Positions 1 through 64,000 of a stretch of DNA of 64,000 nucleotides are shown here, one piece after another. The notes beneath the pieces were generated by a model. It saw only the letters and a list, made by a program, of their open reading frames with translations. It was not told the origin of the DNA and did not search any database. The stretch spans positions 248,001 through 312,000 of the forward strand of contig NZ_JASC01000003.1 in assembly GCF_000622365.1 (NCBI RefSeq), read 5' to 3'. The translations under genes were made by a program, and so were the position numbers. The stretch's first letter is position 1, and the number at the start of each line of letters is the position of its first letter. This DNA comes from Sulfitobacter noctilucae. Lineage in GTDB: Bacteria > Pseudomonadota > Alphaproteobacteria > Rhodobacterales > Rhodobacteraceae.

Positions 1-2
1 GC

Positions 3-683
3 GAGCCGCTGGTCCTTGATGCGGCTGTCACCGAGGATTCGGGCACCGTAACACGCATCACAGAGGCCGCAGGACCGCTGAACGAAATCCGCAATCGTGT
101 GGTTGCTGAAACCGCCGAAGTGATCGGTGGGGACCGCGATGTCTGCCGCGCCATGGAATGCACCATGGGCAACCTGATTGCCGATGCGATGCTGGCACGG
201 GTCGCTGATCAGGGCATCCAGATTGCGATCCAGAACAGCGGCGGTATTCGTGCGTCCATCGATGCGGGCGAGGTGACGATGGGCGAGGTGCTGACCGTGC
301 TGCCGTTCCAGAATACGCTTTCAACCTTTCAGGTGACCGGTGAGGTGTTCCTTGCCGCGCTTGAAAACGGTGTTTCCCAGGTCGAAGAAGGTGCGGGCCG
401 CTTCCCCCAGGTGGCCGGCGTGACCTTTGCCTTTGATGCCAAGGCAGAAGCCGGTTCGCGGGTAAGCGACGTGATGGTTGACGGCATGCCGCTGGATCTG
501 GCGGCTACATACGGTGTTGTCTCCAACAACTACGTGCGCAATGGCGGTGACGGCTATGCGATGTTCAAGACGGCGGACAATGCCTATGACTTCGGCCCGG
601 ATCTTGCGGATGTCACGGCGGAATTCATTGCAGCCAACGCGCCCTACACACCCTATACGGACGGGCGCATTACAGAGAAGTAA
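3..683 (+). CDS. 5'-nucleotidase / UDP-sugar hydrolase family, C-terminal part (5' end outside window)
   Basis: The reading frame is open from the window edge, so this is the 3' part of a longer gene. The 226 or so visible residues match the C-terminal substrate-binding domain of secreted 5'-nucleotidases (5_nucleotid_C family). Family landmarks are MGNLIADAM near the start, IQNSGGIRASI, GEVTMGEVLTVLPFQNTL, and the late NNYVRNGGDGY segment that stacks the nucleotide base. The metal-binding phosphoesterase domain should lie upstream of the window. Such enzymes are periplasmic and release phosphate and nucleosides from nucleotides. The gene ends in TAA and is followed by a clear intrinsic terminator, so it closes a transcription unit. 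Confidence 0.88.
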   Translation, partial: EPLVLDAAVTEDSGTVTRITEAAGPLNEIRNRVVAETAEVIGGDRDVCRAMECTMGNLIADAMLARVADQGIQIAIQNSGGIRASIDAGEVTMGEVLTVLPFQNTLSTFQVTGEVFLAALENGVSQVEEGAGRFPQVAGVTFAFDAKAEAGSRVSDVMVDGMPLDLAATYGVVSNNYVRNGGDGYAMFKTADNAYDFGPDLADVTAEFIAANAPYTPYTDGRITEK

Positions 684-705
684 GGCCGCTTTTCTTGCAA
701 TAGTT

Positions 706-740
706 CAAAGGGGCGCATCCGTCTGGATGTGCCCCTTTTG
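706..740 (+). terminator. Intrinsic terminator of the 5'-nucleotidase gene
   Basis: AAAGGGGCGCATCC pairs across a GTCT loop with GGATGTGCCCCTTTT, giving a stem of about 14 pairs that ends in a short T run. It begins 23 bases after the stop codon. Confidence 0.8.
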
Positions 741-830
741 CGTGTCCAGTTTCTCCGTTTGCTCCGACGCGGCGTCGTTCAGAGATTCTTCCGCTGTCTG
801 AAGACTGGATGTGCGGGCGGCGGTGATCGG

Positions 831-1016
831 TTAAAAGTCCGACTTGCTGGCATCTGCGACCACGTCGCGGCGGCTGATGCGCCATAGGGCATATAGCATT
901 ACCATTTCGTGCGAGACCGAGGTGACGATGAACAAGGCGCGGATGCTGACTTCGGAAATGGCCCAGCCCGCGATAGCAGCGCAGAGATAGGTAGAAACAG
1001 TCGCATGGCAGGGGGC
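831..1016 (-). pseudogene. C-terminal remnant of an MFS transporter
   Basis: A 61-codon minus-strand frame lies between two in-frame stops and has no ATG, GTG or TTG start with a ribosome-binding site. Its translation ends with a hydrophobic helix followed by LYALWRISRR and a short polar tail. That is the usual end of MFS transporters in this bacterial group (last membrane helix, then an arginine-rich cytoplasmic tail). The rest of the transporter is absent: the DNA upstream on this strand has no continuing hydrophobic frame. I read it as the residue of a deletion. Chance similarity of a hydrophobic stretch is possible. Confidence 0.45.
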
Positions 1017-1152
1017 CTAGACACAAGGCGGCATCGTCACCATGTCAGAAGCCGTCAAGGAGGTGAAACAGCCTGCTTCAATTTTGCGAAAGCGTGGCGA
1101 TTGTCTTAGGATGGCACCTTAACGTCATGCCGTAGGCGAAGGAGACCAGATC

Positions 1153-1872
1153 ATGTGTGGACGTATGGCCGTGACCCTGCCACCCGACGCCATGGCACAG
1201 ATTTTTACTGCCTCGCCCGCAAATGATCTGCCGCAGGTGCCCAATTACAATGTGTGTCCGACCAATCAGGTGCATATTGTCACGGCAATAGCCGAGGAAG
1301 GCTCGGAAGCGCCGCAGCGAAAGCTTGGATCAATGCGCTGGGGGCTGGTGCCGAAGTGGTACAAAACGGTGTCAGACGGACCATTGCTTATCAACGCGCG
1401 CGCTGAAACTCTCGCGGAGAAACCTGCTTTTCGCGATGCTGCACGCCAGCGACGAGGGCTGATCGTTGCCAGTGGCTTTTACGAATGGACGAAAGACGCA
1501 GAAGGCGGCCGGGACCCGTGGTTCATTACCCGGCGGGACGGTGCGCCATTGGCGTTGGCTGCCGTATGGCAGAATTGGACGTCGCCCGAAGGCGAGGGAA
1601 TGGCAACCTGCGCTGCCATCACCACCAAGGCAAACGCCCCGATGCACGCCATACATCACCGCATGCCTTTGATCATAAATGAACAAGACTGGCCGCTCTG
1701 GCTTGGCGAACGCGGAAAGGGCGCGGCCCGCTTGATGACACCTGGCGCAGATGACCTGCTTCAGTGGCACCGCGTGGACCGCGCTGTGAATTCTAACCGC
1801 GCTTCAGGACCGGCGTTGATCGAACCGCTGGCATCAGGGCCCAGCGCCCCGCCATCCGTCGGGCCTGATTAG
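1153..1872 (+). CDS. SRAP-family abasic-site protein (YedK/HMCES)
   Basis: This 239-residue protein belongs to the SOS response-associated peptidase family. The family forms a thiazolidine crosslink to abasic sites in single-stranded DNA through the N-terminal cysteine. The sequence begins MCGR, placing Cys2 at the N terminus after methionine removal. The other active-site positions are visible: Asn81 in NARAETL, Glu111 in SGFYEW and His169 in HHRMP. RWGLVPKW is the conserved core segment. Length is typical. I see no LexA-type GTTC repeat just upstream, so SOS control is not supported by the DNA. It converges with the next gene, leaving only 2 bases between the stops. Confidence 0.93.
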   Translation: MCGRMAVTLPPDAMAQIFTASPANDLPQVPNYNVCPTNQVHIVTAIAEEGSEAPQRKLGSMRWGLVPKWYKTVSDGPLLINARAETLAEKPAFRDAARQRRGLIVASGFYEWTKDAEGGRDPWFITRRDGAPLALAAVWQNWTSPEGEGMATCAAITTKANAPMHAIHHRMPLIINEQDWPLWLGERGKGAARLMTPGADDLLQWHRVDRAVNSNRASGPALIEPLASGPSAPPSVGPD

Positions 1873-1874
1873 GA

Positions 1875-2225
1875 TCAGTCGGACGTGACGGGCGCCTCGG
1901 AAAAGACGATCTCGCCTGTGGCCGTTTCAGCCGAACCGCTGATGCTGCTGAACGTAGAAGGCGTCGTGGGGGTCAGGTTCAGGCTGTAGGACCCGTTGAC
2001 AGGGATCGAGTCGGACGACCAGGCTTCGTCGGGCCCCCCGACAACATGCGCACCGTCGCTACGGTTGCGGAAAATGATGTTATCGCCCGCCGTGGCAAAA
2101 ACCACCGACGGGAAATAGCTTCCGTCGACGATCAGGACTTCGATGTTATCGGCGTGTGCCGCACCGGCCCCGAAGGTCAGCATGGCAGCAGCGGCGCAAG
2201 CGCCTTTGCAGAAAGAATTCAGCAT
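1875..2225 (-). CDS. Periplasmic cupredoxin-like protein lacking copper ligands
   Basis: A 116-residue protein with a signal peptide (hydrophobic core, cleavage probably after AHA near residue 25) and a small beta-sandwich that reads like plastocyanin/azurin: FPSVVFATAGDNIIFRNRSDGAHVV and a late SFSSISGSAETATGEIVF-like strand region. Only the first ligand histidine (GAHVV) is present. The usual Cys-x-His-x-Met cluster near the C terminus is missing, and the only cysteine sits in the signal peptide. The protein therefore probably does not form a type 1 copper site. Its role is unknown. It converges on the SRAP gene. Confidence 0.7.
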   Translation of the reverse strand: MLNSFCKGACAAAAMLTFGAGAAHADNIEVLIVDGSYFPSVVFATAGDNIIFRNRSDGAHVVGGPDEAWSSDSIPVNGSYSLNLTPTTPSTFSSISGSAETATGEIVFSEAPVTSD

Positions 2226-2343
2226 CTAAATGCTCCTTGTAACGGCCCCACCCGGTCACAGACAAATTGTCATTAACCCTGAATTGCGGCAGAAATTTGA
2301 CCGATTGCCGTATTTCGGGCGGCAAATGTCCAAATCTTGGCCG

Positions 2344-3234
2344 TTATGCGCCACCCGCCTGTGTCGCCAGCCAGTGGCGAAAGGACAAAAGAGCGGCTCC
2401 TTCGCTCCGCGCTTCAGGCCACACCAGATAATAGCTGCCGATGCTTTGCGTGGTCTGGTCGGAGGCGAGGGCCAACTGGCCGTCACGCAAATAGGGGTCG
2501 GCAAAAAACGTGGGCAACAATGCCACGCCCAGCCCGTGGATTGCCGCCTGTGCCATGGTCGAGAACTGGTCGAATACCATACCGGTGGGCGGATCTGCTT
2601 CGACCCCCAAGGCCGCCAGCCAGCGTGTCCATCCTTTTGGTCGGGTCTCAAGATGCAGCAGCGGCAGGTTCAGCATATCGCCTGCGTTGGCCATCGGCGT
2701 CATCAGCAGATCGGGCGCGCAGACCGGCACAACGGTTTCGGGCATCAAAGGCAGATACCGAACGCCGGGCCAGTCTTCGTGCCCGAAGTGGATCGCGGCA
2801 TCGAAGGCGCTGTCCTGAATGGCAAAGGGCCGCAACCGCGTGCTGAGATTTACAGTAACTTCCGGATGCCCTTGGGCAAAGTCGCGCAGACGCGGGGCCA
2901 GCCAATGCATGCCAAAGGCAGGCAGAATGGCAAGGTTCAATGTGCCCCCCGTGGGGTTCGTGCGAGCCGAAACTGATGCCTGTGCCAGCCGACCAAGGAT
3001 CTCGCGCACTTCGGTCACATAGTTTTGCCCCGCCGTTGTCAGCGTCAATTGCCGTCCTTGCCGGGCAATCAAAGCCACATCCAATTGTTCTTCAAGTGTC
3101 TTGAGTTGGCGGCTGATCGCGCTTTGTGTGAGAGACAGTTCCGTGGCAGCCGCGGTAGCACTGCCAAGTCGGGCCACAGCCTCGAACGCAAGCAGCGCGG
3201 AGATGGACGGCAGGAAACGACGCGGCGCAATCAT
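2344..3234 (-). CDS. gcdR: LysR-family regulator, GcdR/GcvA-like
   Basis: A LysR-type transcriptional regulator of 296 residues. The winged helix-turn-helix is at residues 10-65 (LLAFEAVARLGSATAAATELSLTQ, then SAISRQLKTLEEQL), followed by a periplasmic-binding-like effector domain. I chose the ATG giving MIAPRRFLPS because relatives begin this way; an ATG five codons upstream is also in frame. The gene is divergent from gcdH with 98 bases between, the arrangement known for GcdR, the activator of glutaryl-CoA dehydrogenase. Control of gcdH in response to glutarate or glutaryl-CoA is inferred from that context. Confidence 0.8.
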   Translation of the reverse strand: MIAPRRFLPSISALLAFEAVARLGSATAAATELSLTQSAISRQLKTLEEQLDVALIARQGRQLTLTTAGQNYVTEVREILGRLAQASVSARTNPTGGTLNLAILPAFGMHWLAPRLRDFAQGHPEVTVNLSTRLRPFAIQDSAFDAAIHFGHEDWPGVRYLPLMPETVVPVCAPDLLMTPMANAGDMLNLPLLHLETRPKGWTRWLAALGVEADPPTGMVFDQFSTMAQAAIHGLGVALLPTFFADPYLRDGQLALASDQTTQSIGSYYLVWPEARSEGAALLSFRHWLATQAGGA

Positions 3235-3277
3235 ATGATTTTTTCTCATACATCCAGAACAAAGCAGCGATAGTCTT

Positions 3278-3298
3278 TTATGCTGAAATTTGCAATAA
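3278..3298. promoter_or_regulatory. Candidate LysR binding site between gcdR and gcdH
   Basis: An imperfect dyad, TTATGC then seven bases then TGCAATAA, lies midway in the 98-base divergent region. It fits the loose T-N11-A pattern of LysR sites. The call rests on position and symmetry only. Confidence 0.35.
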
Positions 3299-3332
3299 GA
3301 GGGTAAATCAAGCTTTCTGAGGAGGAACCGCA

Positions 3333-4556
3333 ATGAACGCCGAAGCCCCCATTCTACGCGCCAAAGATGCCCCGGATCTGGGCACATTCGACTGGGCCGA
3401 TCCCTTTCGCCTGGACAGCCAGCTGACCGAAGACGAACGTATGATCCGCGACAGCGCCCACGCCTATGCGCAGGAAAAGCTGCAACCGCGCGTGATCGAC
3501 GCTTTCGCGAATGAAATAACCGACGAAGGCATCTTCAAGGAAATGGGCGATATGGGCCTTCTTGGCGTCACCATCCCCGAGGAATACGGCGGGCTGGGTG
3601 GCAACTATGTCTCTTACGGTTTGGTCGCGCGCGAGGTCGAGCGGGTGGATTCGGGGTATCGCTCGATGATGTCTGTGCAGGCCAGTCTCGTGATGTACCC
3701 GATCTACGCCTACGGCTCGGAAGCGCAGCGCAAAAAGTATCTGCCCAAACTGTGCACAGGCGAGTGGATCGGTTGCTTTGGTCTGACGGAACCCGATGCT
3801 GGTTCCGACCCTGCGGGCATGAAAACCCGCGCGGTCAAGACAGCCAATGGCTACAAGCTGACAGGGTCGAAAATGTGGATCTCGAATGCGCCGATCGCGG
3901 ATGTATTTGTGGTCTGGGCCAAGTCCGAGGAACATGGCGGCAAGATCCGCGGGTTCGTTCTGGAAAAAGGCATGAAAGGCCTCAGTGCGCCGAAGGTGGG
4001 CAACAAATTGTCACTTCGCGCCTCGATCACCGGCGAAATTGTTATGGACGGTGTGGAAGTGAGCGAAGAAGCGTTGCTGCCGCATGTGTCCGGTCTGAAA
4101 GGCCCCTTCGGCTGTCTGAACCGTGCGCGTTACGGCATTTCCTGGGGCGCGATGGGCGCTGCCGAATTCTGCTGGCATGCTGCACGCCAGTACGGTCTGG
4201 ACCGAAAACAATTCGGCAAGCCTTTGGCGCAGACACAGCTGTTCCAGAAGAAACTGGCCGATATGATGACCGAAATTTCGCTGGGTCTGCAAGGTTCGCT
4301 GCAAGTGGGCCGTCTGATGGACGAAGCCAACGCCGCACCCGAGATGGTTTCCATCGTCAAGCGCAACAACTGCGGCAAGGCACTGGAAGTGGCCCGTCAT
4401 GCCCGTGATATGCATGGTGGCAACGGCATTTCAGGCGAGTTTCAGGTCATCCGTCACATGATGAACCTTGAGACCGTGAATACATACGAAGGCACCCATG
4501 ATGTGCACGCGTTGATTCTGGGGCGCGCCCAAACCGGCCTTCAGGCGTTTTTCTAA
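3333..4556 (+). CDS. gcdH: Glutaryl-CoA dehydrogenase
   Basis: A 407-residue acyl-CoA dehydrogenase that oxidises and decarboxylates glutaryl-CoA to crotonyl-CoA in lysine and tryptophan degradation, using FAD. Diagnostic features are the GcdH-type N terminus ([22 protein letters not shown]), EEYGGLGG near residue 83, the FAD/substrate segment [12 protein letters not shown] at 149-160, [15 protein letters not shown] near 291, and the catalytic Glu386 in NTYEGTHD. A strong ribosome-binding site GAGGAGG precedes the ATG. It is divergent from the gcdR-like regulator. A long hairpin in repeat copy A follows and can end transcription. Confidence 0.95.
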
Positions 4557-4577
4557 AGCCTGCGCTACGGTATATAA

Positions 4578-4637
4578 GGCCAAAGAGAGCGAGGGGTGCC
4601 CCTCTCTCTTTTTGGCCTGAAATACCGCCGCCGGAGG
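4578..4637 (+). repeat. Dispersed repeat, copy A (inverted pair of the core)
   Basis: This copy holds the core CTCTTTTTGGCC at 4606-4617, followed by a tail with ATACCG and GGAGG. It also carries an inverted partial copy, GGCCAAAGAGAG, at 4578-4589. The two halves fold into a hairpin of roughly 19 pairs (4578-4596 with 4599-4617) with a very small loop and one mismatch. It follows the gcdH stop by about 20 bases and probably also acts as its terminator. The GGAGG of the tail serves as ribosome-binding site for the next gene. Confidence 0.75.
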
Positions 4638-4648
4638 CATAAAGTTCT

Positions 4649-6841
4649 TTGGAGCGACGTCAGACCTTGGACCGCGTATCTATCGTACATGACAATTTCC
4701 TGCGCCGCGTTGCCGCGCAGGATTTTCCCGTGGGGCAAGCCGATAGCGCTGCGCTTGACCCCGGTATGGCGCTGGATCTCTATCGCAGCCAGGTTCTGTC
4801 CCGTGCGCTTGACCTGCAAAGCCGGGTGATGCAAAAGGCCGGGCAGGGGTTCTATACAATTGGCTCCTCCGGTCACGAAGGCATGGCGCTTTTGGGCGAA
4901 GTCCTGCGCGTCGATGACATCGCTTTTCTGCACTACCGCGATGCCGCGTTCCAGATTGCGCGCGCGGCCAAGGCGGGTCAGGCAGATATGATGCGGGACA
5001 TGCTGTTGTCCTTTGCTTGTGCGGCAGAAGAGCCAACCAGTGGTGGGCGGCATAAGGTGCTCGGCTCGCGCGCGCTGATGATACCGCCACAAACCTCGAC
5101 CATCGCCAGCCATCTGCCAAAAGCCGTCGGGGCCGCCCATTCCGTTACATTGGCCCGGCGCAACCGGCCTGAACATGCGATTTTGCCGCGGGATGGTTTG
5201 GTGATGTGTTCTTTCGGGGATGCGTCGCTGAATCACTCCACCGCGCAGGGTGCGATCAATACTGCCGGCTGGACCGCCGTCCAGGGCGTGCCGCTGCCGC
5301 TGTTGTTTGTCTGCGAGAACAACGGGATCGGCATTTCCACAAAAACGCCAAGCGGTTGGGTTAAAGCCTCCATGTCGGCCCGACCCGGGCTGAAATATTT
5401 TGAAGCCGATGGCTTGGATGTTTTCGCCGGTTTTGCCGCAGTCAAAGCCGCCGCCGATTGGGTGCGGACGCACCGCAAGCCCGCGTTTCTGCACCTGCGT
5501 ACTGTGCGGCTATACGGACATGCGGGGCCGGACGTCGTGACCTCCTATCTGCCCAAGGCGGAAGTGGAAGCGGATGAGGCACAGGATCCGCTTCTGTATT
5601 CCGCGCGCGGACTTGTAGCGGGCGGAATGGCTCCGGATGCTGTGATCGACGTCTATACGCGGACGCTCGAGCAAGTGGCGACAGCCGCTGAGGAGATGCA
5701 GGACATCCCGCGCCTGCAATCGGCGTCGCAAGTCATGGCGAGCCTCATTCCGCCAAAGCGCAGTGTTACAATCGCCAACGGACCGAGTCCCGAGAAACGG
5801 GCCGAGGTCTTCGGCTCTGATATGGCGCAGATGGATCAGCCACAGCCAATGTCGCGACTGATCAACTGGGCGCTGCATGATCTGATGCTCAGCCACGACG
5901 AAACCCTGCTGATGGGCGAGGATGTGGGCCGCAAGGGTGGCAACTACGGCGTCACGCAAAAGTTGCACGCGCGCTTCGGTCCGGCCCGCGTGATCGACAC
6001 GCTGCTGGACGAGCAAAGCATTCTGGGGCTTGCCATCGGTCTGGCGCACAACGGCTTTATCCCGATGCCCGAAATCCAGTTCCTCGCCTATTTGCACAAT
6101 GCCGAAGACCAGTTGCGGGGCGAAGCGGCAACCTTGCCGTTCTTCAGCAATGGCCAGTGGAGCAATCCGATGGTCGTGCGCATCTCGGCGCTGGGCTACC
6201 AAAAGGGCTTTGGCGGGCATTTCCACAACGACAACTCCCTTGCCGTGCTGCGCGATATTCCGGGGCTGATTATCGCCTGTCCGTCCACGGGTGACGAGGC
6301 GGCACAAATGCTGCGGACCTGTCACCAACTGGCGCGTGAAGAACAGCGTGTGGTTATTTTCGTCGAACCTATCGCGCTTTATCCAATGCGGGATCTGCTC
6401 GCGCCGGGGGATGGCGGCTGGATGCGGCACTATCCGACAAGCGACAGCCACATCCCGCTGGACACGGTAGGTGTACACGGGGATGGCGACGATCTGGCCA
6501 TCGTGACTTACGGCAACGGCCATTATTTGAGCCGTCAGGCGCAGCATGATCTGGCGGAAGCAGGGATCGCGGCACGGGTTATTGATCTGCGCTGGTTGGC
6601 GCCACTACCCGAAGAAGCGCTGATTGCAGCCATCGGTGCACGGCCCGTGCTGATTGTCGACGAATGTCGCCGCACGGGTGGGCAGGCCGAGGCGCTGATG
6701 GCCATGATGGCTGAGCATAAAGTGGAACGCTTCGCGCGTCTGACTGCCGAAGACAGCTTTATTGCGACCGGCCCGGCCTATGGCGCGACTTTGCCCTCTC
6801 GCGAGGGGATCGTGGCCGCAGCGCATGCGCTTTTGCGCTGA
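4649..6841 (+). CDS. Fused E1 alpha-beta 2-oxoacid dehydrogenase component
   Basis: A single 730-residue polypeptide joining the alpha and beta subunits of a thiamin diphosphate-dependent 2-oxoacid dehydrogenase (branched-chain/pyruvate E1 type). The alpha half covers roughly residues 1-350 with the ThDP motif GDASLN (190-195) and ENNGIGIS (223-230). The beta half runs from about 400 with LLMGEDVGRKGGNYGVT, DEQSILGLAIGLAHNG and the C-terminal transketolase-like domain (RVIDLRWLAPLP, VDECRRTGGQ). The start is TTG with GGAGG 11 bases upstream. No E2 lipoyl acyltransferase or E3 is adjacent, so the substrate and partner are not evident. Confidence 0.85.
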   Translation: MERRQTLDRVSIVHDNFLRRVAAQDFPVGQADSAALDPGMALDLYRSQVLSRALDLQSRVMQKAGQGFYTIGSSGHEGMALLGEVLRVDDIAFLHYRDAAFQIARAAKAGQADMMRDMLLSFACAAEEPTSGGRHKVLGSRALMIPPQTSTIASHLPKAVGAAHSVTLARRNRPEHAILPRDGLVMCSFGDASLNHSTAQGAINTAGWTAVQGVPLPLLFVCENNGIGISTKTPSGWVKASMSARPGLKYFEADGLDVFAGFAAVKAAADWVRTHRKPAFLHLRTVRLYGHAGPDVVTSYLPKAEVEADEAQDPLLYSARGLVAGGMAPDAVIDVYTRTLEQVATAAEEMQDIPRLQSASQVMASLIPPKRSVTIANGPSPEKRAEVFGSDMAQMDQPQPMSRLINWALHDLMLSHDETLLMGEDVGRKGGNYGVTQKLHARFGPARVIDTLLDEQSILGLAIGLAHNGFIPMPEIQFLAYLHNAEDQLRGEAATLPFFSNGQWSNPMVVRISALGYQKGFGGHFHNDNSLAVLRDIPGLIIACPSTGDEAAQMLRTCHQLAREEQRVVIFVEPIALYPMRDLLAPGDGGWMRHYPTSDSHIPLDTVGVHGDGDDLAIVTYGNGHYLSRQAQHDLAEAGIAARVIDLRWLAPLPEEALIAAIGARPVLIVDECRRTGGQAEALMAMMAEHKVERFARLTAEDSFIATGPAYGATLPSREGIVAAAHALLR

Positions 6842-6891
6842 TCGCAGCCGCCCGATGAGGCTTTCTGCAATGGCGTATCCGCGCTCAGGCC

Positions 6892-8124
6892 TTACTCGCT
6901 GGGCGCAGGCGCTCCCCCCTCGAAATTGTTGCCATTGACGTAATCGCAAGGCGCATCCTGCATTTCCAGATGAAGACCATCCCCTGTGTAGGGATGCGCG
7001 CGGGCAAGCGCTTCGTCCACCTCAATCCCCAGACCGGGGGCGGTGGGAGCGGGGATGAACCCGTCTTCGACGCTGATGCTGCCTTTGATCAGTTGATCAT
7101 GGAACGGCGTTTCAATGGTTTCGGCCATTAGTAGGTTAGGGATCGAAACGCCGAAATGGATGTTGGCCGCCCATTCAACGGGGCCTGCATAAAGATGCGG
7201 GGCCATCTGCGCGTTATAGACCTCGGCCATGGCGGCGACCTTCTTCATCTCCCAGATGCCGCCAGCACGTCCCAGTGCCGGCTGCAGAATCGTCGCCGCA
7301 CCCGAGCGCAGAACAGGGGCAAACTCTGCCTTGGTGGTCAACCGCTCGCCGGTAGAGATGGGGATACGCACGGCCCTGGCGACTTTCACCATTTCGGCCA
7401 CATTGTCCGGCGGGATCGGCTCTTCATACCACAGCGGACTATAGGGTTCGATCGCCTGACCCAGTCGAATGGCCCCTGCGGTGGTGAACTGCCCGTGGGT
7501 GCCAAACAGCAAATCGGCACGGTCGCCCACCGACTCGCGGATGGCCTTGCAAAAGGCCACCGACTGGCTGATGTCGCTCATCGCGGGCATATGCCCGCCG
7601 CGCATGGTGTAGGGACCGGCCGGATCAAACTTTACGGCGGTATAGCCGCGCGCCACGCAATCGGCAGCGGCCTCGGCGGCCATTTCGGGCGATGTCCAGA
7701 AATCCGCCAGATTGTGCTGCGGCAGCGGGTAGAGATAGGTATAGGCCCGCACCCGCTCGTTCATCATCCCGCCGAGCAACGCATAGATAGGGCGGTCCCG
7801 GTCCTTGCCCAGAATGTCCCAACAGGCGATCTCCAGCCCTGAAAACGCCCCCATCACCGTCAGATCAGGACGCTGTGTGAACCCCGATGAATAAGCGCGG
7901 CGGAACATGCGCTCGATGTTCTCGGGATTTTCGCCCTGCATATGCCGTGCAAAAACATCCTCGATCACCGCGCGCATCGCTTCCGGCCCAACGGAGGACG
8001 CATAACATTCCCCCCAGCCGGTCACGCCGGTGTCGGTCGTCACCTTGACCAATATCCAATACCGCCCGCCCCAACCGGGCGCTGGCGGGGCAGTGATAAT
8101 CACATCCAGGTCTTGCAGCTTCAT
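6892..8124 (-). CDS. Mandelate racemase/muconate lactonizing family dehydratase (galactonate dehydratase-like)
   Basis: A 410-residue enolase-superfamily protein. The N-terminal capping domain is followed by a TIM barrel with GYTAVKFDPAGPY, FGTHGQFTTAGAI (the place of the Asp-x-His metal/acid segment of sugar-acid dehydratases), WYEEPIPPDN (metal-binding Glu), STGERLTTK (second Glu) and a late APHLYAGP with the expected catalytic His. These match the galactonate/gluconate dehydratase subgroup better than the racemases, so dehydration of a sugar acid is the likely reaction. The exact substrate cannot be read from sequence. Repeat copy B lies just upstream. Confidence 0.8.
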   Translation of the reverse strand: MKLQDLDVIITAPPAPGWGGRYWILVKVTTDTGVTGWGECYASSVGPEAMRAVIEDVFARHMQGENPENIERMFRRAYSSGFTQRPDLTVMGAFSGLEIACWDILGKDRDRPIYALLGGMMNERVRAYTYLYPLPQHNLADFWTSPEMAAEAAADCVARGYTAVKFDPAGPYTMRGGHMPAMSDISQSVAFCKAIRESVGDRADLLFGTHGQFTTAGAIRLGQAIEPYSPLWYEEPIPPDNVAEMVKVARAVRIPISTGERLTTKAEFAPVLRSGAATILQPALGRAGGIWEMKKVAAMAEVYNAQMAPHLYAGPVEWAANIHFGVSIPNLLMAETIETPFHDQLIKGSISVEDGFIPAPTAPGLGIEVDEALARAHPYTGDGLHLEMQDAPCDYVNGNNFEGGAPAPSE

Positions 8125-8165
8125 GTCGCCCTCTCTGGTGACTGAACAACATCCGCCACCCCGTG

Positions 8166-8250
8166 TTTTCTCTTTTTGGCCTTATATCCCGCGGGGTCTG
8201 GCTTTTGTGCGCCATTGGGACAAGCCCAATGGACGACGGCAGAGCCCCTG
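8166..8250 (+). repeat. Dispersed repeat, copy B
   Basis: The core TTTTCTCTTTTTGGCC is at 8166-8181, followed by TTATATCCCGCGGGG. The 3' part is expanded: GGGGTCTG and CAGAGCCCC form an interrupted stem that encloses a perfect hairpin, CCATTGGG, loop ACAAG, CCCAATGG, at 8212-8232. It fills the gap between the alcohol dehydrogenase and dehydratase genes. Confidence 0.7.
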
Positions 8251-8277
8251 TTCCCCAGCAGCAAACTAAAGCAAACC

Positions 8278-9369
8278 TCAGCGATTAAACATAATCACAT
8301 TCCGACGCGCAGCACCGGTCTTGGTATCTGCAATCGCTTCATTGATCTGGTCCAAGCTCCAGCGTCCCGAAATTAACTCGTCCAGCTTCAACCGGCCTTG
8401 CAGGTACAAATCCACCATCCACGGAATGTCGCGCTGGATCACCACGTCTCCCATCTTGGAGCCGACCATCCCTTGCCCCATTGCCGCCAGCATCACCGGC
8501 TCGAATTCCGACGTGGCACCGGAATGCGGCATCCCTACCATGATGACCTTGCCGCCCATGCCAAGGTATTTCGGTGCATCGTTATAGGCCGGAATAGCAC
8601 CCACGGTCACGATGACCGCATCGGCACCGCGCCCGCCCAGGGCCTTATAGCTTTCCCGCCACGGCTTGGCCCCCGTGGCCAACACGCCGTGGGTCGCGCC
8701 GAATTCCTTGGCGATCTCCAGCTTGTCCTCGCTCATATCCACCGCCACGATGCGCCGTGCGCCAGCGATCCGCGCACCCTGAATGGCGTTCAGCCCGACA
8801 CCGCCCGCACCGATCACCACAACATCCTGACCTGCGGTCAGCCCGGCGGCATTGACCACCGCACCCACGCCGGTGATCACACCGCAGGCGATCAGAGCGG
8901 CGGCGTCTTTGGGAATGTCATGGCTGACTTTCACAACCTGCGCCTGTTCCACCACCACTTTCTCGGCAAAAGCGCCAGAGGCCATTGCCTGATGCAGCTT
9001 GCCGCCGTCAGCTGTTTTCAACGGCCCCTTGTCCCCGTCATACGGGGTTTCGCAGACCGTGGGCTTGCCGCCTGCGCAGGAGGCACAGGTGCCGCAGGCA
9101 CGGATCAGGGTCACGATCACACTGTCGCCCACCGCAAGGCCGCGCACATTCGCTCCGGTGGCGCTGACGCGGCCTGCCGCTTCATGCCCGTAGACTGCCG
9201 GCAGCGATCCGCCCCATGCGCCCTCGGCAAAGGAAATGTCCGAATGACAGATCGCCACGGCATCCAGCGTGACCTCAACCTCGCTGCCCTCAGGCGCACG
9301 CAAGTCTACGTCTTCAATGACAAGCGGTTCGCCGAAGGCATGGGCGACGGCGGCTTTGATATGGGGCAT
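8278..9369 (-). CDS. Zinc-dependent alcohol dehydrogenase, class III-like
   Basis: A 363-residue medium-chain dehydrogenase. Catalytic zinc ligands are Cys41 (AICHSD) and His62-Glu63 (GHEAAG), with a later Cys in LIACGVITG. Structural zinc cysteines are 92, 95, 98 and 106 (CGTCASC...C). The Rossmann motif GAGGVGLNAIQGA binds NAD. The start is MPHIKAAV, with AGGAG just upstream. The overall pattern resembles class III/aryl-alcohol dehydrogenases, so oxidation of a primary or aryl alcohol, or of a glutathione-like adduct, is possible. It follows the MFS gene after 73 bases and may be the last gene of that operon. Confidence 0.85.
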   Translation of the reverse strand: MPHIKAAVAHAFGEPLVIEDVDLRAPEGSEVEVTLDAVAICHSDISFAEGAWGGSLPAVYGHEAAGRVSATGANVRGLAVGDSVIVTLIRACGTCASCAGGKPTVCETPYDGDKGPLKTADGGKLHQAMASGAFAEKVVVEQAQVVKVSHDIPKDAAALIACGVITGVGAVVNAAGLTAGQDVVVIGAGGVGLNAIQGARIAGARRIVAVDMSEDKLEIAKEFGATHGVLATGAKPWRESYKALGGRGADAVIVTVGAIPAYNDAPKYLGMGGKVIMVGMPHSGATSEFEPVMLAAMGQGMVGSKMGDVVIQRDIPWMVDLYLQGRLKLDELISGRWSLDQINEAIADTKTGAARRNVIMFNR

Positions 9370-9442
9370 GGGGCAGTCTCCTGTGATGTCAGTACTCAGG
9401 CTGACGCTGATAGCGCCGTGGTGCAAGCAAGGATGCGACGGG

Positions 9443-10660
9443 TTATGTCGCTTGTGACGCCACGTCGGCACTGGTGGGACGCAGGATAAACAGGACCATC
9501 GCCAGCACCATCAGACCGGCGGCCAACAAAAAGGGTGCACCGGGCAGATAGATCGCCGCATCAGGCCGCGTGAAGGCGGCAAAGCTGGCGGTCATCGCCA
9601 GGGGCGACAGGATCATTGCCAATGAGGAGGCTGATGTCAGCGCGCCTTGCAGTTCGCCTTGCGCGTTGTCCGCCATCCGGCGCGACATGATGCCTTGCAG
9701 CGCGGGCGGAATGATACCAGCCAGCGCCGCAATGGGTGTCAGCATCAGCGTCACCAGCCCCGAGGATATCAGCGCGATGCAGCAATAGGTGCCCACGGCG
9801 AACAGATGGCCAATGACCACGGTGCGCTGCTCGCCCAAGCGGTTGATCGAATGTTGGATCACAAAAGCTTGAACCAGCGCCATCGTCACGCCGAACAGGC
9901 CCAGCGACATACCGATCATAGACGGCGACCAGTCAAAGCGCGCCTGGCCGAAGTAAGCCCAGACCGATGGATAAACTGCAAAAGCGACATGGTAGAGGAA
10001 ATAGACAAAGAGCAGTTGTCGCACACCGGGCAGTTTGCCCAATTGCCGCAGGGTGCCGACCGGGTTGGCGCGGCGCCAATCAAAGGCGCGTGCGCGGATC
10101 GGATCCAGCGTTTCCTTCAGGATGAACCAACCGAAAAGAACATTGGCTGCAGCCAGCATCGCTGCCGCCCAGAAGGGCGCACGCGGCCCGAATTCGGCCA
10201 GCACGCCGCCGATCAACGGCCCCAGCACGAAGCCCGCGCCAAAGCTCGCGCCGATCAGGCCAAAGTTTCTTGTCCGCTCGGCAGGGGGCGAGATATCGGC
10301 CATATAGGCCGCCGCGGTGGCTTGCGTTGCGGCTGTAATCCCGCCGATGATGCGGCCCGCCAGCAGCAACCAGATGCTGCCTGCCAGCGCCATCACGACA
10401 TAGTCCGCGGCCATCACCGCAAGCGAGATCAGCAAGACCGGACGCCTGCCAAAGCGGTCTGACAGACCACCCAACACAGGGCTGAACAGGAATTGCATCA
10501 CTGCAAATGAGGTGGCCAGCATACCGCCCCAAAGAGCGGCCTGGCTCAACCCGCCGCCGTTCACCTCCCGGATCAGATCGGGCATCACTGGGATGATCAG
10601 CCCGATGCCCATTGCGTCGATCATCACCGTGATCATGATAAATAGAACGGCTGGACGCAT
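9443..10660 (-). CDS. MFS transporter, TCR/Tet subfamily
   Basis: A 405-residue 12-helix major facilitator protein. Typical motifs are PVLGGLSDRFGRRPVLL between helices 2 and 3 (motif A) and GASFGAGFVLGPLIGG in helix 5 (the antiporter motif of drug/H+ exporters). It resembles TetA-type exporters, but the substrate is unknown. The start MRPAVLFIM lies 4 bases after the pcaB stop, so it is almost certainly cotranscribed with the pca genes. That suggests export of an aromatic intermediate or toxic compound, which is inference from position. Confidence 0.85.
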   Translation of the reverse strand: MRPAVLFIMITVMIDAMGIGLIIPVMPDLIREVNGGGLSQAALWGGMLATSFAVMQFLFSPVLGGLSDRFGRRPVLLISLAVMAADYVVMALAGSIWLLLAGRIIGGITAATQATAAAYMADISPPAERTRNFGLIGASFGAGFVLGPLIGGVLAEFGPRAPFWAAAMLAAANVLFGWFILKETLDPIRARAFDWRRANPVGTLRQLGKLPGVRQLLFVYFLYHVAFAVYPSVWAYFGQARFDWSPSMIGMSLGLFGVTMALVQAFVIQHSINRLGEQRTVVIGHLFAVGTYCCIALISSGLVTLMLTPIAALAGIIPPALQGIMSRRMADNAQGELQGALTSASSLAMILSPLAMTASFAAFTRPDAAIYLPGAPFLLAAGLMVLAMVLFILRPTSADVASQAT

Positions 10661-10664
10661 GGGG

Positions 10665-11990
10665 TCAGAGCGCCGCGGCGCGGGCGGCAAAGGTCTTTGC
10701 CTCATCCGCCGCACGGCCCATGCCCGCAGCCGGGTCAAACAGACTTGCGGGCAGGTCCGGATAATCGGCGAGGGCAAGTTGGGGCAGGGGGATGCGCTTG
10801 TCACGCGCATCAAGGCACAGCGCCTTTGCTTTGGCCTGTGCCTCTGGTCGGGGCATCAGATCGGCAAGGGCGAAACTCAGCGCTTCGGCGTGAATCAGGC
10901 CCAGATTGCCTTCGAGTGCTGCATGCATCTGTACCGGATGCGGGGTCAGTCCGCTGCTCAGCGCCTTGGCGTGTTGCAAGGCGCTGGCCAGACAGAGCGC
11001 CAGTTGAGGTACCACCATCCATTCGGTGAACCACGCTGCCCCGTCGCGCTGGTGCTGATGCACCGCCGCGGACTGCAGGCTCGCCCGCGCTCCGGTGAAA
11101 TGATGGCTTAGCGCCACCAAGGCCGAGGGGCGCACTGGGTTTTGCTTTTGTGGCATGGTCGAGGAAGCACCACTGCCGCCAAGAGCCACTTCACCGGCTT
11201 CAGAGGCAGTCAGACCGATCAGCGTCTGGCCCATATGCGCCAGCGTCGCCATGATTTGGCCTTGCCAATCGGCAATGCGCAGCAGGGGCGTGCGGTCGGT
11301 GTGCCAACTGCGGCCCGGATCGCGCAGGCCAAGGCCCTGCGCCAAAGCCTTGCGGCTATCGGCGGCATCCGGCCCCAGAGCCGATGATGTCCCCGCCGCG
11401 CCAGATAGCGAGACCAGCAGCGATGAAGCCCGCAAGGGCTCAAGAGCAGTCAGCGCGTCTAGCAGGGGTGTGCCGAATTGCGCCAGCACAGCGCCCCAGG
11501 AGGTCGGCGTGGCATGCTGGCCATAGGTGCGGGCAGGCATCGGCAGGTGGGCGTGCTCGGCCGCACTTTTGCCCAGCGTTGTAATAATCTCGCGCAGGTC
11601 CGCCTCGGCCAGGGCGAGCGCCTGGCGCAGGCGCAGCATCAGACCGGTGTCGATGATGTCTTGCGAGGTCGCGCCCCAATGGACGTATTGCGCATGCTCG
11701 GGCGCGTTCATCTCGGAGCGAAAGGCGGCGACCAGACCCGGCACGCTGACGCCGTTCTCGCCCGTAGCTTTGGCAATGGCACCGGGGTCCACGGCAATCT
11801 CCAGACTGGCGCGGTGGATCGCGGTGGCGGAGAGTTCGGGGATCAGGCCCTGGGCACCCTGCGCCTTGGCCAATGCACCCTCGACCAGCAGCATGGCGCG
11901 GATGGCAGCACTGTCCGAAAACAGCCGTCCCGCCTCTCCGGTGTCAAATAGATGCGTAAAAAGAGGGCTGTCGAAAACGCTGGCTGACAT
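10665..11990 (-). CDS. pcaB: 3-carboxy-cis,cis-muconate cycloisomerase
   Basis: A 441-residue fumarase/aspartase-superfamily enzyme that converts 3-carboxy-cis,cis-muconate to 4-carboxymuconolactone in the protocatechuate branch of the beta-ketoadipate pathway. The superfamily signature GGSGASSTMPQKQNPV is intact, as are YVHWGATSQDIIDTG and ARTYGQHATPT. It starts 2 bases after the pcaC stop. In other Roseobacter-group genomes pcaHG commonly sits between pcaC and pcaB; there is no room for it here. Confidence 0.95.
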   Translation of the reverse strand: MSASVFDSPLFTHLFDTGEAGRLFSDSAAIRAMLLVEGALAKAQGAQGLIPELSATAIHRASLEIAVDPGAIAKATGENGVSVPGLVAAFRSEMNAPEHAQYVHWGATSQDIIDTGLMLRLRQALALAEADLREIITTLGKSAAEHAHLPMPARTYGQHATPTSWGAVLAQFGTPLLDALTALEPLRASSLLVSLSGAAGTSSALGPDAADSRKALAQGLGLRDPGRSWHTDRTPLLRIADWQGQIMATLAHMGQTLIGLTASEAGEVALGGSGASSTMPQKQNPVRPSALVALSHHFTGARASLQSAAVHQHQRDGAAWFTEWMVVPQLALCLASALQHAKALSSGLTPHPVQMHAALEGNLGLIHAEALSFALADLMPRPEAQAKAKALCLDARDKRIPLPQLALADYPDLPASLFDPAAGMGRAADEAKTFAARAAAL

Positions 11991-11992
11991 GG

Positions 11993-12376
11993 TTATCCGT
12001 TCGTTTGATCAAGGTCCTGCCAGACCCGCTTGGCAATTTTCAGGGCGTGGTTCGCCTTTGGCACACCTGCATAGATGGCGACATGCTGAAAGGCTTCTGT
12101 AATGTCGCTGCGGCTGGCGCCGGTTCGGGTGGCCGCGCGGACGTGCATCTCGATCTCGTCGAAATTGCCCGTGGCCGCCAGCAAGGCCAGCGTCAGCATA
12201 GACCGCTCGCGCCGCGGGATCGCGTCCGAGGCCCAGACGGTGCCCCAAGCCCCTTCGGTAATCAGGGTTTGAAAGGCCAGATCATCGGCGGTCTTGGCGG
12301 CTTCGGCGCGGTCCACATGGGCATCGCCCAAAACCTCGCGGCGCACCTTCATGCCACGGGCAAACCGCTCAGACAT
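11993..12376 (-). CDS. pcaC: 4-carboxymuconolactone decarboxylase
   Basis: A 127-residue stand-alone PcaC of the AhpD/CMD fold. It decarboxylates 4-carboxymuconolactone to 3-oxoadipate enol-lactone. Recognisable segments are MSERFARGMKVRREVLGDAHVD, TEGAWGTVWA, RRERSMLTLALLA and a late HVAIYAGVPKANHA. It overlaps the end of pcaD by 8 bases, indicating translational coupling. It is slightly shorter than typical PcaC proteins, and the core is complete. Confidence 0.95.
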   Translation of the reverse strand: MSERFARGMKVRREVLGDAHVDRAEAAKTADDLAFQTLITEGAWGTVWASDAIPRRERSMLTLALLAATGNFDEIEMHVRAATRTGASRSDITEAFQHVAIYAGVPKANHALKIAKRVWQDLDQTNG

Positions 12377-13157
12377 GGCCGGTGCTTTTCATGAAGTCGG
12401 TCAGGACCTGTGCGTATTCCACGGGTTGTTCAACGCAGGGCAGATGGCCGGCCTTACGGATCAGGTGAAATTTGGAGCCGGGAATCAGATCAACGGTTTC
12501 ACGCACCAGATCGGGCGGAGTCGAGCCGTCTTCGGATCCAGCAATGCCCAGTGTGGGCAGACGCAAGCCGGAGGTAGGCGTATAGAAATCTGTGCCGGAA
12601 ATCGCTGCCGAACAGCCTGCATATCCGGCGTCCTCGCCGCGCACCAGCATGTTGCGCCACAACTCCAGTTCCGGTGTGGCGCGGAACTGGTCCGAGAACC
12701 ACCGCTCCATCACAGCGTCGGCCAGCACTTCGACCCCGCCGGATTTGACGGCTGCGATGCGTTCGTCCCACATGGCGGGTGTGCCGATCTTGGCCCCGGT
12801 GTTAGAAAGCACCATGGCGCGAATAAGATCCAACCTCTTCGTGGCCAGCCCCTGTGCAATCATGCCGCCGATGGACAGGCCTACGAAAAGGCAATTCTTG
12901 ACCTTGAGGTGGTCCAGCAACCGCTCCACATCCGTAACAAGGCCGCCCATCGTATAGGGACCCTCAGGGCAGGAAGACAGGCCGTGCCCGCGTTTGTCAT
13001 AGCGTATCAGGCGCAAGCCTGCAGGCAGCAGAGGCAGAATGGGATCCCACAGCCGCATGTCGGTGCCAAGCGAGTTGGCAAAAACCACAGTCGGCCCATC
13101 GTCCGGGCCATCCACGCGGTAGTGCAGGCGTACATCGCCGGTGTCGAAAATCTTCAT
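12369..13157 (-). CDS. pcaD: 3-oxoadipate enol-lactonase
   Basis: A 262-residue alpha/beta hydrolase that opens 3-oxoadipate enol-lactone to 3-oxoadipate. The nucleophile elbow GLSIGGMIAQ holds the catalytic Ser. The oxyanion region ANSLGTDMRLWD, RYDKRGHGLS and the terminal KAGHLPCVEQP (catalytic His) are clear. The ribosome-binding site GGGGGGAG is strong. No pcaQ regulator is adjacent: the upstream gene is a threonine dehydratase-like gene on the same strand, 21 bases away. Confidence 0.95.
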   Translation of the reverse strand: MKIFDTGDVRLHYRVDGPDDGPTVVFANSLGTDMRLWDPILPLLPAGLRLIRYDKRGHGLSSCPEGPYTMGGLVTDVERLLDHLKVKNCLFVGLSIGGMIAQGLATKRLDLIRAMVLSNTGAKIGTPAMWDERIAAVKSGGVEVLADAVMERWFSDQFRATPELELWRNMLVRGEDAGYAGCSAAISGTDFYTPTSGLRLPTLGIAGSEDGSTPPDLVRETVDLIPGSKFHLIRKAGHLPCVEQPVEYAQVLTDFMKSTGHV

Positions 13158-13178
13158 GGTTTCTCCCCCCTTTTTTGG

Positions 13179-14150
13179 TCAGTCCAGCGTGGCCAATGCG
13201 CGGGCGAACATCGCCGCATCCACATTGCCGCCTGACACGGTCACAATCACGTGATCGCCCTCAATCTCTTCCTTGCGGAAGAGGGCCGCTGCAAGGGCGG
13301 CGGCCCCACCCGGTTCGGCCACGATCTTGAGCCGATTAAAGGCGTGAGCCATGGTTTGCAGTACCTCGTCCTCGGTCACCACCAAACCGGGGCCGACAAG
13401 CCGTTGCATGATCGGAAAGGTCAGATCACCGGGCTGGCGCGAGATGATCGCGTCGCAGATGTTGCCTGAGGTACGAGCGTTCTGCTCGATCTTGCCGGAC
13501 CGCAGGGAACGGGCCACGTCGTCGAAACCTTCGGGCTCGGCGGGACGCACGCGTAGGCCGGAAGCCTCTGCCTCAAGCGCCAGCGCGATACCGGAGGTCA
13601 GCCCACCGCCACCGCAGCAGACAATCACCTCGGCCTGGGTCACGCCTTGGGCTGCGGCCTGTTCGGCAATCTCCAACCCGCAGGTGCCTTGGCCCGCGAT
13701 CACTTGCGGCTCATCGAAGGGTTTGACCAGCGTCAAACCCCGCTCTTCGCTGATCCGCGCGCCGATCTCCTCGCGACTCTCACTATCGCGGTCATAGAGC
13801 ACGACTTCGGCACCATAAGCGCGGGTATTTGCGATCTTGAGGGCAGGGCTGTCGCTGGGCATGACGATAACAGATGGCACCCCATGCATCTTCGCGGCAC
13901 AGGCCACGCCCTGTGCGTGGTTGCCGCTGGAAAAGGCAATGACGCCACGCTGGCGGACCTTTGGTTCAAGCGCCGAGAGGGCCGCCCATCCGCCGCGAAA
14001 CTTGAAGCTGCCGGTGTGTTGCAGGCATTCCGCCTTGACCCAAACACGGCGGCCCGCGATCTCGTCAATGAAGGGGGAATTGAGCAAAGGTGTGCGCCGG
14101 ACGTGGCCCTCAAGCCGCGTGGCAGCGGCGCGGATCATCTCGATGTTCAT
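13179..14150 (-). CDS. PLP-dependent threonine/serine dehydratase family protein
   Basis: A 323-residue fold-type II PLP enzyme. Lys50 in HTGSFKFRGG is the PLP lysine, SSGNHAQGVA binds the substrate carboxylate, and CGGGGLTSG is the phosphate loop. There is no C-terminal ACT domain, so it resembles catabolic, unregulated dehydratases or hydroxyaspartate dehydratases. The ATG of MNIEMI overlaps the hydrolase stop as ATGA, which fixes the start. Threonine or serine is the default substrate; a modified hydroxy amino acid is equally possible in this operon. Confidence 0.85.
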   Translation of the reverse strand: MNIEMIRAAATRLEGHVRRTPLLNSPFIDEIAGRRVWVKAECLQHTGSFKFRGGWAALSALEPKVRQRGVIAFSSGNHAQGVACAAKMHGVPSVIVMPSDSPALKIANTRAYGAEVVLYDRDSESREEIGARISEERGLTLVKPFDEPQVIAGQGTCGLEIAEQAAAQGVTQAEVIVCCGGGGLTSGIALALEAEASGLRVRPAEPEGFDDVARSLRSGKIEQNARTSGNICDAIISRQPGDLTFPIMQRLVGPGLVVTEDEVLQTMAHAFNRLKIVAEPGGAAALAAALFRKEEIEGDHVIVTVSGGNVDAAMFARALATLD

Positions 14151-14971
14151 TGCATCTGTTCCGTCCATTTGTGCAGCGCAGCGAGTGCTTCGGGTTCGTC
14201 CAGAAAGGGAATGTGGCCGCGCCCCGGTACGCTTGCAAGCACCATATCAGGGCGGTGGTTTTGCATTTCCCCAACCGTCTGGGCGCTGAGCAAGGTCGAG
14301 TTTACCCCGTGGATCAATGCCACAGGCAAGCCTTCCAGCGCATCAAAGAACGGCCATAGGTCAGGCGAAGGCCCCTCCATCGCGGCCAGCACAGCGTCGC
14401 GCAGTTTTGCATCATAAGTGATCGCCAGCCCGCTGTCCGTCTCGACGTAGTGTTTCACGGCTTCTTCCATCCAGCGGCTGTCAGGCACGCCTTCAAACTC
14501 GGGAAAGGCGCGGGCCATTGCGGCGGCGGCTTCGGAATGGGTTTTGGCGGCAGGCGCGCGACCGATGTAGTGGCGGATCACATCAAAACCTGCGGCGTCA
14601 ATCACCGGACCCACATCGTTCAGTGCCACACCCAACAGGCGGTCCTTGGCCATGGCGGCCAGCCCCATCGCTTGCAATCCGCCCCGCGAGGTCCCGAGGA
14701 TGGCGGTGCTCTCCAGCTTCAGATGATCCAGCAATTCGATCACATCGCGGCATTCCACCGGGAGGGCATAGTTCTGCCAATCGGGATCACGCTGCGACTG
14801 GCCACGTCCGCGGGCGTCAAGTTTGATCAGGCGGTGCTCGGCCAGATGGGGCGTCACATAATCGAAATCGGCCGTCGTCCGGGTCAAACCCGCAAGGCAA
14901 AGGATCGGCAGGCCGGTACCTTCATCGGTGTAGTAAAGGGACAGCCCGTCAGAAGTTGTAAAATGCGGCAT
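14147..14971 (-). CDS. Alpha/beta hydrolase
   Basis: A 274-residue alpha/beta hydrolase. The nucleophile elbow is LGTSRGGLQAMG, with LDARGRGQSQRD, LIHGVNSTLLSAQT (acid region) and VPGRGHIPFLDEP (catalytic His). It is distantly like PcaD, but the sequence does not show which ester, lactone or C-C bond it cleaves. The start MPHFTTSDG overlaps the upstream dehalogenase stop by one base (TGATG), and its own stop overlaps the next start (ATGA). Coupled translation of a three-gene unit is strongly suggested. Confidence 0.88.
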   Translation of the reverse strand: MPHFTTSDGLSLYYTDEGTGLPILCLAGLTRTTADFDYVTPHLAEHRLIKLDARGRGQSQRDPDWQNYALPVECRDVIELLDHLKLESTAILGTSRGGLQAMGLAAMAKDRLLGVALNDVGPVIDAAGFDVIRHYIGRAPAAKTHSEAAAAMARAFPEFEGVPDSRWMEEAVKHYVETDSGLAITYDAKLRDAVLAAMEGPSPDLWPFFDALEGLPVALIHGVNSTLLSAQTVGEMQNHRPDMVLASVPGRGHIPFLDEPEALAALHKWTEQMQ

Positions 14972-15657
14972 CAGGCACCTGCCAGGGCCGGGATGCCCGT
15001 GAGGTCCGTGAGCACATGAGCGGGGGTCCAGGGCAGGCGGTCCATTGGCTCTCCCCCGCGATTGACCCATGCGGTATCAAATCCGTATCCCGTGGCCGCC
15101 GCCGCGTCCCACCCGTTGGAAGAGACAAACAGCACCTCGTCTTTGGCGCAGCCGAAGTGAACCCCGACCAGATCGTAGACCCGTGCGTCCGGCTTGAAGA
15201 TGCCAACGCTTTGCACCGAAAGGGCCGCGTCCAGCACCGCGCCGATGCCAGCGGAGTTGATTGCCCCCTCCAGCATGTCAGGTGACCCGTTCGACAGGAT
15301 GGCCGTGTTCATTCCCGCATCTTTCAGTGCTGCGAGCATGCTTGGCACCTCTGGATAGGCCTGCAATTCCCAGTAAAGTGCCAAGAGGCGTTCGCGCAAT
15401 GCCGGATCGCCCGCATGGCCGGTCTTTTCCAGCGCCCAGTCCAGGCCGTTTTGCGTGACCTCCCAAAAATCTGTATGGGCATCCGCCACAGCGCGCAGCC
15501 ACGAATAGGCCAGTTGCTTTTGTCGCCAATGTTCAGCCAGCACCTTCCAGTCGTCTTTGATGGCGGCAAAGTCAGGCTCTGACGCCGCATGGCGCGCAGC
15601 GGCCCCCACATCGAACAGCGTACCGTAGGCATCGAAAACACAGGTGGTGATAGGCAT
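14971..15657 (-). CDS. Haloacid dehalogenase type II (L-2-haloacid dehalogenase-like)
   Basis: A 228-residue HAD-superfamily hydrolase. The nucleophile Asp9 is in VFDAYGTLFDVG. ILSNGSPDML is motif II, KPDARVYDL contains the motif III lysine, and SSNGWDAAAATGYG is the motif IV region characteristic of type II haloacid dehalogenases. The family hydrolyses L-2-haloacids to D-2-hydroxyacids, though many members act on other substrates. AAAAGGAG precedes the chosen ATG. It is the first gene of the minus-strand operon that runs to the MFS gene. Confidence 0.88.
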   Translation of the reverse strand: MPITTCVFDAYGTLFDVGAAARHAASEPDFAAIKDDWKVLAEHWRQKQLAYSWLRAVADAHTDFWEVTQNGLDWALEKTGHAGDPALRERLLALYWELQAYPEVPSMLAALKDAGMNTAILSNGSPDMLEGAINSAGIGAVLDAALSVQSVGIFKPDARVYDLVGVHFGCAKDEVLFVSSNGWDAAAATGYGFDTAWVNRGGEPMDRLPWTPAHVLTDLTGIPALAGA

Positions 15658-15701
15658 GTGCGGGCTCCTTTTCCCAGGCCAGCTTGGCATGGTGCGAGAC
15701 C

Positions 15702-15724
15702 GTACAAAAGCCCTGAAATTGTAC
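15702..15724. promoter_or_regulatory. Inverted repeat between divergent genes
   Basis: GTACAA and TTGTAC are separated by 11 bases, between the dehalogenase start (minus strand) and the FKBP gene (plus strand). The symmetry fits a dimeric repressor site upstream of the catabolic operon. No regulator gene is adjacent. Confidence 0.3.
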
Positions 15725-15836
15725 CAAGGGGGCGGGGTTTACATCAGGGGGCTGCTTTGACAGTTTGGCGCAGAACCGGAGCACCTGCGCAGATACGCGG
15801 CCTCCGCCCTAATCCCCTTACATACCGGAGAGACAT

Positions 15837-16265
15837 ATGACTGAGGTCAAATCAGGCGATACTGTCGCCATTCACTACACTGGCACTTTGCTGGACGGCA
15901 CCACCTTCGACAGTTCCGAAGGTCGCGATCCATTAGAATTTGAAGTCGGGTCGGGGACAATCATCCCCGGTCTGGATACTGCCTTGCCGGGCATGACCGT
16001 GGGCGACACCAAGGTTGTCAAGATCGCCTGTGAAGATGCCTACGGGCCGCTTAACCCGGAAATGCGTCAGGCTGTCCCGCGCGAGGGTATTCCGGCAGAC
16101 ATCCCGCTTGAGATCGGTACGCAGCTGCAGATGCAGACGCCTGACGGGCAGGCAATGCCGGTGATGGTGGTTGAGGTGGACGAAGCGACGGTAACGCTCG
16201 ATGCGAACCATCCGCTGGCCGGCAAGGATCTGCAGTTCGATATCGAATTGGTAAAAATAGCATAA
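15837..16265 (+). CDS. FKBP-type peptidyl-prolyl isomerase, SlyD-like
   Basis: A 142-residue cytoplasmic prolyl isomerase and chaperone. The FKBP core (VAIHYTGTLLDGTTFDSS, IIPGLDTALPGM) is interrupted by an insert-in-flap domain (CEDAYGPLNPEMRQAV through the VVEVDEATVTLDANHPLAGKDL region), as in SlyD. The histidine/cysteine-rich metal-binding tail of enterobacterial SlyD is absent. GGAGAG precedes the ATG. It is monocistronic and convergent with the following membrane-anchored protein. Confidence 0.92.
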   Translation: MTEVKSGDTVAIHYTGTLLDGTTFDSSEGRDPLEFEVGSGTIIPGLDTALPGMTVGDTKVVKIACEDAYGPLNPEMRQAVPREGIPADIPLEIGTQLQMQTPDGQAMPVMVVEVDEATVTLDANHPLAGKDLQFDIELVKIA

Positions 16266-16276
16266 GAAACGGGATA

Positions 16277-16804
16277 TTACCGGCTGATCTTCAAGTCTTG
16301 CATTAAGCCCTGAAGCGCGTCGGTAGTTCCTTGAATTCCGCCGATCTGCCCGTCTTGCAGCGGGCGGGTCGGTCTGGTTGCCGAAGGCGGCACGACGCGC
16401 TTGAATGTGGTCGAAGTCCCGCTCGCCGCGCCCGGCCTGTTCACTTTTATACGGTTTCCCTGACTATTGTCCCGGGTGGCAGGTGCCTGGACTTCAGAGG
16501 GGGGCGCAGTGAACTGCATAGGAGCCGCCTGCATCACTTCCTTGAGATCGGGGTTCTGAAGCATGTCGCTCAGCTGGCTCTCGTCGGTTTGCACCACGGC
16601 CTGATCGGTTTTCCCCATCACTCTCATGCCGGCATCGGTAACAGCAGTGAACAGGGCCATGCGCAACTGCGGCTCGCTGCGCAGTGTCACGGCGACAAGA
16701 ATCATCAACATAAAGCTGAGGATTTTGGCCCAGAACAGCGCCCGCTGTCGCCGGATCCGGCGCGATTGCAGAACCTCGAATGTGTAGTTCTCCGAAAATG
16801 TCAT
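16277..16804 (-). CDS. Conserved membrane-anchored protein of unknown function
   Basis: A 175-residue protein with a basic N terminus (RRIRRQRALF), one transmembrane helix at about residues 25-41 (WAKILSFMLMILVAVTL) and a long polar, proline/threonine-rich outer part. There is no signal peptidase site, so it is probably a type II single-pass protein. I do not recognise a domain. It lies between the FKBP and RNA methyltransferase genes on the opposite strand, and expression as a single gene is likely. Confidence 0.7.
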   Translation of the reverse strand: MTFSENYTFEVLQSRRIRRQRALFWAKILSFMLMILVAVTLRSEPQLRMALFTAVTDAGMRVMGKTDQAVVQTDESQLSDMLQNPDLKEVMQAAPMQFTAPPSEVQAPATRDNSQGNRIKVNRPGAASGTSTTFKRVVPPSATRPTRPLQDGQIGGIQGTTDALQGLMQDLKISR

Positions 16805-16901
16805 AGGGGACGGATGCCCGATGATCTGGGCACAATCAGGGCTGCGCGATGAAATTCTCTTGCCCCTCGCGGCTGGTCTGCTTTGCCGCTAAGAGAGAGC
16901 T

Positions 16902-18020
16902 ATGGAACAAGACGCAACTTTTGAAATCATGCTGGTCTGCGCGCCGGGTCTAGAAGCGCCGCTCCTAGAAGAAGTGACAGAACTGGGCTTTGGCACCCCG
17001 GTGCAAGTGCCGGGCGGCGTCACCATTCAGGGCGACTGGGCAGACGTATGGCGTGCCAATCTGCAACTGCGCGGGGCGGTGCGAGTGTTGGCGCGAATTG
17101 GTTCCTTCATGGCGTTTCATCTCGCGCAGCTCGACAAACGAGCGCGCAAATTCCCCTGGGGGGATATTTTGCGGCCCGATGTGCCGGTCAAGGTGCAGGT
17201 GACCTGCAAGGCGTCCAAAATCTATCACGCAAAAGCGGCCAGTCAGCGGATCGAGACCGCGCTGACCGACAGCCACGGGATCACACTGGCCGAGGATGCG
17301 GCGCTGGTCATCAAAGTGCGCATTGACGACAATCAGGTCACGATCAGCCTAGATACCAGTGGCGAGCCACTGCACCGGCGCGACCACAAGGAAGCTGTGG
17401 GCAAGGCCCCGCTACGCGAGAATATGGCCGCGATGTTCTTGCGCCAGATGGGTTTTGACGGCGATATGCCGGTGGTGGACCCGATGTGCGGTTCGGGCAC
17501 TTTTCTGATCGAGGCGGCAGAGATTGCGGCTGGATTGCAACCGGGGCGCAGCCGCCGTTTTGCGTTTCAGGATCTGGCGAACTTCGACGCAGAAGCCTTT
17601 GATGCAATGCGGAAAGATGGTCGTGGGACGCAGGCGCGACACCTGTTCTTTGGCTCGGACCGCGATGCTGGTGCGGTACGCAATGCCACGGCCAACGCGG
17701 CACGGGCGGGCGTGTCAGATTGGACGCAATTTGCCTGTCATGGCGCACAAGAGGTGCGGCCGCCCGAAGGTATGAAGCCGGGGCTGGTGATGGTGAACCC
17801 GCCCTATGGAGGGCGGATCGGGAACAAGAAACTCCTTTACGCGCTATACGGATCATTCGGGCAGACGATGCTAAGTCATTTCAAGGGCTGGCGGGTGGGG
17901 CTTGTCACGTCAGAGCCGTCGCTGGCCAAGGCGACCGGCCTGCCGTGGCAACCTCAGGGACAGGCAATTGCGCACGGCGGTATGAAGGTCTGGTTGTGGC
18001 ACACGCCACCTTTGCGCTGA
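16902..18020 (+). CDS. THUMP-domain class I RNA methyltransferase (RlmL/YpsC-like)
   Basis: A 372-residue protein combining an N-terminal THUMP RNA-binding region (to about residue 155) with a methyltransferase domain. In the latter, DPMCGSGTFLIEAAEIA (around 190) binds S-adenosylmethionine and MVNPPYGGRI (around 300) is the NPPY-type catalytic motif for N-methylation of a base. This matches the N-terminal methyltransferase of RlmL (23S rRNA G2445 N2) and bacterial YpsC. The RlmK half is missing, as is normal in alphaproteobacteria. GAGAG lies before the ATG. Confidence 0.88.
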   Translation: MEQDATFEIMLVCAPGLEAPLLEEVTELGFGTPVQVPGGVTIQGDWADVWRANLQLRGAVRVLARIGSFMAFHLAQLDKRARKFPWGDILRPDVPVKVQVTCKASKIYHAKAASQRIETALTDSHGITLAEDAALVIKVRIDDNQVTISLDTSGEPLHRRDHKEAVGKAPLRENMAAMFLRQMGFDGDMPVVDPMCGSGTFLIEAAEIAAGLQPGRSRRFAFQDLANFDAEAFDAMRKDGRGTQARHLFFGSDRDAGAVRNATANAARAGVSDWTQFACHGAQEVRPPEGMKPGLVMVNPPYGGRIGNKKLLYALYGSFGQTMLSHFKGWRVGLVTSEPSLAKATGLPWQPQGQAIAHGGMKVWLWHTPPLR

Positions 18021-18150
18021 TGGGCGGCTTTCCCAAAAGGAACAAATCGACGCGTCATGGGGGCTTCTAGGCCGCCATAAATTATAGAAAAGCGATTTTC
18101 GCGTTACTTATCTACAGGTAACTAAAACCGAACCCGGCATCTTGCGCCGG

Positions 18151-18942
18151 TTACAGATGCTCTGCCTGTGGCATCCCCAGAATGTGAAACCCACCATCCA
18201 CGCGAATGATCTCGCCCGTGGTACAGGCCCCTGCGTCCGAGGCAAGATAGACCGCTGTACCACCCACCGCTTCCAATGTCGCATTGGCCCGCATTGGCGC
18301 ATTCTGGTCGGTGTGCTTGTAGGTCTTGCGCGCGCCGCCAATCGCGGCACCGGCCAGTGTTTTCATGGGGCCGGGGCTGATCGCGTTGACGCGGATGCCT
18401 TCGGGGCCCAGATCATTGGCCAGATAGCGCGTGGCGCTTTCCAATGCGGCCTTGGCAACTCCCATGACATTGTAGTTCGGCACCACACGGTTGCTGCCTT
18501 GATAGGTCAGCGTCATCAGCGTGCCGCCGTTCTCGACCATCATCGGATGGGCGCGGCGGGCGATTTCGATAAAGCTGTAGGCAGAGATATCGAGCGAATG
18601 TTTGAAATTGGCGCGGGAGGTGTTCAGGAACCGTCCCGTCAATTCAGATTTGTCTGAAAAAGCAATGGCATGCACGACGAAGTCAATCGTGGGCCAGCGA
18701 TCGGCCAACTGGCTGAAGGCCGTGTCGAGAGACGCGTCGTCAGTGACATCCACGTCGACCATAAAGTCCGATCCGACCGATTCAGCCAGCGGTTTCAAGC
18801 GGCTGCCAAAGGCTTCGCCCTGATAGGTGAAAGCCAGTTCGGCACCCGCCTCAGCCATCGCTTTTGCGATGCCCCAGGCGATGGAGCGTTCGTTGGCGAC
18901 GCCCATGATCAGGCCGCGTTTTCCTTTGAGCAGGTCAGACAT
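18151..18942 (-). CDS. fabI: Enoyl-[acyl-carrier-protein] reductase (NADH)
   Basis: A 263-residue FabI that performs the last reduction of each fatty-acid elongation cycle. It shows the divergent SDR nucleotide motif GVANERSIAWGIA, the active-site pair Tyr and Lys in YNVMGVAKAAL (Y-x6-K), and LTYQGSN with the second conserved Tyr. It follows fabB by 9 bases and is cotranscribed with it. As a FabI-type enzyme it belongs to the triclosan-sensitive family. About 130 bases between it and the upstream plus-strand gene hold no obvious gene. Confidence 0.96.
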   Translation of the reverse strand: MSDLLKGKRGLIMGVANERSIAWGIAKAMAEAGAELAFTYQGEAFGSRLKPLAESVGSDFMVDVDVTDDASLDTAFSQLADRWPTIDFVVHAIAFSDKSELTGRFLNTSRANFKHSLDISAYSFIEIARRAHPMMVENGGTLMTLTYQGSNRVVPNYNVMGVAKAALESATRYLANDLGPEGIRVNAISPGPMKTLAGAAIGGARKTYKHTDQNAPMRANATLEAVGGTAVYLASDAGACTTGEIIRVDGGFHILGMPQAEHL

Positions 18943-18951
18943 CTTGTGATC

Positions 18952-20181
18952 CTATCCGTTGTATTTCGACAGGATCATTGATCCGTTGGTGCCGCCAAAC
19001 CCGAATGAATTGGTCATGACGGAATCGAGGCCTGCGTTGTCCACACGGGATGTGGCGATCTCGGAAGGATCCAGTGCGGGATCAAGCGTTTCGACGTTGA
19101 TCGAAGGTGTGATGAAGTCGTGCTTGAGCATCAAGAGGCAGAAGATTGCTTCCATCGCGCCAGCGGCACCCTGTCCGTGACCTGTCATTGATTTAGTCGA
19201 GCTTACTGGTGGGGTTGATCCCTGACCGAACACCCGGCGAACCGCTTCGATTTCGCCCACATCCCCCACGGGCGTCGATGTTCCATGTGCGTTGATATAG
19301 CTGACCTTGCGACCCTCGGGCAGGGTTTCAAGCGCCAGTTGCATCGCGCGTGTGCCGCCTTCGCCGGAAGGGGCGACCATGTCATGGCCGTCTGACGTCG
19401 CGGCAAAGCCGGTGACTTCGGCATAGATCGTGGCACCGCGGGCCAGCGCGTGATCAAGGCTTTCCAATACCACGATGCCGCCACCGCCAGTGATGACAAA
19501 GCCATCGCGGTTGGCGTCAAAGGCGCGGGAAGCCTGTACAGGCGTGTCATTGTATTTGCTGCTCATCGCGCCCATCGCGTCAAAGAGGCATGACAGCGTC
19601 CAGTCCAGCTCTTCGCCACCGCCGGCGAACATCACGTCCTGCTTGCCCAACATGATCTGCTCGGCCGCGGACCCGATGCAGTGCAGAGAGGTCGAACAGG
19701 CCGAGGTGATGGAATAGTTGATGCCCTTGATCTTGAAGGCCGTCGACAGGTTCGCGCTGATGGTCGAGGACATGCACTTGGGCACGGCAAAGGGGCCGAT
19801 CCGCTTGGTGGCCCCTGTTTTGTCCACGATGTCATGAGCGGTTTTCATGGCCGAGGTCGAAGGACCACCGGAGCCTGCAATCAGCCCGGTGCGCGGGTTG
19901 CTGATCACATCCTCGCCCAGACCCGCATCGGCAATCGCCTGTTCCATCGCAAGATAGGCATAGGCCGCACCGGGCCCCATAAAGCGCAGGGTGCGCTTGT
20001 CGATATGCTGCGATACATCAATCTTGAGTGTGCCTGCGACCTGAGAGCGGAAACCGTGTTCGACCATCTCCGGGCTAGTCTCGATGCCGGACTTCCCTGC
20101 CTTGAGTGCGGCTGTGACCTCTTCGGCGTTGTTCCCGATGGATGAGACAATACCCAAACCTGTGACGACAACTCGCTTCAT
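18952..20181 (-). CDS. fabB: 3-oxoacyl-[acyl-carrier-protein] synthase I
   Basis: A 409-residue condensing enzyme needed for elongation of unsaturated fatty acids. The nucleophile Cys162 is in [11 protein letters not shown], followed by the two histidine motifs [11 protein letters not shown] and [10 protein letters not shown] and the C-terminal [11 protein letters not shown]. The start is [10 protein letters not shown]. It works with FabA. In this group fabA normally sits directly upstream, but here 3.2 kb with three other genes intervene, so fabB must have its own promoter near 20.2 kb. Confidence 0.96.
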
Positions 20182-20291
20182 ATGCAAACCTCTGCTTCGG
20201 TGCGGCGCATGGGCGGCGCTCCTTTGATACATTTCAACCTATCTAGGACAGCAGGCCGCAGCGGCGCAAGCGGTTAGGCCGCAAGGGGCGG

Positions 20292-21176
20292 TCAAGCACC
20301 GTAATCGGGGCGCAGGTCGTTAGTGGCGTAACGGATCACCGAAGTCGCAAGGTCGCGGTCGTGGGTGCCCACCAGTACCACGCCTTCACCGCTCAGCGGT
20401 ATGGAGCGGCGTTGCAGGCTGAATTCCTGACCGTCAGCCGTGATCACCGTGCTGCCGGAGGAACTGTGATCGGTGTATTCGAGCTGCGCTGCCCGCAATT
20501 CGAAACTGCCATGTTTGCGTGACACCCACGGATGTTCCAGCACGGCATCGCATGCGGTTGATCGCCCGACCGTCAGGTTGTCACCTGCCGTCAATGTCCA
20601 AGTCGCATCGCCACAGGCCAATGCGACAGATTCCGTGCGTGAGGTTTGCACGTTGTCGGAATCTGCGAACAGGACCGTCTGCTGGCTCAGGTCACTGACG
20701 GCAAAGGAATGGACCTGCGTCGCCTCGCTTTTGCCTTTGAGCGTGATTCCCCCCATCGCCACGCAAAGCGCGCGATTGCGCTCGGACAATTGCGTAAACA
20801 ACGTATCTCCCAAAAGCACTTCGCCCGGTTTTGCGAGTGTGGCCAGCCGAGCAGTCACGTTGATCGTATCGCCATAGACATCGGTGTCCTGGGTCAGGAT
20901 GTCGCCGCAATAGGCCCCTGCATGCACGCCCAGTCCTTCGCCCCAGTCCGTTTCAATCATCTGGCGGGCGGCCGTGAACACCTCGTCGGCACTTTTGAAA
21001 AGACTAAGCGTGTCATCCCCCTTTGACTTTATGCAATGGCCGCCGCTGGCCCGGATAATCTCGCGCATGCTGGTCAGGATCGCGCTGATCTGCGCCAAGG
21101 CGTCATTGCCGGTTTGCGTATCATAAAGCCGTGTGCTGCCGGTAATATCGGCAATCAGAACATGGGCTTTGGCCAT
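20292..21176 (-). CDS. Class III adenylate/guanylate cyclase with C-terminal FHA domain
   Basis: A 294-residue soluble protein. The N-terminal part is a class III nucleotide cyclase: metal Asp10 in LIADITGSTRLYD, GGHCIKSKGDDTLSLF with the second Asp, and VYGDTINVTARLATLAKPGEVLL with the transition-state Asn/Arg region. The C-terminal part (about 195-260) is an FHA domain, LTVGRSTACDAVLEHPWVSRKHGSFEL, including the Arg and SRKH residues that bind phosphothreonine. Cyclic nucleotide synthesis tuned by a phosphorylated partner is inferred. It is divergent from the aldehyde dehydrogenase gene. The start MAKAHVL fits the family better than longer in-frame options. Confidence 0.82.
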   Translation of the reverse strand: MAKAHVLIADITGSTRLYDTQTGNDALAQISAILTSMREIIRASGGHCIKSKGDDTLSLFKSADEVFTAARQMIETDWGEGLGVHAGAYCGDILTQDTDVYGDTINVTARLATLAKPGEVLLGDTLFTQLSERNRALCVAMGGITLKGKSEATQVHSFAVSDLSQQTVLFADSDNVQTSRTESVALACGDATWTLTAGDNLTVGRSTACDAVLEHPWVSRKHGSFELRAAQLEYTDHSSSGSTVITADGQEFSLQRRSIPLSGEGVVLVGTHDRDLATSVIRYATNDLRPDYGA

Positions 21177-21382
21177 GGCGATCAGTCTCCGCGGTGAAAT
21201 GGATGATATGCAATGGTGCGACCTTAAGTTTCCCGGGCGTTCTGTGCAATCGTCTTGCGGCAGGCCAGCGCCGGGAGGATAGCAGCGGTTTGTCGTAATG
21301 GGAGGTACTGAGGTTTGCAGACGTGATGGAACTTTGTGGGTTGCTGACATGTTCATTGCCCAACAGATGAAAGGACTCTCAC

Positions 21383-22759
21383 ATGTCAAAGATTGAAACC
21401 ATCAATCCCGCCACAGACCAGCCGATCAAAAGCTACCCCAAAATGAGTGAAGCCGAGGCGATCAAAACGGTAGAGGCGAGCCACGCTGCATTTCTGGAAT
21501 GGCGCGGAAAGACACATGAAGAACGCGCGCCATACCTTCTGGCCATTGCAGAGAAACTGCGCGACCATGCAGATGAACTGGCGCAATTGATGACCGACGA
21601 GATGGGTAAATTGCTGCGCGACGGCAAGACCGAAGTCGAGCTTTGCGCGAAGATTTTCGAATATACGGCCAAAAATGGCCCGGAGGCGCTAGCTGACGAA
21701 GAACGCACGCATGGCAAGGGCCAACGCGGCGTCGTCACGTATCAGCCCATCGGTGTGATCTACTCGATCCAGCCGTGGAACTTTCCGCTTTATCAACCCG
21801 TTCGCGTGCTGGCGGCCAATCTAATGGCAGGTAACGGGTGTGTGCTTAAGCATGCATCTATCTGTACCGGAAGCGGCCTGCGTCTGCGCGAGATTTGTAT
21901 CGAAGCAGGCCTGCCTGAAGATCTGTTCGGTGTTGTGCTGATTGGCCACGATGTGAGTGATAAGCTGATTGAGCACAAATTGGTGCGCGGCGTGACCATG
22001 ACCGGCAGCGATGCCGCGGGGCGGCACATCGGTGCCACAGCGGCAAAAGCTTTGAAAAAGACGGTGCTGGAACTGGGGTCAAATGACGCCTATCTGGTAC
22101 TTGAAGATGCCGACATTGAAACGGCCGTGAAATTTTCTGTGATCGGGCGGCTTTATAACAATGGGGAAACCTGTGTGTCCGCGAAACGTTTTGTTGTTGC
22201 AGACAAGGTGTATGATGCCTTCACCGATGCTTTTGTCGCGAAGATGAAAGAGATCGAGATGGGTGACCCCAAAGAAGAAGCGACCAAGTTGGGGCCGCTT
22301 TCTAGCCAGGATCAGTTTGAAACTGTGCGTGACCAGGTTGAGAAAAGCGTCAAGGCAGGCGCAAAGGTTCTGTGTGGCGGTGACGTCCCGGACCGTGATG
22401 GTGCGTACTATCCTGCGACTGTTTTGGGTGACGTTGCGCCCGGTATGCCAGCCTATGACGATGAAATCTTTGGGCCTGTCGCTGCTGTCATTCGTGCCGA
22501 GGATGACCAAGACGCAATGCGCATCGCTAATGACAGCCGGTATGGCCTGGGCGGTGGCATTTTCTCCAAAGACGAGGAACGCGCCCTGAAACTGGCACGT
22601 GAGCATTTTGACACCGGCATGGTGCGTATCAATTCGTTCGGTGCCGCAGATCCGAACATGCCCTTCGGCGGCGTGAAGGATTCAGGCTATGGCCGTGAGC
22701 ACGGCGGCTTTGGCATGAAGGAATTCGTCAACGCCAAGTCTGTGTTCCTGCCGTCCTGA
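21383..22759 (+). CDS. NAD-dependent succinate-semialdehyde dehydrogenase-like aldehyde dehydrogenase
   Basis: A 458-residue aldehyde dehydrogenase. The catalytic Cys is in YNNGETCVSAKR, the general-base Glu in VLELGSNDAYLV, and the nucleotide-binding segment MTGSDAAGRHIGATAA is visible. The family of short succinate-semialdehyde dehydrogenases (GabD1/Sad type) is the best match; relatives also oxidise other short semialdehydes. Codons are visibly richer in A/T than in neighbours. It lies in the block that separates fabA from fabB and may have been acquired with it. Confidence 0.85.
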   Translation: MSKIETINPATDQPIKSYPKMSEAEAIKTVEASHAAFLEWRGKTHEERAPYLLAIAEKLRDHADELAQLMTDEMGKLLRDGKTEVELCAKIFEYTAKNGPEALADEERTHGKGQRGVVTYQPIGVIYSIQPWNFPLYQPVRVLAANLMAGNGCVLKHASICTGSGLRLREICIEAGLPEDLFGVVLIGHDVSDKLIEHKLVRGVTMTGSDAAGRHIGATAAKALKKTVLELGSNDAYLVLEDADIETAVKFSVIGRLYNNGETCVSAKRFVVADKVYDAFTDAFVAKMKEIEMGDPKEEATKLGPLSSQDQFETVRDQVEKSVKAGAKVLCGGDVPDRDGAYYPATVLGDVAPGMPAYDDEIFGPVAAVIRAEDDQDAMRIANDSRYGLGGGIFSKDEERALKLAREHFDTGMVRINSFGAADPNMPFGGVKDSGYGREHGGFGMKEFVNAKSVFLPS

Positions 22760-22839
22760 CCCACATCATTTTCCCACTTTAGACATGGCGGCGCGAGAGC
22801 GCTGCCTGCCGCCATTAATACCTCAAGGAGCTTAATATC

Positions 22840-23442
22840 ATGAGCATGAATGTTCTTGTCGCCGGATCGACCGGCAAAACCGGCCGCCAATTGGTCGCCG
22901 ACATCGCCCAAATGGGTCACACGCCCGTCGCACTAGTGCGTGACGGGTCTGATACCAGTGTCCTGCCAAAGGGGACAGCCCAGCGCAAAGGGGACCTGAC
23001 AAATCTGACGGATGACATTTGCGCCGACATGGACGTGGTGGTTTTTGCGGCAGGTTCAGGTGGCGATACGGGATCCGATATGACGGACAAAGTCGATCGC
23101 GACGGTGCGATGCGACTTACGGATATCGCCGCCAAGGCGGGCGTTTCGCGTTTCGTGATGCTCAGCTCGGTCGGTGCGGATGCATCGAACCCCGAGGGCG
23201 ACTTAGCCCATTATCTGAAGGCAAAGCATGATGCGGATGAGCACCTGAAAGCGTCGGGCCTTTCCTATGCCATCCTGCGCCCGGTGGCCTTGACCGATGA
23301 CGGGCGTTCGGATGGCATCAAGTTGGGATCAGACGTGGACAAATCTGCCAAAGCAAGCCGCGCAGATGTGGCAGCGGTCCTTGCCGATGCCGCGGTGAAC
23401 GGCACCTATGATGGGAAGGCGCTGGATATGCAGTCAGCCTAG
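22840..23442 (+). CDS. NAD(P)-binding atypical SDR (YwnB-like)
   Basis: A 200-residue Rossmann protein of the atypical SDR group a5. The nucleotide motif is [15 protein letters not shown] near the start, followed by [38 protein letters not shown] and a C-terminal DVAAVLADA segment. There is no canonical Tyr-x3-Lys, so it may bind a dinucleotide as a sensor or act on an unknown small substrate. AAGGAG precedes the ATG. Its stop overlaps the fabA stop by 3 bases in convergent orientation. It probably forms a unit with the aldehyde dehydrogenase upstream. Confidence 0.85.
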
Positions 23443-23948
23443 CTTTCGCTCAGCGCGACTTTCATATCTTTCACCTGATAGATCACCTCGCCGTCGGCTT
23501 CCACGATGCCGTCGGCGACACCCATTGTAAGCCGCCGTGTCTGGATCGCCTTGGTGAAATCGATCTTGTAGGTCAACACCTTGCGGTCAGGCCGCACCAT
23601 GCCGGTCAGTTTTACCTCGCCTACGCCCAGCGCATAACCGCGCCCCTGCCAGCCGCGCCAGCCGAGGTTGAAGCCGGTCAATTGCCATAGACCGTCAAGA
23701 CCCAGACAGCCGGGCATGATGGGGTTGCCGGGGAAATGGCAGTCAAAGAACCATAGATCCGGCGTGATATCGAATTCCGCTGTAATATGCCCTTTACCAT
23801 GCGCGCCGCCATCCGCTGAAACATCGGTGATCCGGTCCATCATCAGCATCGGTGGCGCAGGAAGCTGCGCGTTGCCGGGGCCAAAAAGCTCACCTGCGGC
23901 GCATTTCAACAGACCTTCTTTGTCAAAGCTGGTGGGGTAATCGGCCAT
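23439..23948 (-). CDS. fabA: 3-hydroxydecanoyl-ACP dehydratase/isomerase
   Basis: A 169-residue hot-dog fold enzyme that dehydrates 3-hydroxydecanoyl-ACP and isomerises the product, the branch point to unsaturated fatty acids. The catalytic pair is His71 in [12 protein letters not shown] and Asp85 in [10 protein letters not shown]. It is divergent from irr with 191 bases between, a conserved arrangement in this group. Downstream, fabB is displaced by three genes, and the convergent gene overlaps the fabA stop, so readthrough to fabB is unlikely. Confidence 0.96.
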
Positions 23949-24082
23949 TCGAGCTCTCCTGCAGGTAAGGTATTGGAACGGGTTTACCTATCGCGCGGGT
24001 TCATCGCAAGGGCAGGGCAGGAAAGCTGCGATGGCAAGAGACACACAAACATGCACTCAAATGCCACTTTCCTGATTTGCAA

Positions 24083-24112
24083 TTGAAAACTGGCTGCAAG
24101 CTACCCTATATT
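24083..24112 (+). promoter_or_regulatory. Candidate sigma-70-type promoter of irr
   Basis: TTGAAA at 24083-24088 and TATATT at 24107-24112 are spaced by 18 bases, putting the transcription start about 20 bases before the irr ATG. Confidence 0.5.
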
Positions 24113-24139
24113 AAGGACACAGAGAAAGCGGAGCGATCC

Positions 24140-24568
24140 ATGACATTAACGCAACACGAAAACGGCACACGGTGGCTGGAAGCGGCAGGCGTACGTCCGA
24201 CGCGGCAGCGTGTGACGCTGGCAGGGTTGCTTGTGGGGGATGGGCAGCATCGCCATGTCACAGCAGAAAGTCTGTTTGACGCCGCAAAAGGGCAGGGCGA
24301 TTCAGTATCGCTGGCCACGGTCTACAACACACTGCGGGCTTTCTGCGATGCCGGGTTGTTGCAGGAAGTCACGGTTGATGGCTCCAAGAGCTATTTCGAT
24401 ACAAACACACATGACCATCCGCATTTCTTCTGGGAAGATGACGGTCGGCTGACCGACGCGCCGTCTGACCAACTGGTGATCACAGGTTTGCCCGACGCGC
24501 CCGAAGGGGCAGAGATTGCATCGGTTGACGTTGTGATCCGCCTGCGTCGCAAAGGTACGGCGGGCTAA
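24140..24568 (+). CDS. irr: Iron response regulator Irr, Fur superfamily
   Basis: A 142-residue Fur-family transcription factor. The winged helix (GVRPTRQRVTLAGLLV, SLATVYNTLRAFCDAGLL) is followed by the Irr hallmark HDHPHFFWEDDGRL, the histidine cluster tied to haem sensing. In alphaproteobacteria Irr controls iron uptake and haem synthesis genes and is degraded or inactivated when haem is sufficient. The short form lacks the N-terminal haem regulatory motif of Bradyrhizobium. The start MTLTQHENG is chosen from the family and GGAG nine bases upstream. Confidence 0.92.
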   Translation: MTLTQHENGTRWLEAAGVRPTRQRVTLAGLLVGDGQHRHVTAESLFDAAKGQGDSVSLATVYNTLRAFCDAGLLQEVTVDGSKSYFDTNTHDHPHFFWEDDGRLTDAPSDQLVITGLPDAPEGAEIASVDVVIRLRRKGTAG

Positions 24569-24583
24569 TCCCCGCTTCCCGGT

Positions 24584-25378
24584 TTGGTGCATCCGCTCGT
24601 TTCCCAAGACCAGATTGATGTTTACCAGCGCGATGGGGTCGTGCTGATCAAAGGGTTGTTTGCCGATCATGTTGAGCAGTTGCGGGCCGGTGTGGCGCGG
24701 AACATGGATGATCCCGGCCCATACGCTTCAAACAACGATAAAGCGGGCGAGACCGGACGGTTTTTTGACGACTATTGCAATTGGCAGCGGATCCCCGAAT
24801 TCGAACAGGTGATCCGCACCTCTGCCGCCGCAGAAGTCGGTGCGGCCTTGATGCAAAGCGATCGGGCGCAATTGTTCCACGATCATGTGCTGGTCAAAGA
24901 ACCGGGCACATCCATGGCCACGCCCTGGCATCAGGACGGTCCCTATTATTTTGTCGAAGGGCGTCAGACCGTCAGTTTCTGGTCGCCGCTTGATCCTGTG
25001 ACCGATGCCACCCTGCGTTGTGTCGCGGGATCGCATTTGTGGGAAAAGCCGGTGCTGCCGACGCGCTGGGCAAAGGGCGATGCCTTTTTCGATCCGGCAC
25101 CCTATATGCCCGTGCCCGACCCGGATGCGGAGGGCATGGATATCCGCGAGTGGGACATGGCACCGGGGGATGCGGTGGCGTTCAACTACGGTATCCTGCA
25201 TGGCGCGCGGGGCAATACCGCTGCCGCCCGCCGCCGCGCATTTTCGCTGCGGCTGGTCGGAGATGATGCGCGCTATGTAGAACGGCCAGGGCCAACCTCG
25301 CCTCCCTTTCCGGGACATGACATGACTGCGGGTGATCGTTTGCGCGAAGACTGGTTTCCTGTCCTCCGCACCAACTAG
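24584..25378 (+). CDS. Phytanoyl-CoA dioxygenase family (Fe(II)/2-oxoglutarate) protein
   Basis: A 264-residue non-haem iron oxygenase. The facial triad is visible as His116 and Asp118 (PWHQDGPYYF) and His206 (GILHGARGN), with Arg217 or 218 for 2-oxoglutarate. Members hydroxylate fatty acyl, ectoine or other small substrates, and this sequence does not say which. It starts 16 bases after irr at TTG, or at the adjacent GTG (24587), and is probably cotranscribed with irr, so iron-linked expression is plausible. Confidence 0.85.
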   Translation: MVHPLVSQDQIDVYQRDGVVLIKGLFADHVEQLRAGVARNMDDPGPYASNNDKAGETGRFFDDYCNWQRIPEFEQVIRTSAAAEVGAALMQSDRAQLFHDHVLVKEPGTSMATPWHQDGPYYFVEGRQTVSFWSPLDPVTDATLRCVAGSHLWEKPVLPTRWAKGDAFFDPAPYMPVPDPDAEGMDIREWDMAPGDAVAFNYGILHGARGNTAAARRRAFSLRLVGDDARYVERPGPTSPPFPGHDMTAGDRLREDWFPVLRTN

Positions 25379-25504
25379 ATGTGCGCCTGATCACAGGCGG
25401 CGTTGCATTGATCCGTGATCTGCGGCTAGCTTTTGGCAGGGCACCTTTATTTTAAGCCCGACCCTTTCAAGCTCGGTTTTCCTACAGCTATTTCGGAGCA
25501 CATC

Positions 25505-26413
25505 ATGCCCAATGAAGTCGAAACCTTCGTCAAGGATTTTAAAGCCACCAAGAAGCGTTTGAATGAACTGTCGCCAAAAGAAGGCGAAAAGATCAAAAAG
25601 GCCATGGTGGCCAATCTGGAGAAAACCTGGGACGCCGAAGATGCGATGAAAGAAGCAGTGATCGAGGCGCGCACAGCGGGAGTGCCGGGCAAGAAATCCG
25701 CACCCTTTCTGAAGCACGCCAAGGTGACCAAACCCTTCAAGACATGGCAGGCGGCGCTGAAAATCTATCACGCGGATCTGGACAAATTAGAGGCGTTCAC
25801 CAAGGAGGCCAAAGAGTTGAACGCGGAACTGACAAAGCGCGTAACTACCGTTGAGAAGGATTTAAAGAAAGGCGGCGGTACAGCGGATATTCCAACGATG
25901 GCCACCATCAAGGAAGCCAAGCGCGCTTTGCCCGAGTTGAAAAAGGCCGAGAATATTCTCGGATCGACCAAAAGCTTTATGGTGATGTACGGGCTGAATA
26001 TGCAGCGAACGGTGGACGCCATCGTCAAGCAAGCTGTCGATTCAGTGACGCCCAAGGAATTTCCCGAACCGCTCGCCGATGCCAACCGTGCCAAGACCGA
26101 GAAGACGGTCGATGGTCATAGCAAAAAGATCAAGTCGGCCTGCGACGGAGCCAAATCGGCGCTCGAAGAGGACAAGATCAAGGTTGCTGAGAAACTGATA
26201 AAGGACGCGGAAAAGCTGCTTGAGACGCTGGCAGGATTCGAGAAGGAAGCGAAGCTGACCAAGACCAAGATGAAGGACGAGGTGAAGGCGGATGAGAAGT
26301 CGAAAAAGCTTCAGGCGCTGATGAAGAAGATCGGCATGGGCTACAAGACGGCAGCGGGGCAGGTTGATGAAGTCCAGAAAGAGTTGAAAGAAAAGACCAA
26401 GGCGGCGCGGTGA
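25505..26413 (+). CDS. Lysine-rich helical protein of unknown function
   Basis: A 302-residue protein with no family I recognise. It is very rich in Lys, Glu and Ala, has almost no aromatic residues and reads as continuous amphipathic helix or coiled coil (KDFKATKKRLNELSPKEGEK, later KAEKLIKDAEKLL-like patterns). A short neutral segment near 155-175 (SFMVMYGLNMQRTVDAIVKQ) could be a dimerisation helix. There is no signal peptide. The start MPNEVET is the first with an upstream GGAG. Base composition is lower in GC than neighbours, hinting at transfer. DNA- or polyanion-binding is possible from charge only. Confidence 0.75.
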   Translation: MPNEVETFVKDFKATKKRLNELSPKEGEKIKKAMVANLEKTWDAEDAMKEAVIEARTAGVPGKKSAPFLKHAKVTKPFKTWQAALKIYHADLDKLEAFTKEAKELNAELTKRVTTVEKDLKKGGGTADIPTMATIKEAKRALPELKKAENILGSTKSFMVMYGLNMQRTVDAIVKQAVDSVTPKEFPEPLADANRAKTEKTVDGHSKKIKSACDGAKSALEEDKIKVAEKLIKDAEKLLETLAGFEKEAKLTKTKMKDEVKADEKSKKLQALMKKIGMGYKTAAGQVDEVQKELKEKTKAAR

Positions 26414-26436
26414 TTTTGAGATAGAATTGGCCGGGC

Positions 26437-27306
26437 CTAAAACCACTGCCCCGGTTCCATCAGCCCCAGATCAAGCAGCTGACGCGAGTGCCACTCAAAC
26501 GGTGCTGAATTGTGCCATTTGAAGGTCTCGATCTCGTATTTGCTGCCGGGGTTGCTTTTCAGCGCTTTGGCGGTGCGGAACGAGCAGATCGCCGTGGTGA
26601 TATTGTGGTGCCACGGGCAGGCATATGTGTTGTATTCTTCGTCGGAAAACGTGTGGTCCCAGCGGATTTTCAGCCCCTTTTTGGCGCGAAAAAGCGGAAT
26701 TCGGTCGATCTTGCGGCGTACGGCAGGGACGTGTTCTTCGTAACGCCAGCGCAGGCCGCCGAAGAAATCGAGTTGCCGTTCCTTGGGGTGGTCGTGGTTG
26801 TCGGCGTCCAGTCGCGCCAGCGCATAATAACCTGATCGGTCCAGATGCGCCCGGTCCAGCGAGACTGCATTGGGGTGTTGGTGCAGGTCATCGGAATAGA
26901 GGTCGATGACATAAGCCAGCATTGCATCACGCCGTTCTTCGGTATGGTAGGTCAGCATTTCGATGACATTGCGCGTCTCGCAGAACGGGAAAAACAGGTA
27001 TTCCGCATTGTAGCAATAATAGACCCATTGCCCGGCCAGAGGCTCCATCAGGGTGTTGATCGCGGTTTCCAAAGCATCCTCAGCGGACGTGTTATAATCA
27101 ACCCGCAGCACGGTTTCCTGTAGGTCGCGCGGCAGGTCAAAGATTGCGGGCATCAGCGCGATGATCGCGGCAAAGCCCATCTGCTCATGGTGGCGCAGGG
27201 TTGTGTCGATCTCGACATCGTCCTCGACCATGACAATCGCAATCGGCCCTTTGGCAAGGGTTGCGCGTTCAGCGGCGATCATATCGGAAAGGCTGGCGTA
27301 TTGCAT
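26437..27306 (-). CDS. Glycosyltransferase family 2-like protein
   Basis: A 289-residue cytoplasmic protein. The N-terminal half has an alternating strand/helix pattern resembling a GT-A nucleotide-sugar domain: [32 protein letters not shown], then [18 protein letters not shown] and [15 protein letters not shown] where GT2 proteins carry the DxD-containing strand. No unambiguous DxD is seen. The C terminus is rich in Trp and His ([20 protein letters not shown]). It is a conserved type in this bacterial group next to miaB, as far as I recall. The substrate is unknown; it is divergent from miaB. Confidence 0.6.
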
Positions 27307-27420
27307 GGCACCTCAACAGCTCTTGTTTTGCACCAGAATCGGTCAATTCGCTGTGCATTGCAAGCGTCGGGTCGCGCTGCTAAACCGCGCTTGATTTCCA
27401 GCAACCTCCGGAACCTTGCC

Positions 27421-28728
27421 ATGTCAGCGCCTAAAAAGCTCTTTATCAAGACCTATGGCTGTCAGATGAATGTCTATGACAGCGAGCGCATGGCCGAGGC
27501 GATGGGCGGGCAGGGCTATGTCGAAACCGACCGTGCCGACGATGCTGATATGATTCTGCTCAACACATGCCACATCCGCGAAAAGGCGGCGGAAAAGGTC
27601 TATTCCGAATTGGGGCGTTTGAAACCGCTCAAGGCGCTGAAGCCGGACCTCAAGATCGGGGTGGCCGGCTGTGTGGCGCAGGCTGAAGGGGCCGAGATCA
27701 TGCGCCGTCAGCCCGCGGTCGATCTGGTGGTCGGCCCGCAAAGCTATCATCGCCTGCCTCAGATGGAGGAACGTCTGAGCCGGGGCGAAACCGCGCTCGA
27801 CACCGATTTTCCGGAAGAAGACAAATTCGATCACCTCAAATCCCGCCCCAAAGCGCGGCGCGCACCTGCGGCATTTTTGACTGTGCAGGAAGGATGCGAC
27901 AAGTTCTGCGCATTTTGCGTGGTGCCCTATACCCGTGGTGCCGAAGTCAGCCGACCCGCGCCACGCGTGATGCAGGAGGCCCGCGAACTGGTGGAGCGCG
28001 GCGTGCGCGAGGTGACGCTGTTGGGCCAGAACGTGAATGCCTATCACGGTCATGAGGGCGGTCTGGCCGGATTGATCCGTGATCTGGCGGGGGTCGATGG
28101 GCTGGAGCGGATCCGCTACACCACAAGCCACCCCAACGACATGGATGATGCGCTGATTGCGGCCCATGCCGAGGTACCCGAATTGATGCCCTATCTGCAT
28201 TTGCCGGTGCAGTCGGGCTCGGACCGTATTCTGAAACGGATGAACCGCAGCCATACCGCCGAAAGCTACTTGCGGCTGATCGAGCGTATTCGCGCCGCAC
28301 GCCCCGACATTATTCTATCAGGTGATTTTATCGTGGGCTTCCCCGAAGAAACCGATGCGGATTTCGAGGCAACGATGGAATTGGTGCGGCAGGTGCGTTA
28401 CGGCTATGCCTATTCGTTCAAATACTCCACACGGCCCGGCACGCCTGCGGCAGAGCGGCCCTTGGTCGACGCCGATGTGGCAGATGATCGCCTGCAGAGA
28501 TTGCAGGCGCTGATCACGGGCCACCAGCATGACATCCAACGTGAGATGGTCGGTCGCGAGGTGTCGGTGCTGATTGAACGCAAAGGCCGCGAGGCGGGGC
28601 AGATGGTCGGCAAGTCCGAATACCTGCACTCCGTCCATATTCTCGACTGCGCGGCCCAGATTGGCGATATCGTCCGCGTCCGGGTAATCGAAGCCAAAAC
28701 CAACTCGCTTGCATCGGTTCTGGTCTGA
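27421..28728 (+). CDS. miaB: tRNA-2-methylthio-N6-dimethylallyladenosine synthase
   Basis: A 435-residue radical-SAM methylthiotransferase that modifies A37 of tRNAs reading UNN codons. Auxiliary cluster cysteines are Cys14 (GCQMN), Cys50 (NTCHIR) and Cys84 (AGCVAQ). The radical-SAM cluster is Cys159, Cys163 and Cys166 (CDKFCAFC). A C-terminal TRAM domain follows (about 375-435). The start MSAPKKLF is chosen because it begins directly before the conserved [10 protein letters not shown]; the frame is open further upstream without recognisable protein. It ends 3 bases from the convergent exported protein gene. Confidence 0.96.
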
Positions 28729-28731
28729 GCT

Positions 28732-29085
28732 TTAGTAGTTGTGCTTGCGGTGCGAGGCGCGGTCGTACCAGATGCGTTCCATTGTGGTTTTAAGCGCTGC
28801 TGGATTGCCCACAAGGCGCTGATCGCGGCAGACCCGCTCGCCAATCGCCTGCGCGGTTGAAAAATCGTATCCGACCGACACCAGCGAGTCGATGAAAACC
28901 GCATTTGGACGATCCCAGATCACTTCTTTCCAAGGGCCGCGAAAGCAGCTGACAACGATCTGGTGGCCGGTCGGGCCGTATGCACCATGGTGATGATGTT
29001 TGGCACCGCCGCCAGCGTTGGCCATCGCAGGCAAACTGACTGCGGTAGCGATAGCGATAGCGATAGAACAGATTTTAATGAACAT
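28732..29085 (-). CDS. Small exported histidine-bearing protein, unknown function
   Basis: A 117-residue protein with a signal peptide (CSIAIAIATAVSLPAMANA) cleaved near residue 22, followed by a GGGAKHHHHGAYGPTGH segment and a compact domain with two cysteines (VVSCFRGPW and RVCRDQRL) that could form a disulfide. It looks periplasmic. I recognise no named family. GGGGAGG precedes the ATG. The signal peptide is encoded partly by a short AGCGAT tandem repeat. It heads the accessory block between miaB and phoH and is convergent with miaB. Confidence 0.72.
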   Translation of the reverse strand: MFIKICSIAIAIATAVSLPAMANAGGGAKHHHHGAYGPTGHQIVVSCFRGPWKEVIWDRPNAVFIDSLVSVGYDFSTAQAIGERVCRDQRLVGNPAALKTTMERIWYDRASHRKHNY

Positions 29086-29634
29086 ATTGGCCTCCCCAGG
29101 TCCGCGCCGGCGCATCATCCGGCCAGAAAATTGTCGAACCGTCGACGCCGCAGGCGAATGTTCTGAGCACTGTCGAGGTCTGACAGATCAAGCGTTACCG
29201 AGGCGCCCCCTGCTTTCCAAGTTATTTCGTTAACAAATGGTTAATACGCATGAATTGCACCTGTTATCGCCGCAGTTCCGACTGTTTGAACCAGCGAGTC
29301 CTGTAGCAAACAGCGAAATTTCCACCCCGGCGGGAAAGAAGATTTCATCTAATTGGCCAGCGCCCCTGACACAGAATCGGTGGCGGTATTTCCACCGGGT
29401 CGCGTAGGGCGACCGAAAATATTGATCGTTGGACTACCTTTAAGCCCAATGTGTTCGGGTCGGATTGCGTGAAAAACCAATGATCCCCATGTGTTTACTG
29501 TGAAATTAAACACTAAATGTAGATATCAGCGCTTCACAGCGCCGAAAATATTACCTAACGTATGCCGATAAGCGGGGCGTCCACACGTTGGGACGGGGAT
29601 GTCTTTCGTGGGGGAATGATAAAAGGAAAATGCT
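29086..29634. other. Non-coding region between exported-protein genes
   Basis: The 549 bases between divergent genes hold no credible coding frame. They contain a CtrA-type box (29230-29244), GANTC methylation-type sites at 29296 and 29374, a small hairpin GGTCGC/GCGACC at 29398-29414, and a dyad GTGTTTA/TAAACAC near 29491-29513. The base composition is more A/T-rich than the flanking genes. Promoters for both flanking genes must lie here; an RNA gene is not excluded. Confidence 0.5.
29230..29244. promoter_or_regulatory. CtrA-type binding site
   Basis: TTAA, seven bases, TTAA matches the full CtrA consensus of alphaproteobacteria. It lies 145 bases upstream of the small exported protein gene and about 390 bases upstream of the OmpA-like gene. 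Binding is inferred from sequence only. Confidence 0.5.
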
Positions 29635-30210
29635 GTGGTGAACACAATCTCCAAAGCGATCCGCGCGGTGGCGACGCTGTCACTTGTTGCGGCGATCGCG
29701 CTGCCGGCATCATTTGCGGATGCACAAACACGTTCGCAGGGTGGACGGGACAAGGGCGTGTACACGCCAACCATCTGGGTGGATCCCGATGGCTGCGAAC
29801 ACTGGGTCATGGATGATGGTGCCGAAGGCTATATGACACCTCACACCAGCCGTCAGGGCATTCCGGTCTGCCGCCGGGGCAATGTCTGTGGCGTGATGAA
29901 CTCGGATCAGTTTTTTGCCACGGACAGCTACCGCATTCACAAGGCGGGCAAGCGGCGTCTGGCCAATTTCTTCCAAACCACAGGTGCTGTTTCCTATATT
30001 ATCACCGGCCACACCGACAGCCGCGCCTCTGATGCGTACAACATGAAGCTGAGCTATAACCGGGCCAATGCGGTTGCGGCGATTGCTGCTGCGACAGGCG
30101 CACGGATTGCCGATGTGCGCGGCTACGGCGAACGCATGCCGGTGGCTGCCAATAATTCCGCTCATGGCATGGCAAAGAACCGCCGCGTCGAAATCATTTG
30201 CATACGCTAA
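29635..30210 (+). CDS. OmpA-like peptidoglycan-binding protein with N-terminal WVDP-GC-HW domain
   Basis: A 191-residue exported protein. The signal peptide ends near residue 30 (SFADA). Residues 46-79 form a short cysteine-bounded module, WVDPDGCEHW, DDGAEGY and GIPVC. Residues 90-190 are an OmpA C-terminal-like domain with TGHTDSRASDAYNMKLSYNR, containing the Asp and Arg that bind diaminopimelate, and GYGERMPVAAN. Together this suggests an envelope protein anchored to peptidoglycan. It starts at GTG (29635 or the adjacent 29638) after AAGGA. The next gene, 11 bases downstream, repeats the first module. Confidence 0.85.
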   Translation: MVNTISKAIRAVATLSLVAAIALPASFADAQTRSQGGRDKGVYTPTIWVDPDGCEHWVMDDGAEGYMTPHTSRQGIPVCRRGNVCGVMNSDQFFATDSYRIHKAGKRRLANFFQTTGAVSYIITGHTDSRASDAYNMKLSYNRANAVAAIAAATGARIADVRGYGERMPVAANNSAHGMAKNRRVEIICIR

Positions 30211-30221
30211 GGGGACGTTTC

Positions 30222-30542
30222 GTGATCAAATCCAAAATTCTTCTCGTGACGGCCCTTGGGTTCGGACTGACTGCCTGCGGCGACTTTGAAAACGGCCTCC
30301 GCGGCTATCCGTCCGACAAGACGCGCGACCGGGGTATCAATGGTCACCATCTGAGCACGCTTCAGGCGGGCATCTGGGTCGACCCGAACGGCTGTGACCA
30401 CTGGATCATCGACGATGGTGTCGAAGGCTATCTGTCGGCGCGTCTGGACAAATTCGGCAAGCCCGTCTGTTCCGGCGTTGCACCACCAACACATACCGTG
30501 GGTGATTTCAAAGGTGGCTCGTTCATTCCGGATCCAAACTGA
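30222..30542 (+). CDS. Lipoprotein with WVDP-GC-HW domain
   Basis: A 106-residue lipoprotein. The lipobox LTAC places the lipidated cysteine at residue 19. Residues 50-83 repeat the module of the preceding OmpA-like protein: WVDPNGCDHW, DDGVEGY and GKPVC, with the same 25-residue spacing between the two cysteines. The rest is polar. The start is GTG with AAGGGGA upstream, 11 bases after the OmpA-like gene, so the two form an operon ended by a strong terminator. Function is unknown; outer-membrane location is inferred from Gly20-Asp21 being close to the lipidated Cys, which leaves some doubt. Confidence 0.85.
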   Translation: MIKSKILLVTALGFGLTACGDFENGLRGYPSDKTRDRGINGHHLSTLQAGIWVDPNGCDHWIIDDGVEGYLSARLDKFGKPVCSGVAPPTHTVGDFKGGSFIPDPN

Positions 30543-30568
30543 TCTTGGCTGACCAATGCTCCATAGCC

Positions 30569-30604
30569 GGGCCGGAGTGCGCAGCACTCCGGCCCGTTTT
30601 GCGT
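30569..30604 (+). terminator. Intrinsic terminator after the lipoprotein gene
   Basis: GGGCCGGAGTGC pairs perfectly with GCACTCCGGCCC across a 3-base loop, followed by GTTTTGCGTTT. It begins 27 bases after the stop codon. Confidence 0.92.
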
Positions 30605-30671
30605 TTGGGGGGTGTATTTTGACAGCCGCCTCCCTATCTCAAAGTTTACACCTCACACCAAGGAGCTTCCC

Positions 30672-31682
30672 TTGCCTTCAAGCGATCTGTTGACAGCGCC
30701 CTCTGCGGCCAAACCCGTTGTGATCGAATTCCCTGACAACCGCCTTTTGGTTGATCTCTGTGGTGCCTATGACGCGCATCTGGCCACCATCGAGAAAGCG
30801 TTCGAGGTTCAGATCGTGCGGCGTGGCAACCAGTTGAGCATCCTTGGCGATGCCGAGGCAAGCGCACAGGCAGGGCAGGTGCTGGGGGCGCTCTACGTAC
30901 GCCTTGAAGGCGGGCGCGCGGTGACACAGGCCGAAGTCGACAGCATGTTGCGCATGGGGGGCGCTGAAGCCGACACAGGAACGTTCCAGGGCGACCAGCT
31001 TGAAATGCCGGTGGGCGAAACGATCGAAATCCAGACCCGCAAGAAAAGGGTGGAGCCGCGCACCGAAGCGCAAAAAGCCTACGTCACCTCTTTGTTCGAC
31101 AATGAACTCGCATTTGGCATCGGCCCTGCGGGGACAGGTAAAACCTATCTTGCGGTTGCCGTCGGCGTTTCGATGTTCATCGGCGGGCATGTGGACCGGA
31201 TCATCCTCAGCCGTCCGGCGGTAGAGGCGGGCGAAAAGCTCGGATATCTGCCCGGCGATATGAAGGACAAGGTCGATCCGTACATGCAGCCCTTGTATGA
31301 CGCGCTGAACGACTTTCTCCCGGGCAAGCAACTGGCTAAACTGATCGAGGAAAAGCGCATCGAAATTGCACCCCTTGCGTTTATGCGCGGGCGCACGCTG
31401 GCCAATGCGTTTGTGGTGTTGGACGAAGCACAAAACGCCACCTCGATGCAGATGAAGATGTTTCTGACCCGCTTGGGTGAAGGCTCCCGCATGGTGATCA
31501 CCGGAGACCGCACCCAGATCGACCTGCCGCGCGGCGTTCCGTCTGGCTTGGCCGATGCGGAGCGTTTGCTGAAAACCATCCCCAAGATCAGCTTCAACTA
31601 CTTCACCTCCAAAGACGTCGTGCGCCATCCCTTGGTCGCCGCCATCATTGAGGCCTATGAAGCAGACAGCCCTACCGGCTAG
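30672..31682 (+). CDS. PhoH-family ATPase (PhoH-like, ybeZ type)
   Basis: A 336-residue P-loop NTPase. Walker A is GPAGTGKTYLAVAVG, Walker B VVLDEAQNAT, with ITGDRTQIDLPRG as a sensor motif. An N-terminal KH-like region precedes the ATPase. The start is taken as TTG with AAGGAG eight bases upstream; an upstream ATG exists but lacks a ribosome-binding site and overlaps the terminator region. In many bacteria ybeZ-ybeY-corC-lnt are adjacent and act in ribosome maturation and RNA quality control; the same order is kept here. Confidence 0.93.
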   Translation: MPSSDLLTAPSAAKPVVIEFPDNRLLVDLCGAYDAHLATIEKAFEVQIVRRGNQLSILGDAEASAQAGQVLGALYVRLEGGRAVTQAEVDSMLRMGGAEADTGTFQGDQLEMPVGETIEIQTRKKRVEPRTEAQKAYVTSLFDNELAFGIGPAGTGKTYLAVAVGVSMFIGGHVDRIILSRPAVEAGEKLGYLPGDMKDKVDPYMQPLYDALNDFLPGKQLAKLIEEKRIEIAPLAFMRGRTLANAFVVLDEAQNATSMQMKMFLTRLGEGSRMVITGDRTQIDLPRGVPSGLADAERLLKTIPKISFNYFTSKDVVRHPLVAAIIEAYEADSPTG

Positions 31683-31685
31683 CGC

Positions 31686-31740
31686 TTTCTCTTTTTGGCC
31701 CTAAATCCCGCGGAGGTCCGGAGGCAGAGCCTCCGAAAGA
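31686..31740 (+). repeat. Dispersed repeat, copy C
   Basis: The core TTTCTCTTTTTGGCC at 31686-31700 is followed by CTAAATCCCGCGGAGG and the perfect hairpin CGGAGGC, loop AGA, GCCTCCG, at 31719-31735. It fills the phoH-ybeY gap. It is read in the same direction as the two genes. Confidence 0.8.
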
Positions 31741-31749
31741 AAACGCCTG

Positions 31750-32256
31750 ATGCAGAACATGGACATCTCCCTTGAAGACCCCCGCTGGGATGCCGTCGAT
31801 TTCGACGCGCTGGCGCTTGCGGCGGTGCGGGCGACGTTGACCTATCTTCAGGTGGATTGGCAGACGAGCGAAGTCAGTATCCTCGCCTGTGATGACGCTC
31901 GCATCGCCACACTGAATGCGGATTTCAGGGACAAACCCACCCCGACCAATGTGCTTAGCTGGCCCAGCGAAGAGCGCGCAGCGATGAGTGATGGCGGCAT
32001 GCCCGAACCACCAGAGCCCGGCCCCGACGGGGCCATCGAGTTGGGTGATATCGCGATTGCCTATGAAACCTGCGTGGCTGAGGCCACGGCACATTCGAAG
32101 CTGCTCGCCGACCACATCACCCATCTGATGGTACATGCGACCCTGCATCTATTGGGGTTTGATCATGAAACCACGCGGGATGCCGCTCTTATGGAAGGGC
32201 TGGAGGTCAAAATACTTGGCAAAATGGGTCTGAATGACCCATATAGGGATTCTTAG
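31750..32256 (+). CDS. ybeY: Endoribonuclease YbeY (rRNA maturation)
   Basis: A 168-residue UPF0054 metalloprotein that takes part in 16S rRNA 3' end processing and ribosome quality control. The zinc motif HATLHLLGFDH (His-x3-His-x5-His) is complete and preceded by LGDIAIAYE. NADFRDKPTPTNVLSWP is the conserved substrate-side segment. A proline-rich insert (GGMPEPPEPGPDG) lies between these. The order phoH-ybeY-corC-lnt is kept, with repeat copy C inserted before ybeY. Confidence 0.95.
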   Translation: MQNMDISLEDPRWDAVDFDALALAAVRATLTYLQVDWQTSEVSILACDDARIATLNADFRDKPTPTNVLSWPSEERAAMSDGGMPEPPEPGPDGAIELGDIAIAYETCVAEATAHSKLLADHITHLMVHATLHLLGFDHETTRDAALMEGLEVKILGKMGLNDPYRDS

Positions 32257-32291
32257 GCGGCTGGACCCGCTGCTTCATAAGACAGGACCAA

Positions 32292-33191
32292 ATGGGCGAC
32301 ACAGACGGATCATCTAATGCAGCGCCGCGCGCGCAAGAGGATGAAGAATTAGACTCGCAAGAAGACCAGACCGCAAAGAGCGGTGGTTTCTTTTCCCGCG
32401 TTATTGAGGCGCTCAGTCCATCGGACAGTGACGATTCCAGCGAAATGACACCGCCCCTCGTGGACGGGGTAACAGCACGCGGCATGATGAACCTGCGCCG
32501 GATGCGGGTGGATGACGTGGCGATCCCCAAGGCAGACATTGTTGCGGTCCCGATCGGTTCAAGCATGGACGAACTGGTTGCCATCTTTAAAGAAAGCGGG
32601 ATGACCCGGCTTCCGGTCTATGATGGCACGCTTGATACCCCTGTGGGTCTGGCACACCTCAAGGATTTTGCGCTGGAGTACGGGTTCAACGGCGCGGCCA
32701 AGACCTTTGATCTGCCCGGCCTGCTACGTCCTCTGCTGTTCGTGCCGCCCTCGATGACGATTGGTGTTCTGCTGACCAAAATGCAGGCCGAGCGGCGCCA
32801 TATGGCCTTGGTCATCGACGAATACGGCGGCGTGGACGGACTGGTCACCATCGAAGACCTTATCGAACAGGTCATCGGCGAGATCGAAGACGAACATGAC
32901 GTCGATGAAGGGATCTATTGGACGGTTGAGAAACCCGGCACCTATCTGGCGCTGGCAAAAACGCCACTTGAAGATTTTGAAGCCGAGATCGGGCATTCCC
33001 TGACCGACCATGACGATGTGGACGAAGAGGAAATCGACACGCTTGGCGGTTTGGTCTTCATGCTGTCGGGGCGCGTCCCCGCACGAGGCGAGGTGGTGCT
33101 GCACCCCGATGGCCCGGAGTTCGAGGTGATCGACGCGGACCCCCGCCGCATCAAACGTCTGCGTGTACGCACGATGGGTGCCAACGGGTGA
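32292..33191 (+). CDS. CBS-domain transporter-associated protein, CorC/TlyC family
   Basis: A 299-residue cytoplasmic protein with two CBS domains (MRVDDVAIPKADIVAVP to about residue 130, and RPLLFVPPSMTIGVLLTKMQ to about 200, ending HMALVIDEYGGVDGLVTIEDLIEQVIGEI) and a C-terminal CorC_HlyC domain (ALAKTPLEDFEAEIGHSL). Such proteins bind nucleotides and modulate Mg/Co efflux; the hemolysin name is historical. There is no membrane domain. The stop overlaps the lnt start by 4 bases (GTGA). Confidence 0.92.
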   Translation: MGDTDGSSNAAPRAQEDEELDSQEDQTAKSGGFFSRVIEALSPSDSDDSSEMTPPLVDGVTARGMMNLRRMRVDDVAIPKADIVAVPIGSSMDELVAIFKESGMTRLPVYDGTLDTPVGLAHLKDFALEYGFNGAAKTFDLPGLLRPLLFVPPSMTIGVLLTKMQAERRHMALVIDEYGGVDGLVTIEDLIEQVIGEIEDEHDVDEGIYWTVEKPGTYLALAKTPLEDFEAEIGHSLTDHDDVDEEEIDTLGGLVFMLSGRVPARGEVVLHPDGPEFEVIDADPRRIKRLRVRTMGANG

Positions 33192-34693
33192 CAGACCGAA
33201 TGGCGTCGCTGCGTCGGAGCGGCATAGGCGTTGCACTCGGGGCGCTGGCAGCTTTCGGGCAGGCCCCCTACGATCAGCCGGTCCTATTGGTCGCGGCCTT
33301 CGCCTTTGCTGTCTTCGTTTACCACGACTGCACAAACCCGCGTCAGGCAGCGTTTTTTGGTTGGGCATTCGGGCTGGGCTATTTTGCCCACGCGCTGCAA
33401 TGGATTGTCTCGCCTTTCATGGTTGATGTCGCACGGCACGGGTGGATGGCCCCCTTTGCCTTGCTGTTCCTGTCGGCGGGGTTGGCGCTCTTCTGGGGAA
33501 TGGCCTTCTACCTTGCACGGCGGTTCGACCCACTGCGCGCCTGGCCGTTGATCCTGTGTTTGCCTGCCGTTGAACTGCTACGTGCCTATATCTTTACCGG
33601 CTTTCCCTGGGCCATGCCTGCGCAAGCGATGATCAATGTGGCGGGCGGGCAGGCACTGGCATGGATTGGCCCTTATGTGCTGAATTTGGTGATCGTGGCA
33701 GTTGCGGTCGGGCTTGCCTTGCGCGGTCTTACCGCGGCGGAGCGTATCCTGCGCTATTGTGCGCTGCTGCTCGCTCTTGGATCTGCCCTGCTGCCGCCGA
33801 TGGCACCGGAGGCCGCGCTGACCGGGCAGTCTATCCGCCTGATCCAACCCAATGCGGCACAACGTGACAAATGGGACCCCGACCAAATTCCGGTCTTTTT
33901 CGCCCGGCAGTTAAAGCTGACCGCTGCGGCACCGGAAGCAGGCAAAACGCCGCCCGATCTCGTGCTCTGGTCTGAAACGGCAATTCCTTGGGTGCTGGAT
34001 CGTGCCGAACCCGCATTGGTACAGATCGCACAGGCCGGCGGCGGGGCCCCTGTCGCGCTGGGCGTTCAGCGTCGCGATGACATGCAGTATTATAATTCGA
34101 TGGTCGTGCTGGATGCCGCAGGCGGGGTGATGCAGACCTACGACAAACATCATCTGGTGCCCTTCGGCGAATACATGCCTTTTGCGGATCTGATGGCGCG
34201 GATCGGCGTGTTTGGATTGGCCGATCGGGCGCTTGGTGGATACGCCTCTGGACCGGGTCCACAGGTGCTGGATTTTGGCCCACTGGGCCGAGCTTTGCCG
34301 CTGATCTGCTACGAGGCTGTCTTTGCCCACGATGTGAACGCCGCCCCGGAACGTCCTGAATTCCTGATCCAATTGACCAATGATGCGTGGTTCGGCAAGG
34401 CCGCTGGCCCGCGTCAACATCTGGCGCAGGCCCAGATGCGCGCTATCGAGCAAGGCCTTCCGCTGGCTCGGGCGGCAAACACCGGCGTCTCGGCAATGAT
34501 TGACCCATATGGCCGCGTCGCCGCAGCCCTGCCGCTGAACACTTCCGGCTTTCTTGATGCCGCGCTGCCGGCGCCATTGCCGCCCACGCTTTATAGCCGC
34601 ACAGGCGATCTGCCCTTTGCGGTTGTGTTGCTTCTGGGGCTCGTTTTTATGGCAACAATGCGGCTTCGCGCTGAACGAAACCTTAGCGATTGA
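33188..34693 (+). CDS. lnt: Apolipoprotein N-acyltransferase
   Basis: A 501-residue inner-membrane enzyme that transfers an acyl chain to the N-terminal cysteine of lipoproteins, the last step before Lol sorting. About six to seven membrane helices precede a nitrilase-like periplasmic domain with the catalytic triad Glu263 (WSETAIPW), Lys320 (YDKHHLVPFGEYMPF) and Cys374 (PLICYEAVF). The start is GTG, overlapping the upstream stop. The lipoproteins encoded in this window would be its substrates. Confidence 0.95.
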   Translation: MTDRMASLRRSGIGVALGALAAFGQAPYDQPVLLVAAFAFAVFVYHDCTNPRQAAFFGWAFGLGYFAHALQWIVSPFMVDVARHGWMAPFALLFLSAGLALFWGMAFYLARRFDPLRAWPLILCLPAVELLRAYIFTGFPWAMPAQAMINVAGGQALAWIGPYVLNLVIVAVAVGLALRGLTAAERILRYCALLLALGSALLPPMAPEAALTGQSIRLIQPNAAQRDKWDPDQIPVFFARQLKLTAAAPEAGKTPPDLVLWSETAIPWVLDRAEPALVQIAQAGGGAPVALGVQRRDDMQYYNSMVVLDAAGGVMQTYDKHHLVPFGEYMPFADLMARIGVFGLADRALGGYASGPGPQVLDFGPLGRALPLICYEAVFAHDVNAAPERPEFLIQLTNDAWFGKAAGPRQHLAQAQMRAIEQGLPLARAANTGVSAMIDPYGRVAAALPLNTSGFLDAALPAPLPPTLYSRTGDLPFAVVLLLGLVFMATMRLRAERNLSD

Positions 34694-34726
34694 CCGCTAC
34701 AAGGGCGGTCGGTAAGCAAGCGCAAT

Positions 34727-34776
34727 CGATGTCACAACGGCTTCCTGACGTGGCATTGCAATCATTATTGGAGCAG
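34727..34776 (+). promoter_or_regulatory. SAM/SAH riboswitch controlling metK translation
   Basis: Stem P1 is formed by CGATGTCAC (34727-34735) and GTGGCATTG (34750-34758). The loop AACGGCTTCCTGAC carries the conserved ACGGCTTCC. ATTATTGGAGCA (34765-34776) supplies the pseudoknot strand and also holds GGAG, the metK ribosome-binding site. This matches the published SAM/SAH riboswitch of Rhodobacterales. Ligand binding would stabilise the pseudoknot and hide the ribosome-binding site. Confidence 0.93.
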
Positions 34777-34778
34777 AT

Positions 34779-35960
34779 ATGTCCCGACAGAACTATATTT
34801 TCACTTCCGAGTCCGTCTCGGAAGGGCATCCTGACAAGGTATGCGACCGTATTTCCGATGCGGTTCTCGATGCTTTCCTGAGCGAGGAACCAGAGGCCCG
34901 CGTGGCGGCGGAAACTTTTGCCACGACCGATCGTGTTGTGATCGGGGGCGAAGTCGGTCTGAGTGATCAGGACAAGCTGTCCGAATACATGGGCAAGATC
35001 GAAGGCATCGCCCGCGCTTGCATCAAAGACATCGGCTATGAGCAAGACAAGTTTCACCATGCCACCTGCGAAATTACCAATCTGCTGCATGAGCAATCCG
35101 CGCATATCGCACAGGGCGTGGATGCAAAGGACGACAAGGACGAAGGTGCGGGCGACCAGGGCATCATGTTCGGCTTTGCCACAGATGAGACAGAGCACCT
35201 GATGCCTGCGCCGATCCATTACGCCCATGCGATCCTGCGCCGCTTGGCCGAGGTCCGCAAGGATGGTACAGAGCCTACTCTGCGCCCCGATGCCAAAAGC
35301 CAGCTTTCAGTGCGCTACGAAAATGGCAAGCCGGTCGGTGTATCATCGATCGTCCTGTCCACGCAGCATGAGAGCGAGACACAGACCAGCGCCGACATCC
35401 GCGCCATTGTCGAGCCTTACATCCGCGAGGTTCTGCCCGAGGGGTGGATCGACGAAAACACGGCATGGCATGTGAACCCGACCGGTGTGTTCGTGATCGG
35501 CGGACCAGATGGCGATGCGGGCCTGACGGGCCGCAAGATCATCGTCGACACCTACGGCGGTGCGGCCCCTCATGGCGGCGGGGCGTTCTCGGGCAAGGAT
35601 CCAACCAAGGTGGATCGCTCTGCTGCCTATGCAGCACGCTATCTGGCGAAGAATGTGGTCGCATCCGGCATGGCGTCGAAATGCACGATCCAGCTGAGCT
35701 ATGCCATCGGGGTCAGCGAACCGCTGTCGATCTATTGCGATACCTTCGGCACAGGCGAAGTGGACGATGCCGCGGTTGAAAAGGCCATTCGCAACGTGAT
35801 GAGCCTGACGCCACGCGGTATCCGCGAACATCTACAGCTGAACAAGCCGATCTATGAGCGGACAGCAGCTTATGGGCACTTTGGTCGTGCACCGGATGCA
35901 GATGGTGGTTTTTCGTGGGAAAAGACTGATCTGGCAGAGGCGCTCAAAGCGGCGGTCTGA
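34779..35960 (+). CDS. metK: S-adenosylmethionine synthetase
   Basis: A 393-residue enzyme making SAM from methionine and ATP. Clear motifs are [21 protein letters not shown] at the start, [15 protein letters not shown], and the P-loop-like [19 protein letters not shown]. The sequence is slightly longer than the E. coli protein, as is typical of the alphaproteobacterial form. The gene is preceded by a SAM/SAH riboswitch overlapping the ribosome-binding site, so feedback by its own product is expected. An intrinsic terminator follows. Confidence 0.97.
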
Positions 35961-35984
35961 CGATCTGCGAGTGAACAGATGATG

Positions 35985-36023
35985 GAAGGGCGGTGCTGTA
36001 ACAGGTGCCGCCCTTCGCTTTTT
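35985..36023. terminator. Intrinsic terminator between convergent metK and response regulator genes
   Basis: GAAGGGCGG pairs with CCGCCCTTC, followed by GCTTTTT on the plus strand. It lies in the short gap before the convergent stop and may serve both directions. Confidence 0.75.
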
Positions 36024-36811
36024 CAGTGGCGTGGTGCACTGAAAGGTGAGGGGGGGCGGTCCCGTTTTGCCATTGTTTCCGCGGCATCTGGCACGGTGTG
36101 GTTTTGGCGCAAATCCGCGCTGAGTTCTGACAACAGAACGGCCCCGTCTTGCCGCTCCATCTCGATCAAATAGGCCCAAAGGCTCATGCAATTCTGTTCG
36201 ATGGATGCGAGGCCATCGGTTTGCGCATCAGTCTGGCTGGCGCGCAGATCGCGCATTTGTCGCAACAGGCGGCTGACCATCGGCTTGATGTCTCGTGCAC
36301 AACGCAATGCGCAAATGGATAACAATGCCTCAATATCGGTGCTGTCGGTTGCCGAAGCGGGCAAGGTGGCCGCTGGCAGGGTTGCGCGCAGAGCGTGACG
36401 GATCACTGTGTCAAAGCTGTCGGCAGAGAGATCATCTTTGGACAGGAAATTGTTGCAGCCGATGGTGCGGGCCTCTTCGGCGACAAGGGGTGCGGCCTGA
36501 CCCGATATCATGATCGTCGGTGTGTTCAGGTTTCGGGCGCAGAGCTGCACCATTTTCAAAGCATCCAGTCCTGTCCCGTCAGGCAGAGCATAGTCCAGAA
36601 GGATCAGCCCATAGTTGCTTTCCTCCAGGTGGGTGCCGAATTCCTGCAGTGTCTTTGCATTGGTGATCTCACTGGGAAAGTCGAGGCCCGAACAAAGCCG
36701 GGCCAGACGGTGCCGGTCAAAGCGTTCATCATCAAGGATCAGGACCGCGAGCGGCGGTGCGCCATCTGCGGCGGGTCTGTTTTTGGCCGGAATGGGGGAG
36801 ACGAATGCCAT
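36023..36811 (-). CDS. Response regulator with receiver domain and helical C-terminal region
   Basis: A 262-residue protein. The receiver domain (about 20-140) has the acidic pair Asp27-Asp28, the phosphoacceptor Asp73 in LILLDYALPDGTG, Ser103 in TIMISGQ and Lys125 in FLSKDDL. The remaining 110 residues are helical with no recognisable DNA-binding, GGDEF or kinase motif. Output is therefore unknown, perhaps protein-protein contact or phosphate relay. No histidine kinase is adjacent. A perfect CtrA-type box lies 45 bases upstream of the start, suggesting cell-cycle or motility-linked control. Confidence 0.85.
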   Translation of the reverse strand: MAFVSPIPAKNRPAADGAPPLAVLILDDERFDRHRLARLCSGLDFPSEITNAKTLQEFGTHLEESNYGLILLDYALPDGTGLDALKMVQLCARNLNTPTIMISGQAAPLVAEEARTIGCNNFLSKDDLSADSFDTVIRHALRATLPAATLPASATDSTDIEALLSICALRCARDIKPMVSRLLRQMRDLRASQTDAQTDGLASIEQNCMSLWAYLIEMERQDGAVLLSELSADLRQNHTVPDAAETMAKRDRPPSPFSAPRH

Positions 36812-36855
36812 CAGGGGTCCTTTGCGAGGGGTAGAAGAAGCCTAGCGACATTGCA

Positions 36856-36871
36856 TTAAGCGGACTTTAAC
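36856..36871. promoter_or_regulatory. CtrA-type binding site upstream of the response regulator
   Basis: TTAA, seven bases, TTAAC is a complete CtrA consensus. It is 45 bases from the response regulator start and 63 bases from the trmB start on the other strand. Position favours control of the response regulator. Confidence 0.6.
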
Positions 36872-36933
36872 AAGGGTAAGCCGCATCGACGGACCCATTG
36901 CAGTGTTTTCGCGCAAAGGCTAAAGCGCTGCCC

Positions 36934-37635
36934 ATGACAACACCCCAACGCCCCCGCCGCAATTTTTATGGTCGCTTGAAAGGCAAGAGCCTCAAGCCGT
37001 CCCAGCGCAGCTATATCGCGGAAGATCTTAGTGATCTCTCGCCCGGCGCAGTCAGTTGGGAAGACAACCCCGCCCGCGACACGCTTGATCTGGAGGGGCT
37101 GTTCGGTGGTCGCCCTGTCTGGCTTGAGGTCGGATTTGGCGGTGGCGAGCATCTGGTACATCAAGCGGTCGCCAATCCCGACGTGGGGATTATCGGGTGT
37201 GAGCCTTATATCAACGGGGTCGCCATGTTGTTGGGCAAGATTCGCCGGGCAGAGGCCGATAACATTGCTGTCCACCCCGGTGACGTGCGCGATATGTTCG
37301 ATGTGCTGCCGGAGGCGTCGATTGATCGTGCGTTCCTGCTTTATCCCGATCCCTGGCCCAAGGCGCGCCACCACCGACGCCGGTTTGTGACCGAAGAACA
37401 TCTGGTACCGCTGGCGCGCGTGTTGAAACCGGGAGCGATCTTTCGGGTGGCCACGGATATCGAGGATTATGTCCGCCAGACTTTGGAAGAAGTGCCGCGT
37501 TTCGGTTTCGAATGGCTTGCAGAGCGGCCCGGTGACTGGCGGGCCCCTTGGGACGACTGGATTTCAACGCGCTATGAACAGAAGGCTCTGCGCGAGGGCC
37601 GTGTGCCGCATTATCTGACGTTCCGGCGGACGTGA
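36934..37635 (+). CDS. trmB: tRNA (guanine-N7)-methyltransferase
   Basis: A 233-residue SAM-dependent enzyme producing m7G46 in tRNA. The SAM motif is VWLEVGFGGGEHLVHQA. The catalytic and tRNA-contact segment LLYPDPWPKARHHRRRFV and the C-terminal TRYEQKALREG are typical. The start MTTPQRPRRNFYG is chosen from the family, since the basic FYGRLKGKSL segment follows directly. Repeat copy D lies immediately downstream. Confidence 0.95.
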   Translation: MTTPQRPRRNFYGRLKGKSLKPSQRSYIAEDLSDLSPGAVSWEDNPARDTLDLEGLFGGRPVWLEVGFGGGEHLVHQAVANPDVGIIGCEPYINGVAMLLGKIRRAEADNIAVHPGDVRDMFDVLPEASIDRAFLLYPDPWPKARHHRRRFVTEEHLVPLARVLKPGAIFRVATDIEDYVRQTLEEVPRFGFEWLAERPGDWRAPWDDWISTRYEQKALREGRVPHYLTFRRT

Positions 37636-37640
37636 GGCAA

Positions 37641-37745
37641 TGGAGCGGGCAAGCCCGCATTTGATTTTATGATTTTTCCTTGGGAAAAATTGACTTGAGG
37701 CTCTGCCTCAAACTCCGCGGGATATAGGGCCAAAAAGAGAAAAGA
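37641..37745 (-). repeat. Dispersed repeat, copy D (extended form)
   Basis: Read on the minus strand, TTTTCTCTTTTTGGCC (core) is followed by CTATATCCCGCGGAG and the hairpin GAGGC, loop AGA, GCCTC. On the plus strand, in front of that, lie two more hairpins: GCGGGC, AA, GCCCGC (37645-37658) with a T-rich tail, and ATTTTTCC, TT, GGGAAAAAT. The first could end trmB transcription. Confidence 0.75.
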
Positions 37746-37829
37746 CTTTTGGCATTGGCCTGCGCCTTGGCATGGACGGGGTTTTGTGGCTGGGGTAGAA
37801 GCGTTCAATAGCAAGCGAGGACGCGTATC

Positions 37830-39182
37830 ATGTCAGGCCACGGTGATCCTATTCCAATGACGTCGCGGGCCTGTGGTCCGTTGACAGGGCGGGCAGAGGT
37901 GCCCGGTGATAAATCGATTTCGCATCGGTCGTTGATCCTGGGCGCATTGTGCGTAGGCGAGACGACAATCAGCGGTCTGCTTGAAGGGCAGGATGTGTTG
38001 GATACGGCGCAGGCGATGCGGGCGTTCGGGGCGAAGGTGACGGACCTCGGTGAGGGCAACTGGTCGGTTCAGGGCGTTGGTGTCGGCGGTTTTGCAGAAC
38101 CCGACGGTGTGATTGATTGTGGCAACTCCGGCACGGGCGTGCGGCTGATCATGGGGGCGATGGCAACCTCGCCGATTGTGGCGACCTTCAGCGGTGACGC
38201 GAGCCTGAACGGGAGACCCATGGCGCGGGTGACGGACCCCCTGGCGCTGTTCGGCTGTCAGACCGTGGGCCGGAGCGGGGGGCGTTTGCCGATGACATTG
38301 GTCGGTGCCCAAGACCCTGTATCGGTGCGCTACACTGTGCCGGTACCGTCTGCGCAGGTGAAATCAGCGGTGCTTTTGGCGGGGTTGAATGCTCCCGGGC
38401 AGACGGTTGTGATTGAAGCCGAGGCAACGCGGGATCACACGGAGCGGATGCTGGCGGGTTTCGGGGCCGAGATCAGCGTGGAGAACACGGAAGAGGGGCG
38501 GGTGATCACCCTGACCGGTCAGCCTGAATTGCAACCACAGCATATCGAGGTGCCGCGCGATCCGTCTTCGGCCGCCTTTCCGGTGTGCGCCGCGCTTATC
38601 GTCCCCGGGTCAGATGTATTGGTGCCTGGCATCGGGCTGAATCCGACAAGGGCGGGTCTGTTCACGACGCTGCGCGAAATGGGTGCGGATCTGACGTATG
38701 AAAACGAGCGTGAAGAGGGCGGCGAGCCGGTGGCGGATTTGCGGGCCAGGTTCTCGCCTGATCTGAAAGGGATCGAGGTGCCCGAAGACCGGGCGGCCTC
38801 GATGATTGATGAATATCCGGTGTTGTCCGTGGTCGCAGCCTATGCGCAAGGCGAGACGGTGATGCGTGGCGTCAAGGAGCTGCGTGTCAAGGAAAGTGAC
38901 CGTATTGATGCAATGGCCGCCGGGTTACGCGCCAATGGAATCGACTTGCAGGACGGTCCTGACTGGTGGATTGTGCAGGGCCGGGGCCACGGCAATGTGG
39001 CGGGCGGGGCGACTTGTGCCAGTCATCTGGACCACCGCATCGCAATGTCCTTTCTTATTCTGGGCATGGCGAGTGAAAAGCCGGTCAGCGTGGATGATGG
39101 TGGTCCCATTGCTACGTCATTTCCGATATTCGAGCCGCTGATGGGGCAGTTGGGCGCGCAGATCAACAGGACTGAATCATGA
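37830..39182 (+). CDS. aroA: 3-phosphoshikimate 1-carboxyvinyltransferase (EPSP synthase, class II-like)
   Basis: A 450-residue EPSP synthase of the shikimate pathway, joining shikimate 3-phosphate and phosphoenolpyruvate. Active-site segments are [11 protein letters not shown] (Lys28), [38 protein letters not shown] and [11 protein letters not shown]. The overall sequence closely follows the class II (Agrobacterium CP4-like) branch. At the position where the CP4 enzyme has Ala100 this protein has Gly101. The gene opens the aroA-cmk-(rhodanese)-rpsA order. Confidence 0.95.
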
Positions 39183-39213
39183 ACCGGTTCCTTAGGCTGG
39201 CGGACCGACCATT

Positions 39214-39843
39214 ATGAGCACCACGCAGGGCTTCACTGTCGCCATCGACGGGCCTGCAGCTTCGGGCAAAGGCACGATTTCGCGCGCCGTGGCCGCGCAT
39301 TTCGGGTTTGCACATCTTGATACCGGGCTCTTGTACCGCGCAGTCGGAGCCAAGGTGTTGCTGGGTGAAGAAGCGCTTGCAGCCGCGCAGGCGCTGGTGC
39401 CCGGCGATCTGGACAGCGATGCCTTGCGGATGCCGGAGGTGGCCCAGGCGGCCAGCCAAGTCGCCGCTATGCCCGATGTGCGTGCCGCTTTGGTGGATTT
39501 CCAGCGCAGTTTTGCCGCGCGGGCAGGCGGGGCAGTGTTGGATGGGCGCGATATCGGTACGGTGATCTGTCCGTCCGCCCAGGTGAAGCTGTTTGTGGTG
39601 GCTGATGCGGTGGTCCGCGCCCGTCGGCGGTTCGAGGAACTGCGTGGCAGAGGCGTCGAAACCAGCTTCGAAGCGGTCCTTGCGGATGTCGAGGCGCGCG
39701 ATGCCCGCGATATGGGGCGTGCTGATGCGCCTCTGCGTGCGGCAAAGGACGCCACGGAAATCGATACCTCGGATATGGCGATTGCAGATGCAGTTGCCGC
39801 CGCCGTCGCGTTGATTGCGCAGAAGCATCCCGAAGGGGGTTAA
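39214..39843 (+). CDS. cmk: Cytidylate kinase
   Basis: A 209-residue CMP/dCMP kinase. The P-loop is [15 protein letters not shown]. Further signatures are [24 protein letters not shown] and a lid region [13 protein letters not shown]. It provides CDP and dCDP for nucleic acid and phospholipid synthesis. It follows aroA by 31 bases, the usual arrangement before rpsA. No terminator is evident directly after it. Confidence 0.96.
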
Positions 39844-39976
39844 AAGCTTTCATCGTCAGCAATCCGGAACCTATTCCTATGTGATGCATTGCCTTTGTAA
39901 GGGTCGGCGAAGCTGTGCGAGAGATGCGTCGCTTGGCCATACAACATTGACACACACAAAATGGAGTGAATGCACC

Positions 39977-40354
39977 ATGAAGACTGCAAAAGATTATCTG
40001 GAAGCTGCCAATGAGACCGTTCCCACCATGGAAGTAAAGGAGGCAATTGCGAAACATGCCGCCGGTTCTGGTATCTTTGTAGATGTCCGCGACAGCAGCG
40101 ACATTGAAAAAACTGGCACAATCAAGGGCGCGCATCGCATCCCACGCGGCATGATGGAGTTTCGTGCCGATCCGAACATGGAAGACTTTTACAACCCCGC
40201 GCTGACGAAAGACGGCGAGATCTATTTGATTTGTGGTGCAGGTGGGCAGGCGGCACTTACCGGTAAGACCATGCAGGACATGGGGTATACCAATGTGACA
40301 AACATCGGCGGCTTTCCGGGCTGGAAGGATGCGGGCGGACCTACTGAAGAGTGA
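39977..40354 (+). CDS. Rhodanese-domain protein with altered active-site loop
   Basis: A 125-residue single-domain rhodanese. FVDVRDSSDIEKTGTIKGAHRIPRG is the CH2A region. The putative nucleophile is in LICGAGGQAALTGKTMQDMGY, then the NIGGFPGWKDAGGP ending. In most relatives the active loop is CASGGRSA-like with an Arg; here that residue is Gln, which may weaken sulfur transfer. There is no signal peptide. It sits between cmk and rpsA, which are normally adjacent, and ends in its own terminator. Confidence 0.85.
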   Translation: MKTAKDYLEAANETVPTMEVKEAIAKHAAGSGIFVDVRDSSDIEKTGTIKGAHRIPRGMMEFRADPNMEDFYNPALTKDGEIYLICGAGGQAALTGKTMQDMGYTNVTNIGGFPGWKDAGGPTEE

Positions 40355-40403
40355 TACGTCGGCCGGTTTTGCGCCGGCAGAGGAAAATTGATAGATAAGC
40401 TGT

Positions 40404-40432
40404 CGCCGTCCTTCGGGACGGCGGCCATTTTT
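40404..40432 (+). terminator. Intrinsic terminator after the rhodanese gene
   Basis: GCCGTCC, tetraloop TTCG, GGACGGC, then GGCCATTTTT. The stable UUCG loop and T run support termination before the rpsA promoter. Confidence 0.85.
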
Positions 40433-40463
40433 AATCCGCCTCGAGACAGAGCTGCCTTGGGCC

Positions 40464-40492
40464 TTGCGCCCTTGCAAAATATGGCCTATACG
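40464..40492 (+). promoter_or_regulatory. Candidate rpsA promoter
   Basis: TTGCGC at 40464-40469 and TATACG at 40487-40492 are spaced by 17 bases. The predicted transcript has a leader of about 190 bases before the rpsA start. Confidence 0.5.
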
Positions 40493-40538
40493 CGCCCTGT
40501 CTAAGGGGCGGATACAAGCTGCGGACGCACATCTGAGC

Positions 40539-40570
40539 AGGGTCGGTTTATTCCGGCCCTATTTCTTTTG
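40539..40570 (+). promoter_or_regulatory. rpsA leader hairpin (possible attenuator)
   Basis: AGGGTCGG pairs with CCGGCCCT (one G-T pair) over a 6-base loop and is followed by ATTTCTTTTG, so it looks like an intrinsic terminator within the rpsA leader, about 120 bases before the start. Ribosomal protein S1 is autoregulated in other bacteria; the mechanism here is not known. Confidence 0.45.
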
Positions 40571-40689
40571 TGTTACGTGACCCGAATCATAGATCAATTC
40601 ACACCGCCACACCAAAGGTGGGCACCCTGTAAAGACCGGCGGAGACAACCGCGCGGCCAGAAAACTCTTATAAGGATACGATACGCTAC

Positions 40690-42363
40690 ATGGCGAATAT
40701 GATGGATGAGTTTGAAGCACTCTTAGAAGAAAGCTTCGAAATGGACACGCCCGAAGAGGGTTCCGTTGTCAAAGGCAAGGTGATCGCAATTGAAGCGGGC
40801 CAAGCCATTATCGACGTAGGCTACAAGATGGAAGGCCGCGTCGAGCTGAAAGAATTTGCCGAGCCAGGCGAATCCCCCAAAGTTGAAGTCGGCGACGAGG
40901 TAGAAGTCTTTCTGCGTCAGGTCGAAAACTCCCGCGGTGAAGCGGTTATCTCGCGCGAGATGGCCCGTCGCGAGGAAGCTTGGGACCGTCTGGAAAAAGC
41001 TTACGCCGCAGAAGAGCGCGTCGAAGGTGCGATCTTTGGCCGTGTCAAAGGTGGCTTTACTGTGGATCTGGGCGGCGCGGTTGCGTTCCTTCCCGGCTCT
41101 CAGGTTGATGTGCGCCCCGTGCGCGATGCTGGTCCTCTGATGGGTCTCAAGCAGCCATTCCAGGTTCTGAAAATGGACCGTCGTCGTGGCAACATCGTTG
41201 TCTCGCGTCGTGCGATCCTTGAAGAATCGCGTGCCGAACAGCGTGCCGAAGTTATCGGCAACCTGACCGAAGGTCAGGAAGTTGACGGTGTGGTCAAGAA
41301 CATCACCGAATACGGTGCGTTCGTTGATCTGGGCGGTGTTGACGGCCTGTTGCACGTCACGGACATGGCATGGCGCCGTGTGAACCACCCCTCCGAGATC
41401 CTCGCCATCGGCGAAACGATCAAGGTGCAGGTCATCAAGATCAACAAAGAGACACACCGTATCTCCTTGGGCATGAAGCAGTTGCAGGAAGATCCATGGG
41501 ATCTGGTTGCGGCGAAATACCCGCTGGAATCCTCGCACACCGGGCGTGTCACCAACATCACCGATTACGGTGCCTTTGTTGAGCTGGAGCCGGGCGTTGA
41601 AGGTCTGGTTCACGTTTCCGAAATGTCCTGGACAAAGAAGAACGTACACCCCGGCAAGATCGTGTCGACCTCTCAGGAAGTCGAAGTCATGGTTCTGGAA
41701 ATCGACGGAGCCAAGCGCCGCGTTTCCCTTGGTCTCAAGCAGACCATGCGCAACCCATGGGAAGTGTTTGCAGAAACACACCCCGAGGGCACGGAAGTCG
41801 AAGGCGAAGTCAAGAACATCACCGAATTCGGTCTGTTCGTTGGCCTCGACGGCGACATCGACGGCATGGTGCACCTGTCCGATCTGTCATGGGACCAGCG
41901 TGGCGAAGAAGCCATTCAGGACTACCGCAAGGGCGACATGGTTCAGGCCGTTGTCTCCGAAGTGGACGTTGAGAAAGAGCGCATCTCGCTCTCCATCAAA
42001 GGTGTCGGCGGTGATAAGTTCGCAGAAGCAGTGGGCGGCGTGAAGCGCGGTTCCGTTGTGACTGTGAACGTGACCTCCATCGAAGATGGTGGCATCGAAG
42101 TGGAATACGAGGGCATGAAAGCCTTCATCCGCCGCTCCGATCTGTCGCGTGACCGTGCCGAGCAGCGCCCCGAGCGTTTCTCGGTCGGTGACAAGGTTGA
42201 CGTTCGCATCACAAACGTGGACGCGAAAGCGCACCGTTTGGGCGTGTCGATCAAAGCGCGCGAGATTGCAGAAGAGAAGGAAGCGGTTGAGCAGTATGGC
42301 TCCAGCGATTCCGGTGCATCCTTGGGTGATATCCTTGGTGCGGCTCTGAAAAGCGAAGACTAA
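40690..42363 (+). CDS. rpsA: 30S ribosomal protein S1
   Basis: A 557-residue protein with six S1 RNA-binding domains in series (for example GSVVKGKVIAIEAGQAIIDVG, GAIFGRVKGGFTVDLGGAVAFLPGSQVD, DGVVKNITEYGAFVDLGGVDGLLHVTDM and three similar units to about residue 535). It binds mRNA leaders at the 30S platform. Codons are strongly biased toward C-ending forms, as in highly expressed genes. The long leader carries a hairpin, and a textbook terminator follows the stop. Confidence 0.97.
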   Translation: MANMMDEFEALLEESFEMDTPEEGSVVKGKVIAIEAGQAIIDVGYKMEGRVELKEFAEPGESPKVEVGDEVEVFLRQVENSRGEAVISREMARREEAWDRLEKAYAAEERVEGAIFGRVKGGFTVDLGGAVAFLPGSQVDVRPVRDAGPLMGLKQPFQVLKMDRRRGNIVVSRRAILEESRAEQRAEVIGNLTEGQEVDGVVKNITEYGAFVDLGGVDGLLHVTDMAWRRVNHPSEILAIGETIKVQVIKINKETHRISLGMKQLQEDPWDLVAAKYPLESSHTGRVTNITDYGAFVELEPGVEGLVHVSEMSWTKKNVHPGKIVSTSQEVEVMVLEIDGAKRRVSLGLKQTMRNPWEVFAETHPEGTEVEGEVKNITEFGLFVGLDGDIDGMVHLSDLSWDQRGEEAIQDYRKGDMVQAVVSEVDVEKERISLSIKGVGGDKFAEAVGGVKRGSVVTVNVTSIEDGGIEVEYEGMKAFIRRSDLSRDRAEQRPERFSVGDKVDVRITNVDAKAHRLGVSIKAREIAEEKEAVEQYGSSDSGASLGDILGAALKSED

Positions 42364-42385
42364 GTCTTTCCAATAGTGAAATAGA

Positions 42386-42419
42386 AAGCCCCGCAGAAGA
42401 AATTCTGCGGGGCTTTTTT
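42386..42419 (+). terminator. Intrinsic terminator of rpsA
   Basis: A 13-base perfect stem, AAGCCCCGCAGAA and TTCTGCGGGGCTT, with a GAAA tetraloop, followed by T residues. It starts 22 bases after the stop codon. Confidence 0.95.
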
Positions 42420-42565
42420 GTTGGGACGGTCATGTCGCCTTCAGTCTCATAAGGCGATTGCAGATCGCACCGAACTTCAGGGGCCGAATGTGGCAGGCCG
42501 GCACCGTTGTACCCCTGAGACCAATGCGCTAAGTCCGCCGGCACATAACCGAACGGAGTATCCGC

Positions 42566-43261
42566 ATGCATTCCCTCGCACTTGGCCCTTTGCAGATCAC
42601 GGATGAAACAGCCAACCTTCTGGCCAAACGGATGCGGCAGGTGGCCTATGTGCTTTTGGTCCTGAGCATGATCATTCTGTTCCGCTGGATAAAAATTCCG
42701 CGCGCGCATATTCCGTTGTTCGATGTCGCATCAGAGGTCAATTTCTGGACCTGGCTGAACGTGTCCTACATGCTTTTTGCGGCCTATATGATGGGGCTGA
42801 GCGCTTTGGTGCGCAGGTACAGTGGCGCGCCCTTCTGGGGCTGGGTACTGGCAGGAGCTGCGGTGTTGTTTCTGTCGCTGGACGATTTCATCAGCATTCA
42901 TGAACGCTTTGGCGCGTTGGGACAGGCGCTTGGTGGTGGTTCCGGGCTGCTGCACTTTGCCTGGGTGATCCCGGGTATTATCGCAGCGGCAGGATTGGTG
43001 CTTATCTTCTGGACCGCCATGCGCAGTGCTGCACCCGTGGTCAGGCGTGATTTCGCCCTTGGCCTTGCCTTGTTCTTCGGTGGTGCGGTGGGACTCGAGA
43101 TGGTCAGCGGCTGGGTTTTGTCGAATTTTGGCCACCGCAGGCCCTATACGCTTTTGTACCACCTCGAAGAAATGTGCGAAGCCGCCGGGATCATTTTAAT
43201 CGGACGAGCAGCACTCAAAGACCTCATTCGGGGAGCCTCTGGTGCGCCCCCTGCGCCGTGA
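42566..43261 (+). CDS. Polytopic membrane protein with conserved-looking Asp/His/Glu residues
   Basis: A 231-residue protein with about six membrane helices (roughly 26-44, 60-81, 91-106, 129-151, 161-183, 195-215). I recognise no family. Charged residues sit inside or at the edge of helices: Asp106-Asp107 with His112-Glu113 (LDDFISIHE), His130, Glu178, and His199, Glu201, Glu202, Glu205 (YHLEEMCE). That pattern resembles metal sites of membrane hydrolases or hydroxylases, but this is inference. It lies between rpsA and ihfB, which are usually adjacent. Confidence 0.75.
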   Translation: MHSLALGPLQITDETANLLAKRMRQVAYVLLVLSMIILFRWIKIPRAHIPLFDVASEVNFWTWLNVSYMLFAAYMMGLSALVRRYSGAPFWGWVLAGAAVLFLSLDDFISIHERFGALGQALGGGSGLLHFAWVIPGIIAAAGLVLIFWTAMRSAAPVVRRDFALGLALFFGGAVGLEMVSGWVLSNFGHRRPYTLLYHLEEMCEAAGIILIGRAALKDLIRGASGAPPAP

Positions 43262-43497
43262 CGCAGGCTCCGTTTTCCGATCTGTTGTGGGTGCGAATCG
43301 ACTGGATGCATTCGACGACATCGCTGCGATGCGGCTAGAGCTTTTCCGCCGCCTCGGCGCAAAATGACTTAAAATCAGGGCGTTCGGCCAGAAAAACCAC
43401 GCCGTAAGAGTTTAACCTGTCTTCCAAGCTGGGATGTTCTTTCCTATAGTCGGGCACGATCTGCAAAAAATTATTTATCTCGCGGGGGGATACCAAA

Positions 43498-43782
43498 ATG
43501 ATCCGGTCAGAGCTCATCCAAAAAATAGCGGATGATAACCCGCACCTTTATCAGCGCGACGTGGAGCGTATTGTCGGCACCATCTTCGACGAAATCACAG
43601 CTGCCATGTCAGATGGCAACCGGGTCGAACTGCGCGGTTTTGGCGCCTTTTCTGTCAAGAAGCGGGATGCGAGGGTTGGACGGAACCCCAGAACGGGTGA
43701 AACCGTTCATGTGGAGGAAAAGCATGTGCCTTTCTTCAAAACCGGTAAGCTTTTGCGCGACCGCCTGAACGGGAATTCCTGA
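43498..43782 (+). CDS. ihfB: Integration host factor subunit beta
   Basis: A 94-residue HU/IHF-family DNA-bending protein. [17 protein letters not shown] begins the helical body, and the DNA-binding arm has [27 protein letters not shown], including the intercalating proline region. It acts as a heterodimer with IhfA, encoded elsewhere. Placement after rpsA is conserved. The stop overlaps the lapA start (TGATG). The 236 bases upstream contain no credible gene. Confidence 0.95.
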
Positions 43783-44132
43783 TGCGTTATGTCCGCTACT
43801 TTTGCATCGCTGTGTTTGCGATTGCGCTTATCGCTGTTGCATTGGCAAACCGCGATGTTGTGACGCTGCAAGTTCTGCCTCAAGAGGTGGCGGGCTGGTT
43901 CGCCGTTAATCCGCAAGTGCAGTTGCCTCTGTTTCTTGTGATCCTTGGAAGCATCGTAGCGGGGCTTTTGGTCGGATTTGTCTGGGAATGGATCCGCGAG
44001 TACGGTGAACGTGCCGAGAAAGCGCGTCTGGCCCGCGAGACCCGGCGGTTGGAGCGGGAGATTGCGCGCCTGAAAGATGAAAAGCATCAAGGCAAAGACG
44101 AGGTTCTTGCGCTTTTGGACAAGACCGGCTGA
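43782..44132 (+). CDS. lapA: LapA-domain (DUF1049) inner-membrane protein
   Basis: A 116-residue protein with two membrane helices ([19 protein letters not shown] and [18 protein letters not shown]) separated by a short periplasmic segment, followed by a basic coiled-coil tail ([20 protein letters not shown]). It matches the lipopolysaccharide assembly protein A family. In enterobacteria LapA/LapB tune LpxC turnover; the role in this group is not established. Coupled to ihfB by a one-base overlap and 8 bases before trpF. Confidence 0.88.
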
Positions 44133-44140
44133 AGCCAGAT

Positions 44141-44839
44141 ATGCCCGCCCATACGAATGTGAAGATCTGCGGCCTGCGCCGCCCTGAGGACGTTGCCACG
44201 GCCGCGGAGGCAGGAGCGCGGTATGTCGGGTTTGTTTTCTTTAAGAAGTCCCCCCGGCATCTGGCATTGGACGCCGCCGCAACGCTTGCGCTTTTGGTGC
44301 CAGAGGGCATTTGCAAGGTTGCGCTTGTAGTCAACCCGACTGACGCGTTTCTCGACCGGCTGCTAGAGGTCGTGCCGATCGACATGGTACAACTTCACGG
44401 CGGTGAAAGCCCCGACCGGGTGCGCGAAATCAAGGCGCGGACGGGCCTGCCGTTGATGAAAGCTGTCGGTGTCGCGGACCAGGATGATCTGCTAGCGCTT
44501 GATCGCTATATGCAAGTTGCAGACCAGATATTGGTAGACGCCAAACCGCCGAAAGACGCTGTGCTGCCCGGCGGAAATGGATTGGCCTTTGACTGGCGGT
44601 TGTTGGCGGGCCGCAAATGGCCTGTACCCTGGATGCTGGCAGGCGGGCTGACGCCCGACAATGTGGCAGAAGCTGTGCGGATGACCGGAGCCCGGCAGCT
44701 TGATGTTTCAAGCGGCGTAGAAGCGGCGCCGGGCGTCAAGGACGCGGCATTAATCCAGGCGTTTTGCGCGGCGGCTTTGTCGGATGAAGCAGGCAAGCCT
44801 GCTTTGGAGGCTCTGCCTCCAAACCTCCGCGGTATTTAA
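44141..44839 (+). CDS. trpF: Phosphoribosylanthranilate isomerase
   Basis: A 232-residue TIM-barrel enzyme of tryptophan synthesis. [13 protein letters not shown] holds the catalytic Cys (Cys10), [11 protein letters not shown] and VDAKPPKDA include the general-acid Asp, and the phosphate loops [10 protein letters not shown] and [15 protein letters not shown] are intact. The barrel ends near residue 216. The last residues (about [14 protein letters not shown]) lie within repeat copy E and are not part of the family core. trpB, which usually follows, is absent here. Confidence 0.94.
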
Positions 44840-44855
44840 GGCCAAAAAGAGAAAG
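44789..44855 (-). repeat. Dispersed repeat, copy E, overlapping the trpF 3' end
   Basis: On the minus strand the core CTTTCTCTTTTTGGCC is followed by TTAAATACCGCGGAGG and a perfect 9-pair hairpin, TTTGGAGGC, AGA, GCCTCCAAA (44803-44823). A further dyad, GCAGGC, AA, GCCTGC, lies at 44789-44802. About 50 bases of the element are inside the trpF reading frame, which ends within it. Confidence 0.8.
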
Positions 44856-44856
44856 A

Positions 44857-46353
44857 TCAGATTGTCTGGTCGTAGTCCCCGACGCCGGGTTCGGTACGGA
44901 TCACGGCGTCGATATCTTTAAAGATGGCGCGCATTTCAGCCTCTGAAGTGGCACTTTCGCAGACGACCACGAGGTTCGGCGTATTGGATGAGGCACGCAC
45001 AAGGCCCCATGCGCCGTTGTCGAGGATCACGCGGGCGCCGTTGACGGTGACGACCTCTTTGATGGCGCGTCCTGCGATTGTTTCACCTGCTTCGTGCTTG
45101 GCCACCAGTTTGGCGACAAGACGGTCGAGGATATCGTATTTCTCGGTGTCGGCGGCATAGGGCGACATGGTGGGGGTGGCCCATGTCTGCGGCAGCGCCT
45201 TGCGCAGGTCGGACATGGACATGTCGGGATTGCGGTCCATCAGCTTGCAGATTTCCACAGCGACGCGCATGCCGCAGTCATAGCCACGCCCGATGGGTTC
45301 AGCGAGGAAATAGTGGCCTGATTTCTCGAAACCGGCGAGCGCGCCGATCTCTTTTACCCGGCGCTTCATGTGGGAATGGCCGGTCTTCCAATAGTCGGCG
45401 GTCACGCCGTGTTTGATCAGTTCGGGGTCGGAGGCGAAAAGACCGGTTGATTTGACGTCAGCCACGAAGGTTGCATTCGGGTGCAGCTTGGCCAGATCGC
45501 GGGCCATGATGACGCCGACCTTGTCCGCGAATATCTCTTCGCCTTCATCGTCCACCACGCCGCAGCGGTCGCCGTCGCCGTCGAAACCGAGGGCGAAGTC
45601 AGCGCCCGAGGCTTTCACGCTCGCGCTCATGTCATGGAGCATCTCCATGGCTTCCGGGTTCGGGTTGTAGTGCGGGAAGGTGTAGTCGAGCTGGTTATGA
45701 CTTGGCACAACCTCGACGCCGAGACGCTCAAACAGTTCGGGACCGAAGGCCGAGGCCGTGCCGTTGCCGGTGGCGCAGACGACCTTGAGCTTGCGGGTCA
45801 TTTTGAAGTCGCCGACCAGATCGTCGAGGTAGGCCTCACGCACGCCCGGCACGAATTCGTATTTTCCGCCATCGCGCGGCTGCCCTTCGCCATTCAGCAC
45901 AATGTCGCGCAGTTCGGACATCTCGTCTGGGCCGTGGGTGAGGGGGCGTTCAAATCCCATCTTTACGCCGGTCCAGCCGTTCGGGTTGTGGGAGGCTGTG
46001 ACCATCGCCACTGCTGGCGCATCCAGATGGAATTGGGCGAAATAGGCCATCGGGGAGACAGCGGGGCCAATGTCCTTGACGTGGATACCGGCCTGCATGA
46101 GCCCCAGCATCAGGGCGTTCTTGATCGAAAGCGAGTAGTCGCGGTAGTCATTGCCGACAGCGATCACAGGCTCGATCCCGCGGCGGTGCATTTGTGTGCC
46201 AAGGCCGAGGCCCAAGGCTGTAACGCCGGGCAGGTTGATGTCGTCGGGGTATTTCCAACGGGCGTCATATTCGCGAAACCCTGTGGGCGTGATCATGGCG
46301 TCGCGCAGGAATTCCCATGTGTTCTTGGTCACGGTCAGTGCGGGTTTGGTCAC
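44857..46353 (-). CDS. Phosphomannomutase/phosphoglucomutase
   Basis: A 498-residue alpha-D-phosphohexomutase. The phosphoserine loop is VTASHNPNGWTGVKMG, the metal loop GFDGDGDRCGVVDD, and the sugar-binding loop lies in the GALAGFEKSGHYF region. It interconverts hexose 6- and 1-phosphates for nucleotide-sugar supply. The start is taken as GTG at 46353 (MTKPALTVTKN), 13 bases after the kdsA stop, rather than an ATG inside kdsA. It is the last gene of the capsule/surface polysaccharide operon. Confidence 0.9.
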   Translation of the reverse strand: MTKPALTVTKNTWEFLRDAMITPTGFREYDARWKYPDDINLPGVTALGLGLGTQMHRRGIEPVIAVGNDYRDYSLSIKNALMLGLMQAGIHVKDIGPAVSPMAYFAQFHLDAPAVAMVTASHNPNGWTGVKMGFERPLTHGPDEMSELRDIVLNGEGQPRDGGKYEFVPGVREAYLDDLVGDFKMTRKLKVVCATGNGTASAFGPELFERLGVEVVPSHNQLDYTFPHYNPNPEAMEMLHDMSASVKASGADFALGFDGDGDRCGVVDDEGEEIFADKVGVIMARDLAKLHPNATFVADVKSTGLFASDPELIKHGVTADYWKTGHSHMKRRVKEIGALAGFEKSGHYFLAEPIGRGYDCGMRVAVEICKLMDRNPDMSMSDLRKALPQTWATPTMSPYAADTEKYDILDRLVAKLVAKHEAGETIAGRAIKEVVTVNGARVILDNGAWGLVRASSNTPNLVVVCESATSEAEMRAIFKDIDAVIRTEPGVGDYDQTI

Positions 46354-46366
46354 GGGCAGTCTCGCT

Positions 46367-47200
46367 TTAGAAGGTGAGGGGATGTTGTTTGGCCAATGCA
46401 TCGAACTGCATCAGGCTGGCGATCAGCGCTGGCATCCGGTCCAGATAGATCATGTTCGGCCCGTCGCTGGGCGCATTGTCAGGGTCTTCGTGGGTCTCGA
46501 TAAACACCGCCGCCACACCGATCGCCACGGCGGCGCGGGCCATGACAGGCGCAAATTCGCGCTGGCCGCCGGAGGAGCCGCCTTTGCCGCCGGGTTGCTG
46601 TACAGAATGGGTAGCGTCCATCACCACCGGATAGCCGGTGGCGGCCATCTGGGGCAGGCTGCGCATGTCAGCGACAAGGGTGTTGTAGCCAAAGGAAGTG
46701 CCGCGTTCGGTCAGCAGAATACGTTTGTTGCCGGTGGACTCGATCTTGTCGACGATGTTGCCCATTTCCCAAGGGGCCAGAAACTGGCCCTTTTTAACGT
46801 TCACGACTTTGCCGGTGTTGCCTGCGGCAAGCAGCATATCGGTCTGGCGGCATAAAAAGGCAGGGATTTGCAGGATGTCGACAGCTTCGGCGGCGATGGC
46901 GCATTGGGCTTCGGTATGGACATCTGTCAGTACCGGCACCCCGTTGGCACGGCCCACAGATTGCAGCACCTTCAAGCCTTCGTCGATGCCCAAACCGCGT
47001 TTGCCCGCAAGCGAGGTGCGGTTGGCCTTGTCATAGCTGGCCTTGAAAACATATTGCGCGCCAACGGCTTCGCAGGCTTCTTTCATCTGCCCCGCAATCA
47101 TCTGGGCATGTGTTTCGGATTCAAGCTGACAGGGGCCGGCGATGACCGTCAGGGGGCGGTCAATGCCGATGATAACGTCACCAATTGTGACTTGGGTCAT
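46367..47200 (-). CDS. kdsA: 3-deoxy-8-phosphooctulonate (Kdo-8-P) synthase
   Basis: A 277-residue TIM-barrel enzyme joining arabinose 5-phosphate and phosphoenolpyruvate. VIAGPCQLESETHAQMIA, KASYDKANRTS, PVLTDVHTEAQC, LLTERGTSFGYNTLV and MDATHSVQQPGG are all present. The metal-ligand Cys of metal-dependent KdsA is replaced by Asn in KASYDKAN context only if aligned with metal-free forms, which I could not verify. The ATGA overlap with kpsE suggests supply of Kdo for capsule linkage. Confidence 0.94.
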   Translation of the reverse strand: MTQVTIGDVIIGIDRPLTVIAGPCQLESETHAQMIAGQMKEACEAVGAQYVFKASYDKANRTSLAGKRGLGIDEGLKVLQSVGRANGVPVLTDVHTEAQCAIAAEAVDILQIPAFLCRQTDMLLAAGNTGKVVNVKKGQFLAPWEMGNIVDKIESTGNKRILLTERGTSFGYNTLVADMRSLPQMAATGYPVVMDATHSVQQPGGKGGSSGGQREFAPVMARAAVAIGVAAVFIETHEDPDNAPSDGPNMIYLDRMPALIASLMQFDALAKQHPLTF

Positions 47201-48939
47201 GAAGTTACCTGTTCTCTGAGGATCGACGCTGTCAGGGACAACATAAGATAGATGCCTGCAAAGATAAGGAAAGCCAAGACGGTGTTCTCAAACTTACGCG
47301 GATAGGTTGCCTCATCCGGGGCCACGGGCTGCACCGCAACCGTTAGATAACGGACCTGACGACTGGCCTCGGTTCGGGCCTGATCCATGGCGGTTTGCGC
47401 TGATTGCAGCACCATGTCCGCCGCGGCCAGATCGGCCTGTGCCAGTTGCATTGTCACGGCCTGCTGCGCCAGCGAGTTGTCGCCGTCGGTGGCCGAGCTC
47501 ATTTTCTCTCGCAACTTTTCGAGTTGATCGTTCAGGCGCCGCACATCGCCCTGCACACCGTCCAAACGGGCACGGTTGGGGCGGGCGTTATCCAAAAGAG
47601 CGGCCAACTCGAGCTCTTTTTCGATCAGCAGCCCTTCGTAGGTGCTGATTTGGGTGCGGATCGCGATGATTTCAGCTTCGGGGTCGACGCCGTTCTCGAT
47701 CTGCATCTTGATCAACGCCTCTTGCGCGTCGCGCCGCTTTTGCTGTGCAATCTCAAAACCTTCAAGCGCATCCCTCATGCCGTCTTCGCGCTTTTGCTTG
47801 GACAGGTCGTTCACGCGCTGTTCTGCGTATTCGATGAGGCTGTCTGAGAAGGAGGCGGAGACGACAGGATCGGCAGCGATTACCTCCATGCGGATCACGC
47901 CTTCGGTCGGGTCGTAGCCAATTTTGACGTTCTTTTTGTAGACCTTATAGGCCTCTTCGTTGGTGGCTTCCGGGGCCAAACGCTGAATCGGGTCGATTTC
48001 TGCGTCTGAGAAATGGGTTTTGAACCCGGCGTCCTCGTTGAGGCGCAGCATTGCGTCCTTGGACTGCAGGTAGGCCTGTGTCGCGATGCTGTCGGCAGAG
48101 TTGGCGAATTGCGTGGGCAGGATGCCGCCAAAGGGGCTGGTGCCCCCGCCGCCTTCGCTCTGAATGATTAGAAACTGGCTGGTGGTCGCGTACATCGGGG
48201 TAGCGACTTTGTAGAAATAATATCCTGCGGCGAATGTCGGCAGCATGACGAAGAACGCCAGCCGCACCATGAGCAAACCCAGTTTGCGGCGGCGGCGGCG
48301 GGTGATGTCGCGCTGGATATCAGAGATTTCGCGCTGGCGGCGTTCTGCGGGGCTGATATCGGTCGAAGGCAGGTTTGCACCCTGTGTCGGCAACGTCTGC
48401 GGGAGCTGGATACGGCCCATCTGCTGACCAGTTGCTGCAGGCAGGGCATTGCCTGCGCCTGTTTGCGGGCCGTCGGCGTCAGGCACCACCAGTTCCAGCA
48501 TATTTGAGCGTTGGAAAGGGTCGATCCCCTTGGCGCGCAGCAAGCTAACGGCGTCGAAATCAGAGGTGGGTGCCAACCCGTGCTTTTGAGCAACGCGGCG
48601 TGCCATGCGCAGTTGACGACCTGTCAGCCCCTCGCGGCGGATCGCGTCGATATCTGTTTCACCCGCGACCTGGGTGGCCGATGCCACGTCACCGCTGCGT
48701 GCAGTCTGTTGCGGTTTTGCCGGCTGCGGAGCGGGTTTTGCAGCCCGCGCGGCCTCAGGCTTTGCTGTGGTTTGGGCCGGCTTTGTGGCACCTGGCACCG
48801 GGCGGGGACTGGGACGGGGCTGCTTGTCCTCTGCCTGCGCAGCCGCTGCTGCAGCTTCGGCGGTGCCCTCCGCCGGAGCGGAAGTGGTCGGCGTGTTCCG
48901 CTTGATGCGAAATTTTCTAGCCTTGGGTTTGGTAGTCAT
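47197..48939 (-). CDS. kpsE: Capsule polysaccharide export inner-membrane protein, KpsE/CtrB family
   Basis: A 580-residue polysaccharide co-polymerase-type protein. Residues 1-95 are a Lys/Ala/Pro-rich cytoplasmic extension. The first membrane helix is near 218-242 (LLMVRLAFFVMLPTFAAGYYFYKVA), a long periplasmic coiled coil follows, and the second helix is near 550-573 (NTVLAFLIFAGIYLMLSLTASIL). The family spans the periplasm to connect the KpsMT ABC transporter with the outer-membrane KpsD channel. It begins inside the end of kpsT (23-base overlap). kpsM and kpsD are not in the neighbourhood. Confidence 0.9.
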   Translation of the reverse strand: MTTKPKARKFRIKRNTPTTSAPAEGTAEAAAAAAQAEDKQPRPSPRPVPGATKPAQTTAKPEAARAAKPAPQPAKPQQTARSGDVASATQVAGETDIDAIRREGLTGRQLRMARRVAQKHGLAPTSDFDAVSLLRAKGIDPFQRSNMLELVVPDADGPQTGAGNALPAATGQQMGRIQLPQTLPTQGANLPSTDISPAERRQREISDIQRDITRRRRRKLGLLMVRLAFFVMLPTFAAGYYFYKVATPMYATTSQFLIIQSEGGGGTSPFGGILPTQFANSADSIATQAYLQSKDAMLRLNEDAGFKTHFSDAEIDPIQRLAPEATNEEAYKVYKKNVKIGYDPTEGVIRMEVIAADPVVSASFSDSLIEYAEQRVNDLSKQKREDGMRDALEGFEIAQQKRRDAQEALIKMQIENGVDPEAEIIAIRTQISTYEGLLIEKELELAALLDNARPNRARLDGVQGDVRRLNDQLEKLREKMSSATDGDNSLAQQAVTMQLAQADLAAADMVLQSAQTAMDQARTEASRQVRYLTVAVQPVAPDEATYPRKFENTVLAFLIFAGIYLMLSLTASILREQVTS

Positions 48940-49576
48940 ACAACTGTTTCGCTTCTTCCAAGGTATCGAACATAATAAACTGGCCCCCCACGAGGACGGC
49001 GGCCGAACGGGCAAACTTTTCAAGCGTTTCAGCCTGATGCGACACGATGATGATCGTTGTGGTCCGCAGTCGTTCTTGCAGGATCTCGCCCGCCTTGCGG
49101 TTGAACTCTACGTCGGTGGTGGATGGCATGCCTTCATCAATAAGGTACATGTCGAAATCGAGCGCCAACATCAAGGCAAAGGAAAACCGCGAGCGCATCC
49201 CGGCGGAGTAGGTGCCCAGCGGCTGATCGAAGTATTCGCCCAGATTGCACAGCCAGCGGCAGAAGCTTTCGACATAATCCGGGTCCAGCCCATAGAGCCG
49301 TGCGATATACCGCGCATTCTCCATCGCTGAGACTTTGCTGACAACGCCGCCCATAAACCCCAGCGGGAAAGAGATGTTGCAAGTGCGCCTGATCTCGCCT
49401 TCGTCGGGCTTCTCTAGGCCTGCCATCATGTTGATCAGTGTCGTTTTGCCGGTGCCGTTGGGTGCGAGAATGCCGAGCGACCTGCCCAGTTCCACACGGA
49501 ACGAGGCTTTGTCCAGGATCACCTTGTGCTGGGTGCCTGTCCAATAAGACTTGGACACATTTTCGAATTCCAGCAT
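48917..49576 (-). CDS. kpsT: Capsule polysaccharide ABC transporter ATP-binding protein, KpsT family
   Basis: A 219-residue ATPase. Walker A is LGILAPNGTGKTTLI, the variant signature is TYSAGMRSRFSFALML (as in KpsT/CtrD), Walker B is FDMYLIDEGMPSTTD, and the switch His is in IIIVSHQAETL. It powers export of lipid-linked capsule across the inner membrane with KpsM. The KpsM permease gene is not adjacent, so the operon is incomplete or kpsM is elsewhere. It is the first gene of the operon. Confidence 0.93.
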   Translation of the reverse strand: MLEFENVSKSYWTGTQHKVILDKASFRVELGRSLGILAPNGTGKTTLINMMAGLEKPDEGEIRRTCNISFPLGFMGGVVSKVSAMENARYIARLYGLDPDYVESFCRWLCNLGEYFDQPLGTYSAGMRSRFSFALMLALDFDMYLIDEGMPSTTDVEFNRKAGEILQERLRTTTIIIVSHQAETLEKFARSAAVLVGGQFIMFDTLEEAKQLYDYQTQG

Positions 49577-49664
49577 GCCTGCTCCGGTTGCTGCCTTGGT
49601 GACGTTTGTTCATTCCTCTTGTTTCAGAGGATTGCACAAATAGGTATACCGCGACTTAGGCGAT

Positions 49665-49694
49665 ATTATGTCCTAGATGGAAACAAATGTACAA
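49665..49694 (-). promoter_or_regulatory. Candidate promoter of the kpsT operon
   Basis: Read on the minus strand, TTGTAC (49694-49689) and CATAAT (49670-49665) are spaced by 18 bases, about 90 bases upstream of the kpsT start. Confidence 0.35.
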
Positions 49695-49742
49695 TTCCCA
49701 GCATCTGCAACCCTAGAGGTAGACCCATTTTGTCGATGCAAT

Positions 49743-50768
49743 TCAGGCAACGCTCTGCCAGATCAGCCCAGCCGTGACGGCCCCGACCAGGGCAAAGCCC
49801 AGATAGGCCGCAAAGATGCGTGGTTTAACCAGTGCCCATACCGCAATGGCGGCGGGAATGCAGCTGACGCCACCGGCGATGACAAAGGACATGGCGGCGC
49901 CTTGGCTCATGCCTTGTGCCAGCAATGCGTCGATCAGCGGTACGGCGGCATAGCCGTTCAGATAGGCCGGCGCACCGACCAGTGCCCCCAGCAGGATCGG
50001 CGTAACACCATCGCCGCCCAGCACGCTTGCGATCATATCCGCCGGAACATAGCGCAGCATCAGGGCTTCGATCAGATAGGCCAAGGTCAGCCATTTGGTC
50101 AGGAAAAGCGCGTTGTCGATGGCCGTCCGGTTAAACGTCTCACGTCGCTCGGCGTCGGGCCAGAACTTCCATACCGGCGTACCGGAGAAGGGCTTCTTCA
50201 CGCCGCAGCATCCACCGATACTGGGTCGTTCGCGCAGGGGATCCGCAAAGAGCGCGGTGTTGGAGGCCAACATCACGCCAAAGCCGCCCATCATCCCGAC
50301 ACTGACGGCGGCCAAAGTTTTCGCCAGGGCAAAGTCAAAGCCAAGGGTGCCTGATGTGATGGCAAACATCGCCGGATCCATCAGGGGTGAAGCCAACCAG
50401 AAGGCCATGACCGCGCCCAGTGGCGCGCCAACCGCAAGCAGGGCCGCAATAAAGGGGATGACTTCGCAAGAGCAAAAGGGCGACAGCCCGCCCAGCAGTG
50501 CCGCCATCACAATCATCCGCGCCTGATTGCCCTGGAACGCGCGGGCGAGCAGGTTTTCAGCGCCAGTTGCCTTGAGGAAGGCCACCGCAAGCACCGCAAA
50601 AGCGATAAAGGGGGCCGTATTGCCAAGGGCACGCAGAGTGAAGATGATTGTTTCGCGCAGGGTGTCGGGCGCGAACACTGCGATCCCGACAAGGATTGCC
50701 ACGATCACCCCCCATGCGCCGGGGTTCCAACGAAATGGTGAGCCTTGGGATTGGGTGGTATCAGCCAT
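49743..50768 (-). CDS. Metal/metalloid permease (ArsP/DUF318 family)
   Basis: A 341-residue membrane protein with about eight helices. The hallmark PFCSCEVIPFIAALLAVGAPLG (Cys99 and Cys101) is the conserved pore motif, and a cytoplasmic loop carries GGCCGVKK, a second cysteine pair. Family members export trivalent organoarsenicals or other thiol-reactive metals. It overlaps the 3' end of the ArsR gene by 8 bases and is cotranscribed with it, so metal-induced expression is expected. Which metal is unknown. Confidence 0.88.
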   Translation of the reverse strand: MADTTQSQGSPFRWNPGAWGVIVAILVGIAVFAPDTLRETIIFTLRALGNTAPFIAFAVLAVAFLKATGAENLLARAFQGNQARMIVMAALLGGLSPFCSCEVIPFIAALLAVGAPLGAVMAFWLASPLMDPAMFAITSGTLGFDFALAKTLAAVSVGMMGGFGVMLASNTALFADPLRERPSIGGCCGVKKPFSGTPVWKFWPDAERRETFNRTAIDNALFLTKWLTLAYLIEALMLRYVPADMIASVLGGDGVTPILLGALVGAPAYLNGYAAVPLIDALLAQGMSQGAAMSFVIAGGVSCIPAAIAVWALVKPRIFAAYLGFALVGAVTAGLIWQSVA

Positions 50769-51105
50769 GATCGTGCTCCTCGCAGGGGGCTGCCGCATCT
50801 GCGCAGCATTCGGTCAGAAGAAATTGCGCCAAGGCTTCGATTTCGGCATAGGCGACAGCGGCGCAGATGGTGCTGCGGCCTTGGCGTTCCTGTTTGACCA
50901 ATCCAGCGGCGGCCAAAAGTTTCAGATGATGTGTCAGAGTTGATCCGGTAACACCCGTTCGCTCTCCCAAGGCCCCGATGCTCAGCCCCTCTGGTCCCGC
51001 ACGCACGAGGGTACGCAGGACCGACAGGCGTTGCTCGGACCCGAGAGCGGCAAAGCTAGCCGCGGCGAGGGTGAGGGGCGGAATGGGGAGCGAATCTGTT
51101 TTCAT
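50761..51105 (-). CDS. ArsR-family metalloregulator
   Basis: A 114-residue winged-helix repressor (ALGSEQRLSVLRTLVRAG, LSIGALGERTGVTGSTLTHHLKLLAAAGLVKQERQGRST). The classic alpha-3 ELCVCDL metal motif is absent. A C-terminal tail with Cys100, Cys101, Cys108 and an EEHDHG end could form the sensor site. It overlaps the permease gene and has an inverted-repeat operator upstream. The start MKTDSLP is supported by that operator being only 12 bases away. Confidence 0.88.
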   Translation of the reverse strand: MKTDSLPIPPLTLAAASFAALGSEQRLSVLRTLVRAGPEGLSIGALGERTGVTGSTLTHHLKLLAAAGLVKQERQGRSTICAAVAYAEIEALAQFLLTECCADAAAPCEEHDHG

Positions 51106-51117
51106 GTTTCTAGAATT

Positions 51118-51165
51118 ATCGAAATAACTTAGGTGCGCAAGTTTTATTTCGATGATCTTCGAAAT
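51118..51165. promoter_or_regulatory. ArsR-type operator region
   Basis: Three related half-sites occur: ATCGAAAT (51118-51125), ATTTCGAT (51146-51153) and TCGAAAT (51159-51165). The last two form a perfect 7-base dyad with a 6-base spacer. The region is immediately upstream of the ArsR start, consistent with autorepression. Confidence 0.6.
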
Positions 51166-51257
51166 CAGCTGTTCAGAAGGGGGGTGGTACGGGGTGGTAT
51201 TTGAAAAAGGGTGAGACAGGGGTTGGCGCCTTTGATCTGCGGGGTATTTGGTTGTGC

Positions 51258-51845
51258 ATGACGGATATGAGAGATGACTTGCGGTCCTGCAGAATATGTG
51301 CGGAGCGGTTTGCGGCGACTGCCACGGCGCATCAGCCCAACCCGGTGGTCTGGTTTGCGCCGGGTGCGCGCATTCTGATTGCCTCGCAGGCGCCCGGTTT
51401 GCGGGTGCATGAGGCCAATACGCCTTTTTGGGATGCCTCGGGCAAACGCCTGCGCGATTGGCTGGGAACCGACGAAGATACCTTTTACGACCGCAGCAAG
51501 GTGGCGATTGTCCCGATGGCGTTCTGTTTTCCGGGCTATGACGCCAAAGGCAGCGATCTGCCGCCGCCGCCTGTCTGTGCGAAAACATGGCGGGCGCAGG
51601 CTTTGGCGGTTGTGCCGGACGTGCGCCTTACGGTTTTGATCGGGGGCCATGCGATGAAGTATCATCTGCCGGGGTTCACCCGTGTGACCGACGCTGTCGC
51701 AAGTTGGCGCGACCATCCGCCCGGCGTCTTTGCCTTGCCACATCCGTCGTGGCGCAATACCGGATGGCTAAAGAAAAATCCGTGGTTCGAGGCAGAAGTG
51801 CTGCCGCGACTGCGACAGGCCGTTCAAGAGGTGCTGCATGACTGA
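51258..51845 (+). CDS. Uracil-DNA glycosylase superfamily protein
   Basis: A 195-residue protein of the UDG fold. ILIASQAPGLRVHEANTPFWDASG aligns with the catalytic GxxPGxxE-type motif 1 region, and LPHPSWRNTGWLKKNPWF is the motif 2 HPS segment. Paired cysteines near the N terminus (CRICAERF) and Cys in FCFPG and VCAKTW could ligate a 4Fe-4S cluster as in family 4, though this is not certain. It probably excises uracil or another lesion. The 3' end overlaps the SseB gene by 8 bases. Confidence 0.82.
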   Translation: MTDMRDDLRSCRICAERFAATATAHQPNPVVWFAPGARILIASQAPGLRVHEANTPFWDASGKRLRDWLGTDEDTFYDRSKVAIVPMAFCFPGYDAKGSDLPPPPVCAKTWRAQALAVVPDVRLTVLIGGHAMKYHLPGFTRVTDAVASWRDHPPGVFALPHPSWRNTGWLKKNPWFEAEVLPRLRQAVQEVLHD

Positions 51846-52620
51846 TCCGACCCCCCTAGATACCGCCCATGAGGCGATGATAGCCGCGCCTGATGATGAT
51901 GCGGCGCGGTTGCGGTTTTACGAACGTATCGCGGATGTCGAGCTGTTTCTGCTGCTGGAGGCCGAGCCGGTAGAGGACCAGATTAATCCGGTCCTGTTTG
52001 AGGAAGGCTACGTCATCGTGTTTGACCGCGCCGCACGGCTTGCGGCTTATGTGGGCGAACCTGCTCCTTACGTTGCGGTCTCAGGGCGCACTGTGGCGGC
52101 GATGCTTGAAGGACAGCCTCTGGGCCTTGCCGTCAATCTGGGAGTGGCACCGTCGGAAATCCTGCTGCCGCCCGAAGCTGTCAGCTGGTTGCGCGCTACG
52201 CTTGACCATTCAGCGGGCGAGGTCGAGGCCCGGATCGAGCGGGTCTTGCCACCTGCGGGCCTGCCTGAAAGCCTGATTGCTGCAATCGACGCGAAGCTTG
52301 CCACCGCGACCGGCATGGCTGCCGGGGCCTTTCTGGTTGCGGTCGACTATGTGGGCGGTGGGCGCGGGCATTTGCTGGCTTTTGTCGGCGCGATCCCACG
52401 GGCGCAGGATGCACTGGTGCGGGCAGCCTCAGAGGCGCTGACTTTTTCAGGTATCGAGGCGGGAGCGATGGACGTTGGGTTTTTCGGGCCTGCTGATCCG
52501 ACCGTGGCCAAACTGGCGAAAGTCGGGCTGCGGTTTGATCTGCCGCAGGACGAAGGCCTGCAACATACGCCGCGCATGCCGCCGGGGTCGGACCCATCAA
52601 AGCCGCCGATCCTGAAATAA
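51838..52620 (+). CDS. SseB-family protein
   Basis: A 260-residue cytoplasmic protein. The N-terminal SseB domain (about 1-120: VELFLLLEAEP, YVIVFDRAARLAAYVG, PYVAVSGRTVAAML, LGLAVNLG) and the C-terminal SseB-C domain (about 130-245, LLAFVGAIPRAQDAL, DVGFF) are both present. The family was named from enhanced serine sensitivity; its biochemical role is unresolved. Overlaps the UDG gene and is probably translationally coupled to it. Confidence 0.87.
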   Translation: MTDPTPLDTAHEAMIAAPDDDAARLRFYERIADVELFLLLEAEPVEDQINPVLFEEGYVIVFDRAARLAAYVGEPAPYVAVSGRTVAAMLEGQPLGLAVNLGVAPSEILLPPEAVSWLRATLDHSAGEVEARIERVLPPAGLPESLIAAIDAKLATATGMAAGAFLVAVDYVGGGRGHLLAFVGAIPRAQDALVRAASEALTFSGIEAGAMDVGFFGPADPTVAKLAKVGLRFDLPQDEGLQHTPRMPPGSDPSKPPILK

Positions 52621-52742
52621 TCCGGCAATTTTCTCACGGTAGCTGTGTGCAGTCTCACATCGCCGAGAGGTATTGCCTTAGAGGATGCAGTGTGTGTTTT
52701 CCTGCCGTAACGTCATCGCATGTCTGGCACAGGAGAGACCGC

Positions 52743-53267
52743 ATGAACCGTTTTATTCTTACAATTGCTGCCGCTGCGACGGCCATCGGTCTGACCGGTC
52801 AGGCCTTCGCAGGTGAGCAATACGTTGATGAAACAGGCTTTGCCGCATCGGGATATGATGTGGTGTCCTATTTTGATTTGCCGCAAGCCCCGGTCGGTAG
52901 TGCACAGCCCGCCCCCCTGCCGGGCAATGCGGGGATCACAGCTGAGCACAATGGTGCGACTTTTGCCTTTGCAACCACAGAAAACCGCGATGCTTTTCTG
53001 GCCGATCCGGCACAATATGCGCCGCAATATGACGGGCATTGCGCCTATGGCGTATCCAAGGGTGGCAAGGTGCCGGGCAATCCAACCCTGTGGCGGATCG
53101 TGGACGGCAAATTGTACCTCAACATCACAGAAAATGTCGTCGGGTTCTGGGAAGAGGACATTCCGGCCAATATCAATCTGGCAGAAGGCAATTGGCCCTC
53201 GATTGAGCCGACGCCCGGTTCCGACCGGGCAATTCCAAAGTTCAGTTCAGCCGCACCGGTGAAATGA
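52743..53267 (+). CDS. Periplasmic YHS-domain protein
   Basis: A 174-residue exported protein. The signal peptide ends near GQAFA (residue 22). GFAASGYDVVSYF and TFAFATTENRDAFLADPAQYAPQYDGHCAYGVSKG form a YHS domain, whose Cys/His elements (here Cys in DGHCAYG) are linked to metal or haem-copper handling in relatives. The tail (LNITENVVGFWEEDIPANI) is typical of this bacterial subtype. It is followed by a lipoprotein rhodanese with a 4-base ATGA overlap. Confidence 0.85.
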   Translation: MNRFILTIAAAATAIGLTGQAFAGEQYVDETGFAASGYDVVSYFDLPQAPVGSAQPAPLPGNAGITAEHNGATFAFATTENRDAFLADPAQYAPQYDGHCAYGVSKGGKVPGNPTLWRIVDGKLYLNITENVVGFWEEDIPANINLAEGNWPSIEPTPGSDRAIPKFSSAAPVK

Positions 53268-53746
53268 CGGGCAGTTCCGACACCTCTCAAGAGCCCGCCC
53301 CGCCGCACCTTGTGCGGCGGGCGCTGCTTTTAGGCGGCGTCGCAGCGCTTGGTGCATGTACTCTGGCAGCGTCGCGGTGGTTCAACGTGGATGCAGATGT
53401 GGGGCAGGGCGACTTGACCGCCCCACAGGCGCAGGCCGCTGCGGCGGCAGGCGCGATTGTGTTGGTCGATATTCGCAGGCCGGACGAATGGGCACGCACC
53501 GGAATACCGGCAACTGCTGTGCCAATCGACATGCGTTCAGCCGATTTTCTGGATCATTTGTTGGTAGCGACCGGTGGCAAGCGCGATGTGCCGATCGCAC
53601 TGATCTGTGCCAGAGGGGTGCGCTCCGCCGCCTTAGCATCGCGCCTATCCGATGCGGGGTTCACTCAGGTTCTTGACGTGCCCGAAGGGGTGTTGGGATC
53701 CGGAGCGGGGCCCGGCTGGCTGAAACGCGGCCTGCCGTTGCGGTAG
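53264..53746 (+). CDS. Rhodanese lipoprotein
   Basis: A 160-residue protein. The N terminus has LVRRALLLGGVAALGAC: a twin arginine, a hydrophobic stretch and a lipobox with the lipidated Cys32, so it is likely an envelope lipoprotein. The rhodanese domain has IVLVDIRRPDEWARTGIPATAV and the active loop LICARGVRSAALA with the catalytic Cys and Arg. It may supply sulfane sulfur or redox activity to the YHS protein encoded just upstream, which is inference from the overlap. Confidence 0.85.
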   Translation: MTGSSDTSQEPAPPHLVRRALLLGGVAALGACTLAASRWFNVDADVGQGDLTAPQAQAAAAAGAIVLVDIRRPDEWARTGIPATAVPIDMRSADFLDHLLVATGGKRDVPIALICARGVRSAALASRLSDAGFTQVLDVPEGVLGSGAGPGWLKRGLPLR

Positions 53747-53763
53747 GTACGCGGCCTTTCGAT

Positions 53764-55608
53764 TTACTCAGCGGCCACCTGAGGCATAAGAACGGCTTTG
53801 ACCCGCGCCCGTTCGATACGCGCCCGTCCCACAATCGCAGGCTCACGCAGGGTCTGCGGATTGTTCATCGCCAGACCACCTCGAGCCGTATTTGCGACCT
53901 TTAGCGAAGACAACGCAGACAGGGGTACAGCGCAAAGCAGGCTTGCCGCAATTGGCACCAGCCAAAGCGAAATCAGACCCGCCAACAGACCCATTGTCAG
54001 GAGCAGACCCACCAAGGTCTCCACCCAATGAAACTTTGCCAGGGCCAACAATGGATAGCCCGTTGCATCGCGGCGTTGTGGCGACCAAGGTTCTGACCGC
54101 GTGAACGTTGCTCGCAGAACTGCCTTGGTTTGCTGAATCATCATTACAGGCGCATATGCGATGGACAGTGCCACCTCGACTGCAAAGGCCGACAGGAACG
54201 CGCGGTGCCCACCAAAAATGCGGGTGGCGGCAGGCGTCGCCGCGATGATGGTGGCGGCCGCGATCTTGGGTGTTAGCAGCATGGCGTACATGATGACCAA
54301 AAAGACGGCGCTGTCGATTTGGCTCATGGCGGGGGGCCAATCGGGGAAAAGCGGATTGGCCTCGTTGAAATAGCGGATCACGTTGGTGTCTGCGCTTTTG
54401 CCCAACAATGCCCAGATCACCAACAGAATGAACCACGCGGGAGACAGAAGATAGCTGACCGCGCCGTGAAACATATGGAACCGCGACACAGGATGCAGCC
54501 CACGTGTACCCAGAAGCCGAAGGTGTTGCAGGTTGCCCCGGCACCAACGGCGGTCGCGCAGCGCATAGTCGATCAGCGTGCCAGGCGTTTCCTCGAAGCT
54601 GCCCGAGACACGGGGCAGGAAGCGTACGCGCCAACCTGCGCGGCGCAGAAGTCCTGCTTCAACGAAATCATGGCTAAGGATCAGGTCGTCACGGCCGCCG
54701 CTTGTAAGATGCGGTAGGCCTGCGCTGCTGGCAAAGGCGCGTGTGCGGATGATGGCGTTGTGGCCCCAGTAGTTGCCTTCGGAGCGCGACCAGAGCGCCA
54801 GACCTTCGGCCAGCAACCAGCCATAGGCCACGTTTGAAAACTGCTGAAGGCGGGCAAAGAGCGTCTCCGCTCCGATCAGCATCGGAAAGGACTGGATCAA
54901 CCCGGCATCCGGGTCTGTGCTAAGTTCCGAGGCCAACCGCTCGATCGCGCGGCCCGACATCAGGCTATCGGCATCAAGCACCAGCATCGCCTCATAGTCT
55001 GCACCCCAGCCGGTGACCCAATCGAGCAGATTACCAACTTTCTTGTCTGTGTTCTGCGGACGGCGTCGATAATAGACCGGAAAAGGAGCAGTTTCGCGCA
55101 ATTGCGCAAAAGCGAGTTCTTCTTGCGCGGCGATTTCGTCGTCGCGGGTATCCGAGAGGGCGAAGAGGCTATAGCGGTGGACAGCGGATCTGTTCGCCAG
55201 ATCATCCAGCATGGCCGCGGCATTGCCGAAAACGTCCCACGGGACTTCGTTGTAGATGGGGACGAGCAGTGCCACATCCAGTGGTTCAACCTGCGCAGAC
55301 GTGCGTGTTTCAGAAGTTTCGCGTGCCAAAAGCCCTGCGATGGCAATACCGACAGTACTGACAGACAGTGTGACCCAAACAAAAGTCGCCCCGATCATCA
55401 TCAGCAAGGCCCATTCCAGACCCGTCATACCGGCACCCTCAAGCCAGCCGTAAATCCCGTACATCAGAAAGCCTGTGCCCAGAAGTGCGGGGATAAAAAG
55501 TGCCATGCGCCAAATGAACGGACGATCCCCCACAGGCTTTGAGACCCGACATGGCGGTGCCTTGTGCAAGTCCTGGGTCCGCATATTCAACGGTGCCGGG
55601 GGCGGCAT
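53764..55608 (-). CDS. opgH: Periplasmic glucan glucosyltransferase OpgH
   Basis: A 614-residue membrane glycosyltransferase (GT2) for the backbone of osmoregulated periplasmic glucans. Two N-terminal helices precede the catalytic domain with DVALLVPIYNEVPWDVFGN, a later VLDADSLMSG (metal-binding Asp-x-Asp) and DYALRDRRWCRGNLQH (the Q/RxxRW-type acceptor site). At least four further helices follow. I chose the ATG 27 bases after the opgG stop; a GTG 18 codons upstream, within opgG, is also possible. It ends the opgC-opgG-opgH operon. Confidence 0.93.
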   Translation of the reverse strand: MPPPAPLNMRTQDLHKAPPCRVSKPVGDRPFIWRMALFIPALLGTGFLMYGIYGWLEGAGMTGLEWALLMMIGATFVWVTLSVSTVGIAIAGLLARETSETRTSAQVEPLDVALLVPIYNEVPWDVFGNAAAMLDDLANRSAVHRYSLFALSDTRDDEIAAQEELAFAQLRETAPFPVYYRRRPQNTDKKVGNLLDWVTGWGADYEAMLVLDADSLMSGRAIERLASELSTDPDAGLIQSFPMLIGAETLFARLQQFSNVAYGWLLAEGLALWSRSEGNYWGHNAIIRTRAFASSAGLPHLTSGGRDDLILSHDFVEAGLLRRAGWRVRFLPRVSGSFEETPGTLIDYALRDRRWCRGNLQHLRLLGTRGLHPVSRFHMFHGAVSYLLSPAWFILLVIWALLGKSADTNVIRYFNEANPLFPDWPPAMSQIDSAVFLVIMYAMLLTPKIAAATIIAATPAATRIFGGHRAFLSAFAVEVALSIAYAPVMMIQQTKAVLRATFTRSEPWSPQRRDATGYPLLALAKFHWVETLVGLLLTMGLLAGLISLWLVPIAASLLCAVPLSALSSLKVANTARGGLAMNNPQTLREPAIVGRARIERARVKAVLMPQVAAE

Positions 55609-55634
55609 GTTTTCGGAATTCTTCAAGGCGCAGG

Positions 55635-57164
55635 TCACGTCTTTGTCCACCGGTAAAGCCACACTTCGCTAAGCGGGTCGCCGTTCAGGCGCAGCTGCGC
55701 CCGAAATTCGACCAGACCGGCATCACCCGGCTCGAAAGTGAACGCCAGACGGGGGCCTTTGGTTTCCGGATTTTTTTGAAGAATGCCGGGGGTGACCGTT
55801 CCGGTGCTGCTGCGCACAACAATTTCGACCGTGCCAAGATCGTCAGGCACGATATCTGCAGCTGCAAAATCAATCGCGACGACGATCCCGCCTTCGGGCC
55901 GACCGCCCATCGCGGTATTGATCACCTTGACCGGCATATCCGCCGCGGGCGCAACCGGGTCCTCCCCCCAGTGGAGCGTATAGCTCATCTGGTGGCTGGT
56001 ACCTGCGGGGAACGGGTTTTCAGGCCGCCAGTAGCTGACGATGTTGTCATAAATCTCAAGGTCCGCTGGAATCTCCACAAGCGTCACAGCACCTGCGCCC
56101 CAGTCCTCGCCGGGGGTGATCCAGACAGCGGGGCGGTCATGGTAGAGCGCTTCAAGGTCGTTGAAATCCGAAAAGGCACGTTTGCGTTGCATCAGACCAA
56201 ATCCGCGTGGGTTCTGGTCGGCAAAGGTGCTGATTTGCAGGCTGGTGGGGTTTGCCAGGGGCCGCCAGATCACCTCGCCACCGCCGTTCTGTATCAACAA
56301 CCCGTCGCTGTCATGAACGGCGGGGCGGAAATCGGAGAAACGCTGGCGCATGGTGTCATCGAACAGGAACATCGAGGTCAGGGGAGCGATACCCACATGG
56401 GTCATATCCTCGCGTGCAAAGAGCGTGGCGCTGATCCGCATTTGTAGCACATTGCCGTGGGTGATCTCAAACCGGTATGCGCCCGTGCAGGACGGTGAAT
56501 CCAGCAGCGCGTGCAGCACCAGTCTGCTGCTATCGGCGTCGGGTGTTTCCATCCAGAACGCTGTAAAATCGGGAAACTCTTCGCCCGCCGGATCGCCGGT
56601 TTTAAGTGCAAGACCACGGGCAGAAAGACCGTAAATCTCGCCCGTGCCGATGCCGCGAAAATAGCTCGCGCCCTGAAAGACCGCGTATTCCTGAAAGATG
56701 CCGGGCTTTTCCAGTTCTGCCCGCAGGCGCAGGCCAGAATAACCTAGCGTTTCGTTAATATCGACCTCGGGGAATTCCTCGGCAGTGTCGAAAACGCCCA
56801 TGTCAAAGGAGATGGGCCGCGCAGTGCCATCCTCGACAACATGCAGCGCCACGGCCTGCGGGTAATACAGACCGGGTGGGAAGACATCCATCCGCTGGGG
56901 CAGATCGCTGTTCTCCCACAGGGCATTGCGCCCGTCGAACCAGATTTTTCGGTATTGATCGTAGCTGAGTTTGCGCCAGCTTTCAGGGATCATGGGACGC
57001 GGGGCGTAAGGCTCGGCTGCGAGGGTGCGGGCCAGATCGGTAACGGTGTCCGCATCAAAGGGTGTTGCCTCATCGCCAAGATGCAATCCCGGTTCTTCGG
57101 CCCATGCGGCAGCGGGCACCACGGCAAGTGCCGCCAGTGATTTAAGAACGTCGCGCCGGATCAT
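55635..57164 (-). CDS. opgG: Periplasmic glucan biosynthesis protein, OpgG/OpgD family
   Basis: A 509-residue periplasmic protein of the MdoG family. The N terminus MIRRDVLKSLAALAVVPAAAWA carries a twin-arginine motif, so Tat export is likely, as for E. coli OpgD rather than OpgG. The beta-sandwich core includes FDMGVFDTAEEFPEVDINETLGYSGLRL, YFRGIGTGEIYGLSARGLA and GMQRKRAF-like FGLMQRKRAFSDFNDLEALY. It shapes the glucan backbone. The start overlaps the opgC stop (ATGA). Confidence 0.92.
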   Translation of the reverse strand: MIRRDVLKSLAALAVVPAAAWAEEPGLHLGDEATPFDADTVTDLARTLAAEPYAPRPMIPESWRKLSYDQYRKIWFDGRNALWENSDLPQRMDVFPPGLYYPQAVALHVVEDGTARPISFDMGVFDTAEEFPEVDINETLGYSGLRLRAELEKPGIFQEYAVFQGASYFRGIGTGEIYGLSARGLALKTGDPAGEEFPDFTAFWMETPDADSSRLVLHALLDSPSCTGAYRFEITHGNVLQMRISATLFAREDMTHVGIAPLTSMFLFDDTMRQRFSDFRPAVHDSDGLLIQNGGGEVIWRPLANPTSLQISTFADQNPRGFGLMQRKRAFSDFNDLEALYHDRPAVWITPGEDWGAGAVTLVEIPADLEIYDNIVSYWRPENPFPAGTSHQMSYTLHWGEDPVAPAADMPVKVINTAMGGRPEGGIVVAIDFAAADIVPDDLGTVEIVVRSSTGTVTPGILQKNPETKGPRLAFTFEPGDAGLVEFRAQLRLNGDPLSEVWLYRWTKT

Positions 57165-58420
57165 GCGGGCACCTTCACGCGCCAAGGCTGCGATTTGAAC
57201 CAGCCTGCGCCATAGGCCACTGCAACAAGCGACGCGCAACCTGCCAGATTGACCAGCAAGGTGGTGACCACATCGCGACCCAGAACGTCCATCACGAAAC
57301 CCAGAAACCGTGCCGTGAACATCGAGAATACAAAGACCGCAAGACTTTGCTGGCCGACCTTGAGGATCACGGTAAGCAACCCGGTCCATAGCCGCGCCAG
57401 CGCACCGCTGCCCCGCGCCAACAGGTTGTCACCCCGATCGCCAGCCAGGACCCAAAACACATAAGCCATTGCCAGAAAATGCGCGTATCGCAGGATGCCG
57501 AAATCCGATTTGTCAATCAGCGCAGCATAGTCGTTGCGCCAGTCGCGGGCCCATTCGAACCCGAATTCGCGTACGCCGATGCTGGACAGGGGAACTATGG
57601 CCAAGACCATCACTAGCGCCAGTCCGACCAACAGGGGCGTCACAGGCGGTTTGGGCAGCCAGCCGCGCATAAAGGCAAAACCTGTGAAAAAGATGAGCTG
57701 CCAGGCGAAGGGGTTGAAGAACCATGTGCGGTCAGTCCAAGGCTCTGCCGGAAATTCTAGGTGCAGATGGCCGAGACCGAACTGCTCCAGAAGCGCCGTT
57801 TGTCCCATGAGCCAGACGCCGATAACAAATGCTGCAACTAGTCGCAGATCAATGCGCGAAAGCGCCATGACCACGGGCATCATCAACAGGACGATCATAT
57901 ACATAGGCAGGATGTCGAAATAATTCGGCACCCAGCGCAGTGTCATAAAGCTGAGCAGCATATTGGGATTTTCCCAATTGTCCGACTCTACAAAGATCAT
58001 CCAGAGGTTCAGTTGCCCCCAATAGTTGCGCCCGGTGATGTCGAGGTCGGTCAGGAACACCGTCAGCGCCAGTGTGGCAAAGAACAGGCCCACATGCGCC
58101 CAGTAGACTTGCCAGACGCGAAACAGCACCCGCGCCGTACCCAAGAGCCAGCCGGCGCGGTCAAACCCGCCGCCGAAAGCGATGGCGCTGGCCATACCTG
58201 AACAAAAGACAAAAATCTCGGTGGCGTCGGAAAAGCCCCACCGCGCGGGAATCCACAGCGACAACAGATTGCCGGGGGTATGGGCCATCAGGATGATGAA
58301 CATCGCAAGCCCGCGAAAGAAATCAAGCCGCAGGTCGCGCACGCGTGGTGCGGCCCGCGTGGCGGCAACTGCAGCAGCGCTCGGAGCCGTGGAGGGGGGG
58401 GATATGTCGGCAAGTGTCAT
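57161..58420 (-). CDS. opgC: Glucan succinyltransferase OpgC
   Basis: A 419-residue acyltransferase-3-like membrane protein with about ten helices. RDLRLDFFRGLAMFIILMAHTPGN carries the family signature with the catalytic-type His. The OpgC family in Rhodobacterales adds succinyl groups to periplasmic glucans. It follows the TPR gene by 15 bases and overlaps opgG by 4 bases, so all four genes are likely cotranscribed. opgI, found in the Rhodobacter sphaeroides cluster, is not here. Confidence 0.92.
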   Translation of the reverse strand: MTLADISPPSTAPSAAAVAATRAAPRVRDLRLDFFRGLAMFIILMAHTPGNLLSLWIPARWGFSDATEIFVFCSGMASAIAFGGGFDRAGWLLGTARVLFRVWQVYWAHVGLFFATLALTVFLTDLDITGRNYWGQLNLWMIFVESDNWENPNMLLSFMTLRWVPNYFDILPMYMIVLLMMPVVMALSRIDLRLVAAFVIGVWLMGQTALLEQFGLGHLHLEFPAEPWTDRTWFFNPFAWQLIFFTGFAFMRGWLPKPPVTPLLVGLALVMVLAIVPLSSIGVREFGFEWARDWRNDYAALIDKSDFGILRYAHFLAMAYVFWVLAGDRGDNLLARGSGALARLWTGLLTVILKVGQQSLAVFVFSMFTARFLGFVMDVLGRDVVTTLLVNLAGCASLVAVAYGAGWFKSQPWRVKVPA

Positions 58421-58435
58421 CTTGGAGGCAGTCTT

Positions 58436-59791
58436 TTAACCTTGTTGGGCAGGCCGTTGCCGTGCAGCGGCAAGTTGGTCCAGACGCAGAGCGGTAAATC
58501 GATCCTCTCGCCCGGCCCGCAGCGCCAGCCGGTCGCGCAGGATCGCTTCTGCCGCGTCGAAATGGCCCGCCCGCAGGCCCGCGTCAATGGTCATACGTTC
58601 GAACACATCGCGTTGTGCATGACTTCCGCCGATGGATTGCATCTTTGGGCGGGCATCCGCCAATTGAACGAAGGCATCGCCATATCTGCCTTCAGAAAAA
58701 GCATTTAATCCTGCCAAGGCGTTCAGCCCCGGATCGGCGACACGTTCGGCCATATCTCCGGTCTGGCGGGCGTCGCGGGCAAAGCGCTGCGCCATGGCGG
58801 TACGCGCCGCACCTTTCTGCGCCCCAGACAGTGCCAGCTGGTAATGTAGATCGGCAAAGACGAGACAGCCATCGTCGATGCGGGTCTCAGCCAGGGTGCC
58901 CAGCTCTTCCCAGCGGGTGCCAACGGCCATTCCTTCCAGTTCAAGCCGCATCAGCAAAGAGGTGGCATTGGCGACGTCGCGGTAGTCGTCGGTTTTATCG
59001 GCGCGGATCTGGTCGTCGTAGAGCGCCAGCGCCATGTCATTCTCTCCCCTGTCGAGGTGCAACAACGCTTTGTGCCACCAGACGTGATAGCGGAAATTAT
59101 TTGATCCATCCCAAGCGTGGCGGTGGTTCTCGATCAGCGCGATGCCTGCGTCCGGCTCGGCGCGCATGTCATGCACATGCGCCACCGCATGCAGACCCCA
59201 GGCGTCATCGGGGGCCAGTGTCAGCCCGGCACGGCCCGCCAGTTCCGCCGCCGCATAGCTGCCTGTTTCTTCAAGCGTGAAAGCATGGCACCCCATCAGA
59301 TAGCCACGCAAAGGATGATCGGGGGTATGGGCCGGCATCACCCGTTCGATTGACCGGCGCATGCCAGCCGCATCGCCCAGAACAAATCGGATGCCGTGGC
59401 AGACCTTAGCGCTGAGCGTGTCCTGAGGGGTGGCGGCCAGAACCGTCTCCAGCGCGGCAACTGCACCCGTGGGGCTGTCTGCCAACCATTGATCGAGCGC
59501 ATCAATCCAGCCGCGTTCGCGGGCGGTGATGCTGGTTTGCGCGGCGGCCTTGTGCGCGGCGAAGCGGGCATCTTCGGCGACCTGCCACATCTCGGCCCGA
59601 CCCATCATCAGCGAAAACAGACCCCGTGCCGCATGACCCATGGCAAAGTGTGTCTCCGCTTCCAGCACTGCGCCCAAGTGCTGCGGTGTGGCCGCTTTGT
59701 GCGCCAAGAAGGCGCGGATCATCGCGTTCCACGCGTCCACCGTTGAGGCAGAGGCCAAGGTGACGGGGGCGTTGCAAATATCAAATCTCAT
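58436..59791 (-). CDS. TPR-repeat protein (TTC38-like)
   Basis: A 451-residue helical protein of the tetratricopeptide type, close in pattern to the TTC38 family (WNAMIRAFLAHKAATPQHLGAVLEAE, GCHAFTLEETGSYAAAELAGRAGLTLAPDDAWGLHAVAHVHDM, NNFRYHVWWHKALLHLDRG). There is no signal peptide, so a cytoplasmic scaffold is likely. It heads the opgC-opgG-opgH operon, with 15 bases to opgC. A role in glucan synthesis is only suggested by this position. Confidence 0.85.
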   Translation of the reverse strand: MRFDICNAPVTLASASTVDAWNAMIRAFLAHKAATPQHLGAVLEAETHFAMGHAARGLFSLMMGRAEMWQVAEDARFAAHKAAAQTSITARERGWIDALDQWLADSPTGAVAALETVLAATPQDTLSAKVCHGIRFVLGDAAGMRRSIERVMPAHTPDHPLRGYLMGCHAFTLEETGSYAAAELAGRAGLTLAPDDAWGLHAVAHVHDMRAEPDAGIALIENHRHAWDGSNNFRYHVWWHKALLHLDRGENDMALALYDDQIRADKTDDYRDVANATSLLMRLELEGMAVGTRWEELGTLAETRIDDGCLVFADLHYQLALSGAQKGAARTAMAQRFARDARQTGDMAERVADPGLNALAGLNAFSEGRYGDAFVQLADARPKMQSIGGSHAQRDVFERMTIDAGLRAGHFDAAEAILRDRLALRAGREDRFTALRLDQLAAARQRPAQQG

Positions 59792-59978
59792 CGGCGCGGT
59801 CCTTCCGGGAGCGGGCGGTTGAGACAGAGTTTACGGGGTTTGACCTGTGCGAAATACGGATTTGACATGGGCACACGTCAACGTGAAGTGAGTGATCGCT
59901 TTTGTGAGAATTCCCGCCGAACCTTGCAACATTCACGGGCAAATCTGCGGTTTAGCAGGAGTTTGTTGCGCAATGCCC

Positions 59979-61178
59979 CTATAGATCAGGTGCGTCTGGC
60001 CCCCAACGGTCAAGTACTTCGTCAGTGTCCTGCCCAAAGCGCGGCGGCGCACGGGTGTAGCGGACAGGCGTGGCCGAAAACTTGAGCGGATTGCCTAAAA
60101 GGCGGACCTTGCCGTCTTGTAAATCAGCACCCGCTACTTCGGCGACCCCGCCGCGCGCCTGTACCTGATCCGAGGTGAGAGCTTCTGCGATGGTATTGAT
60201 CGGCCCGCATGGCACGCCAGCGCTGTGCAGACGATTGAGCACGTCAGCTTTGGGCAGGGCCGCCATCGCCGGACGGATTGCGGGGATCAATGCTGCCCGA
60301 TGTGCAATGCGGTCGAGGTTGGTGGTGAAACGCGGATCGCTTGCGACCTCGCTCAGCTCCAGCGCATCGCAGAAACGGGCGAATTGCGGGTCATTGCCGA
60401 CGGCCAGCAGGATATGTCCGTCGGCGCAGGCAAAGGCATCGTAAGGCACGATGTTGGGATGCGCATTTCCGCGCCGCTCGGGCAGGGTACCCGATGTCAG
60501 ATAATTCGTGCCTTCGTTCACCAACCATGCCATCGCGGCATCCACCAGCGACAGATCAATATGCTGACCTGCACCCGTTGCATCACGGTGGCGCAGCGCA
60601 GCCAGAATGCCGATGGTGGCATACATCCCGCACATCACATCAGCGATGCCTACGCCGACCTTCATCGGCGGGCCATCAGGCGCCCCGGTAATTGACATGA
60701 TCCCGCCATATCCTTGCGCCATCAGGTCATAACCTGGCTGACTGCTATTCGGTCCGGTCTGGCCAAAGCCGGAAATCGAACAATAGACAAGCCCGGGATG
60801 CGCTGCGCAGAGCGTTGCATGGTCCAGTCCATATTTAGCCAGTCCTCCGGGTTTGAAATTCTCGATCACAACATCGGCGCGGGCCGCCATATGGCGCAGG
60901 ATGCGTTGACCTTCCGGGTCTGCAATATCAATGGCGACAGAGCGTTTGTTGCGGTTGGCAGCCATGAAATAGGCCGATAGGTCAGTGTCTGCGCCGCCGC
61001 CGTCCTTTGCGTAGTGCGGGCCCCAGCCGCGTGTGTCATCGCCGCCTGTCCTGGGGTTCTCGACCTTGATTACCGTTGCCCCCAGATCACCGAGCATCTG
61101 TGTGCAGGTCGGCCCTGCAAGAATACGCGTCAGATCAAGGACAAATACGCCGTCCAACGCGCCCTTAGATGCGGCCAT
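59979..61178 (-). CDS. Class III CoA-transferase, CaiB/BaiF family
   Basis: A 399-residue family III CoA transferase. VLDLTRILAGPTCTQMLGDLGATVIKVE is the N-terminal signature. The catalytic Asp151 is in GYDLMAQGYGGI, and RRGNAHPNIVPYDAFACADG is the late core segment. It moves CoA between carboxylic acids by an aspartyl-CoA intermediate; the donor and acceptor are unknown. It overlaps the upstream ThDP enzyme gene by 14 bases, so the two probably act in one pathway. Confidence 0.9.
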   Translation of the reverse strand: MAASKGALDGVFVLDLTRILAGPTCTQMLGDLGATVIKVENPRTGGDDTRGWGPHYAKDGGGADTDLSAYFMAANRNKRSVAIDIADPEGQRILRHMAARADVVIENFKPGGLAKYGLDHATLCAAHPGLVYCSISGFGQTGPNSSQPGYDLMAQGYGGIMSITGAPDGPPMKVGVGIADVMCGMYATIGILAALRHRDATGAGQHIDLSLVDAAMAWLVNEGTNYLTSGTLPERRGNAHPNIVPYDAFACADGHILLAVGNDPQFARFCDALELSEVASDPRFTTNLDRIAHRAALIPAIRPAMAALPKADVLNRLHSAGVPCGPINTIAEALTSDQVQARGGVAEVAGADLQDGKVRLLGNPLKFSATPVRYTRAPPRFGQDTDEVLDRWGPDAPDL

Positions 61179-62781
61179 CGTATGCGCCCCTGTCGATCAC
61201 TGCTGCAATCACGGTGAAGGTGTCTGCCACCAGCGCATCTTTCAGCGCCGCCTCCAGCCCGGCGCGATCCTGCACGGTGACACCGGCACCGCCAAAAGCC
61301 AGCCCCATCGCGGCAAAGTTGTGCTGCGCGAAATCAACGCCGTGGTTGGACATCTGCCGCTCGCGCTGTTTCTTTTCGATCAACGCCAGTGAAGCATCGA
61401 CAAAGACGACGAAGATCGGGGTCACATTCAGCTCGATAGCTGTAGCAAGCTCGCCAACCACCATAAGGAATCCCGCGTCGCCGGAGAATGACACAACCGG
61501 ACGGTCCGGCGTTGCCAGCTTTGCGCCGATGGCAAGGGGCACGGCGCAGCCCATCGTGCACAGCGCCGAGGATTGCATCAGCTCGCGCGGGGCGTAGCAT
61601 TCCCACATCTGGCTCAGCAGGATCCGGTGCGCGCCGCTGTCAGCAGAGGCTATCGTATCGCGGGGCAAAACCTTGCGGCAGGTATCGATTACCGCAGCCG
61701 GTCCCCAAGCGTCGTTCTTCGGAAAGGCATCAGCCAAAGCGGATTTCAGTTGGTATATCTCGCCCGCCGCCCAAGTGTCCTGTCGGTCCAGCCCCGTACT
61801 CAGGGCCGTGAGCGTTGCCGCGCAATCGGTCACGAAATTGAGGGTAGATTGGTGCATGTAGTGGTGGTTGGGGGCGGCGGTGATGTCGATCACATTCTGA
61901 TCGACCGGTTGCCAGACATCGCGCCAGCCGGGGCGCATTTCGATCGGGTCATAACCGACACAGAGAATAAGATCGGCGCTTTGCACGAAGGGCACGAGAT
62001 GGGTGTCGGCCAAAGGCGACAAACCCGCGCCGCCAAGGCTCAATGGGTGGTCTTCCGGCAATATGCCCTTGGCCTTGTAGGTGGTAATCACAGGTATGTT
62101 GTGCGCCTCGGCAAAGGCCTGAACGGCGGGAGCAGCATGTTGGTTCAACGCATCGACACCCACAATCATCACAGGCCGCTGCGCCTGCGCCAGCCACTCG
62201 CGCGCTGTTTCAAGATCAGGCCCGGTCGGGGCGGTAGGGGTGGCAGGTCTGCGCGGGGCAGGGGCTTTGGTGCTGACAGGTGCTTCGGCCACCGAGATCG
62301 GCACGTCGATATGCACCGGACCCATACGGCCCTCGGTGGCGATGGCTACGGCCTTGTCCGCGATGGTGTGGGCCGCGCCGGCGCTCAGCGTAAAGCTGGC
62401 CTTGGTGATAGGGGCAAAGACGGCACCCTGATCGACGACCTGATGGGTATAGCGCTGCGCCTCGTCCGCATCCATGCAGCCTGAAATCACGATCAGCGGC
62501 ACCTGATCTTGCAAAGCGTTGGCCACTGTATTGACCCCGTTCAGCGTGCCAGGGCCAATGGTGCCCACAAGAATGGCGGGCGCATGATCGCGGTGATGCA
62601 CACCTTCTGCCATGAACCCTGCTGCGTTTTCATGCTTGGCCAGTACGAACCCGATGCCTGCGGCCTCCAGCGCATCAATCACGGTCAATACTTCGCCGCC
62701 GGGCATCCCAAAAGCGGTGCGGCATCCGGCGGCATAAAGTCGGCGTGCAAGGGCATCAGCAGCGCGGATGGTATCGGACAT
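61165..62781 (-). CDS. Thiamin diphosphate-binding enzyme, acetolactate synthase-like
   Basis: A 538-residue enzyme of the acetolactate synthase/benzoylformate decarboxylase group. Glu51 in LAKHENAAGF is the cofactor-activating residue. The ThDP/Mg motif begins SFSGDAGFLMVVGELATAIEL but continues FVVFVDASLALIEKK, where most relatives have an Asn at the second metal position. The central domain is shorter than in oxalyl-CoA decarboxylase. The substrate is unknown; decarboxylation of a 2-oxo or acyl-CoA acid before CoA transfer is possible given the overlapping CaiB gene. Confidence 0.85.
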   Translation of the reverse strand: MSDTIRAADALARRLYAAGCRTAFGMPGGEVLTVIDALEAAGIGFVLAKHENAAGFMAEGVHHRDHAPAILVGTIGPGTLNGVNTVANALQDQVPLIVISGCMDADEAQRYTHQVVDQGAVFAPITKASFTLSAGAAHTIADKAVAIATEGRMGPVHIDVPISVAEAPVSTKAPAPRRPATPTAPTGPDLETAREWLAQAQRPVMIVGVDALNQHAAPAVQAFAEAHNIPVITTYKAKGILPEDHPLSLGGAGLSPLADTHLVPFVQSADLILCVGYDPIEMRPGWRDVWQPVDQNVIDITAAPNHHYMHQSTLNFVTDCAATLTALSTGLDRQDTWAAGEIYQLKSALADAFPKNDAWGPAAVIDTCRKVLPRDTIASADSGAHRILLSQMWECYAPRELMQSSALCTMGCAVPLAIGAKLATPDRPVVSFSGDAGFLMVVGELATAIELNVTPIFVVFVDASLALIEKKQRERQMSNHGVDFAQHNFAAMGLAFGGAGVTVQDRAGLEAALKDALVADTFTVIAAVIDRGAYDGRI

Positions 62782-62923
62782 GAGCGAGCCTTTCAGGCAG
62801 GGGTCTGCCTATGATCAACCACGCCGGAAGGTCCGGCGCAACTCACGCTCTTGTCGGAATTGTTGCAGCCGGAGTGCCTGGACTGCCCGAATGTCTCAGG
62901 GATACGGGGGAAGGCCAGTGGCC

Positions 62924-63502
62924 TTAGCGCCGACGGTCGCGCCGCGATGACATCGGCTGGAAGGCAACGCCAACATGCGCCTCGCAATAGGGCTTACCCT
63001 GCTTTACAGGCAATCCGCAGAACCAGAAGTCTTCGGTCGCGGGGTCACCGACGGGCCATTTGCAGGTACGTTCGGTCAAATCCATCAGGCCGATCTTCTT
63101 GGCCTTCTTCTCGACCTCGTTGACCTTGGCCAAAGCCTCTGGTGAAATCTCGTTGGCCGATGGCTGTGGCGGCAACGGCTGGCCTGCGGGAATGATCTGT
63201 TTGCGTGCAGGCAATGTGGACTTGGGCGGCGCTGCTGCAACGGTCTGCATAATAGGCTTTTCCGGCTTTGGTTCCGCCTGGGGCTTGGCTTCCGGCTTCG
63301 GAGCCGGCTTGGCCTTGGCCTTCGGCTCGGCTTTCGCAGCGGTGCCTGTGCTGGTTGCGCGGTTGGACAGGCCCAAGCGATGCACCTTGCCGATTACAGC
63401 GTTGCGGGTCACGCCGCCCAGCTCCTTGGCGATCTGGCTTGCGGATTGGCCTTCGCCCCACATCTTCTTCAGTGTCTCAACGCGCTCATCTGTCCAGGAC
63501 AT
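62924..63502 (-). CDS. gcrA: Cell-cycle regulator GcrA
   Basis: A 192-residue GcrA-family protein. The N-terminal DNA-binding domain is MSWTDERVETLKKMWGEGQSASQIAKELGGVTRNAVIGKVHRLGLSNR. A long Lys/Ala/Pro-rich linker leads to the RNA-polymerase sigma-70-binding C terminus with RTCKWPVGDP, DFWFCGLP and YCEAHVGVAFQP. In Caulobacter it activates genes with CcrM-methylated GANTC sites. The start MSWTDERVE is chosen from the family. It is divergent from argD, as in other Rhodobacterales. Confidence 0.95.
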   Translation of the reverse strand: MSWTDERVETLKKMWGEGQSASQIAKELGGVTRNAVIGKVHRLGLSNRATSTGTAAKAEPKAKAKPAPKPEAKPQAEPKPEKPIMQTVAAAPPKSTLPARKQIIPAGQPLPPQPSANEISPEALAKVNEVEKKAKKIGLMDLTERTCKWPVGDPATEDFWFCGLPVKQGKPYCEAHVGVAFQPMSSRRDRRR

Positions 63503-63892
63503 CCCAGGCCTTCCTTCGGTCAAAAAGCGGCCCCCTTGGACCGCTTTGGCAAATTCAAAGCCCTATACTAAGCCTATCGTCGCTGCGTGCAAGGGACGAA
63601 GCACCCCTGACGCGGCGCGACCTTGCAAGAAACAGCAGTGAAAATAACTAGAATACATAGAATCCTGCACAGTTGATGAAAAAAAGCTGGGCAAAACCGC
63701 AGTCGGGTCGTATCAACCCGCCATGATCACAGTGGTACATACCTCGTTCCGACGACGCCAAGGCTAAACCTGCGCGTGACCTGCGTGCCGCAGGTCTGAT
63801 CCCGGTGCGCTGCACCACCCCCAAATCCCTTGACCCGATACGCCGCCCGTGGCCTTTTGCGCTTTTCAGCGGCCCTTATAAGGATGATCCAG
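63503..63892. other. Non-coding region between gcrA and argD
   Basis: The 390 bases between the divergent gcrA and argD genes hold no gene I can support. A frame at about 63727-63921 is open without a plausible start and looks codon-biased, but it overlaps the argD start. One GANTC site lies at 63660-63664, and AAGGA before the argD ATG is its ribosome-binding site. Confidence 0.5.
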
Positions 63893-64000
63893 ATGATCTC
63901 TTCCGTTCTGCCGACCTATAACCGCGCCCCCCTGAGCTTTGTCTCGGGTGCCGGATCATGGCTGACCGAGGCGGATGGCCGACGTTTTCTGGATCTGGGG
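63893..64000 (+). CDS. argD: Acetylornithine aminotransferase family, N-terminal part (3' end outside window)
   Basis: Only the first 36 codons are inside the window: MISSVLPTYNRAPLSFVSGAGSWL then TEADGRRFLDLG. This is the N terminus of class III PLP aminotransferases of the ArgD type (LPTYNR...GxGxxLxxxDGxxYLDxG pattern). AAGGA lies eight bases before the ATG. The gcrA-argD neighbourhood of Rhodobacterales supports the assignment. The PLP lysine lies outside. Confidence 0.85.
   Translation, partial: MISSVLPTYNRAPLSFVSGAGSWLTEADGRRFLDLG

Follow-up and report, generated by a model that had tools for sequence, protein, structure and literature searches.

What leads two adjacent genes for exported proteins, one product with a predicted hold on the cell wall and the other with a predicted lipid anchor, to carry the same small cysteine-containing module? 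The question is raised by a locus of Sulfitobacter noctilucae that lies in a stretch of 64,000 nucleotides of contig NZ_JASC01000003.1 (the window). A sequence-only reading of this DNA had described the module in an OmpA-like peptidoglycan binder and in a lipoprotein encoded next to it, could name no family for it, and suggested that the pair works between the outer membrane and the wall.

Results

A tandem gene pair between miaB and phoH

The ORF coordinates bear out the two reading frames that had been described on the forward strand with 11 nt between them. The features of the locus are as follows.

27418 to 28728, + strand: miaB, the usual upstream neighbor of the pair
29638 to 30210, + strand: gene of the OmpA-domain protein, 190 aa from GTG 29638 or 191 aa from GTG 29635, with a Sec-type signal peptide
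29638 to 29724, + strand: signal peptide of the OmpA-domain protein, probably cleaved after A29 (between A-D-A and Q)
29773 to 29871, + strand: putative disulfide module, copy 1 (OmpA-domain protein), residues 46 to 78, with Cys53 and Cys78
29911 to 30183, + strand: OmpA-like peptidoglycan-binding domain (PF00691; Pfam and fold), with D127 and R142
30222 to 30542, + strand: gene of the small lipoprotein, GTG start at 30222, 106 aa, lipobox LTAC (Cys19)
30372 to 30470, + strand: putative disulfide module, copy 2 (lipoprotein), residues 51 to 83, with Cys58 and Cys83
30568 to 30596, + strand: terminator-like stem-loop of 13 pairs (11 G-C) followed by a T-run, between the lipoprotein gene and phoH
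30612 to 31682, + strand: phoH, the usual downstream neighbor of the pair, followed by ybeY, corC, and lnt to 34693

The stem-loop was one of three such sites found (shuffled sequences averaged 1.7) and had the most pairs of the three. No sigma-70-like promoter was detected between 29100 and 30700, where shuffles gave 1.1. Both genes were under purifying constraint, with dN of 0.03 to 0.21 versus dS of 0.91 to 1.71 (10 comparisons, five of six chosen relatives). At the locus of a Sulfitobacter sp., a 42-residue query was matched identically throughout, and the OmpA-domain protein and the lipoprotein were 91% and 93% identical to those of the window, respectively.

A shared module that matches no characterized family

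The module proved to be common to both proteins: BLASTP aligned residues 46 to 78 of the first with 51 to 83 of the second without gaps, 19 of 33 positions being identical and 26 of 33 similar (E = 2e-15). The equal cysteine spacing that had been pointed out was likewise present, at 25 residues in each of the window proteins. Across the 87 tandem pairs of the survey described below, the spacing was 25 in both proteins in 69, 26 in both in 15, and mixed (25/26) in 3. The "HW" that had been given as part of the signature was not universal among 35 diverse module copies. Invariant in these copies were G-C-x-x-W-x-x-D-x-G-x-E and the final Cys; P, G, Y, G, and P were almost invariant. Both module cysteines were invariant in both proteins, and each module copy is predicted to be closed by a disulfide.

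The module is also rare in its own surroundings. At the DNA level, the pattern W-[VIM]-D-P-[DNHY]-G-C, with up to two mismatches, was found in the window just at the two module sites (shuffles averaged 0.10), and among 15 matches to the OmpA-domain protein in the same genome, only the window's two proteins covered the module. AlphaFold gave the lipoprotein copy three short strands (residues 50 to 53, 59 to 64, and 69 to 73; pLDDT 66 to 84 by block) and modeled the OmpA-protein copy at low confidence (pLDDT 43 to 53 by block).

Profile and sequence scans with the module against Pfam, NCBIfam, and solved structures matched no characterized domain meaningfully, in agreement with the view that the family is unnamed. 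Pfam gave no convincing family for the 35 module copies, the best match being DUF6440 at E = 0.0087. NCBIfam scans of both proteins and of relatives' modules gave none for the module, and among solved structures the best match (E = 0.042) was to repeats with PDG letters, again no convincing family. Comparison of the lipoprotein model with known structures by VIA-align reached Z scores of at most 2.4, the model being weak (mean pLDDT 67.6) and uninformative on the fold.

Distribution and linkage of the pair

In an order-level draw, the module profile matched 173 of 244 genomes, all within one family (f1), which the named relatives suggest is the Rhodobacteraceae. Two copies were found in 160 of these genomes, one copy in 12, and four in one. 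All 12 single-copy genomes belong to one genus (g150), of which a thirteenth genome (G218) has two copies. Because 71 of the 244 genomes had no match, the unit looks dispensable. A scan of named genomes confirmed at least 581 relatives among 595 stretches, and the 80 best of these, which were kept, read by name as Rhodobacteraceae in the wide sense. In a class-level draw, no convincing match was detected among the 380 genomes outside the family. There, a narrow profile matched 5 of 385 genomes, all family members, and a broad profile matched 29; the 24 other broad-profile matches, at E of 0.003 to 0.1 and mostly short and partial, are as expected when E is counted per genome. In a phylum-level draw, 42 of 299 genomes matched, 13 of them in the family (two of these, G153 and G155, with chance-like E), and no match outside the family was convincing, the best having E = 8e-4 and a stop inside. 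Beyond a first look, scoring covered only 19 to 31 candidates in each genome, and at this depth very distant relatives may be missed.

A lipoprotein search of 149 family genomes gave matches at E ≤0.1 in 98, and five single weak matches (E of 0.07 to 0.1) were set aside. The survey comprised 90 loci, mostly one per genus, from 89 of the 93 kept family genomes (not G021, G065, G080, or G134) plus genome G150. The gene linkage seen in the window holds in other genomes: the genes were in tandem in 87 of the 90 survey loci and in 80 of 80 named loci (the best 80 of at least 581 relatives). Two of the three non-tandem loci lie near a contig edge, and the third is the lone lipoprotein of G150 (L078, genus g150), which is encoded away from miaB-phoH, beside glutamine synthetase. 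An OmpA domain was detected in the first ORF and none in the second at 84 of the 87 tandem loci. Two pairs (L093 and L096) have both modules in place and a first protein without the OmpA domain; at L080 the frame of the OmpA protein is broken, with tandem modules present. At L093 (4425 to 4922, - strand) and L096 (3483 to 3992, + strand), the first protein has a short tail in the OmpA domain's place.

miaB preceded and phoH followed the pair in 79 of 87 survey pairs. The remaining eight were five short stretches of 1.8 to 3.3 kb, two loci without one of the neighbors in the longer stretch (L079 and L092), and one without either (L094). Among the best 80 of at least 581 named loci, all 80 had the pair with phoH, and 78 also had miaB in the stretch. 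An absence set was assembled from 20 of 22 genomes chosen for having no pair or a lone copy only, and no module was detected in the miaB-phoH stretch of any of the 20. miaB and phoH lay close together in 14 of them; in four (L199, L201, L209, and L212) they were farther apart or separated by other ORFs, and miaB fell outside the stretch in two (L205 and L210). This adjacency without the pair suggests that the two genes are mostly gained or lost together.

Several other ORFs of the neighborhood were noted. In the window, 28732 to 29118 (- strand) encodes a small protein (128 aa) that is exported and has two cysteines; Pfam and PHROGs gave no match for it, and its relatives occur near the same place in three loci, L095 and two that have no module pair, L209 and L212. 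A lysine-rich ORF of 326 aa at 25433 to 26413 (+ strand) has no Pfam match, and an ORF at 26437 to 27306 (- strand), divergent from miaB in most of the loci compared, has a weak, sub-cutoff similarity to glycosyltransferase family 2 (24.7 versus 27.5 bits). In a genome without the module, an ORF in the miaB-phoH gap (L199, 2376 to 3368, - strand) reads, as judged by eye, like an outer-membrane beta-barrel.

Different predicted anchors in the two proteins

The OmpA domain attributed to the first protein was confirmed by PF00691 (47.8 bits versus a gathering threshold of 27.2; E = 1.9e-12) and by the fold, which AlphaFold modeled with pLDDT of 89 to 97 in ten-residue blocks from residue 91 on. 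In Foldseek, the top match of the model was YfiB (6iki, E = 5.5e-10), with 3td5 at E = 7.3e-9. The nearest folds of the domain include YfiB, PA0833, OprF, Pal, and an OmpA domain bound to a diaminopimelate peptide, and its profile matches to solved chains included PA0833, OprF, YiaD, and YfiB. In an alignment of 75 rows, D127 was invariant and R142 was present in at least 90%; from their spacing (15 apart) and motif, we take these residues to be the equivalent of D271/R286, the pair that holds diaminopimelate in A. baumannii OmpA. Two extra invariant cysteines in this alignment, C84 and C188, flank the domain and may form a second disulfide. A29 and Q30 at the putative cleavage site were kept in at least 90% of the rows, and a helix is predicted at residues 4 to 20 within the signal peptide. 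The lipobox pattern was absent from 83 of 87 survey first proteins. At L094 (4315 to 5037, - strand), a lipobox-like signal occurs in the OmpA-domain protein, and neither miaB nor phoH adjoins the pair in the fetched stretch. The window protein did not reach the equivalog scores of Pal (TIGR02802; 53.7 versus 125.35 bits) or YfiB (NF053585; 70.8 versus 128 bits), nor the NCBIfam cut-off of YiaD. Judged by these cut-offs, it falls within the OmpA domain family but outside Pal, YfiB, and YiaD.

The assignment of the second protein as a lipoprotein was also borne out: it has LTAC in the window, and a lenient lipobox pattern was present in 79 of the 80 second proteins from named genomes and in all 87 from the survey. 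The residue after the lipobox Cys is Gly in the window and Asp in 10 of the 80 named and 8 of the 87 survey second proteins; the +2 rule for outer membrane sorting was derived in E. coli and may not apply to this class. The lipoprotein gave no credible Pfam domain and no convincing PHROGs match, and most of its invariant columns fall in the module. Omp10 (NF041251), which it resembles as a small lipoprotein, was considered as kin and rejected because the match is confined to the signal peptide and the short segment between it and the module. In a search with NF041251, the window lipoprotein was unmatched, and 44 of 71 members matched at E ≤0.1 (best, 2.9e-5); of ten lipoproteins run singly, eight matched at E ≤0.5, with at most 20.5 bits versus a cut-off of 100. 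These matches span roughly lipoprotein residues 1 to 50-57 and profile positions 1 to 50 of 124. None of these searches placed the lipoprotein in a family.

Probable duplication and correlated change of the two modules

In a rapidly built tree (40 columns, 58 of the 87 pairs), the copies of each type fell on one side of a single branch, which requires 1 change versus 39 in shuffles. The branch separating the copies had an SH-aLRT of only 67, and 76 of 110 inner branches were unresolved. The simplest reading, supported on this short alignment, would be one old duplication that preceded the family's spread. Nothing in this tree of 58 pairs pointed to later conversion between the copies.

We compared the modules and the remaining parts of the two proteins by distance correlations corrected for phoH and miaB, in the 103 of 126 genomes left after thinning of near-copies. 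The partial correlation was 0.77 between the two modules, 0.56 between module and OmpA domain within the first protein, and 0.50 between module and remainder within the lipoprotein; all six partial correlations among the parts had p = 0.001. Within the class with 25-residue spacing in both proteins (88 genomes), the module-module value was 0.60 versus 0.53 and 0.18 within the proteins, and within the 26/26 class (13 genomes) it was 0.70 versus 0.50 and 0.52. After removal of outliers from the 25/25 class (82 genomes), the module-module value was 0.50, not above the 0.55 of module and OmpA domain.

Co-change was counted by parsimony, as observed over expected, on a phoH+miaB tree of 108 genomes. 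The value between the modules was 2.24, next to 2.27 and 2.28 inside each module. Columns of the modules co-changed less with the OmpA domain (1.37 and 1.36), the lipoprotein flanks (1.40 to 1.45), phoH (1.15 to 1.16), and miaB (1.09 to 1.11), and this order was the same on terminal branches only and on internal branches only. Among columns of 5 to 15 changes, co-change between the modules was 4.45 versus 2.87 and 2.43 with the OmpA domain, and among those of 10 to 25 changes it was 2.98 versus 1.97 and 2.02. The order persisted, on a smaller scale, after exclusion of the 20 branches on which the modules changed most (1.28 between the modules versus 1.16 and 1.15 with the OmpA domain). When the tree was built instead from the rest of the cassette (105 genomes), the between-module value was 1.52 versus 1.16 and 1.15, and in columns of 10 to 25 changes 1.85 versus 1.39 and 1.49; in the slowest columns the excess almost disappeared, at 2.25 versus 2.02 and 1.90, with 2.16 inside the OmpA domain. 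The smaller excess on the cassette tree means that some of the signal may come from cassette exchange. As co-change between the modules nearly equals that within a single module, and exceeds that with the rest of their own proteins, they may contact each other or a common partner.

One position stood out. Across the 82 genomes of the trimmed 25/25 class, mutual information between the copies peaked at the same position in both, the x of DDGxEGY (0.62 versus 0.20 in shuffles); the next column pairs were also above shuffles (0.44 versus 0.11), as relatedness alone would cause. Among 171 distinct module pairs, an aromatic x in copy 1 went with I, A, or T in copy 2 in 28 of 31 cases, and other residues did so in 6 of 140, with residue classes that were chosen after seeing the table. 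On the tree of 108 genomes, the copy-1 x was aromatic in 16 genomes through 12 changes, and copy 2 had I, A, or T in 15 of these 16 versus 5 of the 92 others. Nine supported independent contrasts gave 7.4 in the same direction, 0 opposite, and 1.6 equal (median p = 0.016), and three supported contrasts on the cassette tree gave 1.8 in the same direction and none opposite. Size compensation at x was not significant (volume correlation, -0.11; p = 0.16), and the x-x pair was outside the five best of the co-change scan. Contact between homologous positions is what a pseudo-symmetric dimer would be expected to show.

Discussion

The reading that we favor, and put forward tentatively, is that the two genes form an envelope unit in which a heterodimer of the modules bridges an outer membrane lipoprotein and a peptidoglycan binder. 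The lipidated Cys19 would anchor the lipoprotein in a membrane, most likely the outer membrane, and the OmpA-domain protein would be secreted to the periplasm and hold peptidoglycan non-covalently. Each protein would bear one small beta-rich module closed by a disulfide, and the two copies, from one duplication, would pair as a pseudo-symmetric heterodimer. Bound in this way, the two proteins together would connect the outer membrane to the wall, as Pal does in one chain. The disulfides, the location, the heterodimer, and the bridge are thus all predicted features. A module heterodimer would explain the tandem linkage, the shared module, the different anchors, and the co-change together. As for the proposal that the pair acts between outer membrane and wall, both anchors fit the earlier description and the co-evolution of the modules speaks for it; the L093 and L096 pairs without an OmpA domain and the single matches of genus g150 speak against it, and the former in particular count against a pure tether.

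The heterodimer leaves L093, L096, and the lone lipoprotein unexplained, and these are better explained if the modules have a third partner in common (an outer membrane protein, lipopolysaccharide, or a wall component), which one module would bind from the membrane side and the other from the wall side, so that both track its changes. Such a partner would account for the co-change of both modules as well, and it suits the location of most of the lipoprotein's invariant columns in the module. It would not by itself predict covariation of the homologous x positions, however, and no third gene tracks the unit among the compared neighbors, since miaB, phoH, ybeY, and corC are present without it too; we consider this explanation unlikely. 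We judge it somewhat less probable still that the two are independent envelope proteins sharing the module by descent only, with apparent co-evolution produced by cassette exchange and by bursts on few branches. The fall in co-change without the 20 branches richest in module change, its smaller size on the cassette tree, presence and absence as a cassette, and the fact that all six partial correlations reached p = 0.001, beyond module-module alone, would fit such independence. Exchange should, however, lift co-change with the OmpA domain equally, whereas that value stays lower in the subsets compared (narrowly so in the slowest cassette-tree columns), and tandem order is kept in 87 of 90 loci.

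YfiB, the top structural match of the OmpA-protein model, acts in sensing with a periplasmic partner, YfiR. A comparable redox or stress switch, in which the module disulfides report the periplasmic state, could draw on the invariance of both module cysteines in both proteins. A structural disulfide explains these cysteine pairs equally well, the YfiB cut-off was not reached (70.8 versus 128 bits), and the identified neighbors miaB, phoH, ybeY, corC, and lnt include no signaling gene; a switch of this kind seems to us improbable. Returning to the heterodimer, a wider claim built on it is slightly less probable: that a family-restricted module, duplicated once, became a dedicated heterodimer interface and made of the pair a "split Pal," an extra and separable tether in Roseobacter-type bacteria.

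The pair belongs, as a kind, with the OmpA/Pal-type links between membrane and wall. Like Pal and other OmpA-type wall anchors, it has an OmpA-like domain with conserved ligand residues, and linking membrane to wall is its likely job; unlike in Pal, the lipid anchor and the wall-binding domain are split over two proteins that share an unnamed module. For the OmpA domain, the closest solved folds and sequences include YfiB, YiaD, and PA0833, but their matches cover the OmpA-domain side and not the module from Cys to Cys, and Cys84 and Cys188 are extra here. DalA of Rhodobacter sphaeroides (RSP_1200) is likewise a Rhodobacterales lipoprotein, and it binds peptidoglycan and envelope proteins according to the available portion of PMC10470522. 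It was rejected as the same protein: SCP/PR1 domains are listed for DalA in the accessible part of PMC9275681, whereas no credible Pfam domain was detected in the window lipoprotein, and the gene downstream of DalA, RSP_1201, is described in the same portion of PMC10470522 as a predicted L,D-transpeptidase, whereas the window gene precedes phoH.

In the open-access literature, we recognized no paper on the pair and none containing the module's letters. The pair may be included among the Rhodobacterales-specific hypothetical proteins that the available part of PMC2241609 lists by locus tag, or among the vesicle OmpA proteins and lipoproteins listed by tag in that of PMC7901474. The same portion of PMC10470522 describes Lpp homologs as absent from most Alphaproteobacteria and mentions reports of outer membrane proteins covalently bound to peptidoglycan in Brucella.

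In bacteria that lack Braun's lipoprotein, attachment of the outer membrane to the wall is only partly understood. An unnamed but conserved unit of two genes, whose products show an evolutionary sign of contact with each other, would be a small, removable candidate for such an attachment in a major marine group, and its presence or absence offers contrasts between related genera.
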